Shown here: positions 1-45,676 of the stretch, one piece after another
Numbering within the stretch: position 1 is the first letter of the stretch
Layout of the letters: every line of letters begins with the position of its first letter
Assembly: GCA_027488935.1 (NCBI GenBank)
Contig: JAIYAP010000070.1
Span: forward strand, 1-45,676
Reading direction: 5' to 3'
DNA from: Saprospiraceae bacterium
Lineage (GTDB): Bacteria; Bacteroidota; Bacteroidia; Chitinophagales; Saprospiraceae
Length of the DNA stretch: 45,676 bases
Made by a program: the position numbers and the translations under genes
The notes under the pieces: generated by a model
Seen by the model: the letters and a program-made list of their open reading frames with translations, nothing else
Databases searched by the model: none
Told to the model about the DNA's origin: nothing

Positions 1-2
1 AG

Positions 3-71
3 CACATCGAAAAATACAAAGATGAACTCAAAACCCTCATGGCACCAAATTTTCAATTGTTCTCGGTTTAG
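3..71 (+). CDS. C-terminal tail of an unidentified protein (5' end outside window)
   Basis: An open frame enters from the left edge and stops at TAG 69-71, giving a 22-residue charged tail that ends APNFQLFSV. The fragment is too short to identify. It is kept because composition and codon choice look like the coding neighbours and because the next gene converges on it. It could equally be chance. Confidence 0.3.
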   Translation, partial: HIEKYKDELKTLMAPNFQLFSV

Positions 72-112
72 CCGGGGATAGGTACAGGGTATTCAAAACC
101 ACTTCGCGTTGG

Positions 113-499
113 CTATACATTCTCTTGCGTTTTAATCCATTCGATAATTCCGCCTACAATTTCTGTCATAAATCCCTTTCCTTGAAACTCGTCGTAAGTT
201 CCGTAACCGATTTCTATTGCACCGTCTGCGTTTGGCTCGCCTACAATACATAAGTCGCCGATCATTTTATTTTCTGCTTTTGAAATTGCCGTCCAAAGTG
301 TTGAATATAAATAATTCTTGGTTTTGTCTGCTACATTGGGTAGAATTGTTTGTTCAAACGCTTCTTTTAGTTCAGGTGAAATTGTTCTTGAAGTTTTATT
401 CAGGTTAAGTTCTTCTTCCAAAGAGTTGTCGCATTTAGTGTATTTCACTAACTGGCCGTAAGTCAATGGTTTTAAAATTAGCCTTTCTGTTTCTATCAT
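113..499 (-). pseudogene. GNAT-family N-acetyltransferase, C-terminally truncated
   Basis: The 128-residue product begins MIETERLILKPLT, the usual opening of RimJ/RimL-type acetyltransferases, and carries the acetyl-CoA loop region EFQGKGFMTE near residues 105-114. Family members normally run to about 165-180 residues. This one stops at ...WIKTQENV, right after the helix that follows the cofactor loop, so the last strands and helices of the fold are missing. No continuation of the domain is visible in the 112 bases beyond the stop in any minus-strand frame. The gene is clearly AT-richer than its neighbours, which suggests transfer. It is probably a decayed or interrupted gene, although a short functional form cannot be excluded. 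The substrate is unknown. Confidence 0.6.
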
Positions 500-596
500 T
501 TGTTTGATTTTTTAATTTCTCTGTATTATTTCGGTGTCACTCTAACTACCCTGCTACCGAAACGCTATAGCCTACACCCTATTTGGATATAATGCA

Positions 597-633
597 CAAG
601 CCCCAACACTTCTAGAAGAACCATTGGGGCTTG
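597..633 (-). terminator. Hairpin downstream of asnS
   Basis: CAAGCCCCAA (597-606) pairs perfectly with TTGGGGCTTG (624-633), and the 17-base loop itself contains the palindrome CTTCTAGAAG (609-618). It lies 46 bases beyond the asnS stop. There is no long T-run on either side, so it is a plausible but not textbook terminator. Confidence 0.5.
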
Positions 634-678
634 TCAACCTGTCCAGCAATGCGCAATTATGCCCAAACGCTGCCACTC

Positions 679-2115
679 CTAAAACTCCGCACTACCCGGA
701 TACCGCGGAAACGGTATCACATCCCGAATATTGGTCATGCCCGTCACAAACAGCACCAAACGCTCGAAACCAAGGCCAAAACCGGCATGCGGGCAAGAGC
801 CAAAACGGCGGGTATCGAGGTACCAATACAGTTCTTCTTCCGGAATATGCATGGCCTGCATTTTTTGCAACAACACTTCATACCGTTCTTCACGCTGAGA
901 GCCACCTACAATTTCGCCGATGCCCGGGAACAAAATGTCCATGGCGCGTACCGTGTTGCCATCTTCATTCAAGCGCATATAAAACGCCTTGATCGCCGCA
1001 GGGTAATCGGTCAAAATCACCGGTTTTTTAAAGTGCTTTTCTACGAGGTAGCGTTCGTGTTCGCTCTGTAAATCGGCGCCCCAGGCATCAATCGTGTATT
1101 GAAATTTGCCTTTTTTATTCGGGTTCGAATTTTTCAGGATATCAATGGCCTCGGTGTAAGTGAGGCGCTGGAATTCATTTTGTACGACAAAACGCAATTT
1201 TTCGGTCAAAGCCATTTCTGAACGCTGGTCCTGTGGCTTGGATTTTTCTTCTTCCAGCAGACGTTCTTCCAGGATCCGCAGGTCTTCCGCGCAATGGTCG
1301 AGCGCATATTTGATCACATATTGCAACATGGCCTCGGCGAGGTTCATGTTGTCGTTCAAATCTGCAAACGCTACTTCGGGTTCGATCATCCAGAATTCCG
1401 CGAGGTGGCGGGTGGTGTTGGAGTTTTCGGCGCGGAAGGTCGGACCAAAGGTGTACACTTCACCCAACGCGGTGGCGGCCAATTCGGCTTCCAACTGACC
1501 AGAAACGGTAAGGTTGGTTGATTTTCCGAAAAAATCTTTGCTGGTATCAATCGCGCCGTCTTCAGTACGCGGCAATTTATCGAGATCAAGGGTGGTTACG
1601 CGGAACATCTCGCCCGCGCCTTCTGCATCGCTGCCGGTGATGATCGGGCTGTGCAGGTTGACAAAGCCGCGGTCGTTGAAAAACTTATGAATGGCGTACG
1701 AGAGCACGTGGCGAATGCGGAACACGGCCGCAAAGGTGTTCGTGCGGAAGCGCAGGTGCGCATGCTCGCGCAGGAACTCCAACGTTTGCTTTTTGGGCTG
1801 CAAGGGGAATTCTTCCGGGTTGCAATCGCCATAAATCGTGATTTCGGCGGCTTTTAATTCAAATTTCTGGCCTTTTCCTTGCGATTCCACCAAAGTGCCG
1901 TGTACGCCAATGGCTGCACCAAAAGTAATGCGTTTGAGCAGTGCCGGGTCGGTGTTTTCGTGATCCACCACCACTTGCAGGTTGAAAGCGCTGGAACCGT
2001 CGTTGAGGGCGATAAATTGGTTGTTACGGAAGGCTTTTACCCAGCCTTTTACGAGGATATCTTCTCCCAGCGGCTCGGTGCGGAGGATTTCAGTGATTTT
2101 AATACGTTGCGCCAT
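679..2115 (-). CDS. asnS: Asparagine--tRNA ligase
   Basis: This cytoplasmic class IIb aminoacyl-tRNA synthetase attaches asparagine to tRNA-Asn. The 478-residue product has the expected length. An N-terminal OB-fold anticodon-binding domain (about residues 10-115, containing [11 protein letters not shown]) is followed by the class II catalytic core. Motif 2 reads [15 protein letters not shown] and motif 3 reads [15 protein letters not shown], with the C-terminal [15 protein letters not shown] typical of AsnS rather than AspS. The ATG at 2115 starts directly before the OB fold ([11 protein letters not shown]). A TAATTTTG box lies 35 bases upstream. It appears to be transcribed alone, with a hairpin after its end. 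Its presence implies direct charging of Asn rather than reliance on transamidation. Confidence 0.97.
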
Positions 2116-2150
2116 CAGACCAGTATTTGTGTTATTTGAATTGGAAGCCG

Positions 2151-2158
2151 CAAAATTA
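2151..2158 (-). promoter_or_regulatory. Candidate -7 box of asnS (TAATTTTG)
   Basis: On the minus strand this reads TAATTTTGCGGC, matching the Bacteroidota TAnnTTTG element 35 bases before the asnS ATG. No convincing -33 TTG element is seen at the usual distance. Confidence 0.4.
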
Positions 2159-2234
2159 GGGTAAAATTGGGATTTTGGGGGAGAATTTGGAAAAAGGTTT
2201 CAGATTGTAGAGGCGGGGGGGTACGGAGAGGGGA

Positions 2235-2316
2235 GTTCCACGGAGAAGCTTGGAGGTACGAGTTTCACAGAGAAAAACTCCGCGTAACTCCATACCTCTG
2301 TGAATCTCCGTGGAAC
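2235..2316. repeat. Palindromic intergenic element, copy 1
   Basis: GTTCCACGGAGA (2235-2246) and TCTCCGTGGAAC (2305-2316) form a perfect 12-bp inverted repeat. The stretch from 2235 to about 2283 is closely repeated at 25681-25735. Both copies lie a short distance beyond the stop codon of a minus-strand gene, here pcrB. It may act as a terminator or be a dispersed palindromic element. Confidence 0.65.
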
Positions 2317-2361
2317 CCTTTTTCCCCGTGGGCCCACTTTTTCCTCCTTGAACTCCCCTTT

Positions 2362-3105
2362 CTACACCGCCGCGACCATCTCCCGCAACAATACCGGATC
2401 TTTTTCAAGCGCATTACCCACCACAATCACATCGGCGCCTGCTTTGAGGTTGGCGGCCACTTTTTCGGGTGTACGAATGCCGCCACCCACTATTAAAGGC
2501 ACCTGGATGGCACTACTTACGGCTTCAATCATGCTTTCCGACACCGGATTGAGGGCACCCGAACCGGCATCGAGGTATATGAGTTTGAGGCCGAGCATCT
2601 CGCCTGCCAGGGCGGTACACACCGCAATATCGTCTTTAGCCGCCGGAATGGGGTAAGTATTGGACATATATTGAACGGAAGTAGTGACGCCGCCATCGAT
2701 CAGCATATAGCCGGTGGAAATGATTTCGAGGGGTGACATTTTCAGAAAAGGAGCTGAAATAACGTGTTGCCCGATCAATAATTCCGGATTTCGGCCACTG
2801 ATGAGCGATAAAAACAGGAGCGCATCGGCGCGATAACTCAGTTGAAAAGAATTGCCCGGAAAGAGAATCAGGGGAATATCGCAACACTGCCGGATATTCG
2901 TTAGCAGTGCATCCAGCATGTTATTCACCACCAAACTGCCGCCGATGAAGAAGTAATCAACACCACATTCGAGGGCCAGATCGAGGGTTTGTTCCAGTTT
3001 TTTGAGGCGGAGTTTATCGGGATCCAGGAGGACGGCAAATTTTTTTTCACCCCGTCGTTTGGCTTCCTGGAGTTTGGGGTAAAGGTTGTTTTGTTGGTTG
3101 AGCAT
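2362..3105 (-). CDS. pcrB: Geranylgeranylglyceryl phosphate synthase (PcrB-type)
   Basis: This TIM-barrel prenyltransferase joins a polyprenyl diphosphate to sn-glycerol-1-phosphate, making an ether-lipid precursor. Recognisable family segments include FAVLLDPDK near the N-terminus, DYFFIGGSLV, LILFPGN, GYMLIDGG, YLDAGSGA and the phosphate-binding PLIVGGGIRTPE followed by GADVIVVGNALE. I chose the ATG at 3105 (MLNQQNNLYPKLQ, 247 residues), because this gives the family length and the longer frame would run far into the upstream gene. That gene ends 13 bases before this start, so the two are probably cotranscribed. Members of this family occur widely in Bacteroidota; the lipid product in this organism is not known. 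Confidence 0.93.
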   Translation of the reverse strand: MLNQQNNLYPKLQEAKRRGEKKFAVLLDPDKLRLKKLEQTLDLALECGVDYFFIGGSLVVNNMLDALLTNIRQCCDIPLILFPGNSFQLSYRADALLFLSLISGRNPELLIGQHVISAPFLKMSPLEIISTGYMLIDGGVTTSVQYMSNTYPIPAAKDDIAVCTALAGEMLGLKLIYLDAGSGALNPVSESMIEAVSSAIQVPLIVGGGIRTPEKVAANLKAGADVIVVGNALEKDPVLLREMVAAV

Positions 3106-3118
3106 GTTTTGAGTGCGA

Positions 3119-4540
3119 TTAGTGTGCAAATTCCAATAGTTTCGATCGAATATCGGCGGGCTGATTCCCCCTTGCTTTATCAGCAAAAGCGCCCTTCGCG
3201 TCGATAATAAAATATTGTGGAATGGCTTCGACGCCATAAACCTTTGCGATATTTTGAGGCTTGCCGGCACTGGCCAACATATTATATCCCTCGAATGCCC
3301 TTGCCGCCAATGCGTCTCTCCAACTTTCAGGGCTTGCATCGATCGAAATATTGATCATTTCAATGCCTTTTGCCTTAAAATCTGGCACAAAAGCATTCAA
3401 ATACTCCATTTTTTTAATACAAGAACCGCACCAACTGGCCCAAAAATTCAAATATACCACTTTACCTTTAAATTGAGACAAATCGACGGTATTCCCATTG
3501 GCATCCAATCCGGAGAAGCGCGGTGCGGGTGTTCCGGGGGAGACTTTTGCAAATTTTTGATACAAGTCTGCCACCTTTTCGTCATAGCCCGGCACCTGGT
3601 TATTTTGCATAAAATCGTTAAAAAGTGGCAATATTTCGCGGTAAAGTTCAATAGAAAATGCAATATTGATCATTTCCGAACGAAAAAAGGCAAGGGGCTT
3701 GCCTTCCAGCAAGGTTCCGGAGCGTTCATATTGACCCGCCCAAAACTGATCTGTTTTACCCGATTTTGATTGTTGGCGCGCCATCAATGCCAGCAAATAT
3801 TGGCGGTACCATTCGCTGCCAATCATCGGATGCTGGGTAGGTGCTTCGTATAAAAAATCAAAAAAGGGTGCATCTACCCGGTGAATATTCCCAAACACAT
3901 GACCATACACCAAGAGGTGGTAAGCCCAAAAATAGGTTATTTCAGCAGATAAAAACGCGCGGAAATCGCTGCTCAAGGCATTGGGATTTTGGGTATTAAA
4001 TTCGTCCAACAAGGTGGTTGCTGCCAATTTTCGGTGGTCCATGGAATCGCGAAACGGACCGGGCGATAATGCTTCCATCATTTGATTCATCGGAACCTCC
4101 ACGGTTGCCCACCATTGCCCTATTTTGAAACGCACGTTGTTAAACTCATCAAAATCTTGCAGGTTTTCCCGCAAATAGGTTTGTAGTAGCGCATTGTTGG
4201 CGCCTGCTTTTCCAGAAAACTGAGCAACAATTGGAAATTTAAAAGCATCCGCCCGCAATTCCAGGGTATCGTTCGGGGAAAGAAACAAGGGCAAGCGCTC
4301 CTCATTGAATTCTAAAAACACGAGTTGGGGCTCCGTCAAGTCGAATTCAAAGGAAAACTCCATCCTGAAATCCAGTTCTCTGCGGTAGGTGTCACTTTTG
4401 CCATCAATATAATAATGCGGTACAATCATACCAACCCGATCACTCGAAAAGGCATTGCGAAAGGTGCCATAAATTAAGGCCGCCTGGGTATGCCAAGCGC
4501 TAGTCAGGCAAAAAAACATCAAAAAAAGCCGTTTATCCAT
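3119..4540 (-). CDS. Secreted TlpA-like thiol-disulfide oxidoreductase
   Basis: The 473-residue protein starts with a signal peptide (MDKRLFLMFFCLTSAWHTQA). About 320 residues without a recognised domain follow, and then a C-terminal TlpA/ResA-type thioredoxin domain that begins PGTPAPRFSGLDANG near residue 335. The active site is WCGSC, with cysteines at 371 and 374, and the family cis-proline region is EAIPQYFIID. Large periplasmic or lipid-anchored proteins of this layout are common in Bacteroidota and are thought to reduce or exchange disulfides in envelope proteins. There is no lipobox, so it is predicted to be soluble in the periplasm. It lies directly upstream of pcrB with a 13-base gap. 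The N-terminal part is of unknown function. Confidence 0.85.
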   Translation of the reverse strand: MDKRLFLMFFCLTSAWHTQAALIYGTFRNAFSSDRVGMIVPHYYIDGKSDTYRRELDFRMEFSFEFDLTEPQLVFLEFNEERLPLFLSPNDTLELRADAFKFPIVAQFSGKAGANNALLQTYLRENLQDFDEFNNVRFKIGQWWATVEVPMNQMMEALSPGPFRDSMDHRKLAATTLLDEFNTQNPNALSSDFRAFLSAEITYFWAYHLLVYGHVFGNIHRVDAPFFDFLYEAPTQHPMIGSEWYRQYLLALMARQQSKSGKTDQFWAGQYERSGTLLEGKPLAFFRSEMINIAFSIELYREILPLFNDFMQNNQVPGYDEKVADLYQKFAKVSPGTPAPRFSGLDANGNTVDLSQFKGKVVYLNFWASWCGSCIKKMEYLNAFVPDFKAKGIEMINISIDASPESWRDALAARAFEGYNMLASAGKPQNIAKVYGVEAIPQYFIIDAKGAFADKARGNQPADIRSKLLEFAH

Positions 4541-4631
4541 CCTAATCCGATATCATTAATGGGTAGCAAAATAAAAGCGAAAGGTACGGAAAAGGAATAT
4601 TGCGGGATGGTTAACTATTTGCCGGATTTCT

Positions 4632-4639
4632 TAACTTTG
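4632..4639 (+). promoter_or_regulatory. Candidate -7 box (TAACTTTG) of the outer-membrane protein gene
   Basis: TAACTTTG matches TAnnTTTG and lies 29 bases before the ATG at 4669. The same octamer precedes icmF. No good -33 element is seen. Confidence 0.45.
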
Positions 4640-4668
4640 AGGGTTCAAGCCACCTTAACATTTATCCG

Positions 4669-5301
4669 ATGAAGCATATCACCTTTATTTGCCTGTTTTT
4701 CCTACCCACTTTGCTGGCCAGTCAGGAACAGTTCAGCCTTTCTTTTGCGGTGTCCCCCGATATTTCCTTTTGGACTAGCAGTGAGATCACCCAATCTTAC
4801 AGCAAGCAACTTCCCCGATTGGGATATCGAATGGAGACGAATGTGGTTTACCAATTTCATCCCAAATGGAGCCTTCTGGCTGGCTTGGGTTATGCCCGGA
4901 TGAATTTTCGGGCGCGGTTGAAAAGCCTGCAATGGCCCAGCCAAAACAACAATGGTCAGTTTGACCCATTGCTTTCAGGCGAAAACGTGCAGGATATACA
5001 TACGAGTGCCAATCTCTTCTACCTACCCCTGAGCATCCGGCGTCAGATCGGGGCTGGTTTTTATGCTGATCTGGAAACAACCACGAATTTAATTTTTTAT
5101 TATGGCAATTTTACCCTACGTCCAGGCTTTGGATTGGGCTTAGGCTGGGAACATCAAACGAAATGCGGCCATTTTCTTTTTATTCAACCCAGTTTTCGGT
5201 ATATTGTGAACAAGGCCTTCAAAGGAAGCCTGACCAGTTACAACAGCAATCCATTTAGTATAGGTGTTGCATTGGGTGCTCGGGTGTTTTTGAATCAATA
5301 A
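4669..5301 (+). CDS. Predicted outer-membrane beta-barrel protein
   Basis: The 210-residue product has a clear signal peptide (MKHITFICLFFLPTLLAS) followed by alternating hydrophobic/polar strands, with aromatic residues at strand ends (for example WSLLAGLGYARMNF, FRYIVNKAF). The C-terminus GVALGARVFLNQ looks like a last barrel strand. It resembles the small porin-like families common in Bacteroidota, with roughly eight to ten strands. Function is unknown. It is transcribed against the minus-strand operon that ends 8 bases away, and its own promoter box sits in the 128-base gap shared with the divergent TlpA-like gene. Confidence 0.7.
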   Translation: MKHITFICLFFLPTLLASQEQFSLSFAVSPDISFWTSSEITQSYSKQLPRLGYRMETNVVYQFHPKWSLLAGLGYARMNFRARLKSLQWPSQNNNGQFDPLLSGENVQDIHTSANLFYLPLSIRRQIGAGFYADLETTTNLIFYYGNFTLRPGFGLGLGWEHQTKCGHFLFIQPSFRYIVNKAFKGSLTSYNSNPFSIGVALGARVFLNQ

Positions 5302-5309
5302 TTGCGCCC

Positions 5310-6266
5310 TTACTTCTTTAACCCAATTTCCCGCAAACGCTCATCCAGATACGCTCCAGCCGTAATCGGCGCGTAATGCAATGGATTTTCATCCGTTACG
5401 CAGGAAGGCAAACAAGTCAGATCCATGGTAACCCGCGGGTGCAGGAAAAACGGAATACTCAGGCGCGATAAGTGCCAGGATGCACGCGGTGGATTAACCA
5501 CACGGTGGGTGGTACTTTTCAGGTAATTGTTAGTGAGGCGTTGCAACATATCGCCCACATTGATGACAATTTCGTCATCTTCAGGCATAATATCCACCCA
5601 AGTATCCTGGGCATTGAGCAATTGCAAACCACCTGCGCTGGCCCCAACGAGCAAGGTGATGAGGTTGATGTCTTCGTGTTGCTCGGCGCGGATGGCACTT
5701 TCCGGCTCTTCAGTGATCGGCGGGTAATAAATAGACCGCAAAATAGAGTTCCCGTGTTCAATTTTATCATCGAAATAGTCTTCACCAATTTCGAGAAAAA
5801 TAGCGATGGCTTTGAGCAACTGCGCGCCTGCAACTTCAAATTGGCGGTATAATTCGAGTCCTAAAGCAGCAAAATCCGCCACTTCAGCCACCACCACATT
5901 ATCCGTCGGGTAGGCACTTTTTAAAGGATGTCCGGCTGGGACTTCCTGGCCAATTTGGAAAAACTCCTTTAAATCGGCTACTTTTGATTGTTTGGCGTGT
6001 TCTTTTCCAAAAGAAGTATAGCCGCGCTGTCCGGCCATGCCTGGCACCTCATATTTCCTTTTTACCTCGTCGGACAAAGCAAAAAAGCGGTTCGAATTTT
6101 CATAAAATGCATCCACCAGGCTTTTAGGAATGCCGTGGTTGACCACCGCAACAAATCCTACATGGTGAAAAGCATGGCCCAGCGCTTGCACGAAGCTGGC
6201 GCGCTGTTCGGCATTACCCTGAACAAACTGGGAAAGATCGACGGTAGGTATTCCTTTTTCTGGCAT
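5310..6266 (-). CDS. Isopenicillin N synthase-like 2OG-Fe(II) oxygenase
   Basis: This 318-residue protein of the non-haem iron dioxygenase family has an N-terminal DIOX_N-type domain (GIPTVDLSQFVQG, HVGFVAVVNHGIP) and a jelly-roll catalytic domain. The iron ligands are visible as His197 and Asp199 (EQHEDINLITLL) and His254 (STTHRVVNPP). The 2-oxoglutarate-binding pair is Arg268/Ser270 (SRLSIPFF). It should use Fe(II), 2-oxoglutarate and O2 to oxidise a small molecule, but the substrate cannot be told from sequence. It is the last gene of a minus-strand run, 23 bases after nadC. That link to NAD synthesis is positional only. Confidence 0.88.
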   Translation of the reverse strand: MPEKGIPTVDLSQFVQGNAEQRASFVQALGHAFHHVGFVAVVNHGIPKSLVDAFYENSNRFFALSDEVKRKYEVPGMAGQRGYTSFGKEHAKQSKVADLKEFFQIGQEVPAGHPLKSAYPTDNVVVAEVADFAALGLELYRQFEVAGAQLLKAIAIFLEIGEDYFDDKIEHGNSILRSIYYPPITEEPESAIRAEQHEDINLITLLVGASAGGLQLLNAQDTWVDIMPEDDEIVINVGDMLQRLTNNYLKSTTHRVVNPPRASWHLSRLSIPFFLHPRVTMDLTCLPSCVTDENPLHYAPITAGAYLDERLREIGLKK

Positions 6267-6289
6267 GATAACCGCAAATTGGTGGTGAA

Positions 6290-7168
6290 CTAACGAACAA
6301 TTTTCAGACTAAGATCAAGTGGGAGGGCAGAATGCGTGAGGGAACCTGCCGAGATAAAATTCACGCCGGTATGGGCATATTTGCGCACATTGTGCAAGGT
6401 AATACCGCCAGAGGCTTCTGTTTCAAACCGGCCATTGACATGCGCCACGGCTTCTGCCAGGATCGGAATTTCGAAATTATCGAGCATGATGCGGGTGATG
6501 CCGCCTGCTTCCAGGGCCTGGCGTACTTCAACGAGGTTTCTTACTTCAACAGTAATGCCCAGGTTCAGTTTGTGTTCCTGCTGGTACGCATGCGCGCGCT
6601 CGATGGCCTGTTGTACCCCACCCGCAGCATCTACATGGTTGTCTTTAATCATAATCCAGTCGTACAGGCCCCAGCGGTAGTTTTCACAACCGCCTATTTT
6701 GACCGCCCATTTTTCCAAAAAGCGGATCAAAGGGGTGGTTTTGCGCGTATCGAGCACTTTTACAGGCAAATCGCCCACTTCAAAGGCAAAACGGCTTGCC
6801 AAGGTGGCGATACCGCTCATGCGCTGCATAGAATTCAGTACCAAACGTTCAGCCTGCAAAATAGCGCGGGTGTGTCCCTCTACTTCAAATGCCTGCTGGC
6901 CGTAAAGCACATCTTCTCCATCTACTTTATGGATCGTTAAAGTACTGCTTGGGTCGATGCGCTGGAAAATATGCTGTGCCAGTTCGATGCCGGCAATAAC
7001 GCCATAATCTTTCACTTTCAGCACGGCCTTACTTCTGCTATCGGCAGGAATGGTGGCTAAAGAGGTATGATCCCCTGCGCCCACATCTTCAAGCATAGCA
7101 GCGGTAATAAAATCATGGATCAGTTCGTCGGTAATTTGTGCGGGGCGCAAGTTCATATCTTGGTTCAA
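6290..7168 (-). CDS. nadC: Nicotinate-nucleotide pyrophosphorylase (carboxylating)
   Basis: This cytoplasmic quinolinate phosphoribosyltransferase makes nicotinate mononucleotide, CO2 and PPi from quinolinate and PRPP in de novo NAD synthesis. The 292-residue product has the family length and the signatures EDVGAGDHTSLATIP near residues 28-42, LNSMQRMSGIAT, VLDTRKTTPLIRFLEKWAV, GGCENYRWGLYDWIMIKDNH and the C-terminal barrel strand EASGGITLHNV. It sits in a tight run between a redoxin (13-base gap) and the 2OG oxygenase. No nadA or nadB lies in the window. Confidence 0.96.
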   Translation of the reverse strand: MNQDMNLRPAQITDELIHDFITAAMLEDVGAGDHTSLATIPADSRSKAVLKVKDYGVIAGIELAQHIFQRIDPSSTLTIHKVDGEDVLYGQQAFEVEGHTRAILQAERLVLNSMQRMSGIATLASRFAFEVGDLPVKVLDTRKTTPLIRFLEKWAVKIGGCENYRWGLYDWIMIKDNHVDAAGGVQQAIERAHAYQQEHKLNLGITVEVRNLVEVRQALEAGGITRIMLDNFEIPILAEAVAHVNGRFETEASGGITLHNVRKYAHTGVNFISAGSLTHSALPLDLSLKIVR

Positions 7169-7181
7169 TTGATGTTAAATT

Positions 7182-7745
7182 TTAAGTTGTTTTCCATTTA
7201 ATGTTACAACCGCCCGATGGACGTTGCTGGGTTGCAATAGGTTGTCCGAGCAGTAAAGCCTCCAGTGCTGCACGCAGATCAGCACCTGTTACCGGTACCG
7301 GGTTGCGTTTGGGCCGGCTATCATCGAGTTGGCCCCGATACACCAATTTTAAATCTGCATCAAACAAATAAAAATCGGGGGTACAAGCGGCATCGTACGC
7401 GCGGGCAACCTCTTGATGTTCGTCGTAAAGGTACGGAAAGGTATAGCCAACCGCATGCGCTTGTTCGGTCATTTTATCGGGCGCATCTTCCGGATGGGCT
7501 TCCACATCATTGCTGCTGATGGCGATAAAGCCGATGCCTTGTGCCTGATAGGCCTTGGCGATGCGTACAATTTCGTCGTTGACATACAGTACATACGGGC
7601 AATGATTGCAGATAAACATCACCAGTGTTCCGCGGGTACCGATCAAATCCTGGAGGGTACGTTTTTGGCCACTAACGGTGTCCAAAAGTTCAAAGGGTGG
7701 CGCAATGGTACCGAGTGGCAGCATTACGGATTCAGTATAAGCCAT
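7182..7745 (-). CDS. Thioredoxin-fold redoxin (AhpC/TSA-like, CNHCPYV type)
   Basis: The 187-residue cytoplasmic protein opens LPLGTIAPPFELLDTVSGQKRTL, as in the AhpC/TSA-redoxin family, and has the motif FICNHCPYVLYV with cysteines 46 and 49. This fits the redoxin subgroup with CxxCPYV rather than classical peroxiredoxins. It probably reduces peroxides or protein disulfides; the exact activity is unknown. It lies 12 bases after vanY and 13 before nadC on the same strand. Most likely it is cotranscribed with the upstream thioredoxin. Confidence 0.85.
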   Translation of the reverse strand: MAYTESVMLPLGTIAPPFELLDTVSGQKRTLQDLIGTRGTLVMFICNHCPYVLYVNDEIVRIAKAYQAQGIGFIAISSNDVEAHPEDAPDKMTEQAHAVGYTFPYLYDEHQEVARAYDAACTPDFYLFDADLKLVYRGQLDDSRPKRNPVPVTGADLRAALEALLLGQPIATQQRPSGGCNIKWKTT

Positions 7746-7757
7746 TGTGACCGTTTT

Positions 7758-8528
7758 TTATTTTTGCTTACAGTTTTGATTAATTCCGGCAACGAAATGT
7801 GTAACGGCATCAATTTGGGTGGCCGTCTCGGCGCCTTGAAAGCCCGTAATCATTTCATTTTTAATGGTTTGCAAATATTGAGCGAGCAATTCGCCCGCAA
7901 GGGGGGTATAGCTCCAATGCCAGCGTTCTTCCTCGTAGCCGTGGGGCCGTTCAGGACCTTTGGCGGTATAGGGTTGGCAAAAACCGAATGCGCCTGCGTG
8001 TTGCTGCAGCCACTCGTAAGTAGTGGCATATTTACCGCCTTTTTTAAAAGAAGGATTATTCAGGTCGTTGAGATCGATATCCGTCCCCCAATGGTGGCGT
8101 GAAGTGCCGGGCATGGACGAGTATTCCAGGATTTTGCGCGCCCGTTGCTCAGCGCCTGGGGCGTCTTTGGCAAAACGCGTCCATTTCCCTTCCCAAATTT
8201 GTTTTTGTTGTTGAAAGTTGCGGGTGGAGGAGATAATTTTAAGATTTACCTTATCCTTTTGTGCTGCCGCAAACATTTTTTTAAACGCCTCAAACGTTTC
8301 TTGGTGCAGATACATCCCCGGCTTGTCGGTGTAAGGCTTCCCCACGGCTACAAAGGACGGATGTTTGGTTGGGTCAAATTTGCCCAGCAGGTATTCCGTT
8401 TCTACCTTCGAAACCTGCGCTACAGGGACAGGGGTTGCTGTTTCGGCCCGTTTTTCGGTTGCCGAATCGTTGGCGCAGCCCAGTCCGCCCAAAAAAAGTA
8501 CCAGAATAAAAATGCTTATTGTGCGCAT
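7758..8528 (-). CDS. VanY-like D-Ala-D-Ala carboxypeptidase lipoprotein (M15B)
   Basis: The 256-residue product has a lipoprotein signal (ISIFILVLFLGGLGC, Cys18) and a peptidase M15B domain. The zinc site can be read from SRHHWGTDIDLND (first His and Asp) and ERWHWSYTP (second His, with the general-base Glu before it). These enzymes trim peptidoglycan stem peptides in the periplasm. The start overlaps the end of the thioredoxin gene by 13 bases, which suggests coupled translation. Without a van regulatory system nearby, it should be read as a housekeeping cell-wall enzyme rather than as glycopeptide resistance. Confidence 0.88.
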   Translation of the reverse strand: MRTISIFILVLFLGGLGCANDSATEKRAETATPVPVAQVSKVETEYLLGKFDPTKHPSFVAVGKPYTDKPGMYLHQETFEAFKKMFAAAQKDKVNLKIISSTRNFQQQKQIWEGKWTRFAKDAPGAEQRARKILEYSSMPGTSRHHWGTDIDLNDLNNPSFKKGGKYATTYEWLQQHAGAFGFCQPYTAKGPERPHGYEEERWHWSYTPLAGELLAQYLQTIKNEMITGFQGAETATQIDAVTHFVAGINQNCKQK

Positions 8529-8830
8529 GATGTTTCGAATGGTTCAATCATTTTTTTCAGCGCTTCTTTTGTAAAAGTACCGGGTTCGCGCCAGCACTCC
8601 ACGCCGTTTTTAAATAAAATAAACGTGGGAACCCCCATGATTTTCATAGAAACGGCAAGGTCGAGGTATTCATCGACATCCACCTTTACAATTTCCAGTT
8701 GTGGGTGCATTTCCTGCTGTAGCGCATCAAGTACGGGAAACATCGCCTTACAGGGACCGCACCAGTTGGCCCAGAAATCGACCAGAACCAATTTATCCGA
8801 ATTGTTAATTTTATCTAGAAACGCAACCAT
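8516..8830 (-). CDS. Thioredoxin
   Basis: The 104-residue product of classical thioredoxin size has the active site FWANWCGPCKAM (Cys24 and Cys27) and the cis-proline segment MGVPTFILF. A longer frame exists to 8935, but its extra 35 residues have no family support. I therefore chose the ATG at 8830 (MVAFLDKINN). It is the first gene of the five-gene minus-strand run, and its end overlaps vanY by 13 bases. It is expected to act as a cytoplasmic disulfide reductant. Confidence 0.92.
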   Translation of the reverse strand: MVAFLDKINNSDKLVLVDFWANWCGPCKAMFPVLDALQQEMHPQLEIVKVDVDEYLDLAVSMKIMGVPTFILFKNGVECWREPGTFTKEALKKMIEPFETSCAQ

Positions 8831-8937
8831 GATACGCGCATTTGAAGCTGCAAGATACCGTTTGATCTGTCCGCAAGCCGATAATTTTTTGTAAAAAGCA
8901 ACAAGCAGGGCACAGAAATGTAGTCGCACGGACAATC

Positions 8938-8956
8938 CGCTCTTGTGAAAAGAGCG
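8938..8956. promoter_or_regulatory. Small hairpin between divergent trx and DoxX-like genes
   Basis: CGCTCTT (8938-8944) pairs with AAGAGCG (8950-8956) around a five-base loop. It lies 48 bases before the DoxX-like ATG and could be an operator or a 5'-leader structure. Confidence 0.35.
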
Positions 8957-9004
8957 ACATTTGTTCGGAAATCAACCAACCTATTCACAAAACAAACAAC
9001 TTTT

Positions 9005-9391
9005 ATGAAATTCAGTTTCGATCTTTTGCTGCGTGTTGTCGTTGCAGGTATTTTGTTACAAACCCTTTATTTCAAATTTACAGGCGCAGAAGAAAGTCGC
9101 TATATCTTTTCTACCCTGGGCGCAGAGCCTGTTGGGCGCATTGGATCGGGTGTAATTGAATTAATTGCTGCGGTCCTTATATTGTATCCGGCAACCACCG
9201 GGATTGGTGCGGTTTTGTCGCTGGGGGTAATTAGCGGCGCGATTTTGAGCCATTTGGCCATTTTAGGCATTGAAATTAAGGGCGATGGTGGCCTGTTGTT
9301 TTACCTTGCCTTGGTGGTATTTGTAGGCAGCATTTTGTTGATTTGGCCACGGCGCAAAAGTTTGCCGATTGTAGGTGGCCTTTTTGCCTAA
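9005..9391 (+). CDS. DoxX-like small integral membrane protein
   Basis: The 128-residue product starts MKFSFDLLLRVVVAGILLQTLYFKF and has four hydrophobic helices (about residues 5-22, 46-64, 68-88, 100-118), with the opening FTGAEES between the first two. The layout matches DoxX/DoxD-like membrane proteins of Bacteroidota, whose function is mostly unknown. I chose the ATG at 9005 rather than the frame opening at 8945, because the membrane protein starts right there. It converges on the tryptophan-repeat gene with a 2-base gap. Confidence 0.75.
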   Translation: MKFSFDLLLRVVVAGILLQTLYFKFTGAEESRYIFSTLGAEPVGRIGSGVIELIAAVLILYPATTGIGAVLSLGVISGAILSHLAILGIEIKGDGGLLFYLALVVFVGSILLIWPRRKSLPIVGGLFA

Positions 9392-9393
9392 AA

Positions 9394-10002
9394 TCAAATG
9401 CGGGGGACGCTGTTGATGATGACCAGGAACACCAGGGCGAGTTTCATGGATTGCGAAATGCGCGGACCCAATTGATCGTCAATCGCCCAATCGCGCGGAT
9501 CACCCGGGCGGAGGGTGTACAGGTAAAATTTGCCATCGGTGGCATCATTTACCAGCCACTCGTCCAGTTGTGTGGTGTATTTGCTCTTAAGTTGCAGGGA
9601 AACATTGTTATCGGTAACGCGCCACTCGGTAAAATTGCGCGGAAAGGTAGTGCGCATGGTAATAATATCACCTTGATAGGAACGCAATTCCCATTCTCCA
9701 GGGTTGTCTTTCCATTTAACTTTGATAACGCCTTGTTCTTCGCCGAGTTGGTAATCCCATTCCGACCAGTCGTCACGCACATTGAGCCAACGTTGTTTAA
9801 GTTCGCCGCTTATTGTTTCTTCAGGCGGTTCGAGTTCGGGGTCATCTTCCGGGATATTGGGGTCGGGCGGCGGAATCGTGTACAAGTCCCACTCCACAAA
9901 AGCGTCATTCCAGCGCGTACTGATGCTGCTCAACCGTTGGGCCGAGGCCTGGGTTGAGCAGCATATTACCAACAAGATCAAAAAGCGGTGCACAGAAAGC
10001 AT
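9394..10002 (-). CDS. Unrecognised secreted protein with a 22-23-residue tryptophan repeat
   Basis: I do not recognise this 202-residue protein. It has a signal peptide (MLSVHRFLILLVICCSTQASA), an acidic proline-rich linker (residues 44-62) and a repeated pattern in which a Trp, usually preceded by Glu, recurs at residues 82, 104, 127, 149 and 172 (FVEW at 38 is a further one). Each repeat looks like EWxVxD followed by a hydrophobic strand, as expected for stacked beta-hairpins. The C-terminus (KLALVFLVIINSV) is hydrophobic enough to be a membrane anchor. It is the last gene of the DCC/solute-binding/DUF3127 run, 36 bases after DUF3127. Confidence 0.7.
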   Translation of the reverse strand: MLSVHRFLILLVICCSTQASAQRLSSISTRWNDAFVEWDLYTIPPPDPNIPEDDPELEPPEETISGELKQRWLNVRDDWSEWDYQLGEEQGVIKVKWKDNPGEWELRSYQGDIITMRTTFPRNFTEWRVTDNNVSLQLKSKYTTQLDEWLVNDATDGKFYLYTLRPGDPRDWAIDDQLGPRISQSMKLALVFLVIINSVPRI

Positions 10003-10038
10003 GGTTGCAAGTTGTAGGCGTTTGATCTTGGAATTGCG

Positions 10039-10437
10039 TTAAAACGGCAAATCGTCCATATTGCCACCTGTATTGGCAGGAGGTGTATCTGAATAATTTG
10101 GGAACGGATCGGTAGGGAAACGATCGTCTTGCGTGGGTTTTGCAGGGGTATTGTTGCCACCGCCCGATTCGCTGCCTTTTTCCATACGCCATGCGTTGAG
10201 GTTGGTCAGGTATTTACCATTCCATTCTCTGCCACGCAAATCGAACGATACCTTTACTTTATCGCCTTCGCTGTATTCGTCGAGCATCGCACAACGATCT
10301 TGTACGGCCTGAAATTTAATCAATTGTGGATAGTTTCCATCGGGTACTTCTAATACAAACTCGCGTGCCTGAAAACTGGCCGATTTTGATTCGGCGGGGA
10401 AAATGCGGTGGAGTTTACCTTCTACTTCGAAAGCCAT
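10039..10437 (-). CDS. DUF3127 protein with an SSB-like acidic tail
   Basis: The 132-residue cytoplasmic protein has a compact OB-like N-terminal domain (residues 1-85; MAFEVEGKLHRIFP, FVLEVPDGNYPQLIKF, KVKVSFDLRGREWNGKY, TNLNAWRME) that matches the DUF3127 family of Bacteroidota. A flexible Gly/Pro/Asn-rich linker follows, and the extreme C-terminus is MDDLPF. The fold pattern, linker and acidic-hydrophobic tip are those of single-stranded-DNA-binding protein, whose tail DDDIPF recruits partner proteins. A role in nucleic-acid binding is therefore a reasonable inference but not established here. It sits 78 bases after the solute-binding-protein gene, with a short repeat in between. Confidence 0.85.
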   Translation of the reverse strand: MAFEVEGKLHRIFPAESKSASFQAREFVLEVPDGNYPQLIKFQAVQDRCAMLDEYSEGDKVKVSFDLRGREWNGKYLTNLNAWRMEKGSESGGGNNTPAKPTQDDRFPTDPFPNYSDTPPANTGGNMDDLPF

Positions 10438-10442
10438 TTTTT

Positions 10443-10480
10443 AGTGATGAGTGGTGAGTGATATGTGATGAGTAATGAGA
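10443..10480. repeat. GTGATGAGTGRTGAG-type short repeat
   Basis: Imperfect repeats of AGTGATG/AGTAATG fill the gap before DUF3127. The same word family occurs at 35064-35097 and, inverted, at 35273-35332. Confidence 0.6.
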
Positions 10481-10515
10481 GTCGAGTTGGACTTATATCG
10501 TAAGCCTGGATTGGT

Positions 10516-12291
10516 TTATTTGAGTTGGAAAAGAAATTCGTAATACCCTGGACGTTCGGGGGTGAGCACATATTTTAATTTTTTGGCCACAATAAAGCGC
10601 TGCATGGTGGAAAAAAGAAACACTTCAGGAACTTCTTCATGCATGATTTCTTGCGCTTCTGCGTACATTTTACTGCGGACTGGTTCGTCTTGACAAACGC
10701 GAATGGCCATAATCAGGCTATCCAGTCGGGCATTCGAAAAGCGGCTGCGATTGTCGCCATTGGGTGCAAATTGACTGGAATGGAACTGTTGATAGAAATC
10801 ATCAAGGCCCGTATTGAGTCCGGCAGCACTAACAGATGCCTCGTAATCGCCCGTTATGGCGCGCAGTGTTGCAGTGCTTATGTCCAAAGACTCTATAACA
10901 AAATCAATACCCGCCTGGCGGGTTGTTTCGCGAATGGCCTCTATCATATCCTTCACCACCGAAACAGAGGTGGTCGCTAACACATTGATTACCAACTCTG
11001 TTTGTTTGCCATCGCCCAAATTCTTATCTACAATGCCATTGCCGTTGGTATCTTTCCAACCAGCATCTGCGAGCAGGGTTTTGGCACGTTGCAGATCAAA
11101 TGGATACAAACTTACTGATTTTGCATAATAGGATTTGCTGCTATGCACCGGTGCTACAATTCGGTTTGCAAAACCTTTGAAAATATTGCCAATCAGGTTG
11201 TCGTAATCAATGGCGCAAGCAATGGCCTGACGTACCCGTTTATCCGAAAGTTTGGGGTTGGTCAGGTTTAAGAGTAAGCGGTTGTATTGAGGCGCCCAAC
11301 GCTGTTCGAAGTTATAGTATTTGTTGATGGCGGTATCTTGTTCCCAAAGTTTAAACCTTGAAGGATTTATGCCATACACCAGGTCCAGTTCTTTGGTTTT
11401 GAGCAGGGTTTCAATGGCAGGCTCTTCCCGAATAAGTTTGTAGTTAATTTGCTTTGGGTAAGCAGCCAAATACGGATACTTGCTTGCGAGACCATCTCCC
11501 CACCAATTGTCTTTTTTTACCAGGGTTACCAATTGCTCGGTAAACTGGGTTATTTTATAAGCACCGCATCCACTGATAAAATTAAGATCATTGCCATATT
11601 TTGGCTGTTTAAATTCGGTTGCGGCAGCAATTAACCGCGGATCTGAAAGTAATTGCGAGTCGGGTTTTTCAACCAACAAACTGGAAAGTGGAATATCTTT
11701 CAAATTTCCTGCGGCATCATACACATAAGCGGGCATGATGGGAATTTGGCACAAAGAACTAACGCCCAGAATATAGGGCTCCGAAAGAAACACTGTGAAT
11801 TTCTTTGGATTGGCAGCATCCACTTGCACCCCTTTAATATAATTGTAATACCCCCGCCATTTATCCATTTCTTGTACCCCCCGATTGAATACCAATTTGA
11901 AGGTAAATTCAAAATCATAACCCGTAATCGGCGTTCCATTATCCCATTTAGCAGCCTCCAACATTTCAAAGTCATAGGCAATCAGGCCTTTTTGTGGCCC
12001 ATCGGTTACGGTGCGCGGCTGCGGAATTGCCTTGACCATCAAGGGCTCCAGCGTGCTTTTTTCGGCATCAAACATGCCGAGCGGGAGCATCATGCGGGAA
12101 CACAAATGGGAAGTTGCACCCAGCGAACTCATAAACGGATTGAGCGTTTTGGGTAATGCATTCATCTGAATATTCAGCACCGCTGGTCCTGGATCTGTTT
12201 TGGGCCTCAGCGAATAATAAAGGAGCAGCGCAAGAAAGAAGATCGCCGCCAGAATAATCCAGCGACGCGGCGAACGGTTGTTGTTCATCAT
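10516..12291 (-). CDS. Peptide-type ABC transporter substrate-binding protein (OppA/DppA family)
   Basis: The 591-residue product belongs to solute-binding protein family 5. It shows the family segments MNALPKTLNPFMSS, NGTPITGYDFEFTFKL (the substrate-pathway signature region), LNLTNPKLSDKRVRQAIACAIDYD and the C-terminal AQEIMHEEVPEVFLF. Instead of a lipobox it has an N-terminal helix after RSPRR (WIILAAIFFLALLLYYSL), so it is probably anchored by an uncleaved membrane segment in the periplasm. It should bind an oligopeptide or similar ligand. No permease or ATPase genes follow, so its transporter partners must be elsewhere. Confidence 0.88.
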   Translation of the reverse strand: MMNNNRSPRRWIILAAIFFLALLLYYSLRPKTDPGPAVLNIQMNALPKTLNPFMSSLGATSHLCSRMMLPLGMFDAEKSTLEPLMVKAIPQPRTVTDGPQKGLIAYDFEMLEAAKWDNGTPITGYDFEFTFKLVFNRGVQEMDKWRGYYNYIKGVQVDAANPKKFTVFLSEPYILGVSSLCQIPIMPAYVYDAAGNLKDIPLSSLLVEKPDSQLLSDPRLIAAATEFKQPKYGNDLNFISGCGAYKITQFTEQLVTLVKKDNWWGDGLASKYPYLAAYPKQINYKLIREEPAIETLLKTKELDLVYGINPSRFKLWEQDTAINKYYNFEQRWAPQYNRLLLNLTNPKLSDKRVRQAIACAIDYDNLIGNIFKGFANRIVAPVHSSKSYYAKSVSLYPFDLQRAKTLLADAGWKDTNGNGIVDKNLGDGKQTELVINVLATTSVSVVKDMIEAIRETTRQAGIDFVIESLDISTATLRAITGDYEASVSAAGLNTGLDDFYQQFHSSQFAPNGDNRSRFSNARLDSLIMAIRVCQDEPVRSKMYAEAQEIMHEEVPEVFLFSTMQRFIVAKKLKYVLTPERPGYYEFLFQLK

Positions 12292-12330
12292 GGTTTATAA
12301 GTTTCGGTAAAAATAAGTAAGGTTTCTGGA

Positions 12331-12780
12331 TTAAACAAAGCGATCTTTCCACTCCGGCCGTGGCAGCATGCATTGTTCCTGCTTTCCATACCAACGGTAC
12401 CGATTACGGGCAATCCAGTTATACACGGTATTTCGGATAAAACGCGGAATAATTTTAAACACCACCGCCAAGGAATAAATTCCACCAAGTTGCCGACAAA
12501 TTTCGAGGGCCGCATCGGAACGCAGAAAAATTCGATTGCCGGAAACCAGGGTTGCCGTATCCAGCGATCCCGGGGTACGACCAAACTGTTGAAGCAATTT
12601 TTCGCCGGTTTCCGATTGTAAGGCAGCAAATTTAAACACCCGTTTTTTATCGCGCAGTAAAATCCACTGAACCGAAGCATTACAAAGGTTGCAAACGCCA
12701 TCGAATAGTAGAATATTTTGAGGGTTGGTATCCATATTTTGATTTAATGGCATGTCTTTAAGTTTGCTGGTGGTGGCCAT
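12331..12780 (-). CDS. DCC-family thiol-disulfide oxidoreductase (DUF393)
   Basis: The family signature LLFDGVCNLCNASVQWILLRD is present, with the DxxCxxC motif at Asp27, Cys30 and Cys33. It is followed by KFAALQSETG and a basic C-terminal helix region (IIPRFIRNTVYNWIARNRYRWYGK). I chose the ATG at 12780, which gives 149 residues. ATGs at 12753 and 12735 are also possible and would trim unconserved N-terminal residues. The longer frame to 12912 would overlap the divergent antiporter gene and is unlikely. It lies 39 bases upstream of the solute-binding-protein gene on the same strand. The cellular role is not established. Confidence 0.85.
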   Translation of the reverse strand: MATTSKLKDMPLNQNMDTNPQNILLFDGVCNLCNASVQWILLRDKKRVFKFAALQSETGEKLLQQFGRTPGSLDTATLVSGNRIFLRSDAALEICRQLGGIYSLAVVFKIIPRFIRNTVYNWIARNRYRWYGKQEQCMLPRPEWKDRFV

Positions 12781-12858
12781 GATGAAATTGAAATTTTTAT
12801 CGTTATTTGTGTGTTGTAAGCCTATCCTTCTTCTGCCCAGCGCAATTTTACTCAAAAC

Positions 12859-14307
12859 ATGCCTACTGCACTCACGATTGTCTTTGTTGGTCTTACTATT
12901 TTCATGTCGCATTATTTTGCGACGCTCTTTACCCGTACCAAAATACCCGATGTGCTTTGGTTATTTTTGATTGGGTTGTTGTTGGGGCCTGTTACGGGCA
13001 CCGTACATACGGCTACTTTTGGGGCGGTTGGGCCGGTTTTTACCACCATTACCCTTGTTTTTATTCTTTTTGAAAGCGGTATTGACCAGCGCCTGGAGCC
13101 GCTCATCAACGCGCTCGGCGGCACTGCCAAAATTACCACGTATAACTTTGTGGCGACTTGTTTGGTTGCAGGGAGCATCGTGTATTTTGCAACCGATCTG
13201 GGCCCTTTGCGGTCGCTGATGCTGGGCAGTATTGTCGGAGGTACCTCCTCTGCCGTGATTACCACCTTAGCTAAAGCGTTTCCAATGGCCAAACGTACGA
13301 GCACCATCCTGGTCCTGGAGTCTGCTTTTTCGGATGTGTACACCCTTGCCGTGCCGCTTACCCTGCTTTCTGCCTATAAAATTGGGCGCGTCGATGTGGC
13401 TTATGTCACCGGACAAATGATTGCAGCCTTTATTTTGGCGGCCATGTTGGGCATTGTAGGTGCCTTTTTATGGAGTGTATTGCTCAATCGCATGCGCACC
13501 CTGCAAAATACGGTGTTTACCACGCCCGCTTTTGTGTTTATTATTTATGGTATTGTCGAATTGCTCAATTACTCCGGCCCGATTGCCGCTTTGAGTTTTG
13601 GCATTACCCTGGGCAATATTGATGTGCTGGGACCACCTATTATGAAAAATGTCATTTCCCGAAAGCCGATTTCACTGACGGAAGTGGAGCGCGCGTTTTT
13701 CTCGGAAGCGGTATTTTTATTGCGCACTTTTTTCTTTGTTTATATTGGTATTTCCGTGCATTTGGAAGATTGGTGGCCGCTGATGCTGGGCGCAACGATC
13801 ACTGGCGCCTTGTATTTAGTGCGCATTCCGATTGTACGTTTGTCGGTTCCGCGCGAAACGCCTTTAAAAGATGCTGCATTTATGGCGGTGATGATTCCCA
13901 AAGGGCTTGGCGCGGCAGTATTGGCCTCTTTACCCGCCCAACAAGGGGTAGAAGGAGGGGAAATGATTCAATCTATCGTATTTTCTATAATTTTATGTAC
14001 CACCATCATGACCACCATCCTTACTTTTTTGGTGGATAAAACCTGGGTGGCGGACCTATACGGGTTTATTTTCCGAATGCTTGGGATACGCGGGCCCAAA
14101 ACGGAGCCAGTGCCGGAACCCGTTGAAATTGCACCAATAATTGATGTACATGCCGAGATTCGGGCGGCTGAAGAAACGCTGAACGCTGAAAATGTTGTTG
14201 AAGCGGAAGCGCAAACTGCGTCGGAAACTGCGTCGGAAACTACCCCGGCAATACCTTCCGATGAAACGGTCCCGGAAACAGCCACCCCCGAAGAGCCTAA
14301 GGCATAA
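12859..14307 (+). CDS. Monovalent cation:proton antiporter (Na+/H+ exchanger fold)
   Basis: The 482-residue inner-membrane protein has about twelve hydrophobic helices over residues 1-410, with the family segments IPDVLWLFLIGLLLGP, FILFESGID, GSIVGGTSSAVITTL, FGITLGNIDVLGPP and FMAVMIPKGLGAAVLASLP. These fit the Na_H_Exchanger (CPA) superfamily, which exchanges Na+ or K+ for H+. The last 70 residues form a cytoplasmic low-complexity acidic tail rich in Glu, Ala, Thr and Pro. Part of it is encoded by a 12-bp tandem duplication at 14214-14241 (unit AACTGCGTCGGA). It is divergent from the DCC gene and has its own upstream gap of 78 bases. Confidence 0.9.
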   Translation: MPTALTIVFVGLTIFMSHYFATLFTRTKIPDVLWLFLIGLLLGPVTGTVHTATFGAVGPVFTTITLVFILFESGIDQRLEPLINALGGTAKITTYNFVATCLVAGSIVYFATDLGPLRSLMLGSIVGGTSSAVITTLAKAFPMAKRTSTILVLESAFSDVYTLAVPLTLLSAYKIGRVDVAYVTGQMIAAFILAAMLGIVGAFLWSVLLNRMRTLQNTVFTTPAFVFIIYGIVELLNYSGPIAALSFGITLGNIDVLGPPIMKNVISRKPISLTEVERAFFSEAVFLLRTFFFVYIGISVHLEDWWPLMLGATITGALYLVRIPIVRLSVPRETPLKDAAFMAVMIPKGLGAAVLASLPAQQGVEGGEMIQSIVFSIILCTTIMTTILTFLVDKTWVADLYGFIFRMLGIRGPKTEPVPEPVEIAPIIDVHAEIRAAEETLNAENVVEAEAQTASETASETTPAIPSDETVPETATPEEPKA

Positions 14308-14318
14308 AAAAAGAATAA

Positions 14319-14340
14319 CCGCCTAACTTTCGTCGGGCGG
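14319..14340. terminator. Weak hairpin after the antiporter gene
   Basis: CCGCC (14319-14323) pairs with GGCGG (14336-14340) eleven bases after the stop codon. The A-run lies before the stem, so a T-tail exists only on the opposite strand. Function as a terminator is uncertain. Confidence 0.3.
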
Positions 14341-14551
14341 ATCCCAAAAATTAAATGAAAACAATCTTCCTACTGTAATGTGTATCTTGATCTGTGTGAT
14401 TTAAATATATATACGATGCACGCGCTGCCATCGTTTTAAACCCAACAGGACTTTTGCATTTTTCTTTATACGAGCATTTGGTTTTGGGGTCACAACGCAT
14501 GGCAATAATTTTTATCACGCATTTTATTACGGGTACTTAGCACATTCTCGC
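14341..14551. other. Intergenic, no gene seen
   Basis: This AT-rich stretch, including TTTAAATATATATACG near 14399, has no supported reading frame or strong repeat. It probably forms the upstream region of the small membrane-protein gene. Confidence 0.5.
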
Positions 14552-14559
14552 TACTTTTG
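14552..14559 (+). promoter_or_regulatory. Candidate -7 box (TACTTTTG)
   Basis: It matches TAnnTTTG and is followed by CC, like other boxes in this window. It lies 64 bases before the ATG at 14624. No clear -33 element is seen. Confidence 0.4.
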
Positions 14560-14623
14560 CCCGACGCGTTACACCTTATTGTAAGCCGTGTAAAAACAAT
14601 TTCATCACCATTCTACCCTGCTC

Positions 14624-15088
14624 ATGCAATCTATTATCAATATTCTGCACAGTTACAATCGGTATTTAGTTTTGGCAGCAATGGTTTTTGTGCTCTATCG
14701 CTCTTTGAGCGGCTGGTTGGGCAAAAAACCATTTTTGAAAGAAGACAATACTGCCTCCTTGATCCTGTTGATTACCGCACACACGCAATTGTTGTTGGGC
14801 TTGATCCAGTATTTTGTCACCAGTGGCTACACCAAAGCGGCATTTGCCAACATGGGTGCCGCAATGAAGGATCCGATTTTGCGCTATTTTGCCGTGGAAC
14901 ACATCACCGCGATGTTGCTAGCGATTGTTTTGATTCAATTGGGTCGCACCTTTTCAAAAAAGGCGAGCAACGACCTGGATAAACATAAAAAACTGGCGAT
15001 TTATACCGGTATTGCGGCATTAATCATCATTGGCACACTCGCAAGCAAAAATTTGTTGTTTGGCTCAGTGGCTACTGCGGCGATTTAA
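14624..15088 (+). CDS. Four-helix membrane protein with helix histidines, unknown function
   Basis: The 154-residue product has four hydrophobic helices (about residues 12-30, 44-66, 90-108, 126-146). Histidines sit at helix ends or inside helices: HSYNRYLVL at the start, TAHTQLLLG in helix 2 and AVEHITAMLLA in helix 3. Proteins of this shape are conserved in Bacteroidota, and the histidines make a b-type haem or other metal site conceivable, but no family-level function is known to me. It has its own candidate promoter and is followed by a strong hairpin, so it is probably monocistronic. Confidence 0.75.
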   Translation: MQSIINILHSYNRYLVLAAMVFVLYRSLSGWLGKKPFLKEDNTASLILLITAHTQLLLGLIQYFVTSGYTKAAFANMGAAMKDPILRYFAVEHITAMLLAIVLIQLGRTFSKKASNDLDKHKKLAIYTGIAALIIIGTLASKNLLFGSVATAAI

Positions 15089-15117
15089 TCGCCCGGTCAC
15101 CATCCACCCAACGATAC

Positions 15118-15157
15118 AGACATCCTTGCCTGGACTAAAAAACAGGTAAGGATGTCT
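15118..15157 (+). terminator. Strong 15-bp hairpin between the membrane protein gene and hisS
   Basis: AGACATCCTTGCCTG (15118-15132) pairs with CAGGTAAGGATGTCT (15143-15157), with one G-U wobble and a 10-base A-rich loop. There is no T-tract after it. It is a terminator for the upstream gene or a leader structure for hisS, 50 bases before that start. Confidence 0.5.
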
Positions 15158-15207
15158 CCTCCATTGGCCATTTTACTTGATTCACTGTTTAAGTTGCGCT
15201 GAAAAAG

Positions 15208-16557
15208 ATGCAAAAACCAAGTTTACCCGAAGGAACCCGCGATTTTGGGCCAGAGCAGGTGCGCCGCCGCACCTTTATATTTGATACGATCCGTTCGGTA
15301 TTTGTAAAATTCGGTTTCCAGCCCCTGGAAACACCGGCGATGGAAAACCTGAGCACCCTCACCGGCAAATACGGCGAAGAAGGCGACAAACTGTTGTTCA
15401 AAATTCTGAACAACGGCGATTTTTTGAAAGATGCTGATGATGCTTTACTGGCCTCCAAAGACGCAGGTAAACTCACTGCGGTGATTGCCAAACGCGGTTT
15501 GCGGTATGACTTGACGGTACCGTTTGCCCGCTATGTGGTGATGAACCGCGGCCAACTCACCTTCCCCTTCAAACGCTACCAGATTCAGCCGGTTTGGCGC
15601 GCCGATCGGCCCCAAAAAGGGCGCTACCGCGAGTTTTTCCAATGCGATGCGGATGTGATCGGCTCAGAAAGTCTTTTGTTTGAAGCCGAACTGGCCCTCA
15701 TTTACGATGAAGCATTTGCGAAATTAGGCGTACCGGTAAAAATCAAAATCAACAACCGCAAAATCCTGTTTGGCATTGCCGAAGCAGCAGGCATCCCCGA
15801 TCAGTTTATGACCATGACGGTGGCCATCGATAAATTAGACAAAGTAGGCATCGAAGGGGTGCGCAAAGAATTGAGCGAACGGGGTATTCCCGACGCCTCC
15901 ATTGCCAAAATTGAACAAATTCTGGAAAATGGCACCCTCGAAAATCTACACACCGCTTTTGTCGACAGTCCAAGCGGACAAGCAGGACTTGCCGAATTGG
16001 AACGCGTTTTTGATTTGTTAAGTAAAACCTTGGTGCGCAATGAGGTGGTGTTTGACATCACCCTGGCCCGTGGACTCTCCTATTATACAGGCTGTATTTT
16101 TGAAGTTTCTGCCATCGGGTATCAGATTGGCAGCATCGGTGGTGGCGGTCGCTATGCCGACTTGACGGGAGTATTTGGGGTAAACGGACTTTCAGGCGTA
16201 GGCATCTCTTTTGGCGCCGACCGTATTTATGATGTGATGGACGGCCTCAACCTGTTTCCCGAAACGCTGGATGCCAGTATTCAGGTTTTGATTGCCAGCA
16301 TGGATGAAGCAACGCATGATTATGGCTTTCAATGCGTGATGCAATTGCGTGCTGCCGGTATTGCAGCCGAATTATATCCAGAACATGGCAAATTGAAAAA
16401 ACAATTTGAATACGCCGCCAAACGCAACGTACCATTTGTAGCCATTATCGGTGAAAATGAGCTTACTGAAGGTGTTTTATCGGTAAAAAACCAAAAAACA
16501 GGCGAACAAAGTAGTTTTACAGTGCCCGGATTGATCGGACTGGTGCAAACGCAATAA
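15208..16557 (+). CDS. hisS: Histidine--tRNA ligase
   Basis: This cytoplasmic class II synthetase charges tRNA-His. The 449-residue product opens MQKPSLPEGTRDFGPEQV and shows motif 2 (FKRYQIQPVWRADRPQKGRYREFFQCDADV), the histidine-specific GLSYYTGCIFEV, GGGGRYADL and motif 3 (GVGISFGADRIYDVM). A C-terminal anticodon-binding domain starts near residue 355. The ATG at 15208 gives the conserved N-terminus directly. It ends 4 bases from the convergent lipoprotein thioredoxin gene. Confidence 0.97.
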   Translation: MQKPSLPEGTRDFGPEQVRRRTFIFDTIRSVFVKFGFQPLETPAMENLSTLTGKYGEEGDKLLFKILNNGDFLKDADDALLASKDAGKLTAVIAKRGLRYDLTVPFARYVVMNRGQLTFPFKRYQIQPVWRADRPQKGRYREFFQCDADVIGSESLLFEAELALIYDEAFAKLGVPVKIKINNRKILFGIAEAAGIPDQFMTMTVAIDKLDKVGIEGVRKELSERGIPDASIAKIEQILENGTLENLHTAFVDSPSGQAGLAELERVFDLLSKTLVRNEVVFDITLARGLSYYTGCIFEVSAIGYQIGSIGGGGRYADLTGVFGVNGLSGVGISFGADRIYDVMDGLNLFPETLDASIQVLIASMDEATHDYGFQCVMQLRAAGIAAELYPEHGKLKKQFEYAAKRNVPFVAIIGENELTEGVLSVKNQKTGEQSSFTVPGLIGLVQTQ

Positions 16558-16561
16558 TCGT

Positions 16562-17065
16562 TTACTTCATTTTGCTCAACGCCGATGCCGCTACTTTTTT
16601 AAAGCGGTCCATGGTAATGAGCCCCAGTTCGCGCTCGAGTACAACGCCTTGAGGATCAACGAACACCACGGTAGGCATCCCCGTTACTTCATAGATTTCG
16701 GAAATAGCACGCCCGTTGGTGTTATCCACATCTACATGGTAACTGATAAAATGCTGGTTGAGGTAGTTATACACTTCCGGTTTTTTAAACACTTCCCGAT
16801 CCATCACTTTACATGGTCCGCACCAGGTGGCATAAAATTCCAGAAAAACCGGTTTTTTAAGTTTTTGAGCAGTTTCTAATACGGGTGCCAAACGGTCAGA
16901 TTTGGTCCAGGCGATGCCTGTGCTCACTTCATTAGAATTGGCAGCGGTAGATGTACCAGAACTGGATTTAGTTGTGTTCGTTTTTGCAGATTGCGACTTT
17001 TTGCCTTGTGTGCAGGAAACTGCAAGCATGCCACCAACGAGTATTGTGAGGAACAAATATTTCAT
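16562..17065 (-). CDS. Thioredoxin-domain lipoprotein
   Basis: The 167-residue protein has a lipoprotein signal ending LAVSC (Cys18), a 35-residue Ser/Thr/Lys-rich linker, and a thioredoxin domain with FYATWCGPCKVMDREVF (Cys82, Cys85) and the cis-proline VTGMPTVVFVD. This resembles DsbD-gamma/thioredoxin_7-type domains. It is predicted to be tethered on the periplasmic side of a membrane, reducing or exchanging disulfides. It is transcribed alone, convergent with hisS. Confidence 0.88.
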   Translation of the reverse strand: MKYLFLTILVGGMLAVSCTQGKKSQSAKTNTTKSSSGTSTAANSNEVSTGIAWTKSDRLAPVLETAQKLKKPVFLEFYATWCGPCKVMDREVFKKPEVYNYLNQHFISYHVDVDNTNGRAISEIYEVTGMPTVVFVDPQGVVLERELGLITMDRFKKVAASALSKMK

Positions 17066-17135
17066 CGTTTTTCTATTTTAGAACAAAGAACGCACAATTT
17101 AGCATCTTCTTATACCTGAAAGCCAATATTATCCT

Positions 17136-17879
17136 TCAACTTTTGGGTCTACTTGCGTATTTCCAATAGGTTTCCAGGGCCGAGATCCAGGCAATGGTGA
17201 GTCCGGCTTTCCCATCTAAAAAGCCTCTTTTGATCACATAATTTCGGATAAACTTGGCCAAAGGGCTCAAAAACACCTGAACCCACCAACTGCGTTTGCC
17301 TTGTTGTTGGCGTGCAAGCGCAGCGATTTGTGCATATTTTTTGGCGCGTTCGTAGTGTTCCGCGACGCTATAATAACTGTAATGCAACAAATCACCTTTA
17401 ATCCATTGCGCCGTTATTCCTGGCTGCATGGCCACTTTGTCGTGCGGATTCTGGCCGCCCCAACTGCCTTTTCGGCGATCGAACAGACGCAATTTGCGGT
17501 CAGGATACCAACCGCTGTACCAAATCCATTGTCCACAATAATTGGTGCGTCGGTTCATGATATAGGCATCGAACGCCCAGGTTTGTTTTACGTTTTGAAT
17601 GGATTCCGTCAGGGCCGGACTCAGGGCTTCATCTGCATCCAGGGAAAGCACATGCGGGAAATGCGCCTGTGTGAGCGCCCAGTTTTTTTGTTCAATATGT
17701 CCTTCGAAGGCGTGCTGGACAAACCGAGCGCCTTTTTCCCGACAAATTGCTTCCGTCTGGTCGGTCGAAAACGAATCGACCACCACAATTTCATCGGCGA
17801 TCGCTTGTACCGAATCGATACAGCGGCCAATGTTGCGGGCTTCGTTGAAGGTGATGATGACGACGGATAATGGAACCAT
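17136..17879 (-). CDS. Family 2 glycosyltransferase (WaaE/KdtX-like)
   Basis: The 247-residue product begins MVPLSVVIITFNEARNIGRC, the standard GT-A entry strand and nucleotide-binding loop. It has VDSFSTDQT and the metal-binding DxD region SLDADEAL (about residues 79-86). The downstream pattern NRRTNYCGQWIWYSGWYPDRKLRLF and GGQNPHDKV matches LPS-core glycosyltransferases of the WaaE type, which add a sugar to lipid A core heptose. The sugar and acceptor here are unknown. I prefer the ATG at 17879, because the longer frame to 17936 adds unconserved residues and overlaps the Omp85-like gene's stop. Confidence 0.88.
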   Translation of the reverse strand: MVPLSVVIITFNEARNIGRCIDSVQAIADEIVVVDSFSTDQTEAICREKGARFVQHAFEGHIEQKNWALTQAHFPHVLSLDADEALSPALTESIQNVKQTWAFDAYIMNRRTNYCGQWIWYSGWYPDRKLRLFDRRKGSWGGQNPHDKVAMQPGITAQWIKGDLLHYSYYSVAEHYERAKKYAQIAALARQQQGKRSWWVQVFLSPLAKFIRNYVIKRGFLDGKAGLTIAWISALETYWKYASRPKS

Positions 17880-17932
17880 AGGCAGGCAAAGGTAAACCCG
17901 GTTTTTCAGGTTTTTAAGTGCGATTGCACGAC

Positions 17933-19753
17933 TCAAAACAAACTCACATACCCGAGGTGGAATTTGGTGGATCTGAAATCGACACCTTGCCCAATATCCT
18001 GCCGCCCAACCGCAATAGAAATGCCAAAAATACCCGCTTTTGTTTCAAAATTCATCCCAACCCCCAAACCCAAAGGACGGCTGAACAAGCGAGTACGGTA
18101 ACTGATGTTTTCAATATAGGCATAATCGGCAAAAGCCGAAAAATACGCATTGAGGCCCAGTAACAACCGCGCCTCGGCGGTTAAAATGGCAAAACGGGTT
18201 GCAAACAAACTTTCCTCATTGAATCCGCGCAACCGTTTGTTGCCCCCCAAACGATATTGTTCGTTGGTAAAAATGGGTTTATTGGAAAACAACCCGCCGG
18301 CGCGCATGCCTAGTTTGAGGGTGCTGCGTTTAAAAAATGGCAAAAAATAGTCCAATTGCAACTCGCCCCGATAACGGGTTACTTTGCCCGCCAGGCTGTC
18401 GTATAAACTACCATAATTAAACGCCGGTATCTCACTCGATTTGATCGCCTCAATTTGGTTGTTGCGCAACACATTGTTGTAACCCGCCACCCCTTTGATG
18501 GAAATGGCCCATCCTTTACGCGGATTGAACCGGTAATCAAGGCGGTTGAGTACGGCCTCGATGCCAAATCCGTTTTGTCTAAGATCAAGGTTGGCAGGCA
18601 ATTGTTTGGTTTGTTGGATGGTGAGGGTGTCCACTTTTTGGAGGCCGGAACTTTTATTTTCCCAAAAAAAGCGCAAATAATCGCCTCCCGGCAAAAAATA
18701 TTGAATCCCCAGGTCGCCTTGTGCATCCACCCAGCTGCTATCGCGGCGGTAAATACGCAATTGGCCATCTACCCCGAATGCGGTCCCAAATAAATAAGGC
18801 AAGCCGGCGCTGACTTCCAGGCGTTGGGTTTCAGGACGCAGGCGTTCGAACTCGACCGACATGCGCTCGCCCAGGTTGAGGGCATTTTGAAACGCCGCAT
18901 TTAAGGTGCCCGTTAAGAGGGGCCGACCATCCGACTGGGGCAAGATACCAATGATAAAATCGAAGCGGCTGGCGCGTTTTTTATTTAAAAACAGGTTGAT
19001 GGTGGCCTCTTTTCCGGTAAAATTAATGCTGGGGTTGCCGGTTTGTTCTACAAAAGACAAGGTACGGAGCTGATCGCGCAAACGCAGTATTTGAGCGCGG
19101 TTATAGGGACTGCCTTTTTGGATGCCCAGGAAATTGCGGAGATAAGGTCCGGGCAGTTTCAAATCGCCTACAATATTGAGGTCTTTGTAGGTAATAAATT
19201 CATTGCGGAGGATGGATAGTTGTGCTGTAATGCCGCCGCTGGAGTCAATTTGTATTTGTTCAAGTTGAATTTTGGCAAAAGGAAAGCCGTTGTTTTCGGC
19301 TTGTTCGAGCAACTGGCGTTGTAGTTGCAGCAGTTTTTTGTAATAAAATGGCTTGTTTTGGTAGAGTTTTTCTCGAAAACCGGAAGCCAGCAGCCAGGCT
19401 TCGTTGGCCTTGTCCTGACTTGCCAACAAACGCACCCAATGCATGGCAGGACCGAGGTACAAATGCGCCGTGGTTGTTCGGCCGGTTTGTGTAAAAGTAT
19501 CGATAGAGGCCGTCAAATAACTGCGTTCCTGAAAATATTGCACCAATTGGTTGCACAAAGGGGCAGCCCCTAACGAATCCGGGAATTCGAATTGCCAGCG
19601 ACCATCGTCCAGAAACTGAGGTGGTGTGCTAAATCCTTTGATTTCGGCGACTGCTTTTGTACGTTCCGAGGGTGTCGTGGAGAGCTGCAAACGGTAGGGC
19701 TGCTGGGCAGCAAGTAGCCCCGCACAAAATATCAACAACCCTGTAAACGCCAT
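17933..19753 (-). CDS. Omp85-family outer-membrane protein (BamA/TamA-like)
   Basis: After a signal peptide (MAFTGLLIFCAGLLAAQQ) the 606-residue product has a periplasmic part that includes a POTRA-like unit (YKDLNIVGDLKLPGPYLRNFLGIQKGSPYN through TINLFLNKK). A 16-strand-type barrel follows, with the Omp85 loop-6 signature YRLGGNKRLRGFNEES and a last strand ending in Phe (LGYVSLF). It probably assists assembly or export at the outer membrane. It is shorter than BamA, which has five POTRA domains, so it is closer to TamA-like or accessory members. The frame is open to 19867, but the ATG at 19753 gives the clean signal peptide; 19780 is also possible. Confidence 0.85.
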   Translation of the reverse strand: MAFTGLLIFCAGLLAAQQPYRLQLSTTPSERTKAVAEIKGFSTPPQFLDDGRWQFEFPDSLGAAPLCNQLVQYFQERSYLTASIDTFTQTGRTTTAHLYLGPAMHWVRLLASQDKANEAWLLASGFREKLYQNKPFYYKKLLQLQRQLLEQAENNGFPFAKIQLEQIQIDSSGGITAQLSILRNEFITYKDLNIVGDLKLPGPYLRNFLGIQKGSPYNRAQILRLRDQLRTLSFVEQTGNPSINFTGKEATINLFLNKKRASRFDFIIGILPQSDGRPLLTGTLNAAFQNALNLGERMSVEFERLRPETQRLEVSAGLPYLFGTAFGVDGQLRIYRRDSSWVDAQGDLGIQYFLPGGDYLRFFWENKSSGLQKVDTLTIQQTKQLPANLDLRQNGFGIEAVLNRLDYRFNPRKGWAISIKGVAGYNNVLRNNQIEAIKSSEIPAFNYGSLYDSLAGKVTRYRGELQLDYFLPFFKRSTLKLGMRAGGLFSNKPIFTNEQYRLGGNKRLRGFNEESLFATRFAILTAEARLLLGLNAYFSAFADYAYIENISYRTRLFSRPLGLGVGMNFETKAGIFGISIAVGRQDIGQGVDFRSTKFHLGYVSLF

Positions 19754-20091
19754 GTTGGGAGAAATAGGAAAACAGCGCATCAACAAGGCAAAAAGATCAA
19801 CCCCGAAACGCGGTGCACTGCACATCTTTTCCTGCTTGATCTTGTTACAATTGTAGTACATATTCATTGCCCGGCTGTTTCAAATCCTATGCGCTATGAC
19901 GCGGATTGTTGCCGCTGCGTTGTATTTAAAGTAGACGAATGATCTGTATTTTTTAACATTTCTTTAAATTTGCGGTATTAAACGAGCCCAACCCAATTCA
20001 GTCTAAAGCACATCCTCCAAAAATTCATTCCTTTTATAACCGATTAAATCACACACCAAGCCCGTTCAATTGGGCAAAACCATTTAACACA
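19754..20091. other. Divergent intergenic region
   Basis: These 338 bases separate the Omp85-like gene from the DUF2541-like gene. No supported reading frame is seen apart from the possible upstream extension of the Omp85-like gene. A TAAATTTG box at 19965 is the only signal I can point to. Confidence 0.45.
19965..19972 (+). promoter_or_regulatory. Candidate -7 box (TAAATTTG)
   Basis: It matches TAnnTTTG and is followed by CGG, as at other sites here. It lies 119 bases before the ATG at 20092, so it would leave a long leader. No -33 element is clear. Confidence 0.3.
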
Positions 20092-20511
20092 ATGATGAAA
20101 CTGATCAATTTCGCGCCCAAATTGCTGATGCTTTGCGCAATGACACTGTTTACCCTCTCTTTCACAACCGAAAACAACGCACTCAAAGGCCCGTGGGAGC
20201 TGCTGGGCATGCGTAAAGTAAATTATTCGCTGGACCGCGACGAAATCATCGTTACACGTGCTGAAGGTGTTTTTACAGCATTGAAGGTAAAGGTGAAAAA
20301 AGCGCCGATTAACATGCAAAAATTAGTAGTTACATTCGGCAACGGCGAAGTAGAAGAACTGGAACTGCGCAACAATTTTGCAGCAGGCAGCGAAAGCCGC
20401 GTGATTGATTTGCCAGGCAACAAACGGGTGATCAAAAAAATCGTTTTCTGGTACGATACCAAGAACATTGCCAACCGTAAGGGCATTGTGGAGGTTTGGG
20501 GTCGCCACTAA
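20092..20511 (+). CDS. Small secreted DUF2541-like protein
   Basis: The 139-residue product has a signal peptide (KLLMLCAMTLFTLSFTT) and a compact beta-rich domain with WELLGMRKVNYSLDRDEIIVTR, FTALKVKVKKAPINMQKLVVTFGNG, SRVIDLPGNKRVIKKIVFWYDT and a final VEVWGRH. The pattern resembles the DUF2541 family of periplasmic proteins whose function is unknown. A start one codon later (20095) is equally good. It lies upstream of icmF on the same strand with a 103-base gap that holds a separate promoter box, so cotranscription is doubtful. Confidence 0.7.
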   Translation: MMKLINFAPKLLMLCAMTLFTLSFTTENNALKGPWELLGMRKVNYSLDRDEIIVTRAEGVFTALKVKVKKAPINMQKLVVTFGNGEVEELELRNNFAAGSESRVIDLPGNKRVIKKIVFWYDTKNIANRKGIVEVWGRH

Positions 20512-20579
20512 ACGGAACGCAGGCCAACACATTCTATTGATTAGGCAAAAACACGACGCACCAAGCGACAGCATTTAAC

Positions 20580-20587
20580 TAACTTTG
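20580..20587 (+). promoter_or_regulatory. Candidate -7 box (TAACTTTG) of icmF
   Basis: It matches TAnnTTTG and is followed by CGG, 27 bases before the icmF ATG at 20615. No good -33 element is seen. Confidence 0.45.
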
Positions 20588-20614
20588 CGGCGTATACCAA
20601 ATTACGTCCTCACC

Positions 20615-23600
20615 ATGCAACAGGTCGCACCCTACCTTCCCAAAAACAAAGTCCGTATCGTTACTGCCGCCAGCTTATTCGACGGACACGATGCCGCCAT
20701 CAACATCATGCGGCGCATCATGCAAAGCAGTGGCGCTGAAATTATTCACCTCGGCCATAACCGGTCTGTGCAGGAAATTGTCGACTGCGCCATCCAGGAA
20801 GATGTGCAAGGCATCGCCATTACCTCGTATCAGGGCGGACACGTTGAGTTTTTTCAGTATATGTACGACTTGCTGAAAGAAAAAAATGCCAGCCACATCA
20901 AAATTTTTGGCGGCGGCGGCGGCACCATTTTACCTTCCGAGATAGCGGTGCTGCAAGATTATGGCATTACCCGCATTTACCATCCCGACGATGGCCGGCG
21001 TATGGGTTTGCAAGGCATGATCAATGATGTGCTCGAAAAATGCGACTTCCCGGTGGGCTTTTCCCTCAACGGCGAACTGAAACACTATCAAGAACACGAC
21101 GCAGGCAGTGTTGCCCGATTGATTACCATTGCTGAAAACAATCCCGACTTTTTTGAATCGGATATTCGCCCTACCCTGCTGAATAGCAGCACGACTTCTG
21201 ATAAAAAAACACCCGTGTTAGGCATTACGGGTACGGGCGGCGCAGGAAAATCGTCGCTGGTGGATGAACTCATTCGCCGTTTTTTGCTTGATTCCACCGA
21301 TAAATCGATCGCGATTGTGTCGGTTGATCCATCTAAACGCAAAACCGGTGGCGCCTTGCTCGGCGACCGAATTCGAATGAATGCCCTGAACCCGGAACTC
21401 GCGCGCGGACGCGTGTACATGCGCTCGCTCGCGACCCGTCAAAGTAACCTGGCCCTTTCCAAATATGTACAATCGGCTGTTGAAATCCTGAAAGCAGCAC
21501 ATTACGACCTGATTATCCTCGAAACGAGTGGGATCGGGCAAAGTGACACGGAAATTGTAGACCACAGCGACCTGAGCCTATACGTGATGACGCCTGAATT
21601 CGGCGCAGCCACCCAGTTGGAAAAAATCGACATGCTCGATTTCGCGGATGTCATCGCCATCAACAAATTCGATAAACGCGGCGCCCTGGATGCCCTGCGC
21701 GATGTGCGAAAACAAGTGCAACGAAACCGCAATGCCTGGGATACCGCCGTCGATGAAATGCCGGTATTCGGCTGCATCGCCAGCCAGTTTAATGATCCGG
21801 GGGTGAACCAATTGTACCGCCGTATTATGGATTTGTTGCGCGATAAAACCGGCGTGGATTTCCATACCAACATGGCCATTGGCAAAGATCAATCGGAAAA
21901 AATATACATCATTCCGCCGCAACGGGTGCGTTATTTATCCGAAATCAGCGAAAACAATCGGAAATACGATGCCTGGGTAGAAAAACAGGTGGGTATCGCC
22001 CGCAATTTGTTTGCCCTCAAAACCAGTATCGAATTGTTGAATGCACGCAACGATGCGCCCGCCAAACAGGTCATCGTACTGCTGGAACAACAATTCGAAG
22101 ACCTTAAAAAAGACCTCGACGGCGATTGTCTCCGCATCCTGGAACAATGGGACGCCAAACGCGCCCGGTATGCCGCTGACGAATATGTGTACATGGTGCG
22201 CGATAAGGCGATTAAGGTAAAAACATATACCGAAAGCCTCAGCCACACCAAAATTCCGAAAGTTTCGACCCCGCGTTTCAAAGATTGGGGCGAAATTCTG
22301 CGCTGGAGCTTGCAAGAAAATGTACCCGGTGAATTTCCTTACGCAGCGGGTGTGTTTCCGTTCAAACGCCAGGGCGAAGATCCCACGCGCATGTTCGCGG
22401 GCGAAGGCGGCCCCGAGCGCACCAACCGGCGCTTCCATTACGTAAGCAAAGGATTGCCTGCGGCTCGCTTGTCTACCGCCTTCGACTCCGTAACCCTTTA
22501 CGGCGAAGACCCTGATTATCGCCCAGATATATATGGGAAAATTGGCAATTCCGGTGTTTCGGTGTGTTGTCTGGATGATGCTAAAAAACTGTATTCTGGT
22601 TTCGACCTTTGTTCGCCCACGACTTCAGTGTCGATGACGATCAATGGTCCGGCAGCGACGGTTGCGGCATTTTTCATGAATGCAGCCATCGATCAACAAT
22701 GCGAACAGTACATCCGCGCAAATGGCCTGGAAGCGCAGGTGGAGGCCAAACTAAAAGCAAAATACGAAGATCGCGGCCTGGAGCGCCCGAAATACCAGGG
22801 ATTTGGCGAGGATGGTTTGCCAGAAGGCAACAATGGCCTCGGTTTAATGCTCTTAGGGATTACCGGTGATGAAGTGTTGCCTGCGGATGTATACGCAGGT
22901 ATCCGCGCGAAGGCCTTGCAATCGGTGCGCGGCACGGTACAGGCCGATATTTTGAAAGAAGACCAGGCGCAAAACACCTGCATTTTTTCCACAGAATTTA
23001 GTTTGCGGGTGATGGGCGATGTACAAGAGTCGTTCATTCACAATAAAGTACGCAATTTCTACTCGGTCTCTATCTCTGGTTACCACATTGCTGAAGCGGG
23101 CGCCAACCCGATTTCGCAATTGGCCTTCACCTTGGCCAACGGCTTTACGTTTGTAGAATATTATCGCAGCCGGGGCATGCAGGTGGATGATTTTGCGCCC
23201 AATTTGTCGTTTTTCTTCTCCAATGGCGTCGATCCAGAATACGCCGTCATTGGCCGGGTCGCGCGCAAACTCTGGGCAAAAGCCATGAAAAACCTGTATG
23301 GCGCCAACGAACGCAGCCAGATGTTGAAATACCATATTCAAACCTCGGGCCGCTCGCTGCATGCACAGGAAATTGCCTTCAACGATATTCGGACCACCTT
23401 ACAGGCCTTGTACGCCATTTACGACAACTGCAACTCGCTGCATACCAATGCCTACGACGAAGCCATCACCACGCCAACCGAAGAATCGGTACGCCGCGCC
23501 ATGGCCATTCAATTGATTATCAACCACGAATTGGGTTTGTCGAAAAATGAAAATCCGCTGCAAGGCTCCTTCATCATTGAAGAACTAACCGAACTGGTAG

Positions 23601-24028
23601 AAGAAGCCGTGTTGATCGAATTTGACCGCATCACCGAACGCGGCGGCGTGTTGGGCGCCATGGAAACCATGTACCAACGCGGCAAAATACAGGAAGAAAG
23701 CCTGTATTACGAGACCCTAAAACACACCGGCGAATTACCCTTGATCGGGGTAAACACCTTCTTATCGAGCGAGGGTTCGCCCACCATTTTGCCAGCAGAA
23801 GTCATCCGGGCTACCGAGGAAGAGAAAGAAGCCCAAATTCAAACGTTGCGCAAATTGCACGAAGCCAACGCCGAAAAAGCCCCGGAAGTATTACGCGCCT
23901 TGCAAAAAGTAGCCATCGAAAATGGAAACATCTTCGAATCCTTGCTGGAAGCCGTAAAATGCTGCTCCCTGGGCCAAATCACCCGGGCCTTGTATGCGGT
24001 GGGCGGGCAATACCGAAGAAACATGTAA
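20615..24028 (+). CDS. icmF: Fused acyl-CoA mutase IcmF (isobutyryl-CoA mutase with G-protein chaperone)
   Basis: The 1137-residue adenosylcobalamin enzyme has three parts. A B12-binding domain (about 1-150) carries [11 protein letters not shown], with His25 as the expected cobalt ligand. A MeaB/MMAA-like GTPase domain has P-loop GTGGAGKS near 206-213, then [28 protein letters not shown] and NKFDKRG. A mutase TIM barrel follows (about 560-1137), with [25 protein letters not shown] and [16 protein letters not shown]. It interconverts isobutyryl-CoA and butyryl-CoA or related branched acyl-CoAs, the GTPase guarding cofactor loading. The mutase N-terminal FPFKR segment fits IcmF rather than methylmalonyl-CoA mutase. 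The ATG at 20615 is preferred to the in-frame TTG at 20585, which falls inside the promoter box. A large inverted repeat follows the stop. Confidence 0.95.
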
Positions 24029-24030
24029 GG

Positions 24031-24147
24031 TGAGTTGATAGTTGTGAGTTGATAGTTGTGAGTTGTGAGTTTGGACATGCCCAAATATGGTTGACAAAAA
24101 GGAGTTGAATATCAACTAACAACTATCAACTAACAACTATCAACTAA
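24031..24147. repeat. Tandem AGTTGATAGTTGTG units forming a long inverted repeat
   Basis: Units of AGTTGATAGTTGTG run from 24031 to about 24069. The complementary ATCAACTAACAACT units run from 24110 to 24147, giving arms of about 35 bases that pair except at the G/T position of each unit. It fills the space between convergent icmF and the oxygenase gene and covers the latter's stop codon. It may terminate transcription from both sides. Confidence 0.7.
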
Positions 24148-24734
24148 ACCTTCAGCCACCCCGTAATACTAAGTCGAGGCACCTGTGTAACCAGCACTTC
24201 ATGCTCCAGTTCATCGCTTTTGAAAAACACGCATTTCCCGTCCTCTGGCGCGATTGTTTGCGTGTGGTCGGGGTGGTATATGCACAATTCGCCGCCATCT
24301 AAGGCCTTCCAATCGACATTCAGGTACATAATGACCGAAAAAGCACGGCTTTTGTTGCTTTTAAACTGATCCAAGTGCCGTTTGTAAAAACTTCCTTTTT
24401 CGTACAAGGCATAATGAAATTCATAGCCCGTAATGCCGGTGTAGCAGCTTTGGTTTAAAAACAGCACAAACTGGTCCATCAAAACAAAAAACGCGTCTTC
24501 GTGCGGGTCGTGGTGGATCGGGTCGAGCCAATAAATTTTATCGCTGCGAATCAATTGATTCTGTTGCAATTGGGTATTATTTCCAATGCCGGCGTTCAAC
24601 ATCCGTTCATCGGCATACAGGTGATGCAAATTGGCTTTCAAATGCGCCGCAAGCGCTACGCCCAGGAAATTTTCTGAAATGCCAACATGGTCGGCCAAAT
24701 AACTGTCAATCAGGCAATTAAAGATAGGTTCCAA
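24144..24734 (-). CDS. Prolyl 4-hydroxylase-like 2OG-Fe(II) oxygenase
   Basis: The 196-residue product has the P4Hc-type double-stranded helix with iron ligands His120 and Asp122 (YKRHLDQF) and His178 (ELEHEVLV), and a 2-oxoglutarate-binding Arg187 (VPRLSITGW). The strand pattern FSVIMYLN...GGELCIYHP is that of the SM-20/EGL-9-related group. These enzymes hydroxylate protein prolines or small molecules; the substrate here is unknown. It converges on icmF across the inverted repeat, and its TAG stop at 24144-24146 lies in the repeat itself. The 201-base gap upstream carries GGGTTCTACCC repeats. Confidence 0.88.
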   Translation of the reverse strand: MEPIFNCLIDSYLADHVGISENFLGVALAAHLKANLHHLYADERMLNAGIGNNTQLQQNQLIRSDKIYWLDPIHHDPHEDAFFVLMDQFVLFLNQSCYTGITGYEFHYALYEKGSFYKRHLDQFKSNKSRAFSVIMYLNVDWKALDGGELCIYHPDHTQTIAPEDGKCVFFKSDELEHEVLVTQVPRLSITGWLKV

Positions 24735-24810
24735 TCCATAAGGTTGAAGGCTTTCGCGGCATACAACCGATTGGCGGGGGTAAGGTAAGTTTTTTTGTTC
24801 TACCGCTCCC

Positions 24811-24901
24811 GCTCGCGCTGGGTTCTACCCAGTGTGCAGGTTCTACCCACCGCTCGCGCTGGGTTCTACCCAGCGTGCCGATCCTGCGGGTTCTACCCGC
24901 C
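24811..24901. repeat. GGGTTCTACCC hairpin repeat array
   Basis: Two nearly identical 27-base units at 24811-24837 and 24852-24878 (period 41) each contain CTGGGTTCTACCCAG, a self-complementary hairpin with loop TCT. A third, diverged unit, GCGGGTTCTACCCGC, is at 24886-24900, and GGTTCTACCCACC sits between the first two. Stem changes are compensated (CTGGGT/ACCCAG versus GCGGGT/ACCCGC), so the hairpin shape is kept while the bases vary. No coding frame is supported here. Confidence 0.75.
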
Positions 24902-24935
24902 TTCCAATAAAAAGGAAACTTTTCCCAACAGCGGT

Positions 24936-25613
24936 TTATTTTGAATTATAATTTCCTAACCGCGCCTCTGCAACAAAAAACAACTCACCCCATTTTTTCT
25001 GGCGGTGTATAATGTCCATAGAAAACCCATGCAACGTTGCTTTCCGGTGGATGGCCAAGTAATCGCAATCCTCCGACAAAATCAGCCAGGTTTTGGTATT
25101 TTCGGTGCTAAACGCGGGTAATTGCTGGAACAATTTGTCAAAATATTCCAGTTGTGCCCCCGCAAAAAAGGCATATTCAGCATCATGAGCGGCCAAACGC
25201 GGGTAATACGGCGGATTAATCAGCACCAATTCAAAAGTACCTGCTGGCAAGGCATCCATCAAATCACTGTGCACCACCTGCAGGGAAAGTCCGTTCGCCG
25301 CCGCATTTGCCCGGGCCGTCTCCACCGCCAGCGGATTAATATCAATGGCTGTTACCCTTGCGCTCTGTTGGGCAGCAAACAGCGCCAGGACCCCACTACC
25401 AGTACCTACATCCAGCACTTTTGCTCCTTTTAAAGGCATTTTTTCTAAAAATCGCAAAAAAATAGGCGTACTAAAATATATCCCGGGATGAAAAACACCG
25501 ACAGGAACCTGCAAGCGCAACGTGCCCCATTGCCAGGTACGCGCACGGGTTACATAACACAAGGCCCAGACACGGTAAAAAGGGAGCAGCAGCATTTGGT
25601 AGAGGGTGCGCAT
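24936..25613 (-). CDS. Class I SAM-dependent methyltransferase (HemK-like, NPPY motif)
   Basis: The 225-residue product has the AdoMet-binding motif VLDVGTGSGVLAL (about 66-78), the acidic TAIDINPLAVETA loop and the catalytic NPPYYP motif at 133-138. This motif is typical of enzymes that methylate planar nitrogens, such as the glutamine side chains of release factors, adenine or guanine in nucleic acids. It lacks the usual HemK N-terminal helical domain, and the substrate cannot be named. It sits alone between the hairpin array and the second copy of the GTTCCACGGAG element. Confidence 0.85.
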   Translation of the reverse strand: MRTLYQMLLLPFYRVWALCYVTRARTWQWGTLRLQVPVGVFHPGIYFSTPIFLRFLEKMPLKGAKVLDVGTGSGVLALFAAQQSARVTAIDINPLAVETARANAAANGLSLQVVHSDLMDALPAGTFELVLINPPYYPRLAAHDAEYAFFAGAQLEYFDKLFQQLPAFSTENTKTWLILSEDCDYLAIHRKATLHGFSMDIIHRQKKWGELFFVAEARLGNYNSK

Positions 25614-25675
25614 TTTTTATAGATATTGAATCATCAGATCGTTTAAGGCATGGTGCGGATCAGGGGTTCCACGAA

Positions 25676-25818
25676 AAGGGGTTCCACGGAGAAGCTTGGA
25701 GGAACAGAGTTGCACAGAGAAAATTAAAAAACTCCGTTTAAATCGTACATCTGGACTTCCCACAGAACCCTTTTTCTCCGCGTAACTCCATTCCTCGAGC
25801 TCCTCCGTGGAACCCCTT
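25676..25818. repeat. Palindromic intergenic element, copy 2
   Basis: AAGGGGTTCCACGGAG (25676-25691) and CTCCGTGGAACCCCTT (25803-25818) form a perfect 16-bp inverted repeat. The left part from 25681 to 25735 closely matches 2235-2283. The outer arm ends 16 bases beyond the stop of the VIT-domain gene, mirroring the position of copy 1 after pcrB. Confidence 0.7.
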
Positions 25819-25834
25819 ATCCGCCTAACTCATA

Positions 25835-27952
25835 CTATATTTTCACAAGTTTTATAACCACCGTTCGATCTTTCATTTTCATCAATCCAAAATATACGCC
25901 TGCGGGTGTTTCACTCCCCGAAAGCGCCTGCCCGTCCCATTCAATTTTTTGTTCCGTTACGCCGGCAGATAAATTGAAAATATACACCAACCGTCCTTTT
26001 AGGTCGTAAATCTCGAACGTAGGATGTTCATTCGAGGCAAACAAAGCCTTAATTTGAATGGTGGTCCGGGTTTCAAAAGGATTCGGGTATACATTAACCA
26101 AAGAATCCGAGGTACTTAAATCATCGGTACTTGTAAGTTGGGTTTCGTCGGTGCAATTATCGCAATAATAGGAAGAGTCTTCCAGGCATAAAAATGCAGT
26201 GTATCTGGAGAGCACCCGATTATTCAGGCTGTTAAAAAGTATATTATTAACGGTTGGGGTAGATTGCTGTTCGGCCTCAAGGGTTTGAATAAATTTCCCG
26301 TACCAAATTTCACGACTAAGTGTATCGATGGTCTCAATTTCACTTTGGGGGACTTCAACATTCGATAAAACTAATTGATCATCCAAAACACCACCTACTG
26401 CCAAATTAAACGGTGCTGTACCCAAGTATTTACCTACTTGTAAAACGGGTCGGTCCAGGTTAACCAACGTCCCATTATTCGAAACGTTTAAGCGAGCATA
26501 ACAAAAACCATCTTTAGGCGAAAGGTTTATGTCAAAAGTGCTCGTATTAGTCCCCATGTTATAAAATAAGGACTCTAGCCCTGGTGCGAAATTGGGGGAT
26601 TGGATGGTACTAAATGCTGCTTTCACATAAGCGCCTTTTGTTTGTGCGGCAAGCGTACTGAGCAAGTAACTATTTGCATAATAATAAGTATTATTCAAAT
26701 AAAAATAATTATTAATATCACAATAATTAAGAGAATTTATGCTAATAGTTGGAGGTGTAATACTTAACACATCGTTTAAAAAATTATTTGAGGCTGATAA
26801 ATTTGCAAATTGATTACCATTTGAAGCCAGTACGATAGCACCTTCATTGCCATGCGCCTTCACCCATTCTATACTAAAGGGCAATAAGGTAGTCAGGTTA
26901 CTGTATGGCGCCAATTGACCCGCTATTAAATTGAATGCACTACGAATCGTATCCGGGTGAGCGGGCAGCCATCGATCTGCGGCTTTACGAATTGACAAAC
27001 CAGAAATAAACAAATTAAATGAATCTCCAGTGATAAAGTTATTCAACATCGTATTTTTTGCCGCAACCAAAATTTGCGATGTACTTAAGCCACTAGTATT
27101 GCCCGGTTCAAAATCCAAACATAAGGCCACCTTCCTCCTTCTACTTCCAGGTAAAAAGTAATTGGGCATAACAGCAAGTTGATAAAACTGCTCACCCTCG
27201 GATGCTCCGGCAGCCAAATAATAGCCATTGCGAAGGGGGGATGCAAACGCCAATTTTACGTCATTGGTAAATTGGTTGGAGTTTAATACTGTCCTGTAAA
27301 AATGGCCTCCATCAATCGTATCTTCCACTTCTTCAAAATAAGTATTCGGCTGATTGAGCAAAGAGGGCACCTTGAAACGATCGTTTGTCCAAACAAGTAA
27401 ATTAAACTTACTTAGAGGAGTTGAGGAGTATTTCAACAAATCAAAAGGCAAGTCCAGCGTTGTATTTTCCCGACCGAGGGTTGCCGGTTGTAACCAGGTT
27501 ATTTTCACCCGCCGGGTATTGGTACGCGCCATCGGAAATACCCGTAACTGATATTGTGTTGTGCTATTTTTAAACAGGACAGAAGGGTCAATACGACGCT
27601 TTACGATGCCCTCATAAATCGCTGAGGCCGTCCACCGATCAAATATTCGCGCCTTACTAATTTCATCACCAACCCAAAGCCAGGAATCGTGTACCGTTGA
27701 GCCTTCCGGCAAATTGAACCTAAGCAGCACCTCCAGCGAATCTCCATTGGTATTGAAAGTAACACCTTTCGCAGAAAAGGTTAAGTAAAGCCCACATTCC
27801 ATGTAAAGCCCTTTAGGACGAACCGACAACGTGGCAGACTCAATAGTCCCCTGGCGTGTTGCCCAAGTTTGGCGGACATCAGCGACTGTCAATTGAGCAA
27901 AACTGGTACCATGCATGCACAGCAACAGACAAAAAAGTAGCAATAATCTCAT
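25835..27952 (-). CDS. Secreted VIT-domain protein with type IX sorting domain
   Basis: After a signal peptide (MRLLLLFCLLLCMHGTSFA) the 705-residue protein has a VIT (inter-alpha-trypsin/vault) domain at about 35-155. It is recognised from LRFNLPEGSTVHDSWLWVGDE, RWTASAIYEGIVKRRIDPSVLF and YQLRVFPMARTNTRRVKITW. A von Willebrand A-like fold follows from about 273, but the MIDAS DxSxS is replaced by DFEPG (280-284), so metal-dependent adhesion is doubtful. The end is a Por secretion domain (VYPNPFETRTTIQIK ... GVYFGLMKMKDRTVVIKLVKI). It should be exported by type IX secretion and held at the surface. I chose the ATG at 27952, which starts the signal peptide; the frame is open to 28027. Confidence 0.88.
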   Translation of the reverse strand: MRLLLLFCLLLCMHGTSFAQLTVADVRQTWATRQGTIESATLSVRPKGLYMECGLYLTFSAKGVTFNTNGDSLEVLLRFNLPEGSTVHDSWLWVGDEISKARIFDRWTASAIYEGIVKRRIDPSVLFKNSTTQYQLRVFPMARTNTRRVKITWLQPATLGRENTTLDLPFDLLKYSSTPLSKFNLLVWTNDRFKVPSLLNQPNTYFEEVEDTIDGGHFYRTVLNSNQFTNDVKLAFASPLRNGYYLAAGASEGEQFYQLAVMPNYFLPGSRRRKVALCLDFEPGNTSGLSTSQILVAAKNTMLNNFITGDSFNLFISGLSIRKAADRWLPAHPDTIRSAFNLIAGQLAPYSNLTTLLPFSIEWVKAHGNEGAIVLASNGNQFANLSASNNFLNDVLSITPPTISINSLNYCDINNYFYLNNTYYYANSYLLSTLAAQTKGAYVKAAFSTIQSPNFAPGLESLFYNMGTNTSTFDINLSPKDGFCYARLNVSNNGTLVNLDRPVLQVGKYLGTAPFNLAVGGVLDDQLVLSNVEVPQSEIETIDTLSREIWYGKFIQTLEAEQQSTPTVNNILFNSLNNRVLSRYTAFLCLEDSSYYCDNCTDETQLTSTDDLSTSDSLVNVYPNPFETRTTIQIKALFASNEHPTFEIYDLKGRLVYIFNLSAGVTEQKIEWDGQALSGSETPAGVYFGLMKMKDRTVVIKLVKI

Positions 27953-28164
27953 TGGTTTCAAGTATTTTATTTTGTGAAGGATGTGAATTTGATTTATTAA
28001 ATAACAGGGACTGCTTTTTATATTCAAACGAAGTCACGTTAAAATAGGCTGTCTACATAGTATGGGTACTTTTGTACAATTTGAGCAATTCACTACTTGG
28101 GGAAACACTTTGATAGGACTTTTATTTTATAGTAATACTGCTAATATCAACACGACATGAGCAA

Positions 28165-28197
28165 TTAAAAATCTATTTAATAAAGGCTTTATTAAAT
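28165..28197 (-). terminator. Terminator of the carbamoyltransferase cassette
   Basis: ATTTAATAAAG (28175-28185) and CTTTATTAAAT (28187-28197) form a nearly perfect palindrome that begins in the SxtJ-like stop codon. On the minus strand it is followed by AGATTTTTAATT. The shape fits a rho-independent terminator, though the stem is AT-rich. Confidence 0.6.
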
Positions 28198-28565
28198 CAC
28201 CATAAATTTTCCAAATCCGCTTTTGTATAAGCATGGTCACGTTCGGCATAGTAAGTTTCACCCGCAGGCTTGCGTTTTAACTCCACCGAAGAGCCGCCAA
28301 AAAGGCGAGATAACCATGCCAAAGGGGTCAATATGGCAAAAAACAGGATTGAAAGCAACACCCGGCTATTAAACCAGCCCAATGCCTGGGCTAAAAGCAT
28401 CCAGCCTTGATGCAAGAGGTTAGCGGCCCAAGGCCACAATACACCAATTGCAGAAACAAGCATCGCTCCACGTAAAAACCAACTGTTATGCAGCCAAAAA
28501 TAAAGAGCCAACAACCCTGCTGTAATCACCAGGGCTGTTTCTATGGATTGTGCGCGTTTGTTCAT
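28197..28565 (-). CDS. SxtJ-family membrane protein
   Basis: The 122-residue product has three hydrophobic helices (about residues 8-25, 31-50, 66-86) and a polar C-terminal tail (SSVELKRKPAGETYYAERDHAYTKADLENLW). This shape and the position next to an O-carbamoyltransferase identify it as an SxtJ-like protein, named from the saxitoxin cluster, whose function is unknown. I chose the ATG at 28565: it lies one base after the stop of the 49-residue gene, so translation is probably coupled. It is the last gene of the cassette. Confidence 0.85.
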   Translation of the reverse strand: MNKRAQSIETALVITAGLLALYFWLHNSWFLRGAMLVSAIGVLWPWAANLLHQGWMLLAQALGWFNSRVLLSILFFAILTPLAWLSRLFGGSSVELKRKPAGETYYAERDHAYTKADLENLW

Positions 28566-28566
28566 C

Positions 28567-28716
28567 TTAAAACAAGGTATAAATAAACGGTGCAATGGCA
28601 CTGCCGCCGCCGATTACGAGTAATACGCCTAAAAGCAATAAAACAAGCACCACAGGCGCCAGCCACCACTTTTTACGCGCTTTCATAAATTGAAAAAGTT
28701 CTTTCAAAAATTCCAT
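28567..28716 (-). CDS. 49-residue single-helix membrane protein (DUF5989/SxtK-like)
   Basis: A short gene reads MEFLKELFQFMKARKKWWLA, then a hydrophobic helix (PVVLVLLLLGVLLVIGGGSA) and the tail IAPFIYTLF. The amphipathic basic start, double Trp and single helix with a GGGSA end match the DUF5989 family of very small proteins found beside carbamoyltransferase genes; the product is about the size of SxtK. It starts 19 bases after the carbamoyltransferase stop and ends one base before the SxtJ-like start. Its role is unknown; a scaffold or activator of the membrane complex is an inference only. Confidence 0.85.
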   Translation of the reverse strand: MEFLKELFQFMKARKKWWLAPVVLVLLLLGVLLVIGGGSAIAPFIYTLF

Positions 28717-28735
28717 GACACTTGCATTTTGCAGG

Positions 28736-30601
28736 TTAATCTAAAACAAATTCTTCCTTCCAGCCGTCCTTTTCCAGCCATTCCGGTTGTTGTGTTTTAT
28801 CGAACAAGGTATTTCCTACCACCAAAAAATCCATTTCTGTACGCATAAAACAGCGATAGGCATCTTCCGCGGTACACACAATCGGTTCACCGCGCACATT
28901 GAAACTCGTATTTACAATCACCGCAATATCTGTAATTTTTCGAAATGCCTCAATCAACGACCAATACCTTGGATTGGTTTCTTGATGAACCGTTTGTATC
29001 CGTGCTGAAAAATCGATATGCGTAATAGATGGTAAGTCTGACCGTAGCTGATACAATTTATCACGTACTGACAACTGATTATAATCGTTCGGCAATGGCT
29101 TTCGATGGCTATTATTTACCGGATGTACCAGCAACATATAAGGCGAAATACCTTGATAATCAAAATATTCCGCAACCCGTTCACTTTGTACAGAAGGTGC
29201 AAAGGGCCGAAAAGATTCTCGGTATTTAATCTTTACATTGAGTTTTTTCTGCATTTCAGGATTTCTCGGATCTCCCAAAATGCTGCGATTACCCAACGCA
29301 CGGGGACCAAATTCCATACGTCCTTGTACCCAACCAACTACATTGCCTTCTGCAAGTAATTGCGCAGTTTTATCCGCCAAATCTTCAAAATGCTCAAAAT
29401 GCTGGCCAATTGCCCGGTATTTTCGCGTGACGAGTTGCACATCGCGCTCGCTACAGGCTGGCCCCAGGTAACTACCCTGCATTCCATCCAATCCCGTTGG
29501 CGTAATCCTTTCCTCACCAAAATACAAATATTGAGCCGCCAAAGCTGCACCCAATGAGCCACCTGCGTCGCCCGCTGCTGGCTGGATAAATACATTTTGG
29601 AAAATTCCAGAAACCTGGAGTTTGCCATTTGACACACAATTGAGCGCAACACCGCCTGCTAAACATAGATTTTCTGAACCCGTAAGGCGCTTGGCCTCTT
29701 TTGCCATCAAAAGCACGACCCGCTCGGTAACCTGCTGAATTGCTAATCCCAAATTACAATGATGTGCTTCTAAAGGATCTTCAGGCTGGCGTTTTTTAAA
29801 GCCAAACAAACGCTCCCAATCAGCATCATTTACCATTCGAAGCCCGGTAGCATAATCAAAATAACGCTGATTAAGCCAGATAGAGCCATCTTCATGGATA
29901 TCAACCAATTCATTTTCAATTACTTGTATATATCGTTCAATATCTGGCGACTCCGGATTGCCATAAGGCGCCAAACCCATTAGTTTGTACTCGCCAGAAT
30001 TGACCCGAAAGCCCAAAAAGTAGGTAAACGCTGAGTATAACAGGCCTAAGGAATGCGGAAAGCGCAATTCCCGCAAAATTTTAATGTTTTTACCTTCACC
30101 GTAACAAATACTAGCCGTTGCCCATTCCCCCACACCATCAATGGTCAAAATTGCAGATGACGCAAAAGGAGCAGGGTAAAACGCACTCGCTGCATGGGAT
30201 AAATGATGTTCCGGAAATAGCAACTTCAACTTTGCCTTATTGAAATCTCCAATTTTGGCCAGTTCCTGGCGTAAAGCCCGCTTTAAAAACATTTTTTCTT
30301 TCAACCAAACCGGCATACCAGTCAAAAAAGAACGCAAACCACGTGGTGCAAATGCATAATAGGTTTCTAACAAGCGCTCAAATTTAAGCAACGGCTTGTC
30401 ATAAAATACCACCGCATCTAATTGCTGAATGCTTAATCCCGCTTCTTCGAGGCAATATTTTACGGCATTCGAGGGAAATCCCGGATCATGTTTTTTTCGG
30501 GTAAAACGCTCTTCCTGGGCCGCAGCAACCAACACGCCATCGCGCAAAATTGCAGCCGCTGAATCATGATAATAGGCAGAGATGCCAAGTATATTGGGCA
30601 T
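28736..30601 (-). CDS. O-carbamoyltransferase (NodU/CmcH/SxtI-like)
   Basis: The 621-residue enzyme transfers a carbamoyl group from carbamoyl phosphate, through a carbamoyl-adenylate, to a hydroxyl group of an acceptor. The N-terminal Kae1-like domain has ILGISAYYHDSAAAIL, the metal-binding histidines in PEHHLSHAASAFYPAPF (His132, His136) and LCLAGGVALNCVSNGKL. The C-terminal YrdC-like domain holds GRMEFGPRALGNRSILGDPR near residue 430. Length and both domains are complete. Its ATG overlaps the stop of the SGNH hydrolase gene (TAATG). With the SxtJ- and SxtK-like genes it forms a conserved cassette; the acceptor, probably a surface glycan or secreted metabolite, is not identifiable. Confidence 0.95.
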   Translation of the reverse strand: MPNILGISAYYHDSAAAILRDGVLVAAAQEERFTRKKHDPGFPSNAVKYCLEEAGLSIQQLDAVVFYDKPLLKFERLLETYYAFAPRGLRSFLTGMPVWLKEKMFLKRALRQELAKIGDFNKAKLKLLFPEHHLSHAASAFYPAPFASSAILTIDGVGEWATASICYGEGKNIKILRELRFPHSLGLLYSAFTYFLGFRVNSGEYKLMGLAPYGNPESPDIERYIQVIENELVDIHEDGSIWLNQRYFDYATGLRMVNDADWERLFGFKKRQPEDPLEAHHCNLGLAIQQVTERVVLLMAKEAKRLTGSENLCLAGGVALNCVSNGKLQVSGIFQNVFIQPAAGDAGGSLGAALAAQYLYFGEERITPTGLDGMQGSYLGPACSERDVQLVTRKYRAIGQHFEHFEDLADKTAQLLAEGNVVGWVQGRMEFGPRALGNRSILGDPRNPEMQKKLNVKIKYRESFRPFAPSVQSERVAEYFDYQGISPYMLLVHPVNNSHRKPLPNDYNQLSVRDKLYQLRSDLPSITHIDFSARIQTVHQETNPRYWSLIEAFRKITDIAVIVNTSFNVRGEPIVCTAEDAYRCFMRTEMDFLVVGNTLFDKTQQPEWLEKDGWKEEFVLD

Positions 30602-31671
30602 TATTGGTTTGTTCTTAAATAATTAATCAAAAACTGGGCGACCATTGCATTGCCCTGATTATTCCAGTGGTAGCCATCATCGGAGCGCACACATTGACCT
30701 TTGTTTTCTGCATCCGACACCTTATTTGCCAAACCATCGACAAAAGGGATGTTATTTTCGCTACAAAGACGCTTGAACTGGTCATATTGTGGTTGGTATC
30801 CATCCGCATCAAAAGCAATCAATTTGGTGGAGGCCGGTAAAACAGATTTCACCTTTTTAATTACCGCATCCGTCATTTTTACGCTTTTGGCAAATAAGGG
30901 ATAGGCAAGTCCTTGTTCTCCGATGAATTTTTCCGCAGGCTCTTTAGGCGCTTGGTCGAAAGTCCCCCCGCTTTCTGCAATGCGCCTCAGAACAAAATAC
31001 AAAAAGTAGGAATAGGGTTTGACACTGCGTGGGTATTCAGCCGCCCACCGATAAACAATGCGCCCATCTTCTTGGGTGTATGGACGCTTCATGCGAACAT
31101 GATAAACCGCCGCTTTTTCCAGTTCCCAATAATTATCGAGAAAATCATTGCAGCAAAACTGCCAAACCACGATATCCGGTTTTACCTCATTTACATATTT
31201 TTCAAGAAACATCGCTTGCTGGGTACTGCCAAATCCGGCAGCGCCAAATGCAAAAACTTCGAATGGAAGAGAATCGCCGATGATTTTATAAAACAAATGA
31301 TCATCGCCCGTTTGAACGGCTGCTGTATAGGAATCTCCTAAAAACAGCACCTTCTTTTTGTCTGTAACCGCAGGATTGCCCCAACGCCGAAACCCATTTT
31401 TACCAAAAGAAATGTTTAGGGCATAGGAAGTGTCGCATTTGTCGCGCATCGTGCCTTGATATTGATACCCCTCCTGCACATGCCAACCATAAGTATTATC
31501 CGGCACACGATAATTATGGGGTGCTGGTGCCGAAGGATCGGCTACCCATTGTGGGTTTAAGCGAAAAATGATTTCGACAACACCGCAAACCACAAATAGC
31601 CCAATGAACATCGTGATGATGCTAAACAGGATCTGCTTGCCATTACTTAACTTATGCTGAGTTGCTGCCAT
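30601..31671 (-). CDS. Membrane-anchored SGNH/GDSL hydrolase
   Basis: The 356-residue product has one N-terminal transmembrane helix (about 15-38, ILFSIITMFIGLFVVCGVVE) and an extracytoplasmic SGNH domain. Block I is VLFLGDSYTAAV with the catalytic Ser114; the block III-like Asn is in WQFCCNDFLDNY; block V is DDGYHWNNQGN with the Asp/His pair. Such domains act as esterases or acyltransferases on glycans and lipids. I chose the ATG at 31671, which gives a normal topology (short basic N-tail inside), and a TACTTTTG box lies 20 bases before it. It is the first gene of the cassette and overlaps the carbamoyltransferase start by one base. In the sxt cluster a GDSL lipase (sxtL) occupies the equivalent place. 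Confidence 0.88.
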   Translation of the reverse strand: MAATQHKLSNGKQILFSIITMFIGLFVVCGVVEIIFRLNPQWVADPSAPAPHNYRVPDNTYGWHVQEGYQYQGTMRDKCDTSYALNISFGKNGFRRWGNPAVTDKKKVLFLGDSYTAAVQTGDDHLFYKIIGDSLPFEVFAFGAAGFGSTQQAMFLEKYVNEVKPDIVVWQFCCNDFLDNYWELEKAAVYHVRMKRPYTQEDGRIVYRWAAEYPRSVKPYSYFLYFVLRRIAESGGTFDQAPKEPAEKFIGEQGLAYPLFAKSVKMTDAVIKKVKSVLPASTKLIAFDADGYQPQYDQFKRLCSENNIPFVDGLANKVSDAENKGQCVRSDDGYHWNNQGNAMVAQFLINYLRTNQ

Positions 31672-31690
31672 TTTATATTTCCTTATGCGG

Positions 31691-31698
31691 CAAAAGTA
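31691..31698 (-). promoter_or_regulatory. Candidate -7 box (TACTTTTG) of the carbamoyltransferase cassette
   Basis: On the minus strand TACTTTTGCCGC matches TAnnTTTG and lies 20 bases before the SGNH hydrolase ATG. No clear -33 element is seen. Confidence 0.45.
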
Positions 31699-31905
31699 AT
31701 ACACTATCCTTAGAGTTTAGGAAAAACCATTGTGGTAAATAGATCTTCTAAAGCGTATATTTGAAAATCACTACACCAATGCGCCAACTTCCCACACCTA
31801 ACCCTCGGCCATTGAAAGAAAAAAAGGATTTCGGATTTTACCGAAAATAGTACGCCGCTCAATACGACCATCCCTACACTGAAATAACAGGAAATAAATA
31901 TATAT
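31699..31905. other. Intergenic, no gene seen
   Basis: This stretch between the cassette promoter and the terminator of the next minus-strand gene has short frames only, none with recognisable content. Confidence 0.4.
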
Positions 31906-31951
31906 AAAAAAAGCGCAGATGTTACCCAGAAAAATCTGTGTAACATCTGCG
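31906..31951 (-). terminator. Strong terminator of the dockerin/cohesin-like gene
   Basis: CGCAGATGTTACCCAGA (31914-31930) pairs with TCTGTGTAACATCTGCG (31935-31951), 16 of 17 positions, around an AAAA loop. On the minus strand it is followed by CTTTTTTTATATA. It lies 47 bases after the stop codon at 31999 and is a textbook rho-independent terminator. Neighbouring words (AATCTGTGCAAATCC, ATAATCTGTGG) repeat parts of the stem. Confidence 0.8.
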
Positions 31952-31998
31952 AAAAGGAATCTGTGCAAATCCGTATAATCTGTGGTTAACCCAAGCAA

Positions 31999-34356
31999 CT
32001 ATCGCACCCGCATCACTTTCTGCGTAACAACACCGCCCGCCGTTTCTAATTGCAACAACAATAAGCCGTTCGCCGAAAGTCCGGACAGATCCAGCACCTG
32101 GTTGTGCATGCCCTGCGCCGATTCCGCGGGCGTTTGCAATACCACCTGACCGGTTGCATCCGTTAAACGCAGGGTCGCCGCACCTGCTTCTGGCAGGTAA
32201 TACACGGCCGTCAATACATCTTGCACCGGATTAGGCGTTGCAGGCATCAATACAGCCGCCGGTTTGCCAGCTGGTTTGGACAAAAATTCGAGCCCAATTT
32301 CGGTGCTTTCCAATTTGCCCGTGAAGGCTGCTTGTTCGGTCACCGACCCATTCATAAACAACACATCGCGCAGCAAACAATTTTCTTGCGCCTTGATAAT
32401 CAGGGTAAAAGCAACTACTTTTTGATTGTTATTGGCACCGATCAAAGCCGAGGGCAACACGCATGCCGCCGTTATAGCACCTGCATCCGCAAACTTACTC
32501 AGGTAAGATGCTGGTACCAAACCAGGTTCTACCCCTACCAATTGCACCTTGCTCTGGTCGTAACCCAAGGTAAACTGGAAAGCTGCCAAATCCTCCAATA
32601 CCGGCGTAGTAATGTCTACCCGCATCTCAACACCTGCCGCCAAACGCATGGAAGACGCGGTAAAATAACGGGTTGGAACTTCTGGTTTGCGCGATTCTGA
32701 CCCAACGATGTCTGCTGCTTTAAAAGAGCCGTCCAAATCGCCGGTTTTAACACCTACAAAATCGCGCTGGGCGTTTCCGTTCAACATGCTGATCGTTTCA
32801 GGAAAGGCGGTTGCCAAAGGTTGTGCCGGGTTGGCAAAAACATGGCTCACCGGCACAAAACGCCAGGCTGTATTATTGCTAAACGATTTTGTCTGCCCCG
32901 TAATCACCTTCATCATTTCATTGATGTCGTCTTGGTTCAGTTTGGCATCGCGGTTCACATCGGCTGCGATGATCTGGTAAGGACTGCCCAGCGGCTGAAC
33001 CAAACTCTGGTGCGCAGAAGACAACAACACGTCCAGCGTATTCACACCCTCGGATGCCAGGGTATCCAACTGCGGAACCAGGCTGTAATTGCCGGAACTG
33101 GCCGGCGCGTTTGCTACCTGGTAAATCCCGTCGGCATTGGTGCTGGCTTTCCAGGCGCCCGGGTATTGGGGCAGCATGTTGCTGACCATTTTCAACTGTA
33201 CCGAAGGCACCGCTTTTTGCTGGATGTTCATGATCTGGCCACTCACATTTTGCGGCGGACAAGAACCCGAGTTGTCCTGCACCACCACGTAAGTTTCGCA
33301 GTAATCGGCATTGCCATAAGCATCTTGCGACCAGATTTGCACCTTTTGCGGACCTAATTCGGTGCAATCAAAGGTTACACTGTGCTGATCGAAGGGGAAG
33401 CCTGTACCAGCGCCTGTTTTGCGAATGGCAATTTTTAGCTGGTTCTTCGGCGTGCAATTATCAAAGGTGTATTGCAAAAAGTCGGTATCCCACAGGGTGA
33501 TCATACCGGTTTGCATAATATTGATACTCAAGCCATTGATACAAACCACCGTTGGCGCTTTGCAATCTTTTACAATAAATTCGTATTTACAAATGGCATC
33601 CGCTGCGCAATTGTCGCTGGCGATCCATTCAATTTTGTGTTTTCCGTAAGGCAAACCAACACCGGTTGGGAATTTCACCTTGGCACTCACGGTATCGCCG
33701 GTCACCGTTGTTTCAATCGGCCAGGCATTGGCGGCGCTGCTGCTGAGGTACGTTTCCATGCTACCGTTGCCATCGAGGTCCAGGTACAGGCGGTACGACA
33801 ATTTAATATCCGCTTTAGAGCAGGCATCGGTTACTTTTACTTTCAAATCCACCGGACCTTCACAGCGGTCGTTGTAATTGCTGTTGTATTGGGCAGGATC
33901 GTTGTTGGTTAAGTCGCAAAAAACAACCGGCTCCGTCGGGCAATTCAGGAAAACCGGCGGCACATTGTCCACCACCTTAATGATTTGGGTGTAGGTGATG
34001 TAACCGTGGTTGCTGTAATTGCCAATAACGGTTGGACCAATATCCGAGTTCAAAGGATTCAGAATGGCAAAGGGCGCCGTCCAGTTGGGGTTGTAATCAC
34101 ACCAGTACACCAGGGTCCACTTACGCAATACCTTGAAGCAGGTTTTAGCGTTGTTGGTGTAAAAAATCTGGTCTTTTTGTGAAACGCCCACATTGAAATT
34201 GCAGCCGTATTGGGTAATTTGTGGGTAAACCACGTCGGGTATCACGCCGCAACCGTAAATGGTTACATCGTCCGGAAATTTGACGGTGTAGTAATTTTGG
34301 GCAGACAAACCGGAATTAAGCAGGAGCGCAAAGGCGCAGAGTAGGAATAAACGCAT
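31999..34356 (-). CDS. Secreted protein with HYR-like, dockerin-like and cohesin-like segments and type IX sorting domain
   Basis: The 785-residue product starts with a signal peptide (MRLFLLCAFALLLNSGLSAQ). Cys-rich beta domains with HYR-like turns follow (VVDNVPPVFLNCPTEPVVFCD, VKDCKAPTVVCI), then a carboxypeptidase-regulatory-like segment (VSGQIMNIQQKAVPSVQLKM). The dockerin-like part (about 466-551) has ADVNRDAKLNQDDINEMM as a calcium-loop repeat, then RFVPVSHVF and FVGVKTGDLDGS. A cohesin-like beta domain (about 575-695) includes DLAAFQFTLGYDQSKVQLVGVEPGLV. The last 80 residues (ATPNPVQDVLTAVYYLP ... VVTQKVMRVR) are a type IX sorting domain. It is probably a surface or matrix protein; no catalytic site is visible. 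I chose the ATG at 34356 for the signal peptide. Confidence 0.85.
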   Translation of the reverse strand: MRLFLLCAFALLLNSGLSAQNYYTVKFPDDVTIYGCGVIPDVVYPQITQYGCNFNVGVSQKDQIFYTNNAKTCFKVLRKWTLVYWCDYNPNWTAPFAILNPLNSDIGPTVIGNYSNHGYITYTQIIKVVDNVPPVFLNCPTEPVVFCDLTNNDPAQYNSNYNDRCEGPVDLKVKVTDACSKADIKLSYRLYLDLDGNGSMETYLSSSAANAWPIETTVTGDTVSAKVKFPTGVGLPYGKHKIEWIASDNCAADAICKYEFIVKDCKAPTVVCINGLSINIMQTGMITLWDTDFLQYTFDNCTPKNQLKIAIRKTGAGTGFPFDQHSVTFDCTELGPQKVQIWSQDAYGNADYCETYVVVQDNSGSCPPQNVSGQIMNIQQKAVPSVQLKMVSNMLPQYPGAWKASTNADGIYQVANAPASSGNYSLVPQLDTLASEGVNTLDVLLSSAHQSLVQPLGSPYQIIAADVNRDAKLNQDDINEMMKVITGQTKSFSNNTAWRFVPVSHVFANPAQPLATAFPETISMLNGNAQRDFVGVKTGDLDGSFKAADIVGSESRKPEVPTRYFTASSMRLAAGVEMRVDITTPVLEDLAAFQFTLGYDQSKVQLVGVEPGLVPASYLSKFADAGAITAACVLPSALIGANNNQKVVAFTLIIKAQENCLLRDVLFMNGSVTEQAAFTGKLESTEIGLEFLSKPAGKPAAVLMPATPNPVQDVLTAVYYLPEAGAATLRLTDATGQVVLQTPAESAQGMHNQVLDLSGLSANGLLLLQLETAGGVVTQKVMRVR

Positions 34357-34601
34357 AAGGTTTTTGATTTTAAGCGTAAAAATACACCGCAAAGCCCCCT
34401 GCCTGCGTTGTTAAAAATGACGCATTGGCGACGAATGAACGCATAAGCACGCATTTTGAACTACGCCAAATTGCTTGATTAAATATGCGCATTTATAAAC
34501 AACTGATAGTCAAAACGCATTCAAAATCAACACTTTACCCAGGCATTTGTTATAGTATGAAAATACTATCCGCAATTGAACCCAGACTAAATGAAATTAA
34601 A

Positions 34602-35081
34602 ATGAAAGATAAAAAAATCCGCACCCTGCACCCGCGCAAACGCATCGCCCTCATTGCGCACGATAACCAGAAAGACGATATGATTGAATGGGCGATTTAT
34701 AACCGGCACATGTTGTCGCACCACGATTTGTTTGCAACCGGCACCACGGGTACCCTCCTTAAAAAAGCCCTTGATTTGCCGGTCGTCTGCATGCTCAGCG
34801 GCCCCTTAGGCGGCGATCAACAAATCGGCGCCATGATCGCTGAAGGAAAAATTGATATGCTGATTTTCTTCTGGGACCCCATGGAAGCCCAACCCCACGA
34901 CCCCGATATCAAAGCCCTCCTCCGACTCGGCGCCGTATGGAACATCCCCGTCGCCTGCGACCGCTCCACCGCCGATTTCCTACTCACTTCCCCGCTGATG
35001 CAACAAGCCTATGAGGCCATCTTGCCCGATTATAGTGCTTATATTAAGCGGTTGATGAAAAGAGTGATGAGTGATGAGTGA
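34602..35081 (+). CDS. mgsA: Methylglyoxal synthase
   Basis: This cytoplasmic enzyme converts dihydroxyacetone phosphate to methylglyoxal and phosphate, a bypass of lower glycolysis. The 159-residue product shows RKRIALIAHDNQKDDM, the phosphate-binding FATGTTG, SGPLGGDQQIGAMIAEGKID and FFWDPMEAQPHDPDIKALLRL, and ends its conserved part at ILPDYSAYI. The ATG at 34602 gives the family length; in-frame ATGs at 34557 and 34485 would add unconserved residues. The last residues (KRVMSDE) are encoded by a GTGATGAGTGATGAG repeat that overlaps the stop codon, so the C-terminus appears to have been rewritten by the repeat. Confidence 0.94.
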   Translation: MKDKKIRTLHPRKRIALIAHDNQKDDMIEWAIYNRHMLSHHDLFATGTTGTLLKKALDLPVVCMLSGPLGGDQQIGAMIAEGKIDMLIFFWDPMEAQPHDPDIKALLRLGAVWNIPVACDRSTADFLLTSPLMQQAYEAILPDYSAYIKRLMKRVMSDE

Positions 35082-35097
35082 TAAGTGATAAGTGAGG
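35064..35097. repeat. GTGATGA short repeat overlapping mgsA 3' end
   Basis: Seven-base-like words GTGATGA and GTGATAA run across the mgsA stop codon. They are complementary to the CTCACTC/CATCACT array at 35273-35332, so the two could pair across the intergenic region. Confidence 0.6.
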
Positions 35098-35229
35098 AAA
35101 ATCATTAAATCGTATCAAAAAAATAGTCAAAAAACCGTGTCAAATTTACGCCACTTTTAGCAGAGATTAGTGATTAAAAGCCAAAGGAAAACCCTAAGGG
35201 TTGAAATAATTACACTTAAAAAATAAGAA

Positions 35230-35272
35230 AAAATGGGTTAATTTATTGAAAATCAATAAATTAACCCATTTT
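35230..35272. terminator. 20-bp perfect hairpin between convergent mgsA and cupin genes
   Basis: Bases 35230-35249 are perfectly complementary to 35253-35272, with a 3-base loop (AATGGGTTAATTTATTG in the left arm). On the minus strand it is followed by TTCTTATTTTTTAAG, a good T-rich tail. It is a likely terminator of the cupin operon and perhaps of mgsA as well. Confidence 0.7.
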
Positions 35273-35332
35273 CACTCCTCACTCCTCACTCCTCACTCCT
35301 CACTCCTCACTCATCACTCATCACTCATCACT
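35273..35332. repeat. CACTCCT/CACTCAT tandem heptamer array
   Basis: Five copies of CACTCCT and then CACTCAT copies run in strict seven-base steps and end at 35332, seven bases before the cupin stop codon. The array is the inverse complement of the GTGATGA words at 35064 and 10443. Confidence 0.75.
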
Positions 35333-35338
35333 AAAAAC

Positions 35339-35857
35339 TCACCGTCCAAAATCATCCTCCAACCGAACAATATCGTCTTCATCCGATGGGTGGGCGGCGT
35401 CTACGTGTTGCCAGATTTCGGCCACAATGCCCCAGGCATCCACGCCTACTAAGCGGTGGCGCTCGCCTTGTTTCAGGTTGATTTCGTCGCCAATGGATAA
35501 GGCGCGTACGGGTGTTTGTTCGTCGGTATCGCTTACCACCACCCCTGCCTGGCCACCAATCACGCGCCAGATTTCGGCACGGCGGAAATGGTATTGCCAG
35601 GAAAGGCGCTTTTGCGGTGCTACCACTAATATTTTTGGACTCAATTTGTCAAATCCGGCAAAATCGGCCATCGACTGGTTGGGGAAAAACTGTTCCACAA
35701 ATGCAGGAGCCTGGCTTTCATCCAAGACAAAAAAACCACCCCACGGACGGTTATGGTCGTGGTTGGCAATGCGGAAGCCCGCATCTACTAAAAATTGCGC
35801 AACAGCATCAAATACTTCGGTTGCTGGCGTTTCCGCCGAAAAATTAAGGGTAGTCAT
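35339..35857 (-). CDS. Mannose-6-phosphate isomerase-like cupin
   Basis: The 172-residue protein contains one cupin domain very like the type II mannose-6-phosphate isomerase part of GDP-mannose enzymes. Matching segments are NRPWGGFFVLD, KILVVAPQKRLSWQYHFRRAEIWRVIGGQAGVVV, INLKQGERHRLVG and DDIVRLEDDFGR. His and Glu in YHFRRAEIW and His in GERHRL are expected metal ligands. It may interconvert mannose- and fructose-6-phosphate or act on another sugar phosphate. It lacks the nucleotidyltransferase half. I chose the ATG at 35857 (MTTLNFSAE); the ATG at 35881 would also work. It is the last gene of the phoH/osmC run. Confidence 0.8.
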   Translation of the reverse strand: MTTLNFSAETPATEVFDAVAQFLVDAGFRIANHDHNRPWGGFFVLDESQAPAFVEQFFPNQSMADFAGFDKLSPKILVVAPQKRLSWQYHFRRAEIWRVIGGQAGVVVSDTDEQTPVRALSIGDEINLKQGERHRLVGVDAWGIVAEIWQHVDAAHPSDEDDIVRLEDDFGR

Positions 35858-35884
35858 GTGTTCAGGTTTCGATGTAATCAAAAA

Positions 35885-36292
35885 TCAAGACGGCCAAACA
35901 AACTGAACGTCTTGCTCCAAATCTGGATGCAAACTTAATGCCACCGGACAACCATGCGCGGCCGCTTCCAACTTTTTTTGATCCAATTCGCTGTAATTGC
36001 CCGCAGGCATGGTGACTTTCACAATAATTTTGGCAATACGCCGCGGATTGGCAGCCATTACCTTGGTTACTTCCGCATGCGCGCCGTCCATATTAATGCC
36101 GTGGTTGCGCGCACTAATGCCCATGGTGGTGAGCATGCAAGTGGCCAGGGAAGTGGCTGTGGTGTCGGTGGGCGAAAAAGCAGCGCCCAAACCCTGATTG
36201 TCGGGAGGCGCATCGGTGAGCACGGTGGTACCGGAAAGCACATGCGTAGCTTCGGTGCGCAAATTGCCTACATAAGTGATGGTAGCGGTCAT
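35885..36292 (-). CDS. OsmC/Ohr-family peroxide reductase
   Basis: The 135-residue cytoplasmic protein has the two redox cysteines of the family, Cys52 in SLATCMLTTMGI and Cys114 in AAHGCPVALSL, with the beta-strand start ATITYVGNLRTEATH. Such proteins reduce organic hydroperoxides with a thiol donor. The start overlaps the end of phoH by four bases (ATGA), so translation is coupled, and the cupin gene follows after 27 bases. Confidence 0.9.
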   Translation of the reverse strand: MTATITYVGNLRTEATHVLSGTTVLTDAPPDNQGLGAAFSPTDTTATSLATCMLTTMGISARNHGINMDGAHAEVTKVMAANPRRIAKIIVKVTMPAGNYSELDQKKLEAAAHGCPVALSLHPDLEQDVQFVWPS

Positions 36293-37368
36293 ACTGGTTC
36301 TACGTCTTTAGGTTTGAATGCTTCGTTGTTCATGCCGTTGTCGATCGACTCCTCCTGCGGCAAATTGTCCTCCATACGTTTGCGGATCCGATCTTTTTTG
36401 GCGCGTTCTTCGTTCTCAATTTTATCGTATGCTTTGATGATTTCTTTCACCAATCGGTGCCGCACCACGTCTTCGGTGGTCAAATGCACCATACCGATGC
36501 CTTCTACCCCATCCAGAATTTCAATTGCCTGGCGCAAACCCGAACGCTGGTGGGTCGGCAAGTCAATTTGGCTCAAGTCGCCCGTGATGATGCATTTGGC
36601 AGTCGGACCAATCCGCGTCAAAAACATCTTGAGTTGCAACGGCGTGGCATTTTGCGCTTCATCAAGGATAATATAGGCGTTGTCGAGCGTCCGGCCGCGC
36701 ATAAAAGCGAGCGGGGCAATCTCAATCACGCGGTTGTCCATGAAAAAGTTCAACTTGTCCATCGGCAGCATATCATCCAGCGCATCGTACAAGGGGCGCA
36801 GGTATGGATCTACCTTTTCTTTCAAGTCGCCGGGCAAAAAGCCGAGGTTTTCTCCTGCTTCAACCGCAGGACGGGTGAGGACAATCTTTTTGACCAGTTT
36901 ATTTTTCAAGGCACGCACCGCAATGGCCACCGCCGTATAGGTCTTTCCCGTACCGGCTGGTCCGAGTGCAAACACAATATCCTGGGTTTCGCTGGCTTCT
37001 ACCAGTTTCTTTTGGTTACGGGTTTTGGCCTTGATCGGTTTTCCTTCCCGGCCAAACAAAATGGTACTGCCGGTCGAGCTGTCGCCGTTGACTGGAATAC
37101 GCACTTCAAACGGATTTTCGCCGCCCAACAGGTCTTCCACCGTTTGAATGGGCAGTTCCGAATGCTCGCGCAGGTACCGAACCATCATTTCGAATTTGGC
37201 TTTAGCGGCCTGGGCGTCCTTTTTTTCGCCAGAAATTTTGAGGCTGTTGCCGCGCGAAGTAATCGTCGCATCAGCATAGGCTTTGCGTAAAAGGTTTAAT
37301 TTTGCGTTGTTTTCGCCGTAGAGTTCAACGAGGTCTACGCCCTCGACGGTAAGAATGATTTCGCTCAA
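36289..37368 (-). CDS. phoH: PhoH-family ATPase
   Basis: The 359-residue product has an N-terminal KH-like RNA-binding region (about 1-70), then the PhoH ATPase domain with Walker A GPAGTGKT (136-143), VLTRPAVEAGENLGFLPGDLKEKVDPYLRP, Walker B AYIILDEAQNAT and the sensor MFLTRIG...IITGDLSQIDLP. PhoH proteins are cytoplasmic ATPases tied to RNA metabolism. The C-terminal tail is charged and variable. It is the first gene of a three-gene run with osmC and the cupin gene and is divergent from the SAM-hydrolase-fold gene, with 185 bases in between. Confidence 0.93.
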   Translation of the reverse strand: MSEIILTVEGVDLVELYGENNAKLNLLRKAYADATITSRGNSLKISGEKKDAQAAKAKFEMMVRYLREHSELPIQTVEDLLGGENPFEVRIPVNGDSSTGSTILFGREGKPIKAKTRNQKKLVEASETQDIVFALGPAGTGKTYTAVAIAVRALKNKLVKKIVLTRPAVEAGENLGFLPGDLKEKVDPYLRPLYDALDDMLPMDKLNFFMDNRVIEIAPLAFMRGRTLDNAYIILDEAQNATPLQLKMFLTRIGPTAKCIITGDLSQIDLPTHQRSGLRQAIEILDGVEGIGMVHLTTEDVVRHRLVKEIIKAYDKIENEERAKKDRIRKRMEDNLPQEESIDNGMNNEAFKPKDVEPV

Positions 37369-37553
37369 ATGTTAAGTCCTCAAGTTTTTGGCAGCGGGAG
37401 GGATCAAACACACAACGGGTTGATTTTCATAGGGATGCGTTGCGGCTGGTCTCCATGCCAGATTTATTTTAAAATACCCGTTCTTTGCCCACAAATGTAA
37501 ATGACTTGGGTCGCTTTTTCAACAGTTCAATGAAATGTTTAGTTCCTGAAAAC

Positions 37554-38324
37554 ATGCAGATTATCACCCTCACAACCGATTTTGGCACACAGGATTTTTA
37601 TGCGGGCGCACTCAAAGGCGCATTATTGCGTCGGCAGCCCAATTTGCAATTAATCGATATATCGCACGCAATCAAGCCTTTCGACCTGGTTCAGGCGGCT
37701 TTTGTGGCGCAAAACAGCTGGTCGGAGTTTCCCGAAGGCACCATCCACCTTATTGGCGTGCATTGCGTGTACGCGCCCGAAGCGCATTTTATCCTGGCAA
37801 AACACGCGGGTCATTTTTTTATGGCACCGAATAATGGTATATTAAGTTTGTTGTTTGGCGGTGAAACGGACTTGGTCCTCCGCGATTTAGGACCGGGCGC
37901 GGCCGAGCATTTTGCCGTTAAAAACGTCTTTGCAGAAACGGTGGCACAATTGCTCAGCGGCACTGATTTTGAGGAGATTGGTCAGCCTGCAACCGAATTA
38001 TTGCAACGCATCAGCATCCAGCCGGTCATCACCCGCACCCGCATCCGGGGCACCATCATGCACCTGGATAATTTCGACAATGCCATCGTCAATGTGCCCC
38101 GCGCAGTGTTTGAAAAAGCCCGCAATGGCCGCAGTTTTTCGCTGTTTTTTAAACGCAACGACCCGATTTCACAACTGAGCAACAATTATTCGGATGTTCC
38201 GATCGGCGAACCGCTTTGTTTATTCAATGCTGCCGGCTACCTCGAAATCGCCATCAACATGGGCCGCGCCGCCAGTCTGCTCGGCTTAAAAGTGGAAGAT
38301 ATTGTGGAAGTTGTGTTCGAATAA
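37554..38324 (+). CDS. SAM hydrolase/adenosyltransferase-fold protein (DUF62) with altered active site
   Basis: The 256-residue product starts [24 protein letters not shown], the hallmark of the SAM-dependent halogenase/hydroxide adenosyltransferase family. It continues with VDISHAI-like [21 protein letters not shown], the C-terminal domain [11 protein letters not shown], and [18 protein letters not shown]. By eye, the VDPGVGxxRR segment that supplies the catalytic Asp and Arg reads [12 protein letters not shown], and the catalytic His region reads [10 protein letters not shown], so the triad is not conserved. Ligand binding may remain while the reaction differs. The ATG at 37554 is chosen; 37530 would add eight residues and the TTG at 37485 is unlikely. 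purC follows after 77 bases. Confidence 0.85.
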
Positions 38325-38401
38325 TGCGTGTTTTGTCGGATTCTTGGCGGAACTTTGCCGCTCCTATCCCTAATATTTCACACCCTTCTCTTTTCCAAGT
38401 T

Positions 38402-39340
38402 ATGCGTGCAATTCGCGAAACCAATTTCAATTTACCCGGCCAAACCGCTTTTTACCGCGGAAAAGTGCGCGATGTGTACACCATCGGCGATCGCCTGGTG
38501 ATGGTTGCCAGCGACCGAATTTCGGCGTTCGACCATATTTTACCCAAACCAATCCCCTGTAAAGGCGCGGTACTCAATCAAATTGCCCGATATTTCCTGG
38601 AAGCAACCCGCGATATTTGCCCCAACTGGCTCATCAGCGCCCCCGATCCCAATGTGGCCATCGGGTACATGTGCGAACCGATTCGGGTGGAAATGGTCAT
38701 CCGGGGTTACTTGGCCGGCCATTCCGCGCGCACGTACGCGGAAGGTTTACGCTCCCTCTGCGGGGTGACACTGCCCGAGGGCATGCGCGAAAACGACCGT
38801 TTCCCCGAACCGATCATCACACCGGCCACCAAAGCCGATGAAGGCCACGATGAAGACATTTCAAGGGAAGACATTCTGAAACAAGGCATCGTAAGTGAAG
38901 CAGATTACCTGCAAATGGAGCAATATACCCGCGCCCTGTTTCAACGCGGCACCGAAATGGCTGCCAAACAAGGCCTGATTCTGGTGGATACCAAGTACGA
39001 ATTTGGCAAAAAAGACGGCCAAATTGTGCTGATGGACGAAATACACACGCCCGATAGTTCCCGCTATTTTTACGCCGAAGGCTACGAAGCGCGCCAGGCT
39101 GCGGGCGAGAAACAACGCCAACTCAGCAAGGAATTTGTGCGTGAATGGCTAATTGCCAACGGATTCCAAGGCAAAGAAGGCCAGCAAATGCCCGACATGC
39201 CCGATACATTTGTACAGGAAATTACCGATCGCTATGTGGAACTGTACGAACTGCTCACCGGAATGCCTTTCGAACGTCCTTCCGACGCAGAAGATGTGCT
39301 CCAACGCATTGAACAACATATAATCAAGGCATTATCCTAA
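38402..39340 (+). CDS. purC: Phosphoribosylaminoimidazole-succinocarboxamide synthase (SAICAR synthase)
   Basis: This purine-pathway enzyme joins aspartate to CAIR with ATP. The 312-residue product shows [69 protein letters not shown] and [13 protein letters not shown]...[13 protein letters not shown]. It is the longer form of the family, about 300 residues, as in yeast and many Bacteroidota. I chose the ATG at 38402 ([13 protein letters not shown]); the frame is open upstream through 38324. The YhhN-family gene follows after 13 bases. Confidence 0.96.
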
Positions 39341-39353
39341 ACCGGAACACGGT

Positions 39354-40055
39354 ATGAATACGAAGAACATGCGTGTGCTGGGTGCCTTTGCCCTCTGCAC
39401 TTTTGCCGAATTGCTGGGCGAAATCACGGGCGATCGCCAATGGATCCTGTATTCCAAACCCTTGCTGATGCCCCTGTTGGGTGTATGGCTGTTTTTGGAA
39501 ACACGTAACTTCGCCCCGCAATTTCGAAATATTATGTTGCTCGGGCTGGTTTTTGCCACCCTGGGCGATACATTATTGCTTTTTTCGAGCGGACCAGAAG
39601 GCGGCATTTACTTTTTACTGGGACTTGGGGCCTTCTTGTGCATGCAGTTGTGCTACATCGCGTTTTTTACCCGATTTGCTGGATTTAAAGAAGGTTATTT
39701 AAAGCAAAAACCGTTGCATTTGGCGGCTTACCTCGCCTATTTGGCGGTGTTGCTGCTCCTGCTCTGGCCGGGCATTCCAGCGCCCATGAAAATTCCGGTT
39801 GCCATTTATGCGGCCGTACTGACCACCATGGGACTCAGCGCCCACAACCTGCGGGGCGCCATTTCGGGCGATGCCGCCATGATGACGTTTTACGGTTCCC
39901 TGCTCTTTATCGCTTCTGATAGTATCCTGGCAATCAATAAGTTCGGCCTGGCTTTCGACGACGCGAACATCGGCATTATGGTTACTTACATTGCGGGCCA
40001 ATGGCTGATTGTGAGTGGGGCGGCGGTGTTGGTGAAGGAACGGAAAGATTCGTAA
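39354..40055 (+). CDS. YhhN/TMEM86-family membrane protein (lysoplasmalogenase-like)
   Basis: The 233-residue integral membrane protein has about eight helices and the family signatures SKPLLMPLLG near residue 40, FATLGDTLLLF near 72, and the late ASDSILAINKFG. Animal TMEM86 and some bacterial members cleave the vinyl-ether bond of lysoplasmalogens; whether this one does is unknown. It sits 13 bases after purC on the same strand, so it is probably cotranscribed. Confidence 0.87.
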   Translation: MNTKNMRVLGAFALCTFAELLGEITGDRQWILYSKPLLMPLLGVWLFLETRNFAPQFRNIMLLGLVFATLGDTLLLFSSGPEGGIYFLLGLGAFLCMQLCYIAFFTRFAGFKEGYLKQKPLHLAAYLAYLAVLLLLLWPGIPAPMKIPVAIYAAVLTTMGLSAHNLRGAISGDAAMMTFYGSLLFIASDSILAINKFGLAFDDANIGIMVTYIAGQWLIVSGAAVLVKERKDS

Positions 40056-40068
40056 ACAGCGATTTACA

Positions 40069-40872
40069 CTACTTGGTTACTTTAATATTCAACGTATCCG
40101 CTCCAACCCCGGTAAAAATGCCCAATCCATTGGTGACATTGGTGTAGGGCGCCGACAAGTTTTGTGAGTTATCGCTGGTGCTGCGCGTCAGGGAAACATA
40201 TTCCGCATTTACCCGATAAAGAATGACGCGGTGGTTTCCATAGTAGCTAAAACTTTGAAAACCAAGTTCGTAGGAATTGGTCTGCTCCGGACTGTTGCTA
40301 AAATTCGGCATTGGTCGGTCGTCGTCGGTATCATTAATCAGTTCGGGATCCGATTCGATATTCACCACCGCTACCTGATAATATTCGCCCACCGTATTGT
40401 CCCAGCTCAAGTCAATTGGATCTGGAAATTCGGGAATGCCGCCTCCACCACCAAGATCAAACGAAGGCACTTTGATCGAACTGGCCGATGCTTTGAAATT
40501 AACGGGTGGTTCTGGAACAATGGTGCTGGCATACACCTCCTTATTATCGTAGGTAAAATGCAGGCGGTAGGTTTTGCCCGCTACCGGCTTCCAGGTATTA
40601 TCCGCAACGTAAGCACCCTCCGTATTTTGGGTTAATAAGTGCTCTACCCCCTCCGATTCAATATAAACCGCAAGATTAGGCAGGTTAAGGGCGCTGGAAT
40701 CCGTGACGCCGTACGCCAATTGCCGGGTGATTTGCACAATGGGTGTTTGCCCTGCTTGCAAATAAGCCGAAACAACGGGAAGTACATCAGGCGATACCTC
40801 GCTTAAATCCGATTTTTCACAGGCATACAGGAATGCAAAGAGCAAGGTAAATAGGCCAAGTTTTTTCATCAT
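40069..40872 (-). CDS. DUF4249 outer-membrane-associated lipoprotein
   Basis: The 267-residue product has a lipoprotein signal ending FLYAC (Cys18 of MMKKLGLFTLLFAFLYAC), then Ig-like beta domains with LPVVSAYLQAGQTPIVQITRQLAYG and AGKTYRLHFTYDNKEVYASTIVPEPP. This is the DUF4249 family, almost always encoded next to TonB-dependent receptors in Bacteroidota and probably a surface-side partner of the receptor. It starts 8 bases after the receptor stop codon, so the two form an operon. A glycine run (DLGGGGGIPEF) marks a linker near the middle. Confidence 0.88.
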   Translation of the reverse strand: MMKKLGLFTLLFAFLYACEKSDLSEVSPDVLPVVSAYLQAGQTPIVQITRQLAYGVTDSSALNLPNLAVYIESEGVEHLLTQNTEGAYVADNTWKPVAGKTYRLHFTYDNKEVYASTIVPEPPVNFKASASSIKVPSFDLGGGGGIPEFPDPIDLSWDNTVGEYYQVAVVNIESDPELINDTDDDRPMPNFSNSPEQTNSYELGFQSFSYYGNHRVILYRVNAEYVSLTRSTSDNSQNLSAPYTNVTNGLGIFTGVGADTLNIKVTK

Positions 40873-40880
40873 CGAAAATT

Positions 40881-43553
40881 TTAGCGGAGTTTGAAAGAGA
40901 AGGTAATGTTCGGCGTAAGTCCCAGGTAATTCACATCGGTCCCAACTACCTGATTGTCAATAATTTCAAATGTTTTATACCACACATTGCGTCGGTTGTA
41001 CAAATTGAAAATACTGAATCCCAAACTGCTGGGCGCGGTGCCCAAGAAAAAATGATAGGTCGCAGCCACGTCGAAGCGGTGGTAATCGGGCAAGCGCAGC
41101 CCGTTTTTTGAACTCACATTGAGCACATCTTGGGTTTCGCCGTTGAGCAATTCAACTTGGTACCCGCCGGTTGGGGCCGTATAAGGTCGGCCAGAGGCAA
41201 AAATCCAGGTGGCTGAAAAGTCCCACTTGTGCCATTTGTACAAGTTGATAATTTTAAATTCGTGGGTAACGTCGTTGGCGGCGTAAAAGTCATTTTCGCC
41301 ATACACGGGGAAATTATTTCGTACATCCCCAATCGTGTATCCGATCCAGCCATTCCATTTTCCGTACTTTTTTTGCACCAAAAAATCGATGCCTTGCGCA
41401 ATCCCGGTACCCTGGTAAAAGGCCTCCTCGTAGGAAATATTGTTAAAAGTAGGGGTAAAACGCAAAGAATACTCCGACAAACCGCTCAAATCCTTGTGGT
41501 AGGCTTCCACATCAAAAAGCCAGTCTTTGTTTTCATAACTGGCGCCCAACACAAACTGGTCGTTGCGCGATACCGGCAAACGGTCGTTATCGGCCAGCAC
41601 CCAAAAATCGCGGCTGCCCTGCAATACGTCTTCCCGGATTACCCGTTTGGCAAACTGATAATAACGCCCTGCCGAACCCTTCAACTTGATTTTATCGGTC
41701 ATTTGCCACTGCACATTCACGCGCGGCTCGTAATAGTTTTTGCGGGTTTGGTCAAAATAATTCAACCGCAAGCCCGGAGTCATCACCAATTTGTTGTTGA
41801 ATAATTGCACCCGATCCTGTATATACCCGCCGTATAAATTGCCTTTGGTGCTGCGGTCAATTACCGTGCTGGTGTCATTTTGGGCGTACATATATTTGAT
41901 ATCATTGTTGGTGATAAATCCGCCAAATTCAATTTGGTTGCTTTTGTTGAGTTTCCATTCAAAATCAGATTTCACCGTCAAATCGCGCAAGTCATTGTCT
42001 TCAAAAGTGCCTCGCTTGATGGTCTCCTCCTCCCCATCGGCATTGGTGATGTTGCCATCCACCGAACGGTCACGGCGAGAGAAGTACTGCGAATAACTGA
42101 CCAAGGTGTTGTTGTAAAAACGATCGCTCCAGCGCCGCGACCATTTCAAACTGGAGCCGGTATTGCCCCATTTGGTCAAATCGGTGATGTTAATGCTAAA
42201 ATCGACCCCTTGATCCTGTAAAAAAGAAGGTAATTGTGGCCGAATCGAATTGTCTAATTTGTCGGTGCCATTGTAAAAACTAAAAGAAACCACATCTTTG
42301 GTGGTCGGACGCCAGGTCACTTTTGCATTCAAATCATAAAAATAGGACGTCACGCTGGACCCAAATTGATTGGCAAAAGGCGAAGTATTTTCTTCGCTTT
42401 CCCCGCTAAACCGATCAAAAACCTTGTTGTACAAAGGGCCTTTCCAACTGCGCCGTGCAGCCACAATCGTCGTCACTTTCTCCCCCATCGGCTGCTCCAA
42501 ATACACATTGGCACTCAAAAAACTGACATCCCCGCCCATGTTGAACCCGCGGTTGTTGCCATCTTTACCCGTAATTTCCGCCACCGAGGAAAGTCTGCCC
42601 CCAAATTTTGAGTCAAACGCACCTTTGTACAATTGCACATCCTTTACTGCATTGGCATTAAAAGCCGAGTAAAAACCAAACAAATGGTCAACATTGTACA
42701 CTGTAATACCGTCAAACAGCGTGAGCGCCTGGTCGGGCGTGCCGCCACGCACATACAGTCCGGAGGTATGTTCGTTGGCGGCACTAATCCCGGGCATTAA
42801 CTGAAACGATCTAAAAATATCTTTTTCGCCCAACGATGGTAGCGCGGCAATTTGCGAGGGCGTCATCTTGAGCATCGACACCTCTTTGTTGGTTTGCATC
42901 AACTCCGCGCGTTCGGCGCTGATGGTAATTTCCGAAATTTGGGCGGTAATGGCGTGCATTTCAATCAGCAGCCCCTTCAAATTCAGTTCCGGCGTAAGAA
43001 ACAAGGTAACCGGTTCATAACCTAAATAAGAAAAAACGAGGGTACTGGTATCGCTCGGCACCTCTAGCACGGTAAAATAGCCATCCACATTACTACTGCT
43101 GCCAGCCTTGGAGCCCGGCGATTTAACACTCACAAAGGGCAAGTGCTCACCCGAAACCGCGTCTTGCACAATACCTTCTACCGTAATGTTTTTGCGTTTG
43201 GCTGCGCCTGTGTAGGATTTTGTTTTGGCCACCGCCTGGGCATTGGGGTTTTCATAGCGCCCCAGGATATGGATCGCGCCATCTTCCGCCTGAAAAAATT
43301 TCAGTTTGCGCGGCTGACAGATCGTTTCCAAAAAGTCGTCGAGACTTTGTTTAAACGGGCGCTCGGTAATCGACAATCGGCTCAGTTTTTCCACATCGTA
43401 CACAAACCGAACCTTGTGTTCTTTGGCAATATCATCCAGCACTTCATTGAGCCAGCCGGAATACAATTTGTCCACTTTAATGTCCGCAAGTTGCTGTGCA
43501 TTAACCGCCGAAACGGAAAGCAACAGCACGCTAAACCATAGTATTTTCTTCAT
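40881..43553 (-). CDS. TonB-dependent receptor with STN and carboxypeptidase-regulatory domains
   Basis: After the signal peptide (MKKILWFSVLLLSVSAVNA), the 890-residue outer-membrane protein has an STN domain (about 22-95; DDIAKEHKVRFVYD, TICQPRKLKFFQ) and a carboxypeptidase D regulatory-like domain (about 118-205; VEGIVQDAVSGEHLPFVSV, GYFTVLEVPSDTSTLVFSYLGYE). A plug (about 225-340; LGEKDIFRSFQLMPGIS, GLYVRGGTPDQALTLFDGI) and a barrel ending FSFKLR follow. STN domains usually mean signalling to an anti-sigma factor, but no sigma/FecR pair is in the window. It should import a substrate bound at the surface with the DUF4249 lipoprotein. I chose the ATG at 43553 for the signal peptide. A nested palindrome lies just upstream. 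Confidence 0.93.
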   Translation of the reverse strand: MKKILWFSVLLLSVSAVNAQQLADIKVDKLYSGWLNEVLDDIAKEHKVRFVYDVEKLSRLSITERPFKQSLDDFLETICQPRKLKFFQAEDGAIHILGRYENPNAQAVAKTKSYTGAAKRKNITVEGIVQDAVSGEHLPFVSVKSPGSKAGSSSNVDGYFTVLEVPSDTSTLVFSYLGYEPVTLFLTPELNLKGLLIEMHAITAQISEITISAERAELMQTNKEVSMLKMTPSQIAALPSLGEKDIFRSFQLMPGISAANEHTSGLYVRGGTPDQALTLFDGITVYNVDHLFGFYSAFNANAVKDVQLYKGAFDSKFGGRLSSVAEITGKDGNNRGFNMGGDVSFLSANVYLEQPMGEKVTTIVAARRSWKGPLYNKVFDRFSGESEENTSPFANQFGSSVTSYFYDLNAKVTWRPTTKDVVSFSFYNGTDKLDNSIRPQLPSFLQDQGVDFSINITDLTKWGNTGSSLKWSRRWSDRFYNNTLVSYSQYFSRRDRSVDGNITNADGEEETIKRGTFEDNDLRDLTVKSDFEWKLNKSNQIEFGGFITNNDIKYMYAQNDTSTVIDRSTKGNLYGGYIQDRVQLFNNKLVMTPGLRLNYFDQTRKNYYEPRVNVQWQMTDKIKLKGSAGRYYQFAKRVIREDVLQGSRDFWVLADNDRLPVSRNDQFVLGASYENKDWLFDVEAYHKDLSGLSEYSLRFTPTFNNISYEEAFYQGTGIAQGIDFLVQKKYGKWNGWIGYTIGDVRNNFPVYGENDFYAANDVTHEFKIINLYKWHKWDFSATWIFASGRPYTAPTGGYQVELLNGETQDVLNVSSKNGLRLPDYHRFDVAATYHFFLGTAPSSLGFSIFNLYNRRNVWYKTFEIIDNQVVGTDVNYLGLTPNITFSFKLR

Positions 43554-43568
43554 AAGGAAAGTAGTTTT

Positions 43569-43605
43569 GTGCTTATAACGCCCAAAATTGGGCACTTGTA
43601 AGCAC
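43569..43605. promoter_or_regulatory. Nested palindrome upstream of the TonB receptor gene
   Basis: The perfect 14-bp palindrome GCCCAAAATTGGGC (43580-43593) is enclosed by the arms GTGCTTA (43569-43575) and TAAGCAC (43599-43605), all centred near 43586-43587. It lies 15 to 52 bases before the receptor ATG. It may be an operator or a hairpin in the leader; no regulator gene is adjacent. Confidence 0.6.
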
Positions 43606-43656
43606 GCTTTCCTTTATAATCGGTAATCGGGAAGAATGTCTCGGAGAACGGAAATG

Positions 43657-43789
43657 GAACACCGAATATCGAACACCGAACACCGAATTTCGAAATAAGG
43701 GTGCGCTGCAATTGGCTTTTGGTAGTTGTTGAGCCAGAAGCAACGCGCCCCTTCGAAATTCGGTGTTCGGTGTTCGATATTCGATATTC
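43657..43789. repeat. MITE-like inverted-repeat element, copy A
   Basis: Arms of 38 bases (43657-43694 and 43752-43789) pair at 36 of 38 positions; both arms are built from GAACACCGAA and TTCGAA words. The 57-base core is itself partly paired (GGGTGCGCTGC with GCAACGCGCCC). The core starts ATAAGGGTGCGCTGC and is shared with copy C. The right arm ends 6 bases from the stop codon of the monooxygenase-like gene. There is no transposase frame inside. Confidence 0.75.
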
Positions 43790-43794
43790 TCCTT

Positions 43795-45366
43795 CTACTC
43801 CTTCACCACCTTCAAGCACCAAATCCCTTCTCCTTGCCGCACATGCAACACATACATGCCCGGCTCCAGCGATTGCACTGAAGTTCGGCTGCGCTGAAAA
43901 TTCTTTTCCCGCCATTGCCGCACCGTGCGGCCTTGCATATCCACTAAAATAAAATCCGTGATGCCATTGAACGGTGTTTCGGTGCGGACCTCCAGCACAT
44001 CCTGCACCGGATTCGGGAACACCTGAATCGCGTCTGTTTGCAACAAAACAGGCTTGGTGCTCGTCAGCAAGGTGCTGTCGAGGATGATATTTTCATCGCC
44101 GGGGGCATACACGGCCACCGTTGCGAAGAGATAAAGCATTTCGTCGGTCGTTCTTTCACCCCACTTTACGTCTTGTGGCGGGAAATTCGGGTTATCCGGG
44201 TTGTTTTCGGTATTGTCGTACACCACTTCTGCCCGCGATACCCGGTTACCGGCCAAACGCAAGGGTTTGCGCAGCGTGTACGTGCCTTGCCAGTAAAAAT
44301 CCCATTTTGGAATATCAATCAGCGGAATGGTATCGGTAAAACCTGGACGGTAAGAATAGGCCTTGAAAGATTTGCATACCACGTGTGCATGCGGTGTAAG
44401 GGAAAAAACAGACAGTGCAGCACCGCCCGTTAAGGCTGCGATCGGCAATTCGCCGATGAGCGTGCGTTCCGTATTGGCAGGGATTAAAAACGGCGGATTG
44501 ACCAGACCAAAAGACGAATCGGCGGCAACCAAAGCGCCATAATACAGTTCGCGGGGCGGGTTATTGGTCAATTTCAGGTTCACATGCGAGCCTTCATCGG
44601 TTTGATTAAGATGGCCTGGTGCAAAGTGCAGTTCGAGGATAAAATAGCCATTGGCCGGAATGCGGAAGCCAAACTTGGCAGGCAGCTTAATGGGCGTTCC
44701 GCCGGGCGTCCATTCGCCAATCAGCGATGCATTTTCGGTAATATCGCCCACCATACCGTTGGTTTTAAAGCCCGGCCCTGGATCCGCCTGATCGCGTAAA
44801 AGCGGTTCATTGGTTGGGTCGGTGTACAATACCATGTGGTGGATAATGGCATCGTTGCCCGGGACAATTTCAATTTCATTAAAAAACGCGTCCACACTCA
44901 CCCCGGTTGGAATGACAAAAGCGCGGTATTCATCCGTCCATTGTTGAATGGTATAGGCGGGTGTTTCGATCACCATATCCACGGCGGTCAGTTGGCTGCC
45001 GTTGACAAAATTGGGCAACGGTGGCGCTTGCGATAAGTCACCCGGCAATTGATCACCAGTAACCCATTCCGCAATTTTCTGAATTTGTGCATCGCTGAGG
45101 TAGTTTTCGTCTTTGAAATGGCGATAATCTGGATTTGCGCGCCAAGGCGGCATGTTGCGCGATTCGACCGCTGCCAGCACCGAGGCCGCGTTGTTCTTCG
45201 CATCCGACCAGGTTTCGAGCGGAAAATTACCCACGCCGCCCACGCGATGGCAGGTAACACAATGGTCGTACAAAATCGGGGCGATGTCGGTGGCCCAGGT
45301 GATCGTTTGGGCTTGCAATGCACCCATTGATGCCGTTAAAAAGACAATGAAGAGAGGTAGTTTCAT
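43795..45366 (-). CDS. Secreted cytochrome c / copper monooxygenase-like protein with type IX sorting domain
   Basis: The 523-residue protein has a signal peptide (MKLPLFIVFLTASMGALQAQ) and a class I-type cytochrome c domain (about 25-110) with CVTCH (Cys36, Cys39, His40) and a candidate axial Met72 in SRNMPPW. A domain resembling the copper type II ascorbate-dependent monooxygenase fold follows (about 125-425), with metal-ligand candidates His176/His177 (AIIHHMVLYTD), His247 (LELHFAPGH), His326/His328 (TPHAHVV) and Met410 (DEMLYLF). The last 75 residues (VFPNPVQDVLEVR ... WCLKVVKE) are a type IX sorting domain. The two redox domains suggest internal electron supply for an oxygenase exported to the surface; the substrate is unknown. 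Confidence 0.85.
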   Translation of the reverse strand: MKLPLFIVFLTASMGALQAQTITWATDIAPILYDHCVTCHRVGGVGNFPLETWSDAKNNAASVLAAVESRNMPPWRANPDYRHFKDENYLSDAQIQKIAEWVTGDQLPGDLSQAPPLPNFVNGSQLTAVDMVIETPAYTIQQWTDEYRAFVIPTGVSVDAFFNEIEIVPGNDAIIHHMVLYTDPTNEPLLRDQADPGPGFKTNGMVGDITENASLIGEWTPGGTPIKLPAKFGFRIPANGYFILELHFAPGHLNQTDEGSHVNLKLTNNPPRELYYGALVAADSSFGLVNPPFLIPANTERTLIGELPIAALTGGAALSVFSLTPHAHVVCKSFKAYSYRPGFTDTIPLIDIPKWDFYWQGTYTLRKPLRLAGNRVSRAEVVYDNTENNPDNPNFPPQDVKWGERTTDEMLYLFATVAVYAPGDENIILDSTLLTSTKPVLLQTDAIQVFPNPVQDVLEVRTETPFNGITDFILVDMQGRTVRQWREKNFQRSRTSVQSLEPGMYVLHVRQGEGIWCLKVVKE

Positions 45367-45391
45367 AAAAGTTGCTTAATTTTTAGTTGTA

Positions 45392-45399
45392 CAAATCTA
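45392..45399 (-). promoter_or_regulatory. Candidate -7 box (TAGATTTG) of the monooxygenase-like gene
   Basis: On the minus strand TAGATTTG matches TAnnTTTG and lies 26 bases before the ATG at 45366. No clear -33 element is seen. Confidence 0.4.
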
Positions 45400-45451
45400 T
45401 GACAGATAATACGGCGAGTACCCTAATGTTGGAGGAGAATATTTTTTAAAG

Positions 45452-45517
45452 GAATATCGAATTTCGAGCACCGAACACCGAATTTCGAAGTGGCGCGTTG
45501 CGTCGGGCTCAACAACC
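45452..45517. repeat. Inverted half copy of the element (copy B)
   Basis: The reverse complement reads GGTTGTTGAGCCCGACGCAA followed by CGCGCCACTTCGAAATTCGG, matching the right half of copy A with few changes. Its left half is missing. It sits next to copy C in the opposite orientation. Confidence 0.7.
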
Positions 45518-45535
45518 GCCGAAAGAACGCCGAAG

Positions 45536-45662
45536 GAACACCGAATTTCGAACACCGAACACCGAATTTCGAAATAAGGGTGCGCTGCCATCATCTTTTG
45601 GTAGGATGTTGAGCGAGGAGGAACGCGCTACTTCGAAATTCGGTGTTCGGTGTTCGATATTT
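45536..45662. repeat. MITE-like inverted-repeat element, copy C
   Basis: The left arm (45536-45573) and right arm (from 45632) have the same GAACACCGAA/TTCGAA structure as copy A and enclose a 58-base core. The core shares ATAAGGGTGCGCTGC, CTTTTGGTAG and GTTGAGC with copy A. It has the same orientation as copy A, so the two form direct repeats on either side of the monooxygenase-like gene. The right arm diverges at about 45662, near the window edge. Confidence 0.75.
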
Positions 45663-45676
45663 AGCGCTCGGCGCTC

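Follow-up and report, generated by a model that had tools for sequence, protein, structure and literature searches.

A carbamoyltransferase, DUF5989 and SxtJ cassette in a Saprospiraceae genome and its possible role as a transmembrane carbamoyl relay

Genes and features of the cassette

The window, that is, the whole stretch of 45,676 nucleotides analysed here, carries four consecutive minus-strand genes, whose families and junctions, as given by the first-pass annotation, were borne out by the open reading frames and the Pfam matches. The first gene (30601-31671, start ATG at 31671) encodes an SGNH/GDSL enzyme of 356 aa with an N-terminal membrane anchor (PF00657, 6e-9; PF13472, 8.1e-9) and overlaps, through TAATG, the gene of a class III O-carbamoyltransferase (CT; 28736-30601, 621 aa, Kae1-like plus YrdC-like), in which both the N and the C domains of the Carbam_trans type are present (PF02543, 1.4e-93; PF16861, 3.2e-73). 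A 19-nt gap separates the latter from a DUF5989 microprotein of 49 aa and SxtK-like size (28567-28716), which is joined by TAA-G-ATG to a 122-aa membrane protein of the SxtJ family with a C-terminal aromatic residue (28197-28565). The two small proteins pass the curated Pfam cut-offs, DUF5989 against PF19451 with 2.2e-26 and 92.1 bits (cut-off 27) and SxtJ against PF19588 over residues 18-90 with 2.3e-8 and 35.1 bits (cut-off 24.4), so that the membership on which the earlier module idea depended holds. Hydropathy segments amount to one helix in DUF5989, three in SxtJ, one N-terminal in the SGNH enzyme and none in the CT, and the window genome has a single match each for DUF5989, CT and SxtJ (E 1e-3). 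The cassette had also been described as ending in one hairpin. An 11-bp inverted repeat with perfect arms (28175-28185/28187-28197, no strand assigned) is indeed present, but it is A+T-rich and touches the stop codon of SxtJ, and a terminator scan that requires three G-C pairs did not pick it up; hence, the hairpin holds as a sequence feature and is at best a possible weak terminator.

The SGNH enzyme has its membrane helix at residues 10-38, and its catalytic domain is probably periplasmic. An alignment of 39 sequences shows no variation at Ser114 and His335, and these catalytic residues in conserved blocks, together with the fold of the predicted structure (pLDDT 87.9), place the protein in the SGNH hydrolase superfamily. 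The structure model of SxtJ has helices at residues 3-25, 28-43 and 45-88; the protein is far smaller than an MBOAT, and the family alignment contains no invariant catalytic-type residue.

Class III carbamoyltransferases form carbamoyl-AMP from carbamoyl phosphate and ATP. The window CT shows the features of this class (two domains, HxxxH, two Asp iron ligands and a His base) and keeps the GdmN-equivalent iron ligands H132, H136, D155 and D345 as well as the general base H12. It is homologous to NodU, TobZ, GdmN and NovN over nearly its full length and shares the iron ligands and the general base with them, but differs from them in belonging to a separate clade (support 0.996), which we term trio-type for reasons given below. 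Nearly all columns of a 20-residue insertion (residues 500-519 of the window CT; 29045-29104, minus strand), as judged by occupancy across the CT alignment, are filled in 97% of 116 trio-type CTs vs. 0/23 other CTs, and the tail LD is found in 87/118 vs. 0/20, respectively. The trio-type enzymes differ further in their membrane partners (DUF5989 or SxtJ lies within 2.5 kb of 115 of the 118) and in a near-invariant acceptor pocket.

A near-constant trio, an optional SGNH partner and the saxitoxin genes

CT, DUF5989 and SxtJ form a trio that is the near-constant unit, and SGNH is a frequent but optional partner of it. Among 296 genomes of the same phylum, all 93 with SxtJ have both DUF5989 and CT, and 103 of the 104 with DUF5989 have CT, although the genes are often unlinked; for 36 of 105 DUF5989 matches, neither CT nor SxtJ lies on the same strand within 7 kb. 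A CT without DUF5989 was found in 25 genomes of this set. The trio is contiguous, in many gene orders, in 72 of 80 named loci, which span ten phylum-level groups as assigned by record title. The idea of a module that recurs across phyla holds for the trio, while the proposal of a four-gene module stands only in part, the SGNH gene being contiguous with the trio in 31/80 of these loci. SGNH genes are nonetheless enriched beside the trio (32/133 vs. 7/326 genes), and that of the window cassette looks like a separately exchanged allele when compared with a sister genome. Two exceptions to the trio were also observed: a trio-type CT with SxtJ but without DUF5989 (G332), and a DUF5989 gene that follows a CT outside the trio-type clade at a distance of 14 nt, in a 20-kb locus devoid of SxtJ (L125).

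The four families are of matching kind and similar size to the products of the saxitoxin genes sxtI, sxtJ, sxtK and sxtL (1839, 405, 165 and 1281 bp, respectively; PMC2679770), although the order there is I-J-K-L as opposed to SGNH-CT-DUF5989-SxtJ in the window, the window SGNH is shorter than its counterpart of about 426 aa, and the substrate there is a toxin as opposed to the envelope substrate proposed for the window cassette. The genome counts and the multi-phylum loci show, in keeping with the earlier view of an autonomous cassette, that it is independent of the saxitoxin cluster and far wider spread, and this breadth of distribution makes it likely that the cassette is older than the toxin cluster. 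The description of the cassette as free-standing applies to the window and to pSymB of Sinorhizobium meliloti, where strain 1021 has the layout SGNH | SxtJ-DUF5989-CT, shared by strain ABS7; elsewhere, the cassette sits among glycan genes, by annotation in Ensifer canadensis and, with neighbours judged by eye without a profile scan, in two further loci (L242 and L241). The five flanking genes scanned beside the window cassette encode a methyltransferase, a 2OG-Fe(II) oxygenase, two T9SS sorting-domain proteins (one below cut-off) and an MGS-like protein, with no other sxt gene among them, and the four cassette proteins matched 0 families of the PADLOC anti-phage defence set.

The acceptor in saxitoxin clusters is a small molecule. 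It is conceivable that the window cassette acts in the way proposed for saxitoxin, with the CT and two helpers carbamoylating a small metabolite, and with an SGNH decarbamoylase controlling the balance between the two forms. We give this reading very little credence, since the scanned neighbours of the window and S. meliloti cassettes are not natural-product genes and since it leaves the C-terminal motif described below unexplained.

The C-terminal motif of DUF5989 and the acceptor pocket of the carbamoyltransferase

DUF5989 of the window ends in APFIYTLF, of which FIYTLF (28570-28587, minus strand) corresponds to FxYxxF, known as the acyl-shuttle motif from MBOAT-SGNH and Dlt systems; the Tyr of this motif bears the acyl group in PatA and DltX before it is handed over to an SGNH enzyme, as described in PMC12148441, which includes an assay of PatB with an acetyl-peptide. 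The presence of this motif at the DUF5989 C-terminus is a new observation, which the first-pass annotation had overlooked. In the open-access literature examined, the term DUF5989 is absent, and within the smaller set of papers compared for FXYXXF the motif occurs solely in PMC12148441. The exact C-terminus F[IV]YxxF was found in 143/143 complete DUF5989 proteins, with the DUF5989 of G328 (LIYPLF) as the one exception on record, vs. only 3 of 14,894 other open reading frames of the same loci, all three of which are MBOAT proteins; further, where MBOAT loci were taken from genomes with DUF5989, 28 of 30 share this type of ending. Thus, DUF5989 has the C-terminal carrier motif of the Dlt and MBOAT-SGNH systems, which suggests a specific role for this 49-residue protein. 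Charge bias places its Tyr on the periplasmic side, whereas the CT is cytosolic, which counts against loading of this Tyr by the CT. The DltX profile (PF12459) was matched by 0/25 DUF5989 members, the DUF5989 locus was absent from the matches to it in its own genome at E<=10, and the comparison of the DUF5989 and MBOAT C-terminal profiles covered 16 columns with a probability of 26%. Hence, the motif is either convergent or too short to prove common descent.

DUF5989 might be a general acyl-shuttle accessory for O-acylation that is loaded by MBOAT or AT3, with the CT cassette merely sharing SGNH enzymes and genomic islands with it. DUF5989 does adjoin an MBOAT and two SGNH genes (one below the Pfam cut-off) in a 20-kb locus with neither CT nor SxtJ (L162), it adjoins an AT3-SGNH enzyme in another (L065), and an MBOAT sits between CT and DUF5989 in L040/L041. 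We nevertheless consider this possibility improbable. The constant companion of DUF5989 is the CT and not MBOAT, which was detected in 38/80 DUF5989 genomes; 17 of the 42 genomes without a detectable MBOAT match also lack AT3 (E 1e-3 for both), and another loader is therefore needed. The window cassette contains no MBOAT loader of the kind that defines Dlt and MBOAT-SGNH systems, all three MBOATs of the window genome lying outside it.

The acceptor pocket of the CT (residues 9-15, 71-84, 155-161 and 185-203), mapped based on GdmN, had an entropy of 0.49 in 23 diverse trio-type CTs vs. 1.20 over all compared columns, and of 1.61 vs. 1.55 in 23 other CTs (p 0.0014 for the shift). The trio-type pocket is hyper-conserved, and that of other CTs varies, as for one constant acceptor, although such conservation could alternatively reflect a common small-molecule or lipid-linked acceptor. 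A rival reading along the lines of the first-pass annotation has DUF5989 and SxtJ only holding the CT at the inner leaflet, the CT carbamoylating a lipid-linked sugar before flipping, and the SGNH enzyme editing or removing the group outside. Consistent with this picture, the window CT retains the catalytic residues of direct transferases, CT and SxtJ adjoin ABC-export-, glycosyltransferase-, sulfotransferase- and polymerase-like genes (judged by eye) in G326 and G329, where DUF5989 is on another contig, and passages of PMC8005017 assign the O-carbamoyl heptose of the Pseudomonas LPS core to the putative carbamoyltransferase WapO. However, direct transfer to a glycan accounts neither for the FxYxxF ending of DUF5989 nor for a near-invariant pocket across the sampled phyla, and we regard it as a serious but rather unlikely alternative.

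A possible carbamoyl relay

We favor, at about an even chance and by analogy, the hypothesis that the cassette is a transmembrane carbamoylation machine that follows the working principle of Dlt and PatAB acylation. In the cytoplasm, the CT would form carbamoyl-AMP from carbamoyl phosphate and ATP and would hand the carbamoyl group to the invariant Tyr46 of DUF5989 (FIYxxF) rather than to a glycan. SxtJ may dock the CT at the membrane and offer a crossing route for the motif or the group, which is the weakest step of the model. The anchored SGNH enzyme would then accept the carbamoyl group on its serine and transfer it to a hydroxyl group on a glycan that is secreted or belongs to the envelope; at trio loci without an adjacent SGNH gene, another SGNH would serve. 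Points that count against this model are the periplasmic placement of the Tyr, the small size of SxtJ and its want of an invariant catalytic-type residue, the exceptions G332, G328 and L125, the occurrence of DUF5989 with MBOAT and SGNH in L162, the contiguity of SGNH at no more than 31 of 80 loci, and the small-molecule acceptor of saxitoxin clusters. The more specific proposition that DUF5989 is a carbamoyl-Tyr carrier, loaded at its C-terminus in the fashion of HypF and HypE and discharged by SGNH onto extracytoplasmic glycans, we put at slightly less than even; both its carrier role and carbamoyl as the cargo are inferred. The precedent is the loading of carbamoyl by HypF onto the C-terminal Cys of HypE, as given in a passage of PMC9633730. 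HypF, as proposed for the CT, is a carbamoyl-AMP enzyme that loads a C-terminal residue of a partner protein, although a Cys thiol and hydrogenase maturation are involved there as opposed to the membrane Tyr proposed for DUF5989.

The cassette shares with Dlt (DltA/B/C/D/X) and PatAB a microprotein or tail with FxYxxF, the Tyr of which is the carrier (proposed for DUF5989), and an anchored SGNH enzyme; in Dlt, as with the CT, ATP also drives cytoplasmic activation of the group. It differs in having SxtJ in place of MBOAT, a carbamoyltransferase in place of DltA/DltC, and a DUF5989 without detectable homology to DltX. If the relay model is correct, it would add to MBOAT-SGNH and AT3-SGNH a third type of acyl relay across the membrane, one that occurs in SAR11 genomes and in roughly one third of the phylum as sampled here, and saxitoxin producers would have taken their carbamoylation step from it. 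The model connects O-carbamoyltransferases with the shuttle principle of envelope acylation and gives a testable role to DUF5989/SxtK-type proteins and SxtJ, which are function-unknown families of about ten phyla. It also leads one to expect that many Bacteroidota, Proteobacteria and SAR11 carry carbamoylated glycans at their surface.

The cassette and its neighbours across phyla

The minus-strand quartet described in the first-pass annotation, with its TAATG overlap, 19-nt gap and TAAGATG junction, is present in the sequence as claimed, and Pfam confirmed the family of each member: an SGNH enzyme (30601-31671), a class III carbamoyltransferase (CT; 28736-30601), the small protein DUF5989 (28567-28716) and SxtJ (28197-28565). 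A search of the whole genome returned one match each for DUF5989, CT and SxtJ. On either side of the cassette lies a protein with a type IX secretion sorting domain (25835-28027 and 31999-34392), that of the second scoring below the Pfam cut-off, and one of the two carries a VIT domain (Pfam).

Among the best 80 of 544 confirmed stretches found by scanning genomes with an alignment of DUF5989, CT, DUF5989 and SxtJ (the trio) were contiguous on one strand in 72, which represent ten named phylum-level groups by record titles; in these best 80, gene order varied (SxtJ-DUF5989-CT in 15, CT-DUF5989-SxtJ in 13, CT-SxtJ-DUF5989 in 9, and others) and an SGNH gene was contiguous with the trio in 31. 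In 60 loci from the same phylum as the window, the trio was contiguous in 40, with SGNH included in 8. SGNH genes accounted for 32/133 inside or adjoining the trio vs. 7/326 at ranks 4-7 in the best 80 of 544, and for 13/82 vs. 7/161 in the same-phylum loci, both comparisons covering loci whose block contains a CT; SGNH is therefore a real, though optional, partner of the trio. Further, an exchange of the SGNH allele is suggested because nucleotide identity between the window and locus L239 of the sister genome G318 falls to 0.70-0.91 over 30150-31500 (the SGNH gene and the CT start) vs. 0.95-0.99 over the remaining trio, and because dS is 0.96 for SGNH vs. 0.06-0.24 in five neighbour genes.

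As far as the available parts of the sources go, the proposed roles for saxitoxin are carbamoylation by sxtI together with sxtJ and sxtK, and decarbamoylation by sxtL (PMC2679770, PMC2885083, PMC12300590; gene list in PMC2684587), the suomilide cluster contains sxtJ,K,L-like genes (PMC10157211), and the Pseudomonas LPS core carries an O-carbamoyl heptose (PMC8005017). An Oscillatoriales locus (L151) reads CT-SxtJ-DUF5989-SGNH-SGNH-SGNH, matching the sxtI-J-K-L order; its contig ends just upstream of CT, no toxin gene was recognised by eye, and glycosyltransferase-like genes (also by eye) lie further downstream on the opposite strand. On S. meliloti pSymB (L180/L259), SxtJ-DUF5989-CT is accompanied by a divergent SGNH gene, with a histidine kinase and a response regulator close by. 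Trio genes also occur in Pelagibacteraceae (SAR11) records (L133, L143, L147, L149, L161, L168, L174, L175), where SGNH genes on the opposite strand set SxtJ apart in L147 and L168, and CT is in two pieces in L161. A metagenome bin titled Rickettsia typhi (L164), a label that is probably wrong, has cassette genes as well.

Co-occurrence within the phylum

The same-phylum set comprised 296 genomes: 104 had DUF5989 above its family cut-off (106 at E 1e-3), 93 had a SxtJ match (90 of them above the cut-off), and 128 had a CT. All 93 genomes with SxtJ had both DUF5989 and CT, and CT was found in 103 of the 104 with DUF5989, the exception (G047) being a match near a contig end with an internal stop; DUF5989 was absent from 25 of the 128 CT genomes. 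The hypergeometric values, which ignore the relatedness of the genomes, were 4e-65 and 4e-54. Eleven DUF5989 genomes had no Pfam SxtJ match, and a purpose-built profile recovered SxtJ in 7/7 regions fetched. Within 7 kb on one strand, DUF5989 lay near CT in 68 of 105 matches, near SxtJ in 58 and near neither in 36; that is, the trio is kept together in genomes even when dispersed. Among 40 nearer relatives, 15 had a CT in addition to the window's genome, classed as trio-type at ≥50% identity and as other type at ≤43%. DUF5989 was over the cut-off in 0/6 relatives with the other type only and in 7/9 whose CT was trio-type (that of G324 being a fragment), the remaining two being G299, cut by its contig, and G332 (93% complete), an exception.

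A shuttle-like tail on DUF5989

The key new finding is the FxYxxF tail of DUF5989. P21, A42, P43, F44, Y46 and F49 are invariant in all 111 sequences, and the C-terminus falls exactly at F49. F[IV]YxxF ends 143/143 complete copies, of which 61 (window + 60) came from the Pfam profile, 2 from tblastn and 80 from a pattern scan that partly selected for the motif, since its two patterns took it in. Only 3 of 14,894 other ORFs of the same loci and 2 of 1,831 ORFs in 20 loci of free CTs end this way, all five being MBOAT membrane acyltransferases. A later check on an overlapping set gave 36/37, the exception being LIYPLF in G328.

In the available part of PMC12148441, FXYXXF is defined as an acyl-shuttle motif whose Tyr, in the PatA tail or the membrane microprotein DltX, takes an acyl group and gives it to an SGNH enzyme; the DltX motif is given as FLYFGF in the portion available of PMC11035591. 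DUF5989 resembles such shuttles in its single helix, small size, N-in charge bias and tail, although homology to DltX is not detectable. We found no paper naming the family in the open-licence literature, and no mention of the motif in SxtK or DUF5989 in the accessible parts of the papers cited here.

The carbamoyltransferase as candidate loader

CT is the constant companion of DUF5989. MBOAT was not detected at E 1e-3 in 42 of 80 DUF5989 genomes tested (of 104), and AT3, another membrane acyltransferase, was also absent from 17 of these 42 at that threshold. DUF5989 may nevertheless serve more than one loader, since it occurs with MBOAT and SGNH in L162 and adjoins AT3-SGNH in L065.

CTs assigned to the trio type by profile score group into a clean clade (116 vs. 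23 tips, support 0.996), and 115/118 lie no more than 2.5 kb from DUF5989 or SxtJ. They are marked by a 20-residue insertion absent from 23/23 others and by an LD tail (87/118 vs. 0/20), the 23 comprising 20 chosen for lying away from DUF5989 and SxtJ and 3 from DUF5989 loci. One of these 3, L125, is an exception: with no SxtJ in the locus, DUF5989 follows a non-trio-type CT by 14 nt, the only CT beside it, possibly a different CT-DUF5989 pairing. Equivalents of the GdmN iron-ligand and base residues (from the available part of PMC9633730) are kept in 116/116 trio-type CTs. Over 47 acceptor-pocket positions mapped from GdmN (part of loop 1, helix 1, loop 2, helix 2 and loop 3, but not what the partner monomer contributes), entropy was 0.49 vs. 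1.20 overall in 23 diverse trio-type CTs and 1.61 vs. 1.55 in the 23 others (circular-shift p 0.0014). A constant acceptor from phylum to phylum is more consistent with the unvarying tail of DUF5989 than with glycans, which vary.

A precedent for the proposed loading of this tail by CT is HypF, an enzyme that loads HypE at its C-terminal Cys (PMC9633730, same part). The CT is cytosolic and the Tyr probably periplasmic, which calls for a path between them; DUF5989 would be the candidate carrier and carbamoyl its putative cargo. The last residue of SxtJ is F, W or Y in 119/121 cases vs. 7.9% of other ORFs of at least 95 aa; this aromatic tail and the LD tail of trio-type CTs may be docking signals.
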